From Bolinopsis microptera (taxonomy: Eukaryota > Ctenophora > Tentaculata > Lobata > Bolinopsidae), in assembly GCF_026151205.1 (NCBI RefSeq), contig NC_087083.1:13450944-13514943 (forward strand): a DNA stretch of 64,000 bases, read 5' to 3'. Positions 1 through 64,000 of the stretch are shown piece after piece. How positions within the stretch are numbered: the first letter of the stretch is position 1; every line of letters begins with the position of its first letter. The translations under genes were made by a program, and so were the position numbers. The notes under the pieces are model-generated. The model was not told the origin of the DNA. It worked only from the letters and a program-made list of their open reading frames with translations, and made no database searches.

Positions 1-3000
1 AAAATGTTCTTTTGTCAATAAAGGCTTTAGTACAATCATACAATGAAAAATATACGGGGAATTACGAAAAATAAACCATTCCACCTTCTATTCATAAGCC
101 GCGCGTCCAAAGTTAAATTTATCGAATTATCAATAACTTTGCGGAAATCCGCCTCTAAAATTTATTGGCGGGACATTTTGAGCGGTGACCTTAATCTTGA
201 CGTTTCTGCTTCACTGACTATTCTGAAATTGTTTGCTGCTATTTCAGGGTTCCGTATTTTGGCATCTGCTAATATTCCATTTAATAGAAAGTGCTATGTT
301 TCGGAAAAGTATGTCCCGGAAGAAGTATGTTCCGAAATCATTTAAGATTTCACAGGGCATCAGCAGTTAACTATGCACAATTTATTATCTTAAACGGAAA
401 CGGCATCTCCACAGTTAAGCGAGGTTCTTGCTGCATCGCGGACAGGCACCTGGTAGGCACACCAACATATAGCTAATTCTGGGTCACCACACTTTTCTTA
501 AGAAAGTAGAGCTGCCATTTTCGCCATGTGAAATGTCATCTCCATCCCTGCTATTTCTAGATTATAGATAATTTGACCTAAAGAGTCATGGCTCTTTAAG
601 TGAACAGTGTATCTTAATACCCTGAACAATATAGCCGTTGTTTGTCGGTACAGTTGCATTTGATCGAAAATTTTTCCTTGCGCCGTTAAAATGTTAAAGT
701 TTACACCGTCAAACTTTAACAGTTCCCTATGAATATAATACCAGTGTAAAGGGCAGAGGGGGGAGGGTAAAAATTATTTGTTTAGTTTTAACAAATGTGA
801 TAAAGCTGCCGGAGACGAACAAGTAGGAAAACCGTATTAAAATCTGACCTTGCGTTCCTGAGATATTTGTCGTAGTCACCTTTATATTGGGCTATTATCC
901 AGCTCTAATTTTGGCTCGCTAGTCAAGATTCAAACAGTTAGATCAAGACCACAACATTGCAAATATTTTGTACTAAGCAATGCAATCATGATTCATCGTT
1001 TGCTAAGCATTATAGGATCGGCATTTATATAGATCATTTGATTTGTTTCTATTAATAGATTATTGCGTTGTCAGCTTGTCCCAGCACCTGCTGTTAAATG
1101 GAATGTTAAGTTTGGTGGTTTTCTATTTAAGTGAAGATTGTCTGAGATCATAGCATTTTATTTCCCACCTTAGTTAAGAATTTATGATTTACGTATTTAG
1201 CATCACTAAATACCTCACAGTTTAGAATTCCGATCAATCTGAAAATATCTAAGATGATCTCAGGCTAGATTGACGAAGCTACTGGTATCGATTGTCTTTC
1301 CATTTGATGTTGACGACATTGTCTACATCTTTATTCTTAAGCCTTTGATCCACACTTAGGAATTTTTGGTTTACTTCTTTTAAACTCCTGCCTGGCACAA
1401 AGTATGAATGGTATTTTACTGCTTCTTTATATAGCGTTTCCATGACCATGTACGTGTCAATTATATTCACTAGCAGGAACCCGTATAATATAACCCTAAA
1501 CGGTGTCAAGACTCAAAATACTAAAATAATTATTACCTATTTAATTGGCGTTTTTGACACCACTTGGGGGTCCAAATTTCGGCTCTAAAATCATTATTCC
1601 TTGGCCAATTTTTTATTTTTTCATGCTGATTTGAAGGCCATTAAAGCATTTGACCCAGCCAAAAAAGTTCCAGTTGTATATCTTTTACGGTTTATGCGGA
1701 AAGTCGCGTTAAAGTTGATGCCGCGGTGTCAGTAAAATGGCACAGATATATATATATATATATATATCGTCTCGCTTTATATATAGTAAGATGCCCACAG
1801 TTCAATGTTTTAACCAACCATACCAATATACCATACTTTATACTCATTAACTTATTATCTTTTTACTATATGTTTTAATTGCTAGTCCTTAGAAGGGTAC
1901 TCTATTAACAGTTTTTGACTGATTTGATTGTCCTGCACAGCAGATTGAAGCATCTCTCAATTATTTACTATTATTATTGTATTGCTGTGTAAATTTGATT
2001 CTAATTCTAATATCCGATCGTGATTAAACCCTGCTTTAGTATTAAGTCATGGTTTTCAATATTTACGGACATTATAACTGCACTGATCAGAACTTCACAA
2101 GCCATGTTTTTGGTTGTTTTACTAAAAACTTGAAAAGTTTAGTTTGTCCATTTCATCCCCGTCACCGACAGAATTGACAAATGACAGAGCAGACGAAATT
2201 TCTTAATGAATTCTCATATAATCGCTTAGTTAATTAACTAAGTAATTAACTAATTACTTAGTTCTCATACTAATATGCAACCCTGTCCGTTTCATTTAAA
2301 AAGTGTCGATCAAATCGGGAAAATAGCTATTAAATCATTCAGTGTCACTCTCTGGGAAAGTTATCTTTACTTTAAAATGCTTCCGTGAACTGTTAAATAT
2401 TTTCTGAAAAGTGTTAGAACTCCTCCTACAGTATCTGTCATCACAATTATAGACTCTATGTGGGAAGTTCATACTTTCACTTTTTGTTTTTTCTGAGTTA
2501 TAATATATAACTTATATTTAGGTTTGTCATGTTTCTGTCGTATTTGTTTTATGTACAATTGGAAGAATACCGCAAAATGATTTAACATGTTAAATTCATT
2601 TCTATCTAAAACTCGTTCCACTGCTATGCTTCAATACATTGTTTTGCTTTCAAATAGTATAGAAGTTATGGTCGTCATCAGGCGACATAATACTAATATC
2701 CAGTCTCGAATACATAGAAAATGTCATCCTTCCGCATTTTTCAGGCCTTTATTATTTAATGTCCGAGCCTTATTTTAGATTCATTGCGGGCATTGACTTT
2801 AAATGCTGTAAAGGTGGAGTAATGGAAGAAATTAATATAATTACTATGGAGCGGAATTTGGCTAATTTTAGGGGCGGGAATTAAATCCTACTTTATCGGG
2901 CACGCGATGAAATGGTGGTGTTGCGAAATTTTAAAATTATTACTCAATTCCCATTATCATTGCAATGCATTGTGTCCTTAATAAAGACTCTCTACCAGTG
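1..3000. other. Gene-poor AT-rich DNA
   Basis: No open reading frame here resembles a known protein, and the short ORFs have no recognisable motif or splice context. The stretch contains an (AT)n run near 1747-1767 and a perfect hairpin at 2236-2263 (13-bp arms, 2-base loop). Nothing else supportable was seen. Confidence 0.6.
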
Positions 3001-3009
3001 ATTTAACCC

Positions 3010-3430
3010 GCAGTTACCACGTGGTACCCGTTACATCACCTTCCCAACAAGTCGCTCGCTAAAAACATTATTCAATCAGGATAAAATCCTTATCTCCGGA
3101 ACACGTGATCGGCTTTTGTTCTCCTGAGTGGCTAAAACAAAAGTCACGTGGAACCGTTCCGGGCTCTGGTTGGGTGAGAGAAAGGGGTCCGTGACTCTGT
3201 GAGTTACAAAAGTGCTAACTGAGGATGACCTCACCTTCCTGCAGAACCACTGGTCCATTGTTTTCATCTGTGGGTGTTGAATTACCGCTTTCTCGGTTTC
3301 TCGCACGGGCCGTTCTCATTGGTCCACACATACCACGTGACTGCAATACCAGGACGCTATTAGTTTTAATGAGTCACGTGGCCGCAGTTCTCACAGCGTA
3401 TTGGTGGGTTGTTGTTGATCAGCCAGGTGG
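3010..3430. promoter_or_regulatory. E-box/CCAAT cluster
   Basis: Five CACGTG palindromes lie near 3018, 3103, 3143, 3334 and 3374, with two ATTGG (inverted CCAAT) boxes near 3318 and 3400. The density and the locally higher GC resemble a promoter or enhancer. bHLH factors of the USF/MITF/MYC type bind CACGTG and NF-Y binds CCAAT; binding here is inference. No adjacent exon was identified. Confidence 0.35.
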
Positions 3431-4459
3431 GAGGTAAAAATAGCACTTTTCTAACATAGTCAGTTGTTCTGGTGGTAGCAGCATCGTCCCTTTAATCAAA
3501 TTAGGTAGAGCAGGTGTACACTACTTTAATATTATGAGGGGATCATCTAGGAACGTGAACTATGTTCCCAGCTATTTTGGGAATGGAACTTAAATTAGTT
3601 CAGCTAGTTCACTTGTCTAGCGATGTATATATTTCGTGTCAGACCTTCTAGATTGCCCTTTGCGACTCTCTGTGTAGATATTTTTCAAACTCTGAAGTCT
3701 GAACTATACCTCTGGTCTATTTTTCCTGGAAATTGCAATGGAATACATTTAAACAGTTCTTCCGAAATTATATCTCTGATAAAATGTAACCAGTTCTAGT
3801 TATTATAGTAGTAGTTCGAACTTTGGCAGAATATAGAAATATGAACATTAGCCAGATATGAATGATATAACCTTAGAGAGGCTGTCAAGTTATATTTAAG
3901 CACTAGCAAGCACTGCAGGTAATTATATTCCTTGATATTCTCCCCCCTCTCCCTCTCCATCGAGTTCTGTCCTTACATAATCTGTTCTATTTTTAGCTCC
4001 TGTCAAATTCCACTGAGTAGCTCTCTCTCTCTCGCTGCTATCGTCGCTAGCGGTATACGTTTTGTCATGTAATCAAGCTGCGTATAAAGTTGACTCGAGA
4101 TGGGTGACGTAATTTTCGCTGGAGTTGGCAGGTTTCCAGCTACTATAACTCACCTTGTTTAAATAACCAGCCCGTCCTCTTTGCAACCCAGCCCCTCCAA
4201 CCCTGGCCTAACCCTCCCAGAAATTTCCAGAAAAGTCCGGTGAAATGAGTGGGTAGGACTGATTATCCCAGTATTTGCAACAAATCACAGGCACACAGCC
4301 CAGCATCATACACACACAAGGTTAATTAATGGACGTGGTATAAGGTCTAATTTGCTAAACAACGCAAGTCTCAACACTCGAGGCTGAAGGAGTTCTGTTT
4401 GTAGAGGGCGAGATAGTGCTGACTTCTTGTACTGATCACGTGACCTCTTTATACTGTAT

Positions 4460-4551
4460 CACGTGTCATGACGTCACACCACGTGTCATGACGTCACACC
4501 ACGTGTCATGACGTCACACCACGTGTCATGACGTCACACCACGTGTAATGA
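4460..4551. repeat. 20-bp tandem array alternating E-box and CRE
   Basis: Four and a half copies of a 20-bp unit. CACGTG occurs at 4460, 4480, 4500, 4520 and 4540, and TGACGTCA at 4469, 4489, 4509 and 4529. Each palindrome centre is exactly 10 bp from the next, so every site faces the same side of the helix. It could be a simple minisatellite or a compound enhancer. Confidence 0.9.
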
Positions 4552-4733
4552 TCTCAAAAACCACTTTACTTGCTCGACCTTCCCGCTGAACACACAACAT
4601 TTCTACACCGTTATAATACATGTATACATTTCAAATATTATGCGTGATTGGATACACCATATTGTGCTGAGTAGCTCGCATTGTATGATATTGTATTTTC
4701 GAACCTCGAAACTTAGCATTGAGCTGCGTGAGC

Positions 4734-4866
4734 GTGTGCTGCTCTCCCAAAGTGTGCTCCAGAATCATAAAGCCGGGATATCATGACGTCACACCACGTG
4801 TCATGACGTCACACCGTGTGCTGCTCTCCCAAAGTGTGCTCCAGAATCATAAAGCCGGGATATCAT
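4734..4866. repeat. 51-bp direct duplication flanking a CRE/E-box/CRE block
   Basis: A 51-bp segment at 4734-4784 recurs at 4816-4866. The 31 bp between them hold the 4.46-kb array motif again: TGACGTCA at 4784, CACGTG at 4795 and TGACGTCA at 4804, with the same 10-bp spacing. Confidence 0.85.
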
Positions 4867-4980
4867 TTGTACGATTGCTTTGTTGAAGCTTTGCCTTTTG
4901 CGATACAGTCAATACGTCAATACCTCGAACTTGGCAGAGTACACCCAATCACGCCCCAATCTCACTCGATCACTAGTATA

Positions 4981-5043
4981 CTGTTATAATATGTTATAAT
5001 ATGTTATAATATGTTATAATATGTTATAATATGTTATAATATG
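4981..5043. repeat. 10-bp minisatellite (TGTTATAATA)
   Basis: About six near-perfect tandem copies of a 10-bp AT-rich unit. Confidence 0.9.
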
Positions 5044-5713
5044 TACTGTTTGTAAGTACTTATCATATTTCCCATGACACCCCGATCTCAGGTGTACTAT
5101 CACACCTTCTCCTCCTGATCCTCCTCTCATTAGTGCAACAACACCCACCAATTACACCTAATCACACCTACTAATCACCACAACTAATCACACCTAATCA
5201 CACCTACCCAAGCTACTCGCGCTTCAACTCAACAGTTTGTATAACCTTGCTCGCTCTCTCTCCTCGCTTCTTCTTTGTGCAGACGGACCGTTACGCATGT
5301 TTTGGGCTGTTGACAACTTTTGCATGCAAGCTGTTGTAAAGTTTATAAGGGTGGAGCCACACCACTTATTATCATCATTATATTTTGAACCGTATATTAT
5401 GTGTATTTATCCTGTATAATATTGCGTGCATTATAACATACAAATACGAAATATATGTGTTTAATGTTATATTCAACCTGGTTCCTAGGTTGCCATGATC
5501 ACCATGAGCGCACCAACCAATCGAGTGAGGGTACTCCTGTCATGTGATCACAATGAGCCAATCACGGTGAAGTGTACCGCTTGTCTGCACGCATTATACT
5601 GGGTGCAGGACCCCGTACCCGTGCCAAGTGTTGCTTATTGTTGCTGGGGAGGTGTGATGTGGTTACTTGCTCCTGTCGACTGTCACGTGACCTGTTCACT
5701 TGCTCCTTGCACT

Positions 5714-5763
5714 GTGTCACGTGGTGTGTCACGTGGTGTGTCACGTGGTGTGTCACGTGGTGT
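5714..5763. repeat. 12-bp E-box minisatellite
   Basis: Four tandem copies of GTCACGTGGTGT, each carrying a CACGTG palindrome. The same 12-bp unit occurs about twice near 20,326-20,350. CCAAT boxes lie upstream around 5520 and 5560. Confidence 0.9.
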
Positions 5764-5949
5764 GGTTCATTATGCTACTTGTTCTCATTCACACGTGTAC
5801 TCGTTTAACCTTGTACGTGTTCAATGTTTGGATACTTGTCAATATTTATGTTCCCAGGGTTTGGACTTTGGAGTTGTTTAGTATCGACACTATCCCAATG
5901 TACACTATTACTGCTAGAAACCTGCTAGTCGAAACTCGAAAGCTTTAGG

Positions 5950-8900
5950 AGGAGGAAATTTAAAATCAGTTATGTTCTAATTTCTCTTCATTTGCAACGG
6001 ATGGTCACTTTTTGGTAAATGTAGTTGTGTTTGAATGTAGTTTCCGGAGGGATTTCGTCAAGTTAAAGTTATAGTCAGTAATATAATCACCGAACTAAAA
6101 TATCGTTTTATTTGAATTAGTGAGATTCAATGAAATATTAACTTCAGTTATATGACAATATGTTAAGCTGCACCTTGGCTCAACAGTATTTGCCATTTGG
6201 CTCCTTTCCAATTTGTGCCTTCCCCTGCTTCGAAGACCCTACCTTTATTTTCCAACGGCTTTATAATGCTGCTAAGTACTGCCAACACTTTAAAACATTA
6301 AGCATAAAGTGCTATACGTCTGTCTGACTAAAACGCGGTTTTTATCTTCATGAATCATCTTCCTGCCGCTCGTCTCACGCTAATCTCAGTCTAGTCTACT
6401 TACATATTTCACTTACTGTACTACACGTACAATGATCTGATAGCAGTTCTGCTTGTCCTGATGATCAGCAACCCAATTTATTTAAGTGGTTCACATTTTA
6501 AGTACATAATGAGATTGGATGCTTTGATCATACCCGGTCCAACAGATACTTTGAAGTTGTTCGCGATCTTTCTAGTTTAACTCTATACCATCCACTTAAA
6601 CGGCCATTTTAAGGCTTGATACGCTCCACTTATACGTCCACTCTAGGGCTTGATATGTTCCACTTAAACGGCCATTTTAAGGCTGTGGTCTAGACTAATC
6701 TACCTCGATTGGACATAGTCCAATACGGGAACCTCTTAAATGTTTCTTCCCGTGCATCTTGGTGACAGACCTATGCTATGGTATTAACACACAGGGACAT
6801 GTTTCTATTAATAGATTAAAAAGTAGATGTCCTCTATTTTAAGTGTAGAGTTAACCACGTTAATTACCAAATGTTGGTCACCAAAATGGTGACGACACCC
6901 CGCCCTCTCAGCTCAGCATCAGTGAAGTGTAATTTTAGTGCGCGGTTTGCGGTTAGTAGGGTGGCACCGCTCTTAAACGTGTATAATAGCGGTCCGCCCT
7001 CCGTCTAGGCCTCCGTCTAGGCCTCTAGGGCTACTTGCCACCTCCAGTGTGTGACCGTAGTAATGCCGAGCAGGGTGCCCCGATCGAATTGCTTATGAAA
7101 ATATGTCATAGATTTGAAATATCATATCGGATTGCTTCTTCTATTATGTAATCACTGCATTTCAGTGTATCTTTACATAGATCACGCACTTGAAAATTAG
7201 ATTAGGACCAAAATTTGTTGACTTTGAAGAGAATTTTATTTTTTATTCTCGTTTTCACCAAATAAGGGAAGGTATGCATTACTAGACCTCTAGACGGTTT
7301 CCCCAATAATATAATCTCTCGCTTTGTTGTAATCAATTGGTTCACATGGTCATCACATGGTTAATGTATTCACTACAGATAAGCATGACCTCAAATAACT
7401 ATAATGTTTAATTTATTTATAATTGATAGATAAGACCATCATGAGTCGTGACCTGATTTCGCTGATCTCAATCACACGCACACCACATGCTGTATCACAT
7501 TACTTTACAATATTTACAATTGATATTTGATGAGTCACAATGTTGCTATTGCCTACGTAAAATATAAATAACGAAATTTCGTGAAGACGTTAAACTCGTT
7601 ACTTGCGAAATGATGTTATGTATCTGAACGCCGTCCAAGTTATGTTTCTTGCGGAGATTTTTTTCTATTTTTAGATATTCTTCAGCCTCTTTACAAGCAT
7701 TGAGCTCGTCATCATCAGCAGGCGGTGGATTATGTAGTTGTTACGACTGAATGGTGACACATACACATTGTGATTAACTTCAGTTTCACTTCATAACTGG
7801 GCTGTATAAGTTTTATTGTTTCTCCGCGCGTTCAGTTGTTATGAGCAACTTTTTTTGTTGCTTTTGTTTTGTTATCATGATAAGTTTAGTATGATGGAAG
7901 ATTGATTATAGGTATTTAGTTGATCACTATCACTACGCGTTGAACTGATAATTGTCATCGTTATTTATAGATAAACTTAATCTTACGGCCATATTCGGCA
8001 ATATAAGTATTTATACGTCTTATAAATATAATAGAGCGTTGGATAATGGATAGGTGTGTTTTGTTTAAAGAGTTGTTTAAACTCTGTAATTTGTAATTTA
8101 CTTTGATTAATTTCTGTAATTAGTAATACTACGATTAATTTCTCACGAGAAACCCAGATTCGTGTTAGAGCCGGTAATAACACCAAATCAGTTATCTGAT
8201 TGAAGCTGATTTAAAGTTACATCACACTTTGAGCTATGCTTTGTTGTTTAATTAGTATTAATTATTCGGTGATAATTATAGAATTCTCGATGACAATTCT
8301 ACTCATTATCTTGTGACAAGTATTGAGTAACCATTTGTTTCCCTGACTTTAGACCGATGAGCGGTTTCATTCAGTTAAATCTCTCAAGATAAGGACAGTC
8401 TAATTCTCATAAAATTATAAATTAACCATGCTTACTTTTGCTTTCGGCTGAACCGTGTACTTTCTAAATCTTCTTGTCTCTCAATTGAGCAGTGTTGACG
8501 TCATAATGAAGACAGCCGAATAAGGACAGATTCCTTAAATAATTAGGACCCACAGCCGTCTGGGACCAGCTTCAAGCTGGCAGCTTGCGCGGTCCCCCTC
8601 AGTAATACAGCATCTCCCATTTGGGGTATACCGTATATCACTGACCGCTAAGGTGGGCCAATCAAACTTTTGGGAAGCCGTCATTTAATGTTCAAGTCGT
8701 TATTTTGGTACGGTCACCGCTTTGATATTTTTCATGATTTGTAATAATCACCCCATAGCTTTTGGTCAAAAGATAACCGGAACACAAAATAATGGATATG
8801 TCACAGCTTAGCGCTTTTAGTGTGCCAATGTGGTCTATTATTCATTATATGGGCTTTTATGTGTTCGTTATTTAGTGGCTGTCTTGTGTGCGTTATTTAA

Positions 8901-9240
8901 GTTACCGTCATTTGTTGGGGGTATTGTGTTCGTAATAACAAAAGGGTTTGTTATTTAATTTATTTATTTAAGTTATCCTTGTTGGCCTTTGTCATTTATT
9001 TATTTTAGTTATATCCTCGTTGGCCTTTGGTCATATATGTAACGCTGATTATGCTATGAGTTTAAACAATATGAAGTAGTGGGAAAGTAAGTCGTTTCAC
9101 GTCAATAATTAACAATTAATTAACAATAATTAAATCAATAATTGGTCATTAGACTAAGTAGTATTGACTAATAAAGGTGTTTTTGGTGGTTTACTGTTTA
9201 AACACAATATATTTATAGGCACAGGTTCTATTAGTTGCTA
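5950..9240. other. Non-coding stretch, no gene seen
   Basis: No supportable coding sequence. It contains short imperfect duplications (for example near 6595-6690 and 7000-7030), a perfect MEF2-type decamer CTATTTTTAG near 7666, one TGACGTCA near 8498 and a nested GC-rich palindrome at 8562-8596. The rest is unremarkable AT-rich DNA. Confidence 0.5.
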
Positions 9241-9437
9241 TAGTTAATAGTTAATAGTACTATGTTTTACAGTATGTACTGAAGGCCGAAGGGGTATCCT
9301 AGGAAGTTTCTTAAACTTTTAACAGGTACCCCTCCTCATTTAACCCTCAATCAAGTTTCCTATCATTCGGCTGAGTCGACCGAGGAGATCGCATAGATCC
9401 AATGGATCCTTAGCTACTCCCTAGACTAGGTGACACT
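9241..9437 (-). mobile_element. SINE copy lacking its tRNA head
   Basis: About 195 bp closely match the body and tail of the tRNA-headed SINE at 50,141-50,395, in the same orientation. Similarity stops at the junction with the tRNA-like head, so this copy is 5'-truncated. The tail toward 9241 consists of short TTAATAG-type repeats. Confidence 0.75.
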
Positions 9438-9494
9438 ATAGAAATTGGTGAGCAATTGTATTGATAGGTGCCAATTGGAGTGACTCAGTTGAGA

Positions 9495-9542
9495 TTAGTT
9501 TTAAACTAATTACAACACTACAAATCTATTACATTTATTGAG
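9495..9542 (-). mobile_element. Fragment of the 35.1-kb MITE
   Basis: These 48 bp are the reverse complement of 35,213-35,260, the right inner part of the TTAA-flanked MITE at 35,098-35,300. The terminal inverted repeats are absent here. Confidence 0.75.
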
Positions 9543-11689
9543 TGCTATGTATCGCGATGGAAATATTTTAAGCGGGTAAAAGCCAGTCCAAACCCTGGCT
9601 ACATAACATGAAGACTTTGTTTTAACTTGCATGAAAAGCGCAAATATACTGGTGAAGAGGTGATCCACATCATTTTTTGACAGCGTTGATTTAAGTTTCC
9701 ACTTCCAGTTCCAGTGTTGACCAATAAAAATCCAGAATCACCATCATGTGTCATTACAAATTTGGTATCCAGATATATTTTAATCTTGCCGCTATTAATA
9801 GATACAGGGTTGACTAATATATAAACTGTAAACTGCCAACCCAATGAATAGTATCCTTAAATGGTTAAACCCTAATAGCTAATTATGTTGCAATTCTGTT
9901 AATATAATCCTAATCTATTAATGGGTGGAGCATACAACTTGACACGTGACCGTGATTCTGAGATTTTATTGGTCAACCGTGGAAACTGTGCTGTCGCATG
10001 CCACAAAAATACGTCTCAGCATTTAAATGTTGTTCGACTAGTGAAAGAGCAGTTGATGCAAATGCAATATAGTTATACTGAGATTCAACTCAGTTCTGAC
10101 TTATAATGATTTATAATTCTGTTTTTAGCCTCCTTAATCCTTATTTGTATTAAATGGCCGCCTAAAATAGACAATATTTGACACGCTACTTAAATTGTTA
10201 TCTACGCTATCTTCTAACGATAAACTAAACAGAAAGAGAAAGTGAGATAAAGCAGACAGTGCTATTTATTGTCAGTTTAATTTTTAACGACATGTTTGAT
10301 TTCTCCATCTCCAAAATCGGAAACCCTCTGGCCCCATCCGTAATTTATAGATGGCCCCTAAATAGATAAAATCAAGTTTTACGAAGCTTCTTACACAATT
10401 TTGTAACACTAACATAATGGTTTCTCCATCTCCAAACTGGTAGAAAACACCTGTAACACCTGTACAACAGGAAACGTGTGTACAGTATATCTGTCAAAAG
10501 GAATTTAGTTAGACAGCTTCAGTAATCCTCAACATGAACTCAATTTGTCTATTACTAAAGAATCCGGACAGGACAATAGTCTACAGTTGCAACCCGAGGA
10601 CTAATTCCGGCTCTGCACTTTTCTACCATACAGTGTCTGTTCTGACAAGCTTGTGTGTTGTTACGTTAGTTTTCCGTTCCAGTTGGCACTGATATGATTT
10701 TGGAGGGGCTGTGCTTACCCTTCTACCCTTCGCCTTCAAGGGGACTATAATCTGAAATTTGAATCGGTTTAAGTTGTAATATTATAATGTGTGAGGAATT
10801 TTGTTTCTGATTTTATGGTGTTAGTATTTCTAGTTTCTTCTTTCTTCAATACCCGCTAGTCAATATACTTTGATCCCGTATTTGCGCATGAGGCTTAACG
10901 CTGAGAGTATATTTTATTTATAGCACGAATGAAGAATAATTTTTACCTAGTATTAGATAAGGGGCCATCCATAAATTCAAGTTTTACAAAGCTTCTTACT
11001 CAATTTTCAGACCATATCAATAATTTCATGAAGCTTCGAAATGCTGCAAAGGGTGGGATATCTTATCGTGATTCTTAAGAATTCCTTGCTCTGAGTCATC
11101 TAGACAACCAGACTTATATTTCTATTTTCCGTCATTCATGAGCTTTGATCGAGTATTGCCGCGAGTCAATCGAAATCGTTGGTAAATTGGTTATTAATAT
11201 TGCTGATGGAGAAATTTTCCGTTTATTCATCAGCTTATTTTAACAATAAATAAACAAATACAGTGCTTTTAGTTCCTTTGAAAATATTAACACACGTATG
11301 ATGCCTACTAAGCTAGTATGATAGTGTAGACATCACTGCTTTGTCTATTCTTTTCATTTACCGCAGTGGTACTTACGACCCTGGTTACAATACGCGGCTA
11401 AACACACATATAACATATCATGGAGCACTGAGCAGTGAGCAGTGTAATATAATATAAGAGCACAAATAAACAATTCACTCGTTTAAACTTGCATAAAGAT
11501 CCAATTTTAACAACCCTTCTAACTCTACAGTGTAGAGGTTAGACACTCAGGAGCATGGCTGTGATACTCTTCCTAACTAAAACGCTATTCCCGAGATCAA
11601 TTTCAGTTCTTGATCGCTGCGATCAAATTGGTTTTTTTCCACGGAATTTCAAACAGTACCTAGTTAGCTGGCACAAGGGTTTACTACAA
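9543..11689. other. Non-coding stretch with one dispersed repeat pair
   Basis: No convincing gene. Similar segments lie near 10,347-10,404 and 10,955-11,006; they share the core AAGCTTCTTAC and a neighbouring GGGGCCATCC-type motif that looks like a decayed DNA-transposon end. One CACGTG is followed by an ATTGG box near 9944-9990. Confidence 0.45.
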
Positions 11690-11770
11690 CCCTCCCGTCA
11701 CCTGATTGGCTGGTATATGTCACGTGGCAGGTTTGCAGCGTTGTGATTGGTTGGTTTACAACAACCCTCC
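11690..11770. promoter_or_regulatory. CCAAT/E-box cassette, copy A
   Basis: ATTGG, then CACGTG near 11,719, then ATTGG near 11,746, in a block almost identical to the cores of the longer duplicated cassettes at about 15,845-15,903 and 17,104-17,163. NF-Y and USF-type factors bind such sites; function here is inferred. Confidence 0.5.
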
Positions 11771-12040
11771 CGAAGTTTCTGTCTAGACATTTGCTCTAGA
11801 CGCCCTCCTACTTGGGATACACCTTCGCTTTGAACAGGAAAATAATATGTTGATATAATTCTCTCCAGCTTAGTGTTCTATTTATAGAATGATATATGAT
11901 AGCGGTACTTATAGACCCGTTTGTATAAGGCTTTTTGTGGGATGGAAGTTGGAAGGAACCGTTAGATATATCAGGTAGATTGTTTAATTTGTAATTATGG
12001 GCGGAAGCAGGATTGTATCAGGGTTAAGTTAGTGAGGTTG

Positions 12041-12080
12041 CCCCCCCCCCCGGCCCCCCCCCCCCCCCCCCCCAGCCCCC
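12041..12080. repeat. Poly-C tract
   Basis: About 40 bases of almost pure C, interrupted by GG and AG. Length is likely unreliable in assembly. Confidence 0.9.
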
Positions 12081-12979
12081 TACTCTCCTAGTGATCTAGA
12101 GGAGATTAGGGAATGTCTGGAGATGAGGTTTTTATTGAAACTGTCGTTGTTCGTTAGTTTACCCCGATCCGATGTGATGCCTTGATCTTCATTTACTACG
12201 CTCTATTTACTGTGTGACACATCGATTATACTACGTTCATAACTTGGAATTGTTTTAATTACGGTTGAATTCTGTTGAAATTAGTGCGTCATATCATAGG
12301 TGGTGCTTCTTTATGAAGACACTTTGAAAACACTGTTTATCTTTGCCACGCGTTTTAAAACATTATTATGTTCAGATATTCCCACGGTATCCTGAGGAAT
12401 TGCTGTAAATAATTAATAAATCGACATACGTTTAGCAGTACATTATTTCACCTGCAAATAGTACTATTTTATTCGTTCCCGTCTAGTCACTGTCACACTA
12501 TACCTATGTTCTGATTTTGCACTATGCATAATGCATATCAATGCTTGTTGATTTCAATGATAATATGCTCATATCATGAATAATACAGAGTTTTCTCGTC
12601 CGAATGTTTTATACGGCTTAATGACCAGCCCATTACATCATATCGTCTAATATTAAATGTCACGCTATATCTCACATGACATATATATAATATATAATAT
12701 AATATATAAATATTGACATTGTAATTCAGCAAATTTCGACCTTCATTCTTTCATTGCTCGTGAAAGAATACCGTTTTTATTATTGTCATATCTTGTGATT
12801 ATAAGTGTTATCATTTGTAATGCTTCTCAAGTTTTAATGCGACCTGTTTCCCTACCTGTCTCTTCTTCTTCAGCCAACACTTGGTCAGCGCTAAAAATTG
12901 TTTATTTTGTGTCCGATCAGACAGTTCGTGTTCTAGAATGATGAAGACGTAATGTCGCTCTTTAGAGTAATAGTTGTGG

Positions 12980-13556
12980 GCTACACCTCTACTACACCTC
13001 TACTACACCTCTACAACACCTCTACTACACCTCTACTACACCTCTACTACACCTCTACTACACCTCTACTACACCTCTACTACACCTCTACTACACCTCT
13101 ACTACACCTCTACTACACCTCTACTACACCTCTACTACACCTCTACACCTCTACTACACCTCTACTTCACCTCTACTTCACCTCTACTTCACCTCTACCT
13201 CACCTCTACTACACCTCTACTACACCTCTACTACACCTCTACTACACCTCTACTACACCTCTACTACACCTCTACTACACCTCTACTACACCTCTACTAC
13301 ACCTCTACTACACCTCTACTACACCTCTACTACACCTCTACTACACCTCTACTACACCTCTACTACACCTCTACTACACCTCTACTACACCTCTACTACA
13401 CCTCTACTACACCTCTACTACACCTCTACTACACCTCTACTACACCTCTACTACACCTCTACTACACCTCTACTACACCTCTACTACACCTCTACTACAC
13501 GGTACACCTCTACTACACCTCTACTACACCTCTACTACACATCTACACCTCTACTT
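12980..13556. repeat. 11-bp minisatellite (CTACTACACCT)
   Basis: About 50 tandem copies of an 11-bp unit, with a few variant copies near 13,140-13,205 and 13,500-13,510. Because 11 is not a multiple of 3 and the unit has no stop in this strand, long open frames arise in more than one + frame and encode the same 11-residue repeat. They are not evidence of a gene. Confidence 0.95.
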
Positions 13557-15560
13557 GTGACCTGACAGATTGAGAGCGGGCTTTATTAACCTCATGACAA
13601 AGGACTAGGGGTTGGTTTTAGGGGTTTGGGTTGAAGTTTTTATATGGTATGTTGGTTAGAGTTATGTTGAGGTTTTTGGTGAAGGTGTGGTTAAGGTAAT
13701 AGGCGTTTAAGTATTGAGGTTTAAGTAAAAATTCGTAAGATGAATATCAGGAAGTTAAAAGTCTGCACCCTTAAATTAATTTCCCGCTTTAATTTCACAC
13801 CCTAGAAGGAGGGTGTCAGTGAAAATATTTACCATTTATCCTTCCCAAGACCGGATAATAACCATGACCTTATACAGTTGGAACCTAATGGAACATATTT
13901 ATAGTACATGACCATTGACTTCGTTGTCTGTTCCGAGTTTTATTTTCCATGTTCCAGAAGATTCACTTCCCGGCCTTCCTACGCACGCTGAAAACTTCCT
14001 AAGAACTAAAGCGCACGTCACACATGGCACATGTGATACTGATATGAACTTGTGCTGTGTTGTACAGTGCTGGTTCTAGCTAAAAGGAGGGGCCACCATA
14101 ATACCCTTATTTGTCCCTTTTGACAGGAAAAAGGAGAAGTAATAAAATTAGTCCCTACAAAAAGCAGACAGATAAAGTATGTTCTTGGTATGTGACCTAT
14201 TATCAACACGCTCCATTTCACGACCACTCACCCCATTTGGTATCACCACTGGACCCAAATATTTCGTTATCAGTATCACATCATACTTTCACGGTAGGTC
14301 GGGGACACGCCTAAATGTGGCACGTGAACTGAGATTAGAATTCGGCCGAAAAAAGATAGCCTAAAAGCGTGGTTTGTGTTAATATAGCATGTATAATATA
14401 TCATACGTTATTTTGCGTACGTCACGACCCTTATCTCCTCATCAAGTGGAGGAGGTGTTTTGATTGGGTGAGGGGGAACCACGTGACTGAATGGCGTGAT
14501 TTCATTGGACCAGGACAAGGGTTTGTTGTCCTTTATCTTTGCCTAGATTGGGGTTTCCATATAGATTAGGAACTTGGCCATCAACCAAAGTTGTAATTCC
14601 ATTTACGAAAAATCTTAAAATACAGTTCCAGAATGCATCCTCGTGCAGTTTATTTTTCCCTTGTTTTTTCCCTGTCGAACCTGTCCTTACCAACCAAAAT
14701 ACCAACCCACGCATTCCTGTTACATGCATCATACTTAAAGTGCCCCAAAACACTTATAATATTTAACCATTTCCGTTGATGACTTGGCAAAAGTCCCTGA
14801 AATGAACAATTCATTAACCACGTAAAAGCATTTACATACCATCCTGGCATCCTCTATATCCTGCCCTTAAGGGTCGAATTGAAATGACCCTGGTAACAGA
14901 CCAATCACGAATTCCTGGCATAACTCCAACTGTACTTTGTTTCACTGCCGTCTGTTCGTGATTTATTAAACAGATCCAGTGCTCACAATTCGTGAATGTC
15001 AGCCCATTGTTGCTGTGCTAAAAATAACTTTTACTTACTTTATTTTCAAGTCCTTTTTTTCGTTTGTAATCTGATTGTAAGCATACCTCCCGGACGATTG
15101 TTCAGACATTTTACCCGATTGGAATGTGACGAGTTAGACTGGGTGCACAAGTTTTATTTTTTCTCGTAAAGCTTTGCTTCCAAACCTTGGATGATTTTAT
15201 TTCGTAGATTATTTAAAATTGGAATATTTTAGACCTTGCAAAACGCACGAAACAGACCGAGGATCTACAGTCTTTAGTACGACTCCGTGGTTCATAACCT
15301 CCGGAACATCTCTTCGCACTCAGGAATTCCTGTCATTTTCTTTAATCGACAGGTACAGTTTAGCAAGGACCACCCACCATGAAACTTCCTCTTAACATAT
15401 ATAAGGAGCTCGATGGAAGTTCTGTTATCTGGCAAGTGTTTAACTAAATGTAATGTAGAAATCTCACTTGCTTTGTACAGTAGAGCTCGTGGTGTGTCAG
15501 TTCAGCTTTGGTTCAGACAGGTCCAAATACTTGATGATACAACGTCTCTCGTTGGTCACC
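13557..15560. other. Non-coding stretch
   Basis: No supported gene. An E-box (14,481) flanked by ATTGG boxes (about 14,463 and 14,505) repeats the cassette theme. Overlapping short ORFs near 14.1-14.8 kb lack recognisable motifs. Confidence 0.45.
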
Positions 15561-15564
15561 ATGG

Positions 15565-15665
15565 GTCACGTGGGTAGTTAGACCGCTGCTTCTTATTGGC
15601 TGAAACTGCCCACGTGGGTAGTTAGACCGCTGCTTCTTATTGGCTGAAACTGGCCACGTGGGACG
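15565..15665. repeat. 43-bp tandem repeat with E-box plus CCAAT
   Basis: Slightly more than two copies of a 43-bp unit that begins with CACGTG and includes an inverted CCAAT box (TTATTGGCTG), ending in a third CACGTG at about 15,654. The pairing of the two sites is therefore preserved by duplication. Confidence 0.85.
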
Positions 15666-15718
15666 TGGAACGGACCAGGATTGGCTTGTTGGTCCGAGGG
15701 TACTCTCAGACAAACATG

Positions 15719-15975
15719 AGACAGGATGTTCCTTCAGCCACCAGCTGCACCCGGCTATAAATAACCAGACGTGCCTCTAAAAATAGTTCCCGCCGGCTAG
15801 ACAGGAAGCAGGGCGCTCATTGGCTCCTGGCGTTCTGTCTCGCGTCACCTGATTGGCTGATATATGTCACGTGGCAGGTTTGGAGGGTCCCTATTAGTTG
15901 ATTGGTGGAGTAGTTGTCCTAGGTAGTGTCTGATGGTGTTTCCTTGGGTATAAGATGGGAGACATGGTCGGTAGT
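15719..15975. promoter_or_regulatory. Promoter-like cassette, copy B
   Basis: In order: GACAGGATGTTCC, CTATAAATAACC (a TATA/MEF2-like site), CTAAAAATAG (perfect MEF2 decamer), ATTGGCTCC, ATTGGCTG, CACGTG, and another ATTGG. Similarity to copy C near 16,981 extends over about 200 bp. No exon downstream was recognised, so it may be a promoter, an enhancer or a mobile-element fragment. Confidence 0.45.
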
Positions 15976-16634
15976 CAGGTTGCAGTCAAGTTAGTTTACA
16001 GTGTGTCTTTGTGTGACCTGGGTTAGCGGGTCACAGTGCAATCTTTTGTTTTGTCCGTGTGACAATAGTTGTAATGTTAGAGGTGATTGGATAATCTTTC
16101 TTAGGAATTTGATCAATGCAATGTTGGTTTCCCGTGTGGTCATCCTTTGTTTCACTTAATCTGTTTGCCGTAATAACCTTATCACCAGTTTTTGGTTTTA
16201 TCATCACAGCATCCCACAAAGCTTGAGGGCAACCAATACGAACCTAACAATTTGAGGCATAAGTAGATTTGTGGACAGCTTTGATATGTAGGTCACGTGA
16301 GATTACATCTTATATTTTGAGACGTTAGTCATGGTCACGCTTGTTAAATCGCTGCCTATTGGTTAGTTCTTAGCAAAAGGTGTTCAGATCCGCCAAGTTA
16401 AATGCCATTGACTGCATACTTAAACTGGATTATTTTATGTTATGAGATAGCTTATGGATGATTTAATATTATAATATGATGTAATGCATATCTAGTAAAT
16501 ATTTCTTAAAACAAATTGTAAATTAACTAAACTGTAGTTTAAAGTGTTTTTTTTTGGTCGTTCTTAATATACTTTAATTTCAAGTTCATTTGAAGGCCAA
16601 AGTAGCTTTTTATAGCTTTATTTCCGCTCATGTC

Positions 16635-16697
16635 CCTCTTTATTTAACATTTTAACATCTTTATTTAACATTTTAACATCTTTTTTTAACATTTTAA
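16635..16697. repeat. 21-bp tandem repeat
   Basis: About three copies of an AT-rich unit built on TTTATTTAACATTTTAACAT. Confidence 0.85.
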
Positions 16698-16978
16698 GTT
16701 TTTCAGCCCCATAACTACTTCAAATCTGAATATCGTGTTTTCATCTTTCTGTGATTTCTATTTAATTTCCTGCAGCTCCCTTATCCACCAGCTTTTTAAC
16801 TAGATAATAAGCTTTACAGCAGAGCCAGATGCCATGTTCAAAACACCGGAAAGTCATCATCCGGAGTCCGGACCAACAAGTGACATTGACACATTCAGTG
16901 GAGCAGTAATAACGAGACTGGCACTGCAACTGGTGTGTTGTCCGGGATACTGGTCAGACAGTACTGGTCGGTACTGGT

Positions 16979-17215
16979 CAGACAGGATGTTCCCTTCAAA
17001 ACATTGAGACCCTGCTATAAATAACCAGACGTGCCACTAAAAATAGTTCCCGCTGGCTAGACAGGAAGCAGTGCGCTCATTGGCTCCTCGCGTTCTGTCT
17101 CGCGTCACCTGATTGGCTGGTATATGTCACGTGGCAGGTTTGCAGCGTTGTGATTGGTTGGTTGGTGGAGAGGCTGTCTGATTTTGTTTCCTTTTGGCTG
17201 GCTAGTATGGTAGTA
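16979..17215. promoter_or_regulatory. Promoter-like cassette, copy C
   Basis: Direct repeat of copy B about 1.26 kb downstream with the same order of TATA/MEF2-like, MEF2, CCAAT, CCAAT, E-box and CCAAT sites. Divergence is concentrated between the conserved sites at the 5' end (about 16,994-17,012). Confidence 0.45.
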
Positions 17216-19080
17216 GGCAAGCCTATCTTGCTAAATCGGTTCAAGTAGTCTTTATGTTAGTAATGCTGTTTTGTCTAAACTTCACAACACCTGTTTAATG
17301 TTTATTCGTATTGCCATATTTGTTCACTTTTCCCCCTTTATTTCTATCTCAGACGGAAACCTTTCTCATCAAGGTCTTCGAATTTAGTTAAAATCCGTCA
17401 ATTTGAAATGTCCATGGAACATAACAGTGCATCTGCAGAAAAACAGCCTCTTAAAGGATAATTACATGATTTGACTCTATATTTAACAGCTTCCGATGAG
17501 TGAGCGAGGGAGTGAGCGAGGGAGTTCTTCCTGCTGCCAGTTAAACAAATTAGTCTACAGTCTTAAAGTCTATTTTTAGAACGGCATGCGTCGAATGACG
17601 AATATATGTTAATTCCAGGACGATATAATATATCGCATATGCTAATAAATTTGTGTCTTCTTCCGCTGGCTGGATATTATATGCTGATATCAAATAACTG
17701 TCGTGGCACTGAAATATGATCAAACTTTAATCAGTATCTTTAGTCTTTAACAACCAGGGAACTTGCGATTATTGTAGAACCATTCGACTGTGAAACCTCT
17801 CGCATAGTCCAACTATAATATCATTCGATATTTAATAGCATAATATAATTTATATAACTAATTTATATTATATAGTAGTATTTATAATACATATTTGTAC
17901 TACCTCTCCTTTAGTTTAGCTCCGTCTGCATTCCGCATTTATATTTACTTAATATAGTAGGTTACAGTTACCTTACTCGTTCTCTATAATAGCTAATTTG
18001 AGGAGTCATTTATTAACAGACGCACTTTCCCCCGGATATTTTTGGAATGCTACTCCTCCTAATTTATATTTAATTATGGGTCTTTCTTTTGTTCATTCCA
18101 GTTCCACGTTTAACGATTTATAGGACTATTTATAGGTTTATATTAAATCACAGTTCTTTAACAATATGGCATATTTCACAGATCACAGAATCACTAACTT
18201 TACATAGACTGATCACAAATAGTTTGATTCTTGGAACACGAAGTAGGTATACTATATTACAGTTTACACACGAAGTTTACTTTTACTATAACATCGATCT
18301 AAGGAGGTCGCCATCCGGCTTGCTTTGGTACAATATTCCTTTGAATAGAATCCAACTCTTAATGTCACATAATATCATAAATATAAAGGTCGGTACGATA
18401 TTAACCATATGGTGAACAACTCACCCACGTGACCCACCCCGTATATAATGAGGAATATATATAGTGTAGTATTGCCAGATCCCAGTATAGTGTAGTATTG
18501 CCAGATCCCAGTTCATTTTGTAACGGAGTTTTATATTAACAGGAAACGATGTAACAGAGTCGATATATTTTAATGTTGCCATGGGGTGGCAAGTCCCCAT
18601 ACATCGTGGTCCGGTAGTTTCATTGCGTCCTAACATACTGAGGAACCTCAGTAAAAGATGCCTATTTCTACGTGGTATTGACCAGGTAATCTGTTTATAT
18701 ATCCCTCATATTGCTTTCTTCGTGTGACGCCATTTCTAATTTAAGTGTGCGGCTCCCTCTCATAATAGTTACTATATTCCTCTGAATTCGGATAGTATCT
18801 TCGTCTGATAATATCTCTGATAGTACCAAGTCTCCTTTGTTAGCTGAACCGAGTCCAGCTCTCCAACATCCCACACAGCTTATTATGTACTTATTGTACG
18901 TGGGCATCTTGCTGTCTACTTACGTAAGCTGATTTGCGTCATCCTGGGAATTTTCTAGAATATATTTTATTAGCGTGAAGGATTCTCGAACTATGACTTA
19001 TTTGTAGAGTTTCCATGGGGATGGTTTATATTTTCTTAAGAACGGGTTGTCTTGAAAAACACGTACTGAACATGCTAGAG
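17216..19080. other. Non-coding stretch
   Basis: No gene recognised. One perfect CTATTTTTAG near 17,567, one CTATTTATAG near 18,125, a CACGTG near 18,426, and two copies of a 24-bp unit around 18,465-18,512. AT-rich elsewhere. Confidence 0.45.
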
Positions 19081-19084
19081 ACAG

Positions 19085-19365
19085 TAGTCACTAGTCACCA
19101 GCAGTCACTAGTAGTCACTAGTAGTCACTAGTAGTCACTAGTAGTCACTAGTAGTCACTAGTAGTCACTAGTAGTCACTAGTAGTCACTAGTAGTCACTA
19201 GTAGTCACTAGTAGTCACTAGTAGTCACTAGTAGTCACTAGTAGTCACTAGTAGTCACTAGTAGTCACTAGTAGTCACTAGTAGTCACTAGTCACCAGCA
19301 GTCACTAGTCAGTAGTCACTAGTATAGTCACTAGTCAGTAGTCACTAGTCACCAGCAGTCACTGT
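19085..19365. repeat. 10-bp minisatellite (GTAGTCACTA)
   Basis: About 20 perfect tandem copies followed by irregular copies toward 19,365. The unit contains the short palindrome ACTAGT. Confidence 0.95.
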
Positions 19366-20319
19366 GGTAGTTGTCATGGAATCTTTATTAGGGTTGGGGC
19401 GTGTGCGTGGCCACTGAAAACAATATCATTATCGCATTCAATAATCGTAAAGAATCTAATATTACTCCTGCTAGTATTTATAATTATTATCTAGTAACTA
19501 CAACTAATATCTACTATAACTATTATTAGATAGTGTTTGTAAACATCGTGTGTGTTGAACTAATGATAAGATATTGGTTGCACCATGTGGTTCAGTCTGT
19601 TGTTATGCTGAGATATATTATTGGATTGCTTTCTCAGTTTCTCGTGATGCTTTCAAATTGTTGCCTTATTCAAATTTTAGTTGTTCGAAATATTTGACAA
19701 AATTCAGCTTCCGGTCGTTGCCGTCGCCAACATTCCATCGCCATGGTGATGTTTACTGGCATTTTGGGTCACGTGACCATCATCCATCATCGATTGATTT
19801 TATGTTTACTTCAAAATTCTTTAGTATCGTTCCGTGCATCTCAACAAATTCGATATTGTCTGAATTTTTCCTTAGATGGATACGACAAATGTCACAAGTA
19901 TTGTACGTTATTTCCTGAGAATACCATAAATTTCAACAAATAATATCTATATATAGATATATAACGTATCATTAGATTAAGGACCAGGTTCAAACTAATG
20001 ATATATCGCAGTGTAACATCCCATATATTATGTAAGCCGCATCCTATCAAATTCCGGGGGATAACCTAACATTATTCACCCTACATAGGTCATCCTCCAC
20101 CAGTATGTTTATCAATATCAGTATTTATAATTGTGTTACGATCTTAAGTTATGCTCGGAATGAAAAGCATTCCCGACTGTCCTGATTGTATATTACCGAT
20201 AACGTAATATCCGAATTCTAGAAGGACACTCACAGTCACATTACTCACGTTCGTCACCTTCATTGTTTTGACATGGCCTGATCTGCATGATAATAGAGTA
20301 GACTTGGATCTCGGTACCC

Positions 20320-20836
20320 ACTGTGGGTCACGTGGTGTGTCACGTGGTTTGTATTCACCAATGGGGGAGGACCGGGGAGGGAGTTAGGGAACTTACACAA
20401 CTGTGCATCTATTCTTAGATGTGCAGGTAATTGAGTATACGCTGTGAATATGAGGCAGCATTATGTTGTGGTATACTCCGTGTACACACAGCAGTCCGTA
20501 CAGTCCAATCACCTCACTACACCACTACCACGCGCCCTCATTGGCCAATCAGCGAGCGCTATTCTGCAGATGAACCAATCACAGTTCGAGGACCACCCCA
20601 CGTGGATGCCCTAGCCCTCTCAATAGTTCGTTGTAATTTGATGATCTCTAATTTGATCCCTCCACTTGGCACGCGTTCCCGCCATTTCTACTGACCAATC
20701 CCGGCCTCTCTACCGAGTAACTCTCCAATCACATCACGATCACTGTACCACGTGACGTATGGGATTGTCTCGGATTGGTGTAGAGAAACGCTCCCGCTCT
20801 TTTGAGAGTGGAGATGAATGGTCGAGTGCTTTATTT
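20320..20836. promoter_or_regulatory. Dense CCAAT/E-box region
   Basis: Two CACGTG sites on a 12-bp period (20,327 and 20,339), further CACGTG at about 20,600 and 20,749, and at least five CCAAT boxes (near 20,506, 20,545, 20,575, 20,694 and 20,727) in unusually GC-rich sequence. It looks like a promoter or enhancer, but no confident exon was found beside it. Confidence 0.45.
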
Positions 20837-20840
20837 TTAG

Positions 20841-23040
<2,200 letters not shown>

Positions 23041-23769
23041 TACCCGCCTAATCAAATGAATAACACTGTCTTTAAGCTGCACATAAAACATAAAACCCCC
23101 GGACTTACCGCATATCAAGACATAATTCTAAGAGACACGCCTCTCAACGGGCTACTCCCACCCTGGCATCTTGTCATTAAACACTACATATTATCTTTAT
23201 ATCCACATAAATTATGTGCTACTTCAGGATCAGTATCAGGGTCACACTGGAGTTCGACCTTCAACACTGTTAAAACTGAGCGAACATATCCGGAGCAAGC
23301 GATACTCTCTCAATCTCCTACGGGTAAGTACCTCGTTATTATTAAATCTACTTATAGAAGTTTTAACGAATCATTATGTAGTGTTCATCGCTATTTTTAG
23401 AGCTCACCATTTCATGGTTTTATATGTTGTCTATTTTTATCTTATGTCATGGTAAACGCGGGCAAGATGTCAGCGTTTGAGATTCAGTTGACAATGCTAG
23501 TTAAGTAATGTAAGGCTGCCAAAGTTATGTAAGGCTGCCAGCAATTACTGGACTGTCAGCAATTATTACTTAATGTTTAATAAGTTGATGCTTTACTAAG
23601 TAAGCGCCAGGGCTCCAGAGATCTTATTCTCGAGCTGAAGCTGACGTCCGCGTTAAAAACCTCTCAAATTCTAACCATTGGCAGACGTCCCTGCCCATAT
23701 TAAGGAGTTACATATAATAGTTATACCGTTTTGTTTTAAAAAGTTCCTGTGTTGTAAGATACCATTTGT

Positions 23770-23875
23770 ATTCAGGAAACCACAAAAGATAACAGAACCA
23801 TTACTATTCAGGAAACCACAAAAGATAACAGAACCATTACTATTCAGGAAACCACAAAAGATAACAGAACGAAGC
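23770..23875. repeat. 36-bp tandem repeat, three copies
   Basis: Three copies of a 36-bp unit (AGGAAACCACAAAAGATAAC and following bases). As 36 is divisible by 3, an open frame through it encodes a 12-residue repeat. It sits directly upstream of the small ORF at 23,884. Confidence 0.9.
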
Positions 23876-23883
23876 GGAAGATA

Positions 23884-24117
23884 ATGCCTTACACCTCCGC
23901 TTTCCGGCCGTCAGTCCCCGCCACCACAGTTCCGTTAAAACCGGAACCAAAGTCCGGACTCTACAACCCTCTCCCCATCAAACCAGTACCGGAGCAGAAA
24001 GTTTATTATGTATCCGGATTAGAACTTTTATCTTGGGTCAGTAGTAAAGTAGACCGGTTAGAAGTCCCAGCTAACGGTATAAAACAGGAACCCCGGATTA
24101 AGCAGGAGACACGGTAA
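23884..24117 (+). CDS. Small hypothetical ORF with SUMO-type motifs
   Basis: A 77-codon ORF of unknown function. It is proline- and lysine-rich, and its C-terminus carries two IKQE motifs (IKQEP and IKQET), which match the psi-K-x-E consensus for SUMO attachment. Codon choice is mixed and more GC-rich than the flanks, which mildly favours coding. The upstream side has a 36-bp tandem repeat; downstream lies a cluster of TGACGTCA and CACGTG sites. It could be a single exon of a spliced transcription-factor-like gene, or a chance ORF. No homologous domain was recognised. Confidence 0.3.
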   Translation: MPYTSAFRPSVPATTVPLKPEPKSGLYNPLPIKPVPEQKVYYVSGLELLSWVSSKVDRLEVPANGIKQEPRIKQETR

Positions 24118-24154
24118 AAGTGCGTGAGATGTAGCGCGCCGGGTTGTCCTGTGT

Positions 24155-24727
24155 CACGTGATGTCATGGAATCTTGATGATGACGTCATCAGGCTTTTTT
24201 GTGACGTCACGTGAGGGCTTCCTGGTTGTGCTATGTACCTGCGAGATAACTTTATTGTTAGGATTGATGAGCAGCAGCAGGCGAGCGAAGTTGTAACTCG
24301 TATAATAATGTATGGTGATCAAACAAAGGTTTATTTATTTTGTAGCGGGTATTGTTGCACCGAATTTTCTATACCAAACAACTTATTGATCATTTAACAT
24401 GTATCATGAAGCTCCTTGTAGCAGCGTATTTGTGAATCAGTGGAACTTCAGCTTCTTTTGTGGGGAAATGGGTGGGAACTTAAGGAGACAGGTATTTAAA
24501 GTTTAAACTGGGGCATGGGAGGGTATGTACAACTGTGTTGGGGGACTTAGTGACGGATATGAGAAGTTCCACTTCATTGAGAATTGTCAATGATATTAAC
24601 AAGATGTTTTACGAGCGTGAAGTTTCCCTATTTTAATGTACGATGAAAAGAGCTCTGATGTGGCGTTATAAATGTCTTGACGTCACCCCAATATTCATGA
24701 CGTCATCCCACGTGACTTATGACGTCA
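24155..24727. promoter_or_regulatory. CRE/E-box cluster
   Basis: TGACGTCA lies at 24,181, 24,202, 24,678, 24,698 and 24,720; CACGTG lies at 24,155, 24,208 and 24,709. The sites at 24,202 and 24,208 overlap by two bases (TGACGTCACGTG). ATF/CREB and bHLH-zip proteins recognise these motifs; occupancy is inferred. Confidence 0.5.
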
Positions 24728-24739
24728 TCAGAGGGAACT

Positions 24740-27290
24740 AGAGGGTAGTTTCTATTTTTTGCAGCTAGTTTCTGAGAAAGTGCTGAGCACGAATAATTTA
24801 AATATAGTTTTTATAGCCATAGTTTTGGAGAGGGTCCAACCTCTTCACGTTTGTGCGTTTGTGTGTGTTTTGCGTGTTTAAGTTATGTTTTTTGTTATTT
24901 ATTAAAATTGTTATGTATGGGGGTTTTTGATGGTACCTGGATTTAATGTGCAGTTATTGTCACGATGTGAACGAGATTCTTCCCTTACTAATTAATTAAT
25001 TAATTATTAATTAATTACCTTACTAATGGGAGATATCGCTCACTTTTCTAGGCCATCCGATTCAATTGTGTTTTAGATGTTTGCGTCGAAATTACGATAA
25101 ATTTTGTTTTGATCACATGACGAAAAATAATATTGTTAACCAGATTGTTTGCTCAGTCTTCTATCATGACAATGCGGAACACGATTAAGTTTAAGATAAT
25201 TTATTTTGATTTTCGTGTGTAGGAAAATTTAAAAAAACACAATTGGTTAGGCCCAGTTTGAAGTTAACCATTAGATTTTGTACCAAAAATAATGGTTATT
25301 TCACTTTTAAATTAAGGCTTTATAGATTATTCTAGGCTACCATGATGACATGATAATGTCACATTGCCTCTTCTTCCACAGATCTTTACCCCACATTTCC
25401 TCGAACTTTCCTGGAATCTCAGTTTTAAGCGATGGAGGCAATGTTGTTGATTTTACAAGAGTAGGTACTAGGTTACGTAGAAGGTATTGGTTTCTACATA
25501 GGTTAATTTGGAAGATTAGTTTTAAAGCGCATAGTTTTATGATTTGAAGACGTGTGAAAGTTCATGACCATGATACATTTTAAAACTGTAAAAAATGATC
25601 GACTGGTTTTCGACCATCCTTTTAAATTCCTTTTAAAATACGTAAGTTTTTGTTTAAAATCCGTCCAAACTTAAGTTTGAGGCTTTACTTGACACGACCA
25701 GGTTTTACAAGAATTTGTCACATTTTATTTTAGTTTATCGTAGACGATAACTTTCATAGACAGAGCTGGTTTACCTTTTTTCGTTTAATGATAACGATGT
25801 GTTCGTTCTAACATTATTCCTTATATACAACTTACATATCACACGGTATTGTTTGTACGCTAGCTTATAATGATTGTGTGTGTTTAATTTGGTGACGATT
25901 TGGCGATATTTTAGTTTTAGACCTGAACTTACTTATACGGTAAGTATTACTTACTTATATACTGTGAGTTTTACTTACTTATGTAATGTAGTGTGGGTTA
26001 TTGTATCTGCCGATGTGAGATCTTGATAATTTGTCTGAACTGCATTTTGGACCTTAGCTGTAACGGGTTTTACCGGAATAATGAATATATGAACACTCGA
26101 CACACATGGCCACTTCGTTCTGTACGTGTGCTGGATTTACCTAATTTTGACTTACAAAAACGATAGATGATACAAATTTTGACCTTCAAAACGTCTTTGA
26201 AAACTGTAACTTGTTCCAAATGAGCGAATCACAGTTCTTTGAAATATTGCTCTTAAAAAAGTTTAAAGAATGAAATCTTGTTCAAACTCCTTACAAAATT
26301 TTGAAATATACCAAATCCAGTGCACCGCCACACTATGACGTAACACTATGACGTCATCAATACGACCGTCAATTTTCTCGTGTACAAACCACAGTACGAT
26401 GTGTTGAAGTGTTGTGTGTCGAGGTGTAAAGTGCTAAGTGGAGAAGTATCGACCACTGTGCTAGGGCTGTACTAATGGTTCCTTAATTTGGGGTGATTTT
26501 AAGAAATCAACCAAAATGCTGTTATATAACGGTTTTATTTTTGGATGATTTTTGAGAAGTCACCCCAAAATACCACAATAACGGTATATACGCCTCCTCT
26601 GAGACGTGTCCATCAAAACGTGGCTCCTTGAACCACGGTACGGTCCTCAATCTTGCAGGCCAAGTTAGTGACAACGCACGACTTTTTACTTATTTTACTA
26701 ATTGTACTGATCTGCCACCGAACGACACATATCTTTTTAACTAACTAAACTAAATAACCGTGTTTTATTTCTATTTTTATAACTTGGTAAAGCACACCAT
26801 ATGTTAATTTCTGGGGAGAAATGTGTGTCCCAGTGAACGTAGGACACGTGTTTTATCTGTATAATACACCTACGTAACGGCCATCTCAATTCTCACTAAT
26901 AACCAAAAGCAAAACTCAGCTAGATTGTCCTGGTAAATACCCAGCTCGTATTACATAATTACATAGTCAACGTCACGTCTGCCTTGAATAGCCTTGTGTC
27001 TCTCATCGTAACATGTGACTTTAAACTTTGTGTGTCACAAATCGAATTATTCAGGGGCCGGACTAACCGTCCATGTTTCCTAAATATTTGGTGAAATCGG
27101 ACCCGCCAATATTAAAACAGGACGGTTTTTAACAAGAATTCGATCAGAGGGTGGGGGCTCTCAATAAGCCACTGTGAGCCTCCCGACTGCCACACAAATT
27201 GTTGATAACATGCCCAACTTGCCCATTCTTGCTGGCAGTTAATGAGGTTTGCCTGAAATCTGATTCTTCTGCCGCTCTCCCCTTAGGGTG
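24740..27290. other. Non-coding stretch
   Basis: No gene recognised. It contains AT-rich palindromic runs near 24,990-25,017, an imperfect inverted repeat near 26,485-26,572 (arms of about 31 bp with CACCCCAAA ends), and one TGACGTCA near 26,344. Confidence 0.45.
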
Positions 27291-27299
27291 TCTGCTCTC

Positions 27300-27370
27300 C
27301 TCCAATCAGCTTCAGGATCTGTTGTCACGTGACAGGTGGTGACCAATGGGAGCTCTCCTCTGGTTTACTT
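27300..27370. promoter_or_regulatory. CCAAT/E-box/CCAAT cassette
   Basis: CCAATC, then GTCACGTGAC near 27,324-27,333, then CCAATGG near 27,341. The arrangement matches the other cassettes in the window but the sequence between sites differs. Confidence 0.4.
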
Positions 27371-29180
27371 GATGGCTGAACCTCTATTCACGTGTGTGCT
27401 AATAGGGGGGTTCTATTCGGCGAGTGACCAGTGGGCCATTACTAAGGGTATTTATACTGGCAGATCATTTTATTACTGGACCTCTGCCAGGAAATAAAGC
27501 ATGAGCTGTAACCTGCTCTGTCATACTGTAATTTTGGAACACATCGTGGACGGTTGGGGGCCAATGTTTTGGCAATCTGCCATTTTATGAGAGTCATTAT
27601 TGGACAAGCTGGTAGCTGGCCATGTAATGTGGCCGATTGAAGCAATATATCAGGTATTCTGGTATTCTGGTTATTAAATACTAGACTTAGAGAAAAACGA
27701 TAATTTTACATTATCCCGGTGACATTTACTGTCCAATAATAGGCTTTTCAGTATTGTATATGATGTCTATACAGTAATATACCAGATATAGGGCAACATG
27801 AAATAAGTGATAAGGCACGGTCGCGATTGTTAAGACAATAAACTACTCACTAATCAGATAATTAATGTTTGATCATCAAGTTTTGTTGGTGTCATCTATA
27901 ATTAGTGGGCTATCAGATCTATTTATAGTTCTGAGCTAATTCAATGGCTGTCCGCTGCAGATCTAAAGACTGATTGTAATAATGGTATTACACGTGTTGT
28001 TGTGTCATTCAAGGTATTTGTAGATAACTTGTAACTTAGTGAATGAATAACATTTAAAGTATGTAACTGTATAGTAAGAAAGTGTGTGCTGGGCTATATG
28101 ATAAAGAAACAGGTTCTTTTGGCGGGTAAAATATCTTTATTGTTGTATAATCGCATAGTAACCATGGTAACATAACTGCAACATTTAAGCTTAAAGCGAT
28201 GAACATTTTCAAACATAAATCTGAAACTGTCGTTTCAGATGTTGACAAACATACACATCCCCAATCTGACGATAAGTTCAATAAAAACCACACTGCGTAA
28301 TGTGGTAATGGGATATAACCTGCTTGTTGACACGGTGAATATAATAGATAATAACCACTATAATAACCACTTTAATCATCTTAGTTCACGCATTACAACA
28401 CTTTGAAGCTAATCCTCTCACCCTCAACTACAATATGCATTGAAAACACTGAGAAAGTGATCGTCTACACTCGATTGGCGCCATTCTGACTTTTTTGTAT
28501 AACTTGTCTTTAGGCCCGGTCAGTCAACAACCAACCAGATCGTGAGGTCAGAAACACGTGATAACCCTGCCCCAATGAGCTTGCTTGGATTCCGGCCCAC
28601 TAACTGACGCGTGACGATACTTTTCCCGTGTTTTAAAGCTGGCCACTGACCGGTACATGTGATAATCGCAAAATATGTAAACACAAGAGAAAACATGTTG
28701 ATGTTATTCAAGTTTTACTTTTATTATGTACACTATCGTTCCGGATCTATTTCGGGTTCAGTTTTACGGTAGATCGGGAATTGTTAATATTACTATTAGT
28801 ATTACCGTGAATAACAGCAATAGAACCAACAGAGAACTTTTGAAGAAGGTGTACAATAATGATGAGCTATTTATCGTCCTGTATTTTGTATTATGCCAGC
28901 TGTCACGTGACCAACTTCAACTTATTTCGAAGGTGGCTCCGACGAATATCTCAAAACCCTTAAAAGTTTATATTTATAAATGTTCATGAATATTAAACAA
29001 AATACCTTTTTGGAGGACTTCGCCGCTTCGACGCGCCGCGCGAACTAGCATTCTTCTTCGATCTCGATGGGTTGACATAGTCAATCAAAATACCTTCCAA
29101 ACCCTTGAACAGCTTCGCATACGCTCCTCAACTGATCCATTGATCATTGACATGACCCTCATCACACTTTTATTGTCATA
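27371..29180. other. Non-coding stretch
   Basis: No recognisable gene. An 87-codon ORF near 28,726-28,989 has no identifiable motif and is not supported as a gene. Three CACGTG sites occur (about 27,391, 27,992 and 28,555), plus GTCACGTGAC near 28,903. Confidence 0.4.
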
Positions 29181-29283
29181 GTCATACGTTGTATGACCCG
29201 CCGCGCACGAGTGCGCGGCTCCCCCTGTATTGTCAGGACTATAGTGAAACGACCGTGGTATGGGGGTCACAACGTGATACAAC
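29181..29283. mobile_element. 103-bp foldback element, copy 1
   Basis: It begins with the hairpin GTCATACGTTGTATGAC, contains the GC hairpin CCGCGCACGAGTGCGCGG, and ends in GATACAAC. A second 103-bp copy lies at 55,380-55,482 with the ends conserved and the middle diverged, as expected for a dispersed foldback MITE. Confidence 0.65.
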
Positions 29284-29401
29284 ACTTTTATTGACAATGT
29301 ACAACCTTACCTATTGCTTATGATTAATTATGAATATGAAGACTGATAGTGATTATATACTAAATACATGTAATGTTTCAAATCTTGCTGTAGAACCTAT
29401 A

Positions 29402-29541
29402 TTTACCTGATAGTGGTATGGGGACCTCAGGCTATCATGTTCATAAACATATGAATGGAGATTCGGTTAACCGAATCTCTGACTCTATTCATATGTTTAT
29501 CATTATTATAAACATGATAGCCTGAGGTCCCCAGGTAAAGA
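29402..29541. mobile_element. Foldback MITE (GGGGACCTCAGGC ends)
   Basis: Near-perfect inverted repeats of about 50 bp face each other; the left terminus has a 10-bp insertion relative to the right. The core is the palindrome GATTCGGTTAACCGAATC. One terminus of the same family occurs alone at 40,669-40,715. Confidence 0.75.
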
Positions 29542-29811
29542 GTTTTGTTGAATTTAGAGGAAGTGGAAACGGAGATGTAATTCTGATCATAGTCTCCAGT
29601 CTCGTGCATTAGTATTACTGTAAGTTTACAGCAAACGACCGTGGCCGTGTCAAGTGCGGCCTCTGTAGTCTGTGGTGAAATTTAGAATTGAGTAAATATG
29701 AAATAATATCGAGCCCATCGGATATTGCATACTTCAAGGTTTTGAAATGGAACTCTCACATCTCACCAACACATTATTCCTCATGATATATGATAACAGC
29801 AGCTGATTTGG

Positions 29812-30014
29812 TTGTAAGTTTACAACCTACCAGGACGCGCGCCGAGTTGGACTCGTCGACGGTCCTGGAACAAATATTTTACGAGTATCACCCGTTAACT
29901 GATTTGGTCACGTGTATTGGTTTAACGGGTGATACTCGTAAAATATCTGTTTCATATATTGGACCGTCGACGAGTCCAACTCGGCGCGCGTCCTGGTAGG
30001 TTGTAAACCTACAA
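29812..30014. mobile_element. Palindromic MITE, copy 1 (complete)
   Basis: A 203-bp element with inverted arms of about 88 bp. Each arm holds, in order, a terminal hairpin (about GTAGGTTTACAACCTAC), a GC-rich block with GGCGCGCG and GTCGAC, and a TTTTACGAGTATCACCCGTT block. A 22-bp unique centre contains GTCACGTG. No coding capacity. Confidence 0.8.
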
Positions 30015-30420
30015 TGAACATGGTACTCGCTATTTTAAGATCGGTAAAAATAATTTTCCCTTTCTATCAAGTTAAAGTCAGGACTCTGATGATAGCAATA
30101 ACTCTAATCGTCGGCTTCTTAGTTACATTGGCTGCAATAGATGTTTGGTATGTTGTCGCTGTTAAATAAGTTGAATATGAAGGTTTCCCCTGGTTCATGG
30201 TTCTCTTGTAGGTTTACAACCTACTAGGACGCGCGCCGAGTTGGACTCGTCGACGGTATATGGAACAGATATGGAACAGATATTTTACGAGTATCACCCG
30301 TTAATGGTTCTCTGGATGAATGTCACGATTAGTTTTGTTGGTCATAATTTAGTGTTTAGTAGATTTACTTGTTATGATGTTCAATGTGGATATTTCGTGG
30401 GATAATCTGGGGGAAACTGA

Positions 30421-30641
30421 TTGTAGGTTTACAACCTACCAGGACGCGCGCCGAGTTGGACTCGTCGACGGTCCAATAAATGGAACAGATATTTTACGAG
30501 TATCACCCGTTAAGAAACTGAACATTGTCTTGCAGGGTTGCTGTATCTTAACGGGTGATACTCGTATAAGATCTGTTCCATATATTAGGACCGTCGACGA
30601 GTCCGATTCGGCGCGCGTCCTGGTAGGTTGTAAACCTACAA
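30421..30641. mobile_element. Palindromic MITE, copy 3 (complete)
   Basis: A 221-bp element with both arms of the family and a 33-bp unrelated centre. It is positioned inside the arms of copy 2. Confidence 0.8.
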
Positions 30642-30718
30642 GCTGTATTTAATATAAAACCCCAGTCGCGATTGTTCTGATTTGCCTCGTGATCCAATTT
30701 ATTGTCACACGGCAGAGT

Positions 30719-30836
30719 ACACGTGCACGTGACCCCGACCACCCTGTGCACGTGGCCCGACCACCCTGTGCACGTGACCCCGACCACCCTGTGCACGTGA
30801 CCCCGACACCCTGTGCACGTGACCCCGACCACCCTG
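30719..30836. repeat. 23-bp E-box minisatellite
   Basis: Five tandem copies of a 23-bp unit GTGCACGTGACCCCGACCACCCT, with one-base deletions in some. Each copy has a CACGTG, and there are six in all counting an overlapping pair at the left edge. Confidence 0.9.
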
Positions 30837-31414
30837 TGGTTGTTGATTAGTCACATGTAAAATGTTAACGGGTGATACTCGTAAAATATCTGTTCCATAT
30901 ATCGTCGACGAGTCCAACTCGGCGCGCGTCCTAGTAGGCTGTAAACCTACAAGTAAAATGTAAATACTTAATACCACCGTTTCTATCCTCACGACTGTCT
31001 TCGTAGTTTGTAACTCAGGAATATCACTTCTGCAGATCTTCAATCAGCTTCTTGAAAATACGTTTGCCGAGTCAGTTTTCGTGTTGATGATTTGTGCGTG
31101 ACATTGATTTACGATGTCAATCCTTCCCAGCTCGGCGAGGCCCAGTGGTACATCTCCCCGATCTACGGAAGGTTGCGAGAAGATGCGCGACCCAGTAGTG
31201 CATCGCGGTACAATACATGACATTACCTCTACTTTACTCACTTCTAACAGTAACACCGCTCTTTATATTAGCTAGAAGTAAAGAGTTGAAGGGAATCAGA
31301 GGGACAGACGGATATATATAATAACATCTATAAACAAAAGAGCACCTAAAGAGGCTCAGCAAAGTACTGGCCTATTTCATATTTGCGCTTTCGAAGACTC
31401 CTTCGTTCAATATG

Positions 31415-31641
31415 TTGTAGGTTTACAACCTACCAGGACGCGCGCCGAGTTGGACTCGTTGACGGTTTAATATATGGAACAGATATTTTACTTGACCATT
31501 GTTAATGATCTGGCCCGGCGCGCGCTACTTCGTAGCACTTGCCATCGGGCCTAACATTTCGAGAAGAAAACGGCGCGCGCTACTTCGAAGAAATTTAGGC
31601 GAGTAACATCCGTCAAATATTTTACGAGTATCACCCGTTAA
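31415..31641. mobile_element. Palindromic MITE arm with insertion, copy 5
   Basis: A left arm of the family starts at 31,415, is interrupted after ATATTTTAC (about 31,487) by about 125 bp containing two GGCGCGCGCTACTTCG blocks, and resumes at about 31,613 to end at the usual GTTAA. The duplicated ATATTTTAC at the junctions marks the insertion. It abuts the 3' end of the LINE fragment. Confidence 0.65.
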
Positions 31642-33250
31642 TCAATATGTCTCAAAGTAAATAAACTCCTCCATCCTATTCTATCTCTCGCCAAGTTCAC
31701 TAAGTTGGTAAAATCATCTTCATTTTTCAAATAAATTTGTCTCTTAAATAGGTCCTTTTTCACAATAATATCATACAAATTAGTCTTGTGTCTACCCCGG
31801 TGATCGACCGGGATCCCGGCCCCGGCCCCGGATACGGCCGGGATTTGTGTTTTCCCCCGGCCCCGGCAAATGGCAAAACAATTTTCAAAATCCCGGCCCC
31901 GGCCCCGGCCAGAGGCCCCCAATCCCGGCCCCGGCTTTTTGTCAATTTTTGCCGGGATTTTGCCGGAATTTCTCGTATTTTCTGCCTCAATTTAAACCAA
32001 TAGATTATCAGAATTTATCTTGATTTTTAGACTTAAATTAAACACAACATTTTCGGTAACATGAGATCGAGTAAAAAATATAAATACGCGGACTTGACAT
32101 TATTCCAGTTTGATATTCAGAAAATTTCAACTTTGAATTTACAAAGAATGTAAAATATTAATGTTGATTAAAAAAGTTCGAGGTTGATTAAAAAGTTCGA
32201 GTAAAGTCATGTGTTCGTGTACCGTTTTCTTTCATATAACTAGTACAAACGTCAAACAATTTAGTTCACTGTTCAGGAGCAAAAAACAGCAGAGCGTGAG
32301 GCCGACTCAATGCAGATGATGATGATGATAGTCATCAGATCACAGATGACTACTCTTTTCCGGTGTCAGCTTCAGTGTCCGAAATATCTATGTCCGGCTA
32401 CAAGAAAGCCTTTCTGAGTTACATTTAACTATTAAAGAGAAATAATCGTTCCTCATCCTTTAAAAATTGTGTAGCTGCCTTCTAGGTTGACCTTGAAGCT
32501 AGCTCACATTGATACGAGTTTCCGGCAAGGTTGTTAAATACGTATTAGGAGGGAATACGTATTGGAATACGAATACGTATTAATCCTCGAAAATTGACGT
32601 ATTACGAAAAGGTGGCGCTCAGCTGTAATGTTTAATTTTGACAAATCAGCGTATTACGGCGTATTATGGCGTATTCGTGGACGTATTTAACAATCCATAG
32701 AAATTACCGTATTACGGCGTATTACGACGTATTTTTTATTAGAACCGAATACGTCGTATTATTTCACGAAAATTTGACGTATTTTCAAAAATTTTCAAAA
32801 TTAGATTAAATAAAATCCCGGCTCCGGCCCCGGCCCCGGCATATTTTAGCCAATCCCGGCCCCGGCCCCGGCCTTGGCTGTTGGCGACATTTCAAAATCC
32901 CGGTTAATCCCGGCCCCGGCTGATTCAACTTGGTCCCGGCCCCAGCCCCGGCCCCAGCCCCGGCCCCGGCCCCGGCCCCGGCTAAATTTCGTCCCCGGTC
33001 GATCCCTGGTCTACCCACTCGTCCCTTTAGCGTTTGACATCCTAGTGTAGCAAATAACAGAGACTGGTAGGCAGGCGTGTCGTTGTCACTGCGTAGAACA
33101 TGACCTAGCATTGTCCACCGTGCCTTTTCCACTCTCTCGGAAAGGGGCCTGGTCTGGGTACGAGCGTAGAGGGCCTTGTTAGATATTGAGCTAGGCCAAT
33201 AGATGTGTAGGATGCGCTTGAGGTGCATTCTCTGAACAACATATACAGAC
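31642..33250 (-). mobile_element. LINE C fragment (3' end), interrupted
   Basis: The minus strand encodes the C-terminal region of a non-LTR retrotransposon polyprotein: LNI/LHIYWP, RWxxLGHxLRSD, KGRVGR and a terminal ARDRxxWRSLF-like segment. The same order occurs in LINE A of the 41-47 kb nest, so both belong to one family. The coding sequence is split by a hAT-type element at 31,798-33,008; joining at the duplicated GTCTACCC restores the reading frame without a shift. No reverse-transcriptase catalytic motifs remain, so the copy is 5'-truncated and dead. Confidence 0.75.
31798..33008. mobile_element. Non-autonomous hAT-type element in LINE C
   Basis: A 1,211-bp insertion flanked by a perfect 8-bp direct repeat GTCTACCC (31,790-31,797 and 33,009-33,016). 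Termini are CAGGGATCGACCGGGG on one side and CGGTGATCGACCGGG on the other. Tandem CCCCGG units fill the subterminal regions (31,800-31,930 and 32,815-33,000), and degenerate GTATTACG repeats fill 32,530-32,775. An 8-bp duplication with CAG-type ends is characteristic of hAT transposons. No transposase gene was found. Confidence 0.75.
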
Positions 33251-35097
33251 TATTGAACATGCTGAACATGCTGGTAACGGCTACGGTGAGGAGAGGAGGT
33301 GGTTAAAAATTGGCAAAAGAATTGAGAATGGTAACGTAATATTTGAACGAACCCTACAGTCTACACTATACTGCATTATATTAATGATTAATGATTTATA
33401 CCGTGCTGTTAACGGTTGACGAATGACCGTAATAAAAAGTACTCACTGTTAAGTGTTTGACCTATATTGTGTAATGTGTTTTATTTCATGAATATGGAAT
33501 AGAAACGTGTAACTGTAGTGTGTACGTGTTAATAACCAGGCTGCAGCTCAGTCAGGTGATTTGTTCTATGTAACTTTATAACTCTGTAAGTTGTTCCTCA
33601 TGAAGAGTAGGAAGTACTTTCATAATAATTATACCGGCCGTGTTGTTAACCTTTGTTACTGTAAGTGGAACTTACACTGTGACTCATTGCAGAGTATTGG
33701 TTTACATATTGTTAAGGGTGTCTTTAAGTCTAACCTTGTAGCTGATTTAGTAGGAGCGGAACATTGGACAATGATCATTGCTGAAATTGTCTGTGTATAT
33801 TGTCTGGATATTTTTACTCCTTATTGCAGTGTAAGAGCTAAGAAGGATACGACTAATTACTAAGTGTGCATTTATAGTATAGAACATTTGGTACGTTGGC
33901 AGGTGCCAGGTAGTCTTTTACAGTTTCTATAGAGTTGAAACGTTTAATTGATACGTTTAGTTGATACACCCTTCAAAAGCAAGAGCCACTTTGGTCCACT
34001 TGCTGTGAGGTGTCTCAGCTACATGGGTTGGGGGTCCCCCCTTTTTTTTTCTTTTTTTGTTGTTGAAACGTTTAAAATGAGTTGTGTCTGCTGTGGGTCG
34101 TACCAACGTATGAACGTGAAAATGGTATCACGACGATCTATTATAATACTGTGACATGACTACAGTGTGAGTTATAAGTATCAAGTGCGCCAGTTTTTTC
34201 TCTTAAAACTTTAATTTTTACACTTACAGTAAAATAAACGACTTTTCCTTCATGGATTCAGGAAAACCAAACGCTCATCTCTTTAATTGTTTACGTTTTT
34301 GGGTCATTAATTTTACTTTGGTTTACAAATTTCTCTTCTGTGAGATTATCTACGCACTTATATTTGCAGTTATAAGTTAACCATTTGCAGTTGTTAAGTT
34401 AACTGCACCACTATCAGATACCTGGCACTTACCTTTCATAGTTTCATAGTGCGCCAGACATAACTCATGAAGTTATAACTTCATTATTATTAACTTCATA
34501 TTAAACCTAACCTGCTGATCAGCTGATGATTAATTGAAAAGTAGGCCTGTGGCAGCTATCTACTTGTAATACAATACTTAGATACAGCCCAGCCAATGAG
34601 GGACCGTCTTGTGGTCACGGGGCCAGCTGCTCGGTCAATGAGAGGCAGTTCTGACGATAATCCTTATCAGCAAAGTATCAGTATATTAGATAACAGGTCG
34701 AAATCAGGCTATATACCTTGCCTTTGCTTGCTTACTTGTGCAGCTACAATTCACTTTCAGTTTCTACGTAATGTCGAGCCATTCTCGCCAGGCATCTTTA
34801 ATCTTTATTCATATTTCTTGGTTACTATTGGTTACTATTGGTTATCATTGGTTACTATTGGTTACTATTGGTTACTATTGGTTACTATTGGTTACTATTT
34901 CTTGGTTACTACATGAACATGGGAAACTGGTATTTGTTTAGTATCTTCAGTTCAGTAGCCGAGCTTTTCTTATTCCAAATCTTCTCAAATCAGATTAACT
35001 GGGGTTATGCTAAGTTTCCTATAACTGATAATTTATCGTATACAATTACAGGGTGATCATCTTTTTTTGCTCTTATGAGTGGGTCAATCATTTATTT
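33251..35097. other. Non-coding stretch
   Basis: No gene recognised; the 90-codon ORF at 33,591-33,863 has no identifiable motif. A 10-bp minisatellite lies at 34,817-34,907. Confidence 0.4.
34817..34907. repeat. 10-bp minisatellite (GGTTACTATT)
   Basis: About nine tandem copies of GGTTACTATT, one with a TATCATT variant. Confidence 0.9.
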
Positions 35098-35300
35098 TTA
35101 ATTGTAGTTGACGAAGTGAGAGTCTCCACTCAGTGTGTTAAAACATAATTCTTTGTCGACGTTTCGGCTACATGCCTTTGTCATAAACAGGACGTATTGA
35201 AAACTTACATAGCTCAATAAATGTAATAGATTTGTAGTGTTGTAATTAGTTTTAAACTAACACACTGAGTGGAGACTCTCACTTCGTCAACTACAATTAA
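35098..35300. mobile_element. MITE with perfect 43-bp inverted repeats
   Basis: The left arm 35,098-35,140 and right arm 35,258-35,300 are perfect reverse complements over 43 bp and are bounded on both sides by TTAA. The TTAA boundary suggests piggyBac-type targeting, though the arms do not start with CCC. The core contains GTCGACGTTTCGGC. A fragment of the right inner region occurs inverted at 9,495-9,542. Confidence 0.85.
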
Positions 35301-36063
35301 CAAGAATTGCGCCCGTTGTTTCGTTTTGGCGGACGCTAGATTTCCATTTCACTATAACTATTAATATAAGCTCTAATCAGCTCACCTTATAATAATAATA
35401 TTGAAACATCAGTAGACTACGCGTGCCACATTCAAGTTGGGCTTATTACAAAATACTATACATTACTAGTATACATTAAAATACGCTCGTGCCGCGCATT
35501 CATTGACCACAGACTAGCTATACACCACATCTCCGCAAGCAATCCCCGTGCGCGTGCGCGCGGCAAGTTGACATGGTAACGAACGGAAGCAAGCAAGTAA
35601 GGAACACGACATATATTTGACCCACCTACCGCTATCTCCAAAATCCACGTTTTTCTGCAAAAACGTCCATTCGTAACCTTTCACTATTGCCTTTTTTCAA
35701 AAGGGTGAAAAGGAAAAAATAAGTTACAGGGTGAGTTGAAAATAGTGTGTAGAAAGTAAAAATCGATAATATTTTTTATGAAGGAGCAAATTTTGTACTT
35801 GTGCTAATCTTCATTTATTCTATGAACCGTTTTGTTGGGTTTAGCGGGAGAGAAACGCAAGGACATATTGTTATCTACACAACCGCGATTATATCTTCCT
35901 CAAGAAATATTTCCCTGTGTTTGACAATACTGTTGGAATGGCTCTTAAGTTAATGTAAAGCAGAAAAGTCACCCTAATAACACAAGTCCCTCGTTTAGAT
36001 ACATGAGTATATCTGATTCTTCACAATTAATAATTATAATTAATTTATAAAACTGATTTTAGA

Positions 36064-38321
36064 ATGAGAGTAGCAGGAGTATTCGTGGTACTAGTTGCCA
36101 TGGCAACAGCAGTTGATCTGAGCCACAAGGACTGCGGTAGTTCGGCCACTGTTACCAAGGTTTTTAGTGATGACTGTGCCGATGCTGTCTGCAAACTTAA
36201 GAAAGGTTAGAAATTATCATTATAACCATGCTATAACCATGTCATAACCATGTCATAACCATGCTATAACCATGTCATAACCATGTCATAACCATGTCAT
36301 AACCATGCTATAACCATGTCATAACCATGCCACAACCATGCCATAACCATGCCATAACCATGTCACAACCATGTCATAACCATGTCATAACCATGCCATA
36401 ACCATGTCACAACCATGTCATAATCATGTCATAACCTGCCATAACCATGCCATAACCATACCATAACCATGCCATAACCATGCTATAACCATGTCATAAC
36501 CATGTCATAACCATGCCATAACCATGTCATAACCATGTCATAACCTGCCATAACCATGCTATAACCATGTCATAACCATGTCATAACCATGTCATAACCA
36601 TGCTATAACCATACCATAACCATGCCATAACCATGCCATAACCATGTCACAACCATGTCATAACCATGCCATAACCATGCTATAACCATGTCATAACCAT
36701 GTCATAACCATGCCATAACCATGCTATAACCATGTCATAACCATGTCATAACCATGCTATAACCATGTCAAAACCATGCCACAACCATGCCATAACCATA
36801 CCATAACCATGTCTCAACCATGTCATAACCATGTCATAACCATGCCACAACCATGTCACAACCATGTCATAACCATGCCATAACCATGCCATAACCATAC
36901 CATAACCATGCCATAACCATGTCACAACCATGTCATAACCATGCCCTAACCATGCTATAACCATGTCATAACCATGTCATAACCATGCCATAACCACATC
37001 ATAACCATGTTGTGTCGACATTGTTATGGTGTCGGGATTCTATTATATTATGATGAATTTATTTTATAAAATAGTATTGTGTATATTCAGTAATTATCCA
37101 ATTAATTAAACAACAATTAAATTCACTTCTCCCCGCCAGGGAACACTTATCAAATCAACATATCCTTCAAGCCTGCTTCTGATCTGAAAGAACTTAAAGC
37201 ATCTCTTGCTGGAGTGATCGCGGGCATTCCTATCCCGTTCCCTCTCCCTGTATCGTGAGTACATTAGTCAATATTAATAGTTCCCTCTCCCTGTATCGTG
37301 AGTAAATTAGTCAATATTAATAGTTCCCTCTCCCTGTATCGTGAGTAAATTAGTCAATATTAATAGTTCCATCTCCCTGTATCGTGAGTAAATTAGTCAA
37401 TATTAATATATTCAACTGATTAATTTGATTGATTAAACAGAAATACGTTAGTTAACTTACCACTTTTGTAGTTGAAAAGTTTGTTAATTTATAAATACTT
37501 ACAGTTACAGAGAATCGGCTAACCGTCTCCTAAAAACATTTTATCATAACAATAATTATTTTGAGTTAATCAAATGACATTTTAATACCCCTCTCGCAGG
37601 GACGGTTGTGTAGCGTGTGGTGACACGTGTCCCATCGCTTCAGGAGCTGATGTTACCTTCTCTGAGGTATGTGGTAGCGTCTCCCCAGCATGCCTAATTT
37701 TAAAATCAATCTAAAAGATTATGTTTGCTCTTGATTTTCTTAATTTTAAATTTACTTGGCAACCAGTATATTCATCATAATATACAGTAACCAGTATGTT
37801 AAATAACCAGTATATTAAATAACCAGCATATTAAATAATCAGCATATTCATTAACCAGCATATTCATCAGTAACCAACATATTCATTAACCAGCATATTC
37901 ATCAGTAACCAGTATATTCAGTAACCAGCATATTCATCATTAACCAGTATTTTCAATAACCAGCATATTCAGTAACCAGCATATACAGTTACCAGTATAT
38001 TCAGTAACCAGTGCAGCATATTCACTATTCAGTAACCAGTATATTCAGTAACCAGCATATTCAATAACCAGCATATTCAATAACCAGCATATTCAGTAAC
38101 CACAATATTCAGTGACCAGTGCAGCATATTCACTATTCAGTAACCAGTATAATATTCAGTAACCACTAACCAGCATATTATGTAACCATGTTCTCTGGCA
38201 GGCACTGAAAGTGGAACCATCCTACCCCGCACTGAGACTTGTGTCGAGATGGAAGCTTCAGACTGTTGGAGAGGATGACCAGGTGCTATGTGTAGAGATT
38301 CCCGTAGCCATCATCAGCTAA
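36064..38321 (+). CDS. NPC2-like: NPC2-like secreted ML-domain sterol-binding protein
   Basis: Four exons join at GT-AG sites: 36,064-36,205, 37,140-37,254, 37,600-37,666 and 38,202-38,321. They give a 147-residue protein, the usual NPC2 length. Residues 1-16 are a hydrophobic signal peptide (MRVAGVFVVLVAMATA). The rest is one ML domain: a first cysteine at 24, a close pair at 38 and 43, then IPIPFPLP followed by DGC (77-89), cysteines at 92 and 96, and a last cysteine at 138 in VLCVEIPV. NPC2 proteins bind cholesterol or related lipids in the lysosomal lumen or extracellularly and pass them to NPC1; that role is inferred from family. There are seven cysteines rather than the usual six, the extra one lying at 89 or 92. 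Introns 1, 2 and 3 each carry tandem repeats, and intron 2 duplicates the splice donor. A possible ATTAAA poly(A) signal lies near 38,375. Identification is firm at family level; orthology to vertebrate NPC2 is not proven. Confidence 0.92.
36215..37012. repeat. 11-bp minisatellite in NPC2-like intron 1
   Basis: About 72 copies of ATAACCATGTC with GCC, GCT and ACC variants occupy nearly all of intron 1. Open frames in it are artefacts of the period. Confidence 0.95.
37238..37406. repeat. 43-bp tandem repeat duplicating an exon end and splice donor
   Basis: Four copies of a 43-bp unit starting TTCCCTCTCCCTGTATC and followed by GTGAGT. The first copy straddles the exon 2/intron 2 junction at 37,254/37,255, so the intron contains three more copies of the last 17 exon bases with the same donor hexamer. 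Confidence 0.95.
37790..38190. repeat. Degenerate 16-bp repeat in NPC2-like intron 3
   Basis: Many irregular copies of AACCAGCATATTCAGT and variants, ending just before the exon 4 acceptor at 38,201. Confidence 0.85.
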
Positions 38322-39309
38322 ACGTGGGGGCTCAGTGGACTTGGGAGACCGTGTAAAACACGAAGTTTAATTAACATTAAAAAAGACAAGCTGGCATATA
38401 ATTATATCATTGATTTCAGTTATGGGAGCATCTCATGCTCGTTTTAAAAAATCAAAAGCTTAACGTTTATCACTGAGAAGGTTCTTATATCGAGAATATT
38501 TTTGACGGAAATAATTGTTAGTGTCATTGTTATAACGATTGGTTTTTGTAACTGTACATCTTAATATTGTTAAATGATACGGTTGTCTAATTTGTATTGT
38601 TTTAAGTAATTATTATCATCAAGCCTTAATAGGACCGTACGTAGGAATAAATTGCGAGGTTCTCACCAAATTTATAGGAAGATAGTTAAGGTTTTGTACT
38701 ACGTTGTCGCACATCTTCGGTGAAACTATTCGCTCTTGTGAGAAAGCAGAGGAGATACGTGCACCGGCTGCACCCGTAATTGATGCCATATAGAAACGCT
38801 TTTCTTGTAAAAATGTATTAAGCATACTGCAGGGTGTCTGGTTCAATGTTGAGACTCGAGCTAGTGAGCGGTGAAAATAAATTTACAGTAGGAGTTGAAG
38901 TGTAAGGAATATGCACATATTCACTATTTCATTGCATGTTATTCTTGATAACTCACTATCATGTGCTATAGGGCCTAGGGTAAAGATTATAATGAACGAC
39001 TAATGCTACGATCCGGTCCTATAAGTATATGTAGGTAATTATACAGGATGTTACGACTCAGCTCTGGCATAAAGCCACAGACCCTCCTAAAACTTGCTCA
39101 AAAATCTTAACGGATTTTCCCTTTTATTTCCTGACCCATTCTTCGCAGCTTTGAGTCTATCGTTATGATCGTACGATTTTTGATTGAATAAAGTTTACTT
39201 TTTATTATAATTGGGGGATTTCAATATCGATTGGGCGCAACTGTCGTATCTGATCAAGCAGTTTTTTATTGGTTTTGATTCGTCATCTTCCCATGGTAGG
39301 TTAAGCTAA
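38322..39309. other. 3' flank of the NPC2-like gene
   Basis: Probable 3' UTR at the left, then AT-rich DNA without a supported gene. Short minus-strand ORFs near 38.6-38.85 kb carry no recognisable domain. Confidence 0.4.
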
Positions 39310-40224
39310 ATCTACCTTATCGGACCTTATTTGGACGGACATTACATGAACGGACATAATTATGAACGGACATTAATATGAACGCTCGAAGGCATTCAAA
39401 ACCATCAAAAATCCGAATTTTTTTCAATTTTTTGACGTTTTTTTAATTTTAGCAAATGATTTTTAAATCCATTTTTTATACAGTAAGTAAGATTCAAGAA
39501 AAGCAGTCATTAAGCAGTAAAAATGTTAAAATATGTGTACATGATCAGTTTTTAATATCACATATCATCTTCATCAAATGGGTTTTCGTGCATGAAATAG
39601 TCCATGCTTAAAGCATCAGTGATTTCTAGCTTTATGGAAACATTTTTTTTTATCAAACTACCCCGGTCCTGCATTTCAGTGTTAACTTTTACAAGCCATT
39701 CGGCGTGAAGTGGTTTTATCTTAGACAACTTAAGGTTAACCTTAACATCACGTGGAGCTTTCCTAGCACTGTTTCATTACCGCCCCTGAGTAATATGAGC
39801 TATAACAACGTCGGACAATGTCCTTGGCAACACGATTTACCGTAATATCTAGAGGCTGGAACAAGTTTGTCATGTTGGCGGGGACTAGTTCAACTTCATG
39901 AACTATGTTGTTGAGTGTCATAATTTCGTTGACTTTTTTCCGCCAAGTGACCCTTGAAAACATCATATACTAGTAAAGTTTTCTGTGTCTCCGGCAGACC
40001 AAGGAGAACCTTTCCGTCGTTAACTTACGGCACAATAAAGTTCTCAAAGTTGTCATATTCTGGACAAAAAGTTCGAAATGGAAAAATTTTTGACAAAATT
40101 TCAACGGACTTTAACTTGGACGGACATTAATTGAACGGATTTTATTTGAACGGACATAAAGATGAACGCTAGGGCCTTCAGCGTTCAAGTAATGTCCGTC
40201 CAAATAAGGTCCGATAAGGTAGAT
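39310..40224. mobile_element. Deleted pogo-like DNA transposon
   Basis: Bounded by inverted repeats reading ATCTACCTTATCGGACC inward from each end and continuing through GGACGGACATT. Subterminal copies of ACGGACATT and GAACGCTNG repeat near both ends. Inside, the minus strand keeps the C-terminal part of a DDE transposase. A shorter relative without coding sequence lies at 53,559-54,258 and an end fragment at 57,427-57,473. Confidence 0.8.
39560..39966 (-). pseudogene. Pogo/Jerky-type DDE transposase remnant
   Basis: The minus strand reads a segment with LVPANMTNLFQPLDITVNR, a hallmark of the region before the last acidic residue of pogo/Tigger/Jerky DDE transposases, where proteins read PxNxTxxxQPLDxxVN. 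After a frameshift near 39,772 it continues with DVKVNLKLSKIKPLHAEWLV and ITDAL, typical of the C-terminal end in related transposons. The N-terminal DNA-binding part and the first catalytic aspartates are missing. The gene is dead and lies wholly inside the inverted-repeat element. Confidence 0.75.
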
Positions 40225-41440
40225 TGGGCGCAACTGTCTGGCAGCCGGAATTTCATGGCTCAAACCCGCCATCGTTTTCTATTTTAATATGCTGTCGTTC
40301 ACTTCACATTTATTACCTTATTACGTCATGATCGGCCGGAGTAGAGGAGGCGAAGGGGGGGGGGGGGGGGGGGGGGGCTGTTGCCGTTGATTACGGAAGG
40401 GGGAGGGTGTGTGTGTGGATTGTTGATTACGAGCTAAATAACTTTACACACGAACTTCGAGATATTTCTAAAAGCCCTCCGACAGTTCAGACTGTACTTA
40501 ATGGACCAACTTATTGGATCGATGAATCACGTGATATGAAATTTAGATATAACTATAAGGAAGTCAGTCTTATTTCCCGTTATGGTTAGTATAGGATTTT
40601 AGAATATATATTATATATTAATTGGGTTACGGTTAGGGTTGTGGTCAGATTAAAGCAAGGGTTACTGGTTTACCTGGGGACCTCAGGCTATTATATTTAT
40701 GTTCATAATCATAGAACGGAATGACAGGCTGAGCGCGGCCCAGTAAGTTACTGGTTAAACTTAACCGTTAGATGTTAGAGTTTTGAATTGTCCATCGTGT
40801 TTAAATAAGTCATGACTCGCGTGATCAGTGGAATTCGAGGGTAACACGACATCTGTCCGACAGCACTTTTTTCTTGTGTTTGAAGTGATATCTCAAATTT
40901 AGCACATAGAAACTCGCTCAAACTTAAGAACTTACACAAATTATTCGTCCTATAACCATCATACTTTATGGAAAGTTTCAAGAAAATCGTATGGTAGGAT
41001 CCGACATAAACTAATACTATCGTCCGAATAACCTATTTTCTGAGTCGGACAGATGTCGCTGTCGGACAAATGTCGCCCAATCAAAGTCGAGTGTAGATTG
41101 ATTAATAATAATTATGATCATCCTGTTGATTACGTAATATGAACTTTTATTTTTACCCTTTACATTTATGATAATATGTATAATATGTATTATATATATC
41201 GCCCTCTATAAACTTACAAGGACATATTTCCTGTAGATCCTTGGTAAGTTGGTATATAAGCAACATTCGACAGAGCATAGTGTGGAGTGAGCTATATGTG
41301 CCCATCCTTGGAGAACCCGGTAGATGTCCTTGCTGTACGGCAGTGTTAAACAAGAAACTGAAACTGAGGGGTTCCGTTCAGGCCCTTCACACTTTGTTTC
41401 TGTCTGGTACTAATGCACCGTCACAATAGTGACTTTAATA
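40225..41440. other. Non-coding stretch between transposons
   Basis: It holds the poly-G run, one solo terminus (40,669-40,715) of the MITE family seen at 29.4 kb, and a + strand ORF near 41,241-41,429 with CPCC that resembles no family I know. No confident gene. Confidence 0.4.
40356..40377. repeat. Poly-G tract
   Basis: About 22 consecutive G. Length is probably unreliable. Confidence 0.9.
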
Positions 41441-41962
41441 TACAGGGTGGGCCAAAAGTCACTGGACATACGTTGGCCTTAAATTTAATAGCTCAGTCAC
41501 TGAGTGACCAATTGAAATAATTCTTTCTGGTACGACTTACCACCACTGGTTCGAGGAATTTGTCAAATCGAAAAATATTCGAAATATTTTTGCATTTATT
41601 TGATAGTTGGTCGTGATGAAACCATGTTACGTGGAAATGAAGATTGGCGGAAGAGTAAGATTCTTGGGTCATTGTTGTGTAGTGAATGTGATATAGCTGC
41701 TCGATGCATTGCTGGGAACAATGCCTTCTATAAGTTCACCAAGATCTGGTCTCAGCAGAATATCTCCGTTACCAGAAAGATAGCAGTATTATACGAAGCC
41801 CAAATTGTATCAATCATTATGTATAATTGCAGTAGTTGGTGTCCTACTGCAAAGTCACTAGAAAAACTAGACATTTGCCATAGAAAACACCTTAGATCAT
41901 TACTGAACATTTTTTGGCCTCATGGAACAATACATACACATGTTACATGGTAAGGTCTCCTC

Positions 41963-44237
41963 CTAGTCGTTGGAGTGGCCTGCATCACACACATCGCGTT
42001 GGCGGCGTAACATATGTCTCCACTGTACTCGGTTGGTAGCCAAAGCTTCTGTTGTGTCGTTGTCGATGTTTTCAACACCTGTAAACTTAGCAGCATCTTC
42101 GAGTACGCAGGACTTCCAGTTCTTACGGGGTCTGCCCCTTGACCTCTTTCCATAGTTTGGCTTCCAGTTCAACAGAAACCTCGGTAGTCTAGAGTCTGGC
42201 ATTCTAACTACATGTCCATACCAACGTAGCCTGGCAGCACTGATGAAAGTCTCAACTGACTTGATGCCAGCCCTCCTAAGAACTTCGTCGTTGGTTACAT
42301 GAAAGAACCATTTAATCCTAAGGATCCTTCTCAAGGAGGTTTGATGGAAAACCTCGAAACGTTTCATCTGCTTTTTGGTGGTGTTCCAGACTTCAGCTCC
42401 ATACAACAAGATGGTGAGGACAGCAGCCCTATAGATCCTGATCTTGGTTGGAGTCTTTATAGTTCTGCTATTCCAAATGTTCCAGAGCTGATGAAAGGCG
42501 CCATTAGCCTTCTGGATACGGACATCCAGGTCTCTGTTGATTGTCCCATCCCCACTAATAGTTGCACCCAGGTAGACAAAGTTGCTAACCTGCTCGACGG
42601 GTTCACCCTCAACCGACAGCTCAATACAATCATCCTTGATGAAAGGTCGCTGGGAGGCGCACTTGCTTACAGCCATGCATTGGGTCTTCTTTGCATTTAT
42701 TCTGAGCCCAGCGTAGGAGCTGTAATGAACTAATAGATCAGTTGATTCCTGTAGGCCTTCCCCTGAGTTGTCCATAATAGCCATGTCATCAGCATAATCG
42801 GTGTCCAGAATGACCTTTTCCTCGACCGTCTTCATCTCTTTCTGCAGCACTGCGCCTTGACTGATGATCTTGTTGGTCTCAGCCAGAAATGCAGAAAAGT
42901 TTAGGCAGAAATTAAAGACAGGAGGTGCTTGAATGTCACCCTGACCTGTGCCTGAGTTAACATCAAACCAGTCTGTCAGCTCCCCATTAACCCTCACGGC
43001 ACTCATGGTACCCCCAAAAAATGACTGAAATATTCTGACATATTTTTCAGGCAGCCCATAGTGTCTCATACTGCACCAAATAAAGTCCCTTCTGATAGAA
43101 TCGAACGCTGCCTTGAAATCCACAAAATTAATGTAAAGAGGAATGTTAAACTCAAGACAGTTATGAATAATAGTTCGGAGAGAATAAATCTGATCAATAC
43201 ATGAGCGGTTCTGTCTAAATCCGCACTGATTCTCCCTGAGGAGACACTCCATACCAGCATGTAACCGCTTAAGAAGAATCATCTGAAAAAGCTTGGATGC
43301 TGTAGACCTTAAGGTGATCCCTCTGTTGTTCCCGCAGACTGAAGTGTCTCCTTTCTTCCCAATAACAATGATCACACCCTTTAACCAATCTTCAGGAACA
43401 GTCTCTTCTTCCCACACTTTCTTGAATAGACACTCTAGTTGATCAACTAGAGCACTCGCACCATACTTCAGTTGCTCGTTAGTTATCCCGTCCACTCCTG
43501 GGCTTTTGTTGTTCTTAAGCTTTGTCAGGGAATAACTAATCTCGTCTCTGGTGGGTGGTCCATCCGAACAAGAGAGAGAGTTAAAGTGGGGTTGGGGTGG
43601 TACTGTATCAAGGTCGGCAAGGTTGACACTTGATGATGGGGGGTTCAGAAGTTCAGTAAAGTGCTCCTTCCACCTATCCCTCTGCTGTTGGGGATCCGTG
43701 ATCTTCCTACCGTCCTTGTCCCGGACACAAGATGCTTGAGGCTTCTTGTTCTTACCAGAGATCTTCTTGATCTTTGCCCATACCTCACGCTGCTGACCTT
43801 TGCTCGCTGCTTTCTCAAGATCAGTAGCTACTCTAACTGCCCAGTTATTGTCGTCTAGCTTGCTGCTTTTCTTGACTAACTTATTAAGTTTAGAATACTC
43901 TGACCTGTTAGTGTCCGAGTTTGGGTCTTTGCGCTTAAACTGTGCCCGCTGAGTCAATAAATCCTTGGTCTTCCGTGACAGGTGTTGCTCCTTTGCCTTC
44001 CGGGGTCTTTTGCCTAGTACCTCCAGTGAGACATCAGTGACGGTCTGACTGAGATTACGCCACATATCCTCGAGGTCGACCTCACTATCCAGACTTGCAA
44101 ATCGGTTTTGAAGAGCCACATTGTACTCTAAAACCGTAGTACTATCCATCAGGCGCTCAATGGCAGGCACATTGGGCCTGTTGGCGTTGATCTTTGTCAC
44201 TGACTGAAGTTTGATTTTCAGCAGTCCTAGAACCAGA
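41963..44237 (-). pseudogene. LINE B reverse transcriptase region
   Basis: About 757 codons of uninterrupted frame. RT motifs in order: NNRGITLRSTASKLF, ENQCGFRQNRSCIDQI, FVDFKAAFDS (motif A, catalytic Asp), GTGQGDIQAPPVFN (motif B), YADDMAIM (motif C, catalytic Asp pair), GLRINAKKTQ (motif D) and FVYLGATIS (motif E). The C-terminal part has LRWYGHVVRMPD and RGRPRKNW, common in LINE C-termini. The catalytic residues are intact, but the frame is cut from its endonuclease by the hAT insertion, and the apparent first 24 codons of the open frame upstream of 44,237 come from that insertion. The protein would copy LINE RNA into DNA at nicked target sites. Confidence 0.9.
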
Positions 44238-44935
44238 CATGGGCACATATTAGGTGTGATGGGTGCGGGATCGCACAATTTACCGTTTTCCGCACACCCA
44301 GTTACCACGTGACTCAGGCCCTTTCGGGACCGTGACCCAGGCCATTATGGAACCCTCGTCGTTGCCGTACTTCGATTATAGTGTATCAGTTATCATTCGT
44401 AGGTGATAATAGAAGAAGTAGGTGTAAAGGGTAATGAGCTTTATTCGTTGCAGCGTTGGCTTTATAGTGGGCTTAATGGATCTTGGATCAAATGGTTCAC
44501 AAATACTGACGATCAATTCCAACAAGCGTGTCACATATTTGCGATCATGCATGGGATCTGATCGACTCTATCAAGAGGCGTCTTCAAATAACTGTATCCT
44601 GATTCCTGATCTCTACCAGATCAAGTCACTGTTCTCAGATAACTGAATCTCAATATAGGTTCAATCATGGTCTTAGTAAAGAACTACACCCTCAGTAACA
44701 CATAAACAGACCTATTTTTGATAAGAGCGGCGGTTATACGTTTAGAATTTCCAAAGTCCTTGAGAAAATGCAAAAAAAACCCCGCACAATTCCCGCACAA
44801 ATTTCGAAAAAATCGCCGCACATTTGCCGCATAATTGGTAAAAATTTACCGCACCTTACCGCACATTTTAACTTTATAGTCGGGTGCGGTACCGCATAAT
44901 TTCGATTTTTTTACCGCACCTAATATGTGCCTCTG
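44238..44935. mobile_element. hAT-type MITE, innermost layer
   Basis: A 698-bp insertion with perfect 8-bp target duplications GAACCAGA at 44,230-44,237 and 44,936-44,943. On the minus strand the termini read CAGAGGCACATATTAGGTG and, inverted at the far end, CATGGGCACATATTAGGTG. Subterminal regions are full of CCGCAC repeats. It separates the endonuclease from the RT of LINE B; joining at the duplication rejoins SDHYLV with LGLLKIKL in frame. No transposase. Confidence 0.9.
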
Positions 44936-45925
44936 GAACCAGATAATGATCGGAGCCGATGTCTGCCCCGCGACATACCCTAACATCAAAAAGTGACTGA
45001 CGAAACCGCTTTCCAATGCAGATATGATCTATCTGATTGACGGTGAGCCCGTTGGGGGACCGCCATGTTCCCTTGTGAATGTTCTTGTGCTCGAAGAGAG
45101 TTCCCCCGATGACAAGCTGGTTCGTCGCACAGAAATCCACAAGTCTTGTCCCGTTGTCATTTGATGAGCTATGGAGTGATTCCCCACCGATGACCGCTTC
45201 ACTTCCATATCTGCCTGATGTTACTTTTGCATTAAAATCGCCGAGCAGTAACTTGATATCGTGACGAGGTAGCCCATCAAATGTATCTGTGAGTGTCCTA
45301 TAAAACTTATCTTTCTCACTCTCCTCTGCACCCTCAGTTGGAGCATAGGCCACAACAACAGAGATGTTGATTTGCTTACTATGCAGCCTAGCAGTTAAAA
45401 CCCGCTCCGATGTGGGAGTGAACGATATCAGGGAGTTTCTGATTCGTTTTGAAAGACTGAGACCGACTCCCTGTCTCTTGATCCCGCGACTCTACCGGAA
45501 TGGATGAGTAGACTGCCATTGTCCAGTAGAGTGGTGCCAGATCCAGGCATGTGAGTCTCGGTGATCCCCAAAAGATCCAATCTGTACTGATCAATGTTTT
45601 TACTAAGTTGGTAGAGCTGTGTAGATGAGCTGACAAGAGATAGAACGTTCCATGTTCCAAAACGTAAAAACTGTTTGCAATAATTTACTGAATTGGATTT
45701 GTTGGAAGCAGGGTCAACATGGATGATCTGTTGACTAATAAATCTGGTCGGATGACGAGTACCCCCTCTTCTCATCAGGCGACTGGGGTCCCGTAGGCTT
45801 TGCCCAGCCTCCGTCATGCTGGAACCATCCGTCCTTGAATTGGAAGTAGCACTCCGTCCATTTGATGTGTGTGTTGTTTCAGTAGCGTTGTTATTTGAGG
45901 TGGAAGGGATGCTGGCCCTTCGCAC
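44936..45925 (-). pseudogene. LINE B AP-like endonuclease region
   Basis: The frame opens near 45,925 with a Ser/Thr/Asn-rich leader, then gives the exonuclease-endonuclease-phosphatase fold motifs: GTWNVLSL (Asn), ITETHMPGSG (Glu), VAYAPTEG, LLGDFNAKV (Asp-Asn), NQIDHICI, and SDHYLV (Ser-Asp-His). A one-base frameshift near 45,475 breaks the frame between the Glu and Asp-Asn motifs, and the hAT insertion follows the final His motif. In life it would nick chromosomal DNA to prime reverse transcription. All catalytic motifs are recognisable, so decay is recent. Confidence 0.88.
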
Positions 45926-47195
45926 CCGATGAACTGCATGCAGTCCTAACGAGACAGATGTCCCGGTTATATTTTTCGACCTGTACTGGTCTAGAGCCGC
46001 AGTGTTCTGTTACCGTTCACCTGTTTTAACTGGAATCACCCAGAACAGGCTACTAAGCTTAACAGTGGCACCTCGAGAAGGGTGTGGCTCTTCACCACGC
46101 ACTACGGATCTTGGGCTCGGAGAGGTTGTGTAAGACACTTCACGAGCCCCTGGAGTTTGGAAAACCCCTTAACCACCATATGGAACAATATCCAATGCAA
46201 ACTTATACCTAAGATGTAACTCAGTAAAGCTATCAGATCGTGTCCCTAAAGCAAGGTGGAAGCTCCTAGGTCATATCTTGCGTAGTGCTGATGACTCCCC
46301 CACAGCATTAGCGTTAAAGTTTGCTGCCACAACAAAAGAACAAACTGTAAAGGGCGCTTCGGTGCGCATCGTAAGAATTTGTTCAAGATTATTGTGAATG
46401 ATTTGACCCGTAGAGGTTTAAAACTTAACTCTTTGAATGATCTTAATAAGCTTAAGATATTATCCGATGATAGAGTTGCTTGGAGAAACAAATTTTCACT
46501 CTAGCTGTCTTGATCTGTACTGATCACCATTTTAGGATGACTTGATTTATTTTAGGGGGTTTGAATATTTTAATGGTGTAAACAGTTTCTAAATAATAAT
46601 TTGATAGTTTGGATTGTCGGATCGAGCTAAATTTTATTTAATTGCGTTTGGCCATTCGAATTACGTTTGTCCTGAAAAAATTGTAGCTTCTCAGATGGCC
46701 GAGATACGAAGCATATAAACGAGTTTATTCATTACGTGTGATCAGGTGATTGGCTAACCTGATCACGTGATAAGGTCACCCCGTTAAACATTATGGGAAT
46801 CGTTAAGGCTGCCCAATTGGTGTCGTGTCACGGTGTCACATAAAACCCAGTCAATTTAGTTAACGAGATACACAAAATGCTTGATAACTTTGTCATTTCT
46901 AATCAGTTTTACGTCATTTTTTTAACGTCATTTTTTCAGATCAGATGCAATATTTACTAATCTACCGTCTCTGAAAAAATCAGGCGTCCAGCATGTTCAG
47001 AGAAAACAATATAGGTGTTTTAATTTTGAACTGGCGTGGTCTAAAGTATTCGAATTTTCAAATTTTGACGACGGAATTCTCGAACCAGAAGGTACAGTAT
47101 GCTATCTGCAAAGCAACAGCTCTCAAATATAAAACACGGCGGAGCTATTAAGGCCAACGCATGTCCATGTCCAGTGACTTTTGGCCCACCCTGTA

Positions 47196-48109
47196 CATAT
47201 GACATATGTACTATTTCTAATCATTTTATTGTTCCTCATCACTCATCAGGATAACTGTCGATTGAATTTCCGTTCTTGTTAATCTAGAAATGAGTGTCCT
47301 TTGAAATTTAGGAGTAGTAGATTGTTAAACTTGTCAAACTTCATCGTATGTGATTTTGTATCAAGGACAACTGCAAAGTCAGTGTTTATAATTTATATGG
47401 TTGGGTTTATAATTAGATCACTCATATTTTTAATCTTTTTTTGCTCTAATTTTTGTGCATGGCATGATTTGTAATTGCCGTTTCAAATTGCTGAGATTAT
47501 GAACGAGATAAAGGAGCAACATGTCTGCATATCGTATGACTGAAATTCATTATTCTAATTTGGCACTCATGAGGTTTGGTATTTTTACTTAACATGAAAC
47601 GGATCCTTTGCCCGCCACATGCAATTTGAGTGTTTCTCTTTGTTTGAAATATACTGCTCCTGCTAGATTACAGTTAAGCAACAGCTAATCATTAATTATA
47701 TAATGATTAGATTAATAATATATATATTAGATTAATAATATATATATTATATTTGACCAAAACCCATAATCATGGGTAGAGTGGACGTTACCGCTGCCAG
47801 TGTCTCTCTTTCCCAAACAAAAGTAAATGATATCAATTTGAATGACCGTCTGCAAATGCAAAATGATACCGAGAATGAAATTGGTCGCTCGCTTTTCCAA
47901 TTCATTCACGGCTTACGATTACGAATTGTAATACGTTGACCAAATCGACTGTAAAAAGATTAAAAGTTTCAGGGGTATCGGGAAATTTGTTTGATGATTT
48001 TGCACGTGCAAAATAAAAGGCCTAGCTAAGCAATTTGGCAATAGAGCTATAGATCGTTTTCAAACACAGTTTCGAGAACGATTAAAATAATACTATTTTA
48101 TATATAGTA
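47196..48109. other. Unassigned spacer between transposons
   Basis: AT-rich sequence with duplicated AGATTAATAATATATATATTA units near 47,708-47,752. A 60-codon minus ORF has no motif. No gene seen. Confidence 0.45.
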
Positions 48110-48844
48110 CAGTCAAATCCGTCTTTTTGTCGGACAAAATTCGCAACAAAGCGATTTTAACGGGATATGGTCGGGACAGGTCCCAGGAATCATTCCAGAG
48201 AGTTCCCAAAATCCTCGACTTCAGGAAAATCCACAATTACCACTTTTTTACCACTTTTTACCACTTTGGTTTTCTGTAAATAAGTCACGTTCTGAATATC
48301 CTAGAAGACTTTAGTTTAAATCATTGTGTTAAGAAAACAAAAAAGAACAACTTTTTCTTTAACAACTTTTTCAAAAATAAATTATTTAATTAATTAATTA
48401 AATAATTAATAAATTTTCAAATATTTCAAAAATATATTTTCATAAAAAATGTTCACGATTACATTCCACGTATAATGAACTAATTTTTATAAAAATTTTC
48501 ACTTTCAATATTTTGGACTTGTAAAATTTTCGTAATTTGTAAAGAAAAACCACTATTTACCACTTTTTACCACATCGAATCTCCGCTAATAAAACGACTT
48601 CTGAATTTCGTAGAAGGTTTTAGATTGAACCAATGTGTTCAAAATATAAAAGAGAACAACTTTTTATCTGACAACCTTTGGATTAGATAATTAATTAATT
48701 AGTTAATTCGATTATTAAACAAATATTCAAAAATTATACAAATTATTTTTGATCAAAATATTTTAAAATTACATATCACGAATAATTAACAAATTTTCAT
48801 TAAATTAATCGGGAAATCGAAGTGGTACTTTATATAACCATATA

Positions 48845-49640
48845 TACTAGATAAGAGTCTAACTTATGAGTCCTCAGCTGGCACATAGGTGCAATTGTCC
48901 TGACATTTGAGGTTGATCCACAATGTATTCCTGCTTTTCTGCATGAACAAGCATTGCCACAACCTGACTTTAAACAGTTGCAACTGATTTTTTGAATGAG
49001 CTTTTTCGGAGCTGTACTCATAAGAGTGGTCACTGGTACATGCGCCCTATTGTTCATCTTCCATCCCCAGCTTATCTGATCTAGGTCATTCTTATCCCAC
49101 GCCTGCAGCTGATGGTAAACACGATAAGAATGTTGTTCAGCTGCCCCAGATGTTGGCGGGAGCTGTTCTCACTTGATGTCTGCTGTTAAAGATTGCGACT
49201 TCTGTTCAAGAACTGAAAGTCTAGCTTCATCTAGTGATCTCGATTTTGATGAAATCGGCTGCAGCATCAAAAGTTCTTCGACATGCTTTATGGTAGCTGG
49301 TGTAGAATTTGCCGAATAAAAAGCATCTATTACACTTTCATCGATGGATGCGATCGTTCTGAAGAGCCGATCCTTACCAACTCCGTGGATCCGACTGGTG
49401 GTGTCTGATCCAGTGAAAGCGTGGCATGCAGCAGTATCATGTTTTCGTACCTCCTACCAGTCGCACTTTGAATTTTCTCAATGTCATAGATGTAGCTTTT
49501 GGTGGTGAGAAACAGTTGGTGGTCAAATGCAAAGTGTTTTGTCATGTGCAGTAAAATGACAAGCAAATCAGTATCATCACAAATTACAGAAAGATCAACT
49601 TGATTAGACCACTCAACTGCCTCTCTGCAAATCAAAACAT
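48845..49640 (-). pseudogene. Decayed PIN/FEN-like nuclease gene of a mobile element
   Basis: On the minus strand the order is: DDTDLLVILLHM (about 49,560-49,600), LLHA followed after a one-base shift by FTGSDTTSRIHGVGKDRLF (about 49,355-49,420), LPPTSGAAEQHSYRVYHQLQ and SWGWKM, then a cysteine-rich tail CNCLKSGCGNACSCRKAG (about 48,925-48,980). This order is familiar from uncharacterised proteins widespread in invertebrate and fish mobile DNA. The acidic strand plus TGxDTTSxxxGxGK segment resembles the XPG/FEN1 core, in which the helix-hairpin loop reads GxDYxxxxxGIGxxxA; that link is my inference. A stop near 49,171 and the frameshift make it inactive. The N-terminal part is replaced by transposon sequence. 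Confidence 0.6.
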
Positions 49641-49650
49641 CTGCAAAACG

Positions 49651-49790
49651 ATGTGCGAAACGGATTGAAAATGACGAAGTTATCAAGCAATTTGTTTATC
49701 TCGTTAGCGAAATTGATTGGGTTATCAATAATTACCTAATCGCTTATCACGTGACAGGGTGCTAGGATACCGTAATTGGGCTTTCTGCAC
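49651..49790. mobile_element. Diverged fragment of the 767-bp mariner-type MITE
   Basis: Similar to 52,170-52,290, sharing AAATGACGAAGTTATCAAGC and TATCTCGTTA, but clearly more diverged than the two complete copies. Ends are not preserved. It forms the false N-terminus of the minus-strand open frame at 49,330-49,686. Confidence 0.6.
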
Positions 49791-50140
49791 GATTTCTGTG
49801 CCACGCTTTCACTGGATCAGACACCACCAGTCGGATCCACGGAGTAGGTATGGATCGGCTATTCAGAACGATTCCGATAGTGGGAATCTAGTGCACTAAG
49901 CTACGGAGAAAGTCACGTGAAATTTTTGGGCGAGCGAATTAGTAACTTAATAAGAGCCTAACGTATGTGTACTATACCACCTCCCCCCTCCCCCGCACAA
50001 TAACTTAGCATGTCTGTAATCCGGTTTGAGGATTTATCATTTGCGATCTCTACGTTACAGTATGGACATTTGTTTAAACTATGTTCGTGGACTAAAGATG
50101 GTCCTGACTCTGTTACAACGGACTCCTCTTCATTGGCCGA

Positions 50141-50395
50141 TATAATAGTTAATAGCACTATGTTTACAGTATGCACTGAAGGGGTATCCTAGGAAGTTTC
50201 TTGAACTTTTAACAGGTACCCCTCCTCATTTAACCCTCAATTAAGTTTCCTATCATTCGGTTGAGTCGACCGTTGAGATCGCATAGATCCAATGGATCCT
50301 TAGATACTCCCTAGACTAGGTGACACTGGGATTCGAACCCTGAACCTTCTGCGCAGAAGGCTGATGCTCTAACCGCTAGGCTAGATATGAATCTT
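50141..50395 (-). mobile_element. tRNA-derived SINE, nearly complete
   Basis: Read on the minus strand, the head has a pol III A box TAGCCTAGCGG (50,373-50,383) and B box GGTTCGAATCC (50,329-50,339) with a tRNA-like spacing. A body of about 190 bp follows, shared with the copy at 9,241-9,437. The acceptor stem cannot pair and the anticodon arm is irregular, so it is a retroposon and not a tRNA gene. Inserted inside the long-TIR element. Confidence 0.8.
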
Positions 50396-51918
50396 TGGAA
50401 CTGGTCTATGGTCACTGTCTGCAATAATAAACACAAGACGTCACTCTGAGCTGAATCAGTCATGCCGTTGTACTGCCGTTTAATTTCGTTCAGTGACCAG
50501 GGGTTGTTGATCCAACCTGTGGTGCATTGATTTGTTTATTTATACAAGGTATGAGAGGCGTCAGGATAAAGAATAGGACTGTACGTATCCGTTTCAAATT
50601 TGCTGGGCATAGTTTAAAAGTTAGTGTACTTACTTAAAAGATAAATAGTTTAAATAGTACCTGGGAACAGCAACCCTTTCCATATTTCATTCCATACAAA
50701 TTTACATTGTCGATCATTCGCCCTCTTAAAGCTATTCACCGAAACTAACTCCTCATTTGCCTGGTAAATTAAAACATTGTATTGGTTAAGAATGCCTCTA
50801 GTTGCGCTCTCCGCTGACATAAAACTTAAAAGTAAAACGGTAAAAACAGATTACTATTATTGTATATTAGTTGACAGCTACTTACATAGAATCTGCACGC
50901 GTACAGTATCAGGCACACGATGTGTTCTTCTTTTGTCAAAATATTAACTATTTCGTGTGATTTTAGTCCTCGATTTTTAGCAGATTCAACTTTTTTACGA
51001 AGAGAAGTCAACATAAAGTAAAGCTGAAGCTTCCAAACAAACCAGTTTAACAATCTAGTTAAGCACAACACTAAGTCGAGAGATATGTTGTGTAAATAGT
51101 TATAAGCTATAATAGTATCGTACAAATTTGGATATTTTACCATTTATTCCATTTATCTGGATTTTTTTAATCTGTTATCTAATCTATGTGACGGTGTATG
51201 TTCTGTTATTCAAGTAAATTCATTTTACGTTTTACGTCACGGCAAATATTTTTGATAAAAATTATATTTTGAAATTTAAAAAATTTAATTATTATTTAAT
51301 TAATAAATCAATTAATTATCTAATCCAAAGGTTGTCATATAAAAAGTAATTGTTTTCTTTTATATTTTGAACACATTGGTTCAATCTAGAACCTTATACG
51401 AAATTCAGAAGTCGTTTTATTAGCGGAGATTCGATGTGGTAAAAAGTGGTAAATAGTGGTTTTTCTTTACAAATTTCGAAAATTTTACAAGTCCAAAATA
51501 TTGAAAGTGAAAATTTTTATAAAAATTAGTTCATTATACGTGGAATGTAATCGTGAACATTTTTTATGAAAATATATTTTTGAAATATTTGAAAATTTAT
51601 TAATTATTTAATTAATTAATTAAATAATTTATTTTTGAAAAAGTTGTTAAAGAAAAAGTTGTTCTTCTTTGTTTTCTTAACACAATGCTTTAAACTAGAG
51701 TCTTCTAGGATATTCAGAACGTGACTTATTTACAGAAAACCAAAGTGGTAAAAAGGTGGTAAAAAAGTGGTAATTGTGGATTTTCCTGAAGTCGAGGATT
51801 TTGGGAACTCTCTGGAATGAGTCCTGGGACCTGTCTCGACCATATCCCGTTAAAATCGCTTTGTTGCGAATTTTGTCCGACAAAGGCTTAAATTAGGACG
51901 GATTTGACTGTACTAATA

Positions 51919-52685
51919 CAGGGTGGGCCAAAAGTCAGTACCCATACGTTGGCCTTAATAGCTCCGCCGTGTTTTATATTTGAGAGCTGTTGCTTTGCAG
52001 ATGGCATACTGTACTTACTGGTTCGAGGATTCCGTCGTCAAAATTTGAAAATTCGAATATTTTAGACCACGCCCATTCAATATTAAAACACCTATATTGT
52101 TTTCTCTGAACATGCTGAACGCCTAATTTTTTCAGAGACGGTAGATTGTCAAATGTTGCATATGATCTGAAAACATGAGGCAAAACGGATCAGAAATGAC
52201 GAAGTTATCAAGCATGTTCTGTATCTCGTTAACAAAATTGACTGGGTGATTATGTGACACCGTGACACGACACCTTAATTGGGCACCCTTAACAATTCCC
52301 ATAATGTTTAACGGGGTAGTTAACGGGGTCACCTTATCACGTGATTAGGTAAACCAATCACCTGATCACACGTAATGAATAAACTCGTTATGCTTCATAT
52401 CTCGGTCATCTGAGAAGCTACAGTTCTAATTCTTTCAGGACAAACGTAATTCGAATGGCCAAACACAATTCAATAACATTTAGCTTGATCCGACTATCCA
52501 AACTATCAAATAAATGTGAAAATGAACCTCTATTTGAAAAAAATGAACGCGAATATTTTTCGAGTTGACAAATTCCTCGAACCAGTGGTGGTACTAAGTC
52601 ATACCAGAAAGAAGTATTTAAATTGGGCACTCAGTGACTGAGCTATAAAGGCCAACGTATGGGTACTGACTTTTGGCCCACCCTG
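51919..52685. mobile_element. Tc1/mariner-type MITE, intact copy
   Basis: A 767-bp element bounded by CAGGGTGGGCCAAAAGTCAG inverted repeats and TA dinucleotides. It lies only 8 bp from the long-TIR element. It is the uninterrupted reference for the outer layer of the 41.4-47.2 kb nest. No long ORF, so it depends on an enzyme encoded elsewhere. Confidence 0.9.
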
Positions 52686-53558
52686 TACATATAACTTTGC
52701 TTCCAGAATTGAAATCGATCATGTGCATTGTGAAATGATAAATCCAGCAAGACTTTGTAATGCCAATTTAAGGATAAAGTTCTGCAAATTTTGAAAAACA
52801 TGCTTACAGTATAAATAGGTCTCACTCTCAAAAACGGTGCAAGGAGGGAGAATCTGGAACAATTTTTGGAAAATTTATTGTAAGGAATCAATTCTAGCAA
52901 TGCAATAATGACTTTCCCTGAAAATATTGTAATGTTTCGCTAATTAAATAGATTGTCTTACTCTTATAAGACTTTGCTGTTGGATGAGCTGCACTACGGT
53001 AGTGTTCTGGTTCGTAGTACACTGAATCTGTAATTCAGTGGTCTATAGATCACCATGATAGTTTTCTCTACAATAGTCAACTTCACAAGTTGTGTGATAT
53101 ACGGTGCTAGTTGTGGCACACTCTCCATCGGCTTGCTACACGTTGTATACCTCTCTCGTGCACACGTGCACTCCGGCCGCGGCCGGCGAGAGAGTTTGCG
53201 GCGAAATGGGTTGCACTTGCAGCGTGTGTCAAGAAAGAGCTGCACAGTACGTATGCATGTTCTACAGTTCGTTTTTGTACGTGATTTTAGTAGAGGGGTC
53301 TGGATTTTATGTTATCTTTGATTAGTTCCGATGGCCAGAAGTCGTGTCACGGCGCGGTGACTGGTTCAGTCGTTTGTCTTATTTACTTTTTCACACTTTC
53401 AACTTTGACCTTATCGAGGGCCTCGGCCTCCGTCCTTATTCGAGGCGATTCAATTATCGTTATAGGAATTCGTAGAAAGCCCATATTTCCTAGGAATTAC
53501 AGCTGCATTCTGAAGGGAGAATATTGAACCTGATCGGCTGATCGCGTACCATTAAAGA
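52686..53558. other. Spacer with a GC-rich promoter-like patch
   Basis: AT-rich apart from 53,155-53,210, where CGGCCGCGGCCGGCG occurs beside CACACGTGCAC. A short hairpin, CACTGAAT/ATTCAGTG, lies near 53,021-53,041. The sequence 53,258-53,307 recurs in diverged form at about 54,739-54,793. Confidence 0.4.
53206..53250 (+). CDS. Possible first exon, MGCTCSVCQERAAQY
   Basis: An ATG directly after the GC-rich patch opens 15 codons ending at a candidate donor TAC/GTATGC. The N-terminus MGCTCS fits an N-myristoylation/palmitoylation signal and resembles the MGCTLSxxxxAA start of G-alpha-i/o proteins. No second exon was found in the 5 kb downstream, and the sequence after the donor is a dispersed repeat. 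Treat as a weak candidate or chance ORF. Confidence 0.15.
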
Positions 53559-54258
53559 TACCTTATCGGACCTTATTTGAACAGATATTAATTTCCCTCC
53601 TTAATACTATTTATGTTCTTTTATTATTGTTAATATTGTTTCCATATTGATATTTTCTAATTTCTATACTCAGTCGGCTGTTTTGGTCCGGGCCTTGCTT
53701 GCTGGCCCTGTCATGGCTCTCTAGCTTGGGCAGGTTTGACTTATATATAGGACCTATATAAGCGTTCATTTTAATGTCCGTTCAAATAAATTCCGTACTT
53801 TTAAAAGTACCGTGGAAGAATATGGGTTAAGGTCCGTCCAAGTTAAAGTCCGTTGAGATTTTTTTTCAAAATTATTCCACTGCAAACTCACGTTTAGGAT
53901 ATGACAACTATTTAATGCACGATAACCAATTTGAGGAAAATGACCTGTGATATGATCATAAAATCTGGTCTTATTTCGTATCTGTTGTTTTTGCACACCT
54001 TTCATAATCATAGACACTGATCTATAGATATTTTGACATTTTTTACTTCTTAGTGCTTAACGACTGCCTTTTTTGATCATTGTGTAAGTATAACAAATTA
54101 ATTTACAAATTATCTGCTAAAATTTAAAAAACGCAAAAAACAATATGACAAAATTTGGATTTTTGATGGTTTAGGATGCCTTCGAGCGTTCATCTTAATG
54201 TTCGTTCATAATCATGTCCGTTCATTTAATGTCCGGTCAAATAAGGTCCGATAAGGTA
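53559..54258. mobile_element. Non-autonomous relative of the pogo-like element
   Basis: TACCTTATCGGACCTTATTT at the left end and its inverse at the right, with the same subterminal TCCGTTCA and GCGTTCAT motifs as the 39.3-kb element. About 700 bp, no transposase sequence. Confidence 0.82.
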
Positions 54259-55660
54259 CGCACTACCACTACCAGTAGCACTAGCACTGGCATATGAATG
54301 ATGATTAATCACTTTACACTCGATTTCTTTTTCGAACCGTTCTCTAGCTGGCCCTGAACGACTATTCGAAACCTTAACACTTAACTCTCTAATCTGATCC
54401 CAACCTTAACTCTAACCCAATCCTTAACAAAAGCATATGCAGAAACCCTAACCCTAACGAGAAATTATATCAACTAAAACTTCAAGTTCCTTATACGGTC
54501 ATATCACGTGATCGAGACAGTTTTTCGCCAATATCTCGCCAGGGGAGTATTTAACTTTAAGTTTATGTCATGGGGTGATTCGGAATCAGCGTCCAAAAAT
54601 ATATATGAAATACATCGATTGAAGTTTGTTTCAACTGTCGGGGGAACTATAATTTCCGGACAATCTCGAAGATCGACTGTGAAGTGATTTAACACGCTCG
54701 GTGGCATATTGAGAAATTCAGGGGTTTTATTACATATAAATGTTCTGAAGTTCGTTGTTGTACGTGATTTTTTTCGAGGGGTCTGGATTCTGTTAAATCA
54801 AAATATAAACCTGCGAATTTGTTGATAAATACTGCTGATCAGCACTTGGAAAATTAGATTATTAGGCAGAAAAGATAATATCGCAGACTTACAGTTACAA
54901 TTAGGTAGGCAGGATTTTAGGTTACCTGCACGCCAGTCCCTGTGCACGGCGCTCTTTTCAAGCTTCCTGAACACGAGCAAGCAATATACTTATAAATTAT
55001 ATATAAGCAAGCTACCCAGGAAACCTTACCGAAAGGGGCCTAACTTCGAAAGTAAAAGAGATACTGGGATAGAGACTTCCGGTTTCTTGCAAAATGTTCG
55101 CCTCGTCAAAATAAGCCGAAAGCCAGCACTATGATATAATTATAACGGCGGCGGTCGTGCTTGCCAGCACTGTGATTCAATAAATTTGATTGATTATCTT
55201 ACGAAAAAATGTCTATTGACTTGTAAATTTAAATCAATGTAGGGATGTACTCTTCGAGTCGAACAGACAAATCATAAACTTAAAGTCGATCATGATCATG
55301 TTAACTTCTTAATGTACAACTATGACGTACAGAGTTGACATGTGAACTTTATATCTATCCTACGTCTAGCCCATTTCTTGTCATACGTTGTATGACCCGC
55401 CGCGCACGAGTGCGCGGCTTCCCCTGTATCGTAGAAACTCTACAGTGTGAAAACGACATTGGGGGTCACGACGTGATACAACCCATTACTAGGTCAATTA
55501 AATTCTACTGATAACTGATGGATCACATCACTAATTATACGTCACTAATTGGTGACCGGATTAAACAGGATTAAACAGGACTGACATGATCTGATAGTGA
55601 TCACCCTGATATGATAATCGGGGGCCCTTTATACACAGGAGGACTGTAGTGCAAAGAAAC
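54259..55660. other. Repeat-rich spacer
   Basis: It contains the left member (54,298-54,374) of an inverted pair with 58,411-58,493, a diverged repeat at about 54,739-54,793, a segment near 54,985-55,020 shared with 57,866-57,885, and foldback copy 2 at 55,380-55,482. No gene seen. Confidence 0.45.
55380..55482. mobile_element. 103-bp foldback element, copy 2
   Basis: Same length and ends as 29,181-29,283. The central 30 bp differ; the hairpins at the left and the GGGGGTCAC to GATACAAC terminus are conserved. Confidence 0.65.
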
Positions 55661-55667
55661 TGCTGCT

Positions 55668-56188
55668 AACTGCTGCTCACTGCTGCTCACTGCTGCTCAC
55701 TGCTGCTCACTGCTGCTCACTGCTGCTCACTGCTGCTCACTGCTGCTCACTGCTGCTCACTGCTGCTCACTTCTGCTCACTGCTGCTCACTGCTGCTCAC
55801 TGCTGCTCACTGCTGCTCACTGCTGCTCACTGCTGCTCACTGCTGCTCACTGCTGCTCACTTCTGCTCACTGCTGCTCACTGCTGCTCACTGCTGCTCAC
55901 TGCTGCTCACTGCTGCTCACTGCTGCTCACTGCTGCTCACTGCTGCTCACTGCTGCTCACTGCTGCTCACTGCTGCTCACTGCTGCTCACTGCTGCTCAC
56001 TGCTGCTCACTGCTGCTCACTGCTGATCACTGCTGCTCACTGCTGCTAACTGCTGCTCACTGCTGCTCACTGCTGCTCACTGCTGCTCACTGCTGCTTAC
56101 TGTTGCTCACTGCTGCTCACTGCTGCTAACTGTTGCTCACTGCTGCTCACTGCTGCTCACTGCTGCTCACCGCTGCTCATTGCTGCAA
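55668..56188. repeat. 10-bp minisatellite (TGCTGCTCAC)
   Basis: About 52 tandem copies with rare single-base variants concentrated at the right end. Confidence 0.95.
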
Positions 56189-56352
56189 TTATTTAAAACC
56201 AATAGAGGGGTGCGAGAAGCAGCACAGGGTGACAAAGAACCATAATTAGCCGTTGCAGTATATAGTATTATTAAACAAATTATTAGAGTATCTTAGAGTA
56301 CTATTAATTACTATTAAAAAGCTCTTATATACCTACTGGATTCGACCGCTAT

Positions 56353-57235
56353 TTGATATTACATACAGGACGAAATGAGAGATAATAGGCAAAGTAGTTG
56401 GTAAAGTATTTAGTAATACTACAATTTAGTAGTAATTAGTTTATTATCTCCTATCGGGCCATAGTTGGTCAGTTCGTACAAAATTTGTAAAAAATTCGTA
56501 CAGTTCGGCATCTTTTAAAAGTTCGGGATTAGTTCGGGAAAAATTCGCCTCATAAATTTTCGAAAAGCTAACTACAAAAATCTTATAATTTGAAATATGA
56601 GGGGTTTAAGTTTTGTGTTTTGACTTTTGACAAATGATACAAATTGTATAACTGAAGTATTAGTAAGCATGAAAATCACTTCTCAACTTTATCAAGGAAA
56701 TCAATGCAATAAGTCACATCAACTTTGCTATCAGTATCAGTATCATCTAAACTTGTTGTGTCCGACTCAAAAACCTGATTTTACAGTTTGAGGTTTGAAT
56801 TTTTCGGACTGAATGATTAAAAAACAACATTTTTTTTCTTAAAATTCGGTAAAAATTCCTCGTCAGCTTTTTAAAATTCGTACAGTTCGGCACCTTTTAA
56901 AAGTTCGTACAGTGCCTACTGACCAACTATGTATCGGGCACACCACGTTTCATGAGGTTCACGATTTCACCCAACAGATGCTCTCATATTGTTATTGGTC
57001 ATCTCCGAGATAGCATCATCATGATATTACATACACTTACAGGATGAAATGAGAGATAATAAGCAAAGTAGTTGGTAAAGTATTTAGTAATACTACAATT
57101 TAGTAGTAATTAGTTAATTATCTCCTATTATCTCCTATATATCGGGCACAACACGTTTCATGAGGTCCACGATTTGCAGCCGCGCCCGCCGCCCCGGATG
57201 CTCTCATATTGGTCATCTCCAATATAGCATCATTA
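56353..57235. repeat. Tandem direct duplication of ~200 bp
   Basis: The segment beginning TACAGGACGAAATGAGAGA and ending near CATATTGGTCATCTCC occurs twice (about 56,365-57,012 and 57,045-57,235). The first copy is enlarged by the hAT-type MITE at 56,460-56,931. Confidence 0.8.
56460..56931. mobile_element. hAT-type MITE with TATCGGGC duplication
   Basis: A 472-bp insertion with 13-bp perfect inverted ends CATAGTTGGTCAG and perfect 8-bp target duplications TATCGGGC at 56,452-56,459 and 56,932-56,939. Subterminal regions are packed with GTTCGG and TTCGTAC motifs. The second unit of the flanking tandem duplication shows the empty site. Confidence 0.88.
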
Positions 57236-57262
57236 TTTCTCTCGACCACCCCTAGCTGCGAG

Positions 57263-57350
57263 GAAGAGCAACGATCTCGTTAGCAACGATCTCGTTAGCA
57301 ACGATCTCGTTAGCAACGATCTCGTCAGCAACAATCTCGTCAGCAACAAT
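57263..57350. repeat. 15-bp tandem repeat
   Basis: About five to six copies of GCAACGATCTCGTTA with CAG and AAT variants. Confidence 0.85.
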
Positions 57351-57426
57351 CTCGTCTTCGATGCGAAGCAAGAATAATATTAATAGTTCGCGCAGCGCAT
57401 CGAAGCGGCGGCGTCTTCCACTCTTC

Positions 57427-57473
57427 CAAGAACGGACATTAAAATGAACGCTAGGACCTCTGATAAGGTATAG
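57427..57473. mobile_element. End fragment of the pogo-like family
   Basis: ACGGACATTAAAATGAACGC followed by TAGGACC and GATAAGGTA matches the right end of the 39.3-kb element with an internal deletion. Confidence 0.6.
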
Positions 57474-58512
57474 TTTGCCACGTTCAGTTGTGAACCTCCT
57501 TTGTGGATGGGAATATTATTCGATTGATGATTACTTTAGCTAGTATACCAAAAACAATATTATATTGCCCGAACTCGCTTTCAGCGGTTAAATTTTTGTG
57601 TCAAGGGTCGCTTTATTTGTTGTAGAAACAAGAGCTGGGAAGATATTCCCCCCCCCCTCTCCGGGTCGAATAGAGGGTCTGACGGCCACCTAGCTCTGAG
57701 TTTTGATTTTAGCGGCAATGTTTGAGAAAACAACATGGAGGAATCTCCAGAATAGTCTCATTTTGGGCCGAATAAAAGTTTGCAACTTAAACTTTGCAGA
57801 TTTTTGTACTCTGATTGGCTGAATTGTGTCACGTGCTAGCTGCTTGAACATCGGAATGTTTCAATAAATTATATATAAGCAAGCTAGGTAAGATTTTAGG
57901 TTTAATTCTCAGTGGCAATGGCTGGAAGGGGCCTTGTTAATGTTAGGAGCTCCTTCACTCATTCAGTCGATTTGGTCAACGTGTCAATACGCCCTACAAA
58001 ATCTCAAATGTCTATTTTAATATTTACATGCAGTATTTTAGACACCTCGATATATTTTGGCGATTTGAGGCTGTTTTGAGCTGCCGCTTATTTTGAAAAA
58101 AATAAGCGGCAAAAATATAATTATTTTTGTTGTTTTTAACATTGACTTTAAAAAACTAAAAACCTGCCGAACTTCAACTACTGAACTACTGCAGTGGTCT
58201 GTGATTGGTGCTTTACAATACTTTAGTACTTTATACAGTACCTACGCAAGTTTAAAATATTGTTGAACCGTTAATTGTTTTCGCTGAGTATAAACTCTCA
58301 AGTACTCTAAAAAAGGAGGAAAATAAAATCAAGCCTTATATGCCATATATATAATAGTTCAGCTTGAGCAACTGAAAATTTTTAAAAATAGCGAAATGAG
58401 GTTATCGTTCGTTTCGAATAGTCGTTCAGGACCAGCTAGAGAACGGGTTGAAAAAGTTACGTGACAGTCGAGTGTAGAGTGATTAATCATCATCTTATCA
58501 TCTTTCTAGGGA
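57474..58512. other. Upstream region of the first transporter gene
   Basis: Contains ATTGGCTG then GTCACGTG near 57,812-57,833, a short hairpin GCCGCTTATTT/AAATAAGCGGC near 58,082-58,111, and the right member (58,411-58,493) of an inverted repeat pair that ends about 20 bp before the first coding exon. A splice acceptor TCATCTTTCTAG at 58,498-58,509 suggests a 5' UTR intron. No upstream exon recognised. Confidence 0.4.
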
Positions 58513-60826
58513 ATGTCGTACTGTAGAGCTTTTGTGGTGTTTGCTGCGATCTTTTTGCAGAGTGTTCTCGTGTATTCATGCTCAGTGGTTCAATCATCTT
58601 TCTACGTCACCCATCTCGTCAACAGAGGTTTGGAGATGTTTCATTTTTCAATGTTAGTTTCACAAAATTATACGTTTGTTTGAACTTCGTTTTTTTTAAA
58701 TGTATGCTTATTCCTTTATTGAATTCCGTGTTAACACTTATTCATGGATGGGACCGAAATTTAAGGATCTCTGATCAGTGATTAGTGGTTTAGTCGAATA
58801 ACAATATTTTCATTTCAGGAATCCCAAAGCTCCAAGTAGGTTTGATCGGGATGGTTCCTGGCGTTGGCTTCATTTGTAGCACCTTTTTTGATGGCACGGG
58901 CTACTTCCTTCATACCAGGAAGATGTCCTTGAGAATAGCTCAGTGCATGTTTATGGCTATAGTCATAGTAAACTGTGTTGGTAGGTTTTTTATTTATAAA
59001 ATTTATAAATAAAAATTTAATATAAATAGGTCATAGATCAGACAAGGCTGGTCGGTCGGAGGTCGATCGGAGGTCGGTCAGGCGCCGGTCGGAGGTAGGT
59101 CGCCCGACCTACCTCCGACCGACCTCCAACCGACCTCCGACCGGTGCCCGACCGACCTCCGACCGGCGCCCGACCGACCTCCAACCGACCTCCGACCGAC
59201 CTTCGACCGACCTCCGACCGACCTACGACCGAACTCCGACCGACCTCCGACCGACCTCCGACCGACCTCCGACCGACCTCTGACCGACCTCCGACCGACC
59301 TCCGATCGACCTCCGACCGACCTCCGATCGACCTCCGACCGACCTCCGACCGACCTCCGACCGGCGCTCGACCGGCACCCGACCGGCGCCCGATCGACCT
59401 CCGACCAACCTCCGACCAACCTCCGAACGACCTCCGACCGACCTCCGACCGGCGTTCACCTACCGCCGACCGGCGCCCGACCGACCTCCGACCGACCTCC
59501 GACCGACCAGCCTTGTCTGATCTATGACCAAATATTCAACTGCTGCAATTGACGCTTGACCGATTTATTTTTTACTGTAATGATTTATGGATATTGATTT
59601 TTGAATTTTAAATTGTTACTCAGTTACTGTCTCCTAGCAATAATCATTAACCTTCAGTTATGGGACTCGTCGAGTTGCTCCCGACAGACTACAACCAACT
59701 TTTGGCTGCTATTCTGATTATTCAACGTACCCTTCACGGTTTTCTGGCTTTTCTAACCAGTAAATTGACGTTGGAATGCTGCAGAGCATGGTTTCCTGAC
59801 CACTTCAATCTTACAAATGGGCTCCAGTGTAGTGGTATGTACTTTGGAGGATCTCTGGCAATTCTCATGGGAGGGTACGTCTACGAAGCTTATGGCTATC
59901 AGATGCCTTACGTGTTCACTGGAATAATTTGCCTCCTATTTTGGTTATACAATTTAATTTGCATGCCAAAAAACTCAGATCCAGTGATAGTTAAAGTTAA
60001 AGAGGTAGGGGACACTATTGAAGCTCCGTGGTCCAAAGAAGAAAGGTTAACTGAAGCTGCAAACCCCGGTAATGTCCCTGAAATGTCCGAGGACGTAGCT
60101 TCATCCCTGAACCTGTCCTGGCGTGTTGCCATCCCTGTCGCTGCTATGATTCTCACGGTAGTGCTTGAAGGTTTCACGGCCGCCATAACCACTCCTTACC
60201 TGAAAGATATCTACGATATACCCATTAGTCGTGGAAGCAGTTACGTGTTCGTGCAGTACATTGGATTGATGATAGGGGCTGCTAGTTCCGGCTCAATGTT
60301 GCAACTAGGGTGGTTTTCTGCTAGCAAAGTCACAGCAGGAGGGTCAATTCTCTGTGTTTTAGGCGTGATGCTTGTCTTCCCAGGCGAGGGTATCTACTTC
60401 CTCTATAAAGAAGTTCCAAATATAGCTTATCTCGGGATATTCCTCCAAGGGTACGGAAGCCAAATGATTGGGGTAGCCACCCTTCCAGCACTCGAAGAGA
60501 CACATGTAGTATTAGGTGGAAGACCCTACACAAGCAAAAACAAGTCCACTGCAGCTTCTATCTGGCTAAGTTCATGGATGATGTCCGTTTATGGAGGACA
60601 CTTAGTGGCCTTGATGGTGATGGAGCTCATGAGCTTCAGTAACGGTGGATGGATGCTAGCAGTATTCAGCTCAGTATCTGTATTTATGAGCATTGCTCAG
60701 GATATTGCCATCTGGAGAGCTAAAGCTGCGTTGAAGCGAGCTGAAGTTAAAGTGAGTGTAATAAAGGTTAACAAATTATCTAGAGAAGGAGTCAAGAATC
60801 TATCTGTGCAAGATATGGACTGCTAG
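58513..60826 (+). CDS. Major facilitator superfamily transporter, three exons
   Basis: Exons 58,513-58,627, 58,819-58,980 and 59,658-60,826 join at GT-AG sites, both introns in phase 1, giving 481 residues. An ATG at 59,660 lies inside exon 3 and is not the start: exons 1 and 2 supply the first membrane helices (AFVVFAAIFLQSVLVYS, and VGLIGMVPGVGFICSTFF followed by DGTGYFLHTRK, a motif-A-like loop). Further helices include SGMYFGGSLAILMGGYVYEA with YQMPYVFTG, a charged central loop (about residues 200-240), and six more helices in the C-terminal half. Length and pattern fit a 12-helix MFS permease of the plasma or an internal membrane. Substrate is unknown; the GYVYE segment recalls SLC18-type carriers such as SLC18B1, but that is weak. 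A foldback element occupies intron 2. Confidence 0.85.
59029..59529. mobile_element. Foldback element in transporter intron 2
   Basis: Inverted ends of about 35 bp (GGTCATAGATCAGACAAGGC reading inward from each side) enclose about 40 copies of the 11-bp unit GACCGACCTCC and variants. A 5-bp AAATA occurs directly outside each end and may be the target duplication. Open frames of Pro/Thr/Arg repeats across it are artefacts. Confidence 0.82.
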
Positions 60827-62619
60827 CAGGAAGGACTAATTTCACCTCTGACACTATTACTTTAATAGAGGACACTGAACATGGAACTATTATTAGAGTT
60901 TAAATTTATTGGTGGTCCATATCACATATGGTACGGGGTATTGTGTTAGAACTAAAAGGATTTTAATGATTATAACCATTTAATGAGATGATAAAGCTGG
61001 AATTTTATTTAAAAAAGTTTTATAAACAAAATAATGTTTTAAACAATAATATTATAAACAATGATATGATTGTATAATTTTTAATTAACACATGGGATAA
61101 TGATAGGATATATGTATAACTATATCGAAATTAAACATAGTTTTAAAAGTTGCCCTTTTATGCCCCTTTGGGCCAAAGACCGCATGGTGGTATTATGATT
61201 AAAAACATGGTTTCAATTACTTTTGAATGTTGATTCAGATTAGTTTCATGTAATATGTGAATTATTTTAGAATATTTACTAACTTTAACTTATTCAGTAA
61301 TATAACAAAGTTCAACAAAAAGAATCAAATATAGCACTTTTCAATTCCCAAAATTTAAATGGGACCGCTAGAATAGTGTGAAACAGAAAAAAAAGAGAAA
61401 CAAACTGACCTCTCAAATCATGCAAGGCAAATTTCCGTCGATTCATAATTATTGGCTTGTCGCGGCGCCGCGATTTTTGGCCAAAATAATCGCGGCGCCG
61501 ATTGTATAATACAATAATGTATTATACCAGTTATAGGAATATTACCACATTTAGGAAACTAATTCAATATAGTGATAAATTATAGGCTGCAAATCACACC
61601 AGAAACATTTGTTCGTCCCACACTACATCGGATATTTTTGACCTCCTGCTCCACCGTTAGAAAATTGTATCGTTTCGAAGCAGTGATCGGTATTACAAAG
61701 GTTAAGATCTACAATGTGCAATGTATTTCGTCCACAAAAAAGGTCGAATACCGCGGTGATCGATATCAGTTCGAAAGAGCAGATAAGAGAAAATGGTTTT
61801 ACTACATACTACACTGATAAAACTTAAAAGTATGTCCATCCTATAACATTTTTATTTGGTTGTTTGGTTACTTGGCTAATCTCACCATTATGCTCACATT
61901 GTTTTATGAAACCCGAGATGTTTTTCTATTTTCTTGCCCCGACCTCGTATCGCTACTTTAAGAGAATTCATTTTTGGATACACCACATTGGATATTTTTG
62001 ACCTCTATAAATATTGTATTTTTAAAATTGTAAAACTTTTAAAGAACAGTACCGTTTTGAAAGTGTATACTTAACTCACAAATATTATTATATTTATATT
62101 AAATAAAAGTTCTAAACAAGGGATAGTTAAAAAACAACACCCAAGTCTAATCTTTCCCTAAAACAAATAACTAACTAATTATCAAAACGTCACTGTAATT
62201 TCTGCCAATATTTCTTATCATAAGCTAAATTACGGGGATAATTCAAATCAAAAATATTACTCATAAACTCACGATTACTCTTTGTTTAAAACAATACACT
62301 CAGTCATTAAATATAGACAGTTAGCTTTAGCGAAGGCTTCAGCGTCTTTAATTTTAACCATTTAAAGACTTCACCGTTTTTAATATAATCAATAATAATT
62401 AATCAATTCAATATAATTAATTAAGTACAAGTACAAGTATTCACTCGTTTTCCTTCCATTCGACTGCAAGCATTATAAACTTTCAGTTCACAGCTGCGCA
62501 ATCACGCCACTGCAACAAGGTATTTGATAATAGCTTTGGCACGTATATTTGCTTGAGGGCGAGAATAAAATCAAATAAATTATTCCATTTGAACAACACT
62601 TAGCAACATATACTCAGAT
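60827..62619. other. Intergenic region between the two transporter genes
   Basis: Probable 3' UTR first (ATTAAA near 61,130). At 61,461-61,500 a GC-rich palindrome stands in AT-rich DNA. ACATTGGATATTTTTGACCT-like sequence occurs twice (near 61,624 and 61,985). An 81-codon ORF at 61,572-61,817 has no recognisable motif. Confidence 0.45.
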
Positions 62620-64000
62620 ATGACAGTGAAGTACGGAAGTTTAAACGTAGAAGAACCAGAAAATATAAGCACGGAAAAAAGCCTTGATGAGCTAACCCAA
62701 GAACTGGGCCTAGGAAAGGCTCACTGTTTTGTTTGGAGTAGCCTCGCCTCCATTATGATGATACAAAATATGGTTTACTTGCTAACAACTGTTCTAATGC
62801 CTTATCTGAGCTGTGAATGGGAATTGAGCGGCCCTTTTGAAGCTGCTATTGCTTCCTCACTTTCTATTACTTTTTGTCTAAGTGGCATTTTCCTTGGCAA
62901 TCTTGCTGACAACTATGGACGCAAAAACATTATCGTTATCACTTCGGTAACCCACCTTCTGTGCGGTGTCCTGGCAGCTTTCTCGCCCAACCCAATGGTC
63001 TTTCTACTTGTTCGTACACTGCAAGGGATCTGCAACGGGGTGGGTGGCCACGTTTGTTATGTGCTTGCTGTAGAGATTGTCGGTTTTGAGTACAAGGAAC
63101 TTGCAGTTTTTATAATGGTATTCAGTTCCCAACTTGGTGGCTTATATCTGTCGTTGATGGCATACTTTCTTCTCAACGAAATAGGCTGGCGTTATTTGTG
63201 TGCAGCTCTAATGGTTCCATTGCTACCAGGACTGCTTGGATTGTTAGTTGTCCCGGAATCCCCGCGATATCTGTTTGTAAAAGGAAAAACAGAAGAAGGT
63301 ATTCTTAGTTTAAAGACCCTGTACAGATGGAACTGCAGATCTTTTCCTGAGTCGTATTCTGGGAAGAATGCAGTGAAGCTCGAGAAAAGAGCGGAAATTT
63401 GTGCATTGTTCCGTCACGGCTATGCTAAAACTACAATTTTCGTTACTGCTATGTTTACTCTGAACTACTGCATTTACTTAACATTTGCAGCTTATTTGCC
63501 ATTAGATTCGTACAAAAGTCGTGAATCTACGACAAATGTTGTCGTTGGATTGCCTAAATGTAGTAATAGTCTAAACCAAGAAGCCTTGGTTGGCACGTTA
63601 GTAGCATTGTCAGGTGATGTACTCGGAAGCATATTGGCAGGACTTGCTGGAAGAAAAATAGGGAGAATATTAATGTTGAAGAGTCTTGGATTTCTAACCA
63701 TGTTGACTGCAATCTCGATTTACTTTGACCTGAACTCAATCTTGAAAAACATACTCAACATGATGGTTCGATTGGGTGTTACCGGATTCAGACAAACTCT
63801 GTTCTACATCGCTGTGGAGGCTTACCCTACAGTTCTGAGAAGTACCTCTTCAGGATTCACCAGCTGTTTTGGAGAGGTTGGGGCGATTTTTGGTAGTTTT
63901 ATGACGTACAGTATTTACCCTGTTAGTCCTGTGGCGGTTGTTTCTCTGATGGTTGGCTCTGCGGTGGTGCAGTTTGTTTTGGCGATGCTTTGGGATACGG
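62620..64000 (+). CDS. SVOP/SLC22-like MFS transporter, 5' part
   Basis: An uninterrupted frame of 460 codons starts at ATG 62,620 and runs off the window, so the C-terminus is missing. After a cytoplasmic leader containing LDELTQELGLGKAH, the frame shows GNLADNYGRKN (residues 93-103, MFS motif A between helices 2 and 3), RTLQGICNGVGG (motif B region), PESPRYL (212-218, the sugar-porter-family motif after helix 6), a second motif-A copy GLAGRKIGR (341-349), and EAYPTVLRSTSSG (400-412), typical of SV2/SVOP and SLC22 transporters. It is probably an organic ion or metabolite carrier with 12 helices; substrate unknown. No intron is seen in the 1.38 kb present. It is not a tandem duplicate of the upstream transporter, which lacks these motifs. 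Confidence 0.9.
   Translation, partial: MTVKYGSLNVEEPENISTEKSLDELTQELGLGKAHCFVWSSLASIMMIQNMVYLLTTVLMPYLSCEWELSGPFEAAIASSLSITFCLSGIFLGNLADNYGRKNIIVITSVTHLLCGVLAAFSPNPMVFLLVRTLQGICNGVGGHVCYVLAVEIVGFEYKELAVFIMVFSSQLGGLYLSLMAYFLLNEIGWRYLCAALMVPLLPGLLGLLVVPESPRYLFVKGKTEEGILSLKTLYRWNCRSFPESYSGKNAVKLEKRAEICALFRHGYAKTTIFVTAMFTLNYCIYLTFAAYLPLDSYKSRESTTNVVVGLPKCSNSLNQEALVGTLVALSGDVLGSILAGLAGRKIGRILMLKSLGFLTMLTAISIYFDLNSILKNILNMMVRLGVTGFRQTLFYIAVEAYPTVLRSTSSGFTSCFGEVGAIFGSFMTYSIYPVSPVAVVSLMVGSAVVQFVLAMLWDT

Follow-up and report, generated by a model that had tools for sequence, protein, structure and literature searches.

A dispersed E-box/CRE minisatellite in the ctenophore Bolinopsis microptera and its probable spread by templated insertion at staggered breaks

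Introduction

Natural insertions in rice were explained by patch-mediated repair of double-strand breaks, involving asymmetric nicks and end joining (Vaughn and Bennetzen 2014, as summarised in the review PMC7407515). In that summary, the rice events comprise (partly) tandem duplications together with inserts that derive from DNA close by, and both features are found at the loci described here, which carry paired E-box and CRE motifs in the genome of the ctenophore Bolinopsis microptera. Unlike the rice insertions, as far as the review's summary describes them (PMC7407515), the ctenophore loci contain one motif pair that recurs as the insert at several places, and other tandem arrays in our sample are rarely or never flanked in this way. 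It is this recurrence of a single motif pair as repair filler that appears unusual.

Two further systems are close to these loci. Fill-in by Pol alpha-primase at 3' overhangs makes small tandem duplications, according to the part of the source available to us (PMC8355091); the doubling of DNA where a break has 3' overhangs would be common to both cases, whereas the duplicates at E-box/CRE loci enclose a templated insert. Gain of introns through break repair or tandem duplication, in the outline given by a review (PMC3443670), shares with our loci an insert flanked by direct repeats and duplicated splice-like sites; in contrast to such gain, the serine hydroxymethyltransferase (SHMT) intron considered below predates its insert. 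Loop anchors of ctenophores contain a GC-rich motif bound by CTEP1 and CTEP2, and looping was linked with transposable elements (PMC12221973, seen in part). That motif, which we know by its description only, resembles the E-box/CRE unit in being short, CpG-bearing and repeated across a ctenophore genome. With minisatellites in general our loci share short tandem arrays, here of a 20-bp unit, but E-box/CRE copies occupy separate sites, several of them with target duplications. Within the literature collection searched, there was no paper joining CACGTG, TGACGTCA and minisatellite, none on Mnemiopsis with CACGTG or on Mnemiopsis chromatin loops together with a motif and a tandem repeat, and none that connects introners and a target site duplication with intron gain in a metazoan.

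Materials and methods

The window is the whole 64,000-bp stretch of contig NC_087083.1 that was analysed. Motif searches covered the whole genome of 264,652,675 bases and a reversed control. A sample of random DNA (200 kb, 38.2% GC) made up 264 kb together with the window. Mixed arrays were delimited by their motif edges and had to contain both motifs and at least three sites, which gave 19 arrays; clusters of E-boxes only were excluded from this set. Direct repeats in the flanks were accepted from a score of 28. The counts leave out overlapping loci (L003, L004, L007, L008, L010, L012, L013 and L018-L028) as well as the paralogue L015.

Results and discussion

The array and its genome-wide family

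Nine sites, five of CACGTG (starting at 4460, 4480, 4500, 4520 and 4540) and four of TGACGTCA (starting at 4469, 4489, 4509 and 4529), alternate over positions 4460-4545 with a centre spacing of exactly 10 bp, just as the sequence-only reading had described. This alternation arises because the repeated unit is 20 bp long, a length within the range of about 10-100 bp that defines a minisatellite. Downstream of its CACGTG the last, partial unit is degenerate. The window contains 11 matches to the combination CACGTG-N3-TGACGTCA, that is CACGTGNNNTGACGTCA, compared with 0 in 100 dinucleotide shuffles, and CACGTG itself occurs there 62 times, about six times the order-1 expectation. The array and the features around it are listed in Table 1. 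No flank repeat at or above the score threshold of 28 surrounds the main array. A diverged target duplication at this place was considered and not accepted, the weak resemblance of the flanks having a shuffle p of about 0.2.

Table 1. Features of the window around the E-box/CRE array, and flank repeats of the sampled arrays
Feature	Position in window	Strand	Description
Extra E-box	4437..4442	.	TCACGTGA at 4436-4443; off the 10-bp register
Left array flank	4240..4458	+	single-copy; only the self-match in genome search
E-box/CRE minisatellite	4460..4551	+	CACGTGTCATGACGTCACAC x 4.6 copies, period 20, 98% matches
Stretch between array and insert	4552..4783	+	single-copy except for 51-bp duplicate
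A1, left 52-bp direct repeat (target duplication)	4733..4784	+	52/52 identical to A2
B, 30-bp insert	4785..4814	+	30/30 letters present in the 4460 array, 240 bp away
A2, right 52-bp direct repeat	4815..4866	+	52/52 identical to A1
Window flank repeat			51 within the edges used, 52 overall
L006 flank repeats			39/42 and 31/33
L009 flank repeats			first array 56/57; second array 16/16
L011 flank repeat			51/52
L014, L051, L043			each with a flank repeat, score at least 28

The 4460 array belongs to a dispersed, genome-wide E-box/CRE minisatellite family. Searching the genome with CACGTGNNNTGACGTCA gave 1,516 + 1,383 = 2,899 matches, as against 0 in the reversed control; the longer unit pattern was found 331 + 343 times and an exact 37-bp double unit 63 + 124 times. 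When the spacer between E-box and CRE was allowed to vary from 4 to 34 bp, there were 3,892 + 3,524 matches versus 53 + 44 in the reversed control. Among the first 100 matches listed for this pattern, all of them on contig C1, spacers of 6 bp (25 matches), 16 bp (20) and 23 bp (12) lead, the last being the reach to the next unit in a 20-bp array. Units of 18 bp and 15 bp are also present in the genome. A strict 10-bp grammar was ruled out by the presence of spacers of 4, 6, 9, 16 bp and larger; other units and spacings are common, and therefore 10-bp phasing is not a rule of this family. E-box and CRE travel together, and the 10-bp phasing is one of several arrangements in which they do so. 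The sequence-only reading had offered two views, a compact platform for transcription factors and a by-product left by the expansion of a repeat. The 20-bp unit and the existence of a genome-wide minisatellite family bring the by-product closer to what was found, and the array is no one-off helical platform.

The family was also seen in another form: at C5:692645-726203 lies a higher-order repeat with a 141-bp step (seen at C5:692645-701506), which carries the E-box/CRE core in several blocks across 33 kb.

Probable insertion between duplicated targets

It had also been claimed that the same 10-bp spacing recurs in an independent block at 4784-4811. The spacing is indeed that of the 4460 array, with CACGTG at 4795 lying between TGACGTCA sites at 4784 and 4804, but the independence of the block has to be given up. 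Insert B, composed of two CREs and one E-box, with the first CRE taking the last T of A1, is a copy of array sequence placed between identical 52-bp repeats of otherwise single-copy DNA, and it bears the mark of an insertion with target duplication rather than of an independent origin. Two marks of templated insertion at a staggered break, a perfectly duplicated target and a perfectly matching nearby template (Table 1), are present in this block. The sequence around insert B had no further genome match at E 0.001 beyond its own duplication. The donor was probably the 4460 array, with the segment 4733-4866 as its recent daughter, a direction which we infer. As the left flank is single-copy, there is no sign of a repeated transposon in it, and a transposon hidden in the window flanks was ruled out, both of them being single-copy.

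Target duplications are not confined to the window. Direct repeats with a score of at least 28 flanked 9 of the 19 mixed arrays delimited by motif edges, compared with 1 of 322 re-paired flanks (nominal Fisher 6e-12, calculated for pairs that are not independent). These arrays represent 7 of 14 regions according to our grouping. For seven of the nine duplications the distance to the array is no more than 20 bp on either side; those of L011 and L014 are 22 bp and 41 bp off, respectively. Flank repeats of this score are absent at the remaining 10 of the 19 (L049, window 24155, window 24678, L052, L017, L005, L053, L050, L016 and window 4437), L005 having an 8-bp flank repeat only; these arrays may be old, may be donors, or may have been made otherwise. 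Across the loci, the length of the duplications ranges from 8 to 57 bp, the ends of the inserts vary between the loci printed, and L006 has an A-B-A-B-A arrangement.

The choice of edges matters for such counts. Tandem Repeats Finder edges define a different set of 19 arrays containing E-box/CRE sites, of which 3 reached a score of 28 and two had the repeat adjacent to the array. Among other tandem arrays delimited in the same way, 4 of 206 scored at least 28, with 0 adjacent, and after trimming of the edges by up to 12 bp adjacent repeats were found at 4 of 215. Random intervals had adjacent repeats in 14 of 600 cases, 8 inside tandem arrays and 6 outside; the latter figure puts the background of local repeats at about 1%. 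Clean A-B-A structures of any kind number six in the 264 kb of window and random DNA, that of the window being one of them. As to clusters of E-boxes only, one of four had a flank repeat (L001, 29/37), with none at L002, L037 and window 5718.

Templates could be recognised for other inserts, too. The insert of L005 has a 61-letter match to L006, about 2 kb off, of which 21 letters lie outside the array, and it is flanked by the 8-bp duplication; at L009, about 0.3 kb separates the first array from the inverted junction of the second, with which it shares a match of 44 letters. Together with the window, this makes three donor-daughter pairs only. On contig C1, among the first 100 places listed, which reach 25.79 Mb of its 26.2 Mb, there are 28 array groups, and 8 of 27 gaps between neighbours are of 10 kb or less versus 0.29 expected. 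Nearby templates, an inverted match and clustering all fit local copying in either orientation.

Duplications of variable length, varying insert ends, nearby templates and the use of both orientations suggest that staggered breaks were repaired with filler copied from a template. We consider spread of the E-box/CRE minisatellite by templated insertion at such breaks to be the best explanation, with a probability of roughly 0.62. What is observed is the A-B-A anatomy, the identity of the template, the clustering on C1, the single-copy flanks in the window and an excess of acceptor-like sequences after the arrays (see below); the steps of breaking and copying, and their enzymes, we infer. The target would be opened by two nicks about 8-57 bp apart, and a broken end would then copy a nearby E-box/CRE array in either orientation, sometimes together with letters adjacent to that array. 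Once the ends are filled in and joined, the array would sit between two copies of the host target (A-B-A). Later slippage and unequal exchange could produce longer arrays, arrangements such as A-B-A-B-A of L006, and longer satellites; unequal exchange starting from A-B-A might plausibly also lie behind the 141-bp satellite series on C5. The spread would proceed mainly over short distances.

Arrays and splice junctions

Exon ends were often recognised, by reading, next to targeted arrays. In a count over the whole genome, which does not depend on such reading, TTTCAG occurs 4-34 bp after the arrays at 19 loci, compared with 3 loci for its reverse complement CTGAAA (p 0.0009), whereas GTAAGT precedes arrays at 16 loci versus 8 for its reverse complement ACTTAC, a difference that is not significant (p 0.15). 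Therefore, an association on the acceptor side is supported, and one on the donor side is not established.

Homology verified the junction at two loci only. L011 lies between exons of SHMT (E 8.9e-24; the second exon, at 2.8e-6 and 26.6 bits, falls just below the cut-off), and the duplicated stretch at L011 extends across the 3' splice site of an SHMT exon. A pyrimidine tract and AG are already contained in the duplicated copy, and so the SHMT intron predates the insert. L050 is located directly upstream of a Prp8-like (PRP8) exon (Pfam 1.4e-12; human Prp8 in PDB 6.5e-17). L005 and L006 are within an SLC6-type gene (9.7e-16 and 2.7e-15), the exon on the array side being putative, without a significant match. 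The junctions of L014, L016, L049, L051, L052 and L053 were judged from open frames and consensus sites alone. By reading, a splice-like junction is near the array in 9 of 11 targeted regions, the exceptions being L009 and L017; the latter appears to be located deep in an intron of a kinase-like gene, at a distance of hundreds of bases from the exons found, both Pfam matches there being below the cut-off. None of the five arrays in the window and random DNA has a verified junction. No significant match was obtained for the exons guessed at L016 (Sec8_C 0.28, below the cut-off; nothing in PDB), L014, L009, the array exon of L006 and two others, nor for a putative exon at window 7546-7740, and none of ten frames scanned against Pfam, of which eight lie within 2501-7482 and two outside, scored above the cut-off.

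It is possible, if somewhat doubtful, that the arrays prefer exon-intron junctions or are tolerated beside them, at times duplicating a splice site so that the insert is spliced out, in a manner similar to intron gain by break repair. The TTTCAG excess, the positions of L011 and L050, the junctions read near most targeted regions and, in direction though not in significance, the GTAAGT count would be in line with such a link. On the other hand, it has to contend with the scarcity of verified junctions, the location of L017 deep in an intron, the greater age of the SHMT intron and the weak contrast obtained in a crude splice-matrix test, in which 7 of 19 arrays and 47 of 264 other tandem arrays had an intron-side site close by, and 5 of 19 and 34 of 264, respectively, an exon-side site, a comparison confounded by the target duplications. 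A link of this kind is compatible with templated insertion at staggered breaks.

Motif constraint and possible regulatory function

CACGTG and TGACGTCA sites are presumably those of bHLH-zip and ATF factors, and the arrays might be enhancers or promoters for bHLH-zip and bZIP proteins, with selection keeping the helical phasing. Exact palindromes at 10-bp steps would agree with this proposal, as would the 2.6-fold enrichment of CACGTG above expectation in the 200 kb of random DNA. So would the pattern of base changes: among the first 100 places listed for the longer unit pattern, which form 34 loci on contigs C1-C4 by our grouping, at 33 of 34 loci most units carry C in the free CRE position (2 of the 33 have a minority unit with a different CRE base), whereas the free spacer position is off the commonest base at 18 of 34 (Fisher 4.6e-6 from tallies typed by hand). 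Against it, the canonical sites do not come with a constant spacing, as differing spacings and unit lengths are common; motif positions decay too, with 9 deviations at 14 motif positions and 6 at 6 spacer positions in the 18 units of L016; and the target duplications are left unexplained. A platform maintained by selection appears unlikely.

Conservation of the motifs across loci suggests that intact palindromes matter, either through bound proteins or through self-pairing of strands, and it suggests, weakly, that they do so at the birth or expansion of an array rather than for the upkeep of each copy. In terms of templated insertion, proteins bound to the motifs could join donor and break, or self-complementary strands could prime the copying. 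Hairpin elongation as a general cause was rejected: an 8-bp palindrome occurs in 16 of 69 units with at least 3 copies, versus 7.2 expected and a maximum of 13 in 200 shuffles, which is a mild excess only.

We would put forward, very tentatively, a further idea, namely that of a self-propagating regulatory minisatellite. Paired E-box/CRE palindromes would favour their own use as a repair template, by means of bound factors or strand self-pairing, and would seed candidate transcription-factor arrays beside exons throughout the genome of a ctenophore, without a transposase, each A-B-A being able to grow into a satellite. If the account of spread by repair is right, repair alone could disperse ready-made arrays of transcription-factor sites; the birth record, consisting of duplicated targets and identifiable donors, would be datable copy by copy; and the steps by which break repair leads to satellite DNA, and to new sequence that could serve as regulatory or intronic material, would become open to test in a group of animals that matters for the early evolution of regulation.

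Slippage and transposition as less likely alternatives

An ordinary minisatellite, produced by slippage from a chance seed and by segmental duplication, without any movement, seems improbable. Variant units of L016 do recur 100 bp apart, a single segment is represented by 97% copies at L014 and L015, and the window is rich in minisatellites of 10-12 bp; but such an origin does not account for the same E-box/CRE unit at many separate places, for the target duplications, or for daughters that carry letters adjacent to the donor array. Carriage of the array by a retroelement or a non-autonomous DNA transposon, as the direct repeats flanking the inserts could indicate, is now very improbable, as a DNA transposon or MITE has constant ends and a duplication of fixed length, whereas our duplications vary (8-57 bp) and insert ends differ among the loci printed, the window flanks are single-copy, and no A-tail was seen by eye in the printed inserts.

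Other features of the window and sampled loci

Repeats of other kinds were noted in the same material. Long minisatellites with units of 10-11 bp occupy window positions 12981-13546, 36222-37009, 55659-56186 and 59104-59508, and arrays with E-boxes only are found at 5713-5764 (12-bp unit), 15567-15662 (44-bp unit) and 30723-30838 (23-bp unit). Direct and inverted copies of a repeat bearing GGCGCGCGTCCTRGTAGGTTGTAAACCTACAA are clustered at 29809-31450. A GC-rich element, GGC(A/G)CGCGCTACTT, has 9 matches in 264 kb, among them window positions 31517 and 31572 and loci L030, L032, L033 and L044; it may be related to the GC-rich loop motif of ctenophores, which is known to us by description (PMC12221973, seen in part). 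GCGCGC is 10.9-fold above expectation in the 200 kb of random DNA.

Two coding regions were also recognised. On the minus strand of the window, positions 41963-45491 contain an RVT_1 frame (2.3e-26) and an endonuclease-like frame (3.4e-05, below the cut-off), by reading a non-LTR retroelement, and an open frame of 391 amino acids at 59651-60826 matches MFS_1 (4.5e-11) and reads as a transporter exon.
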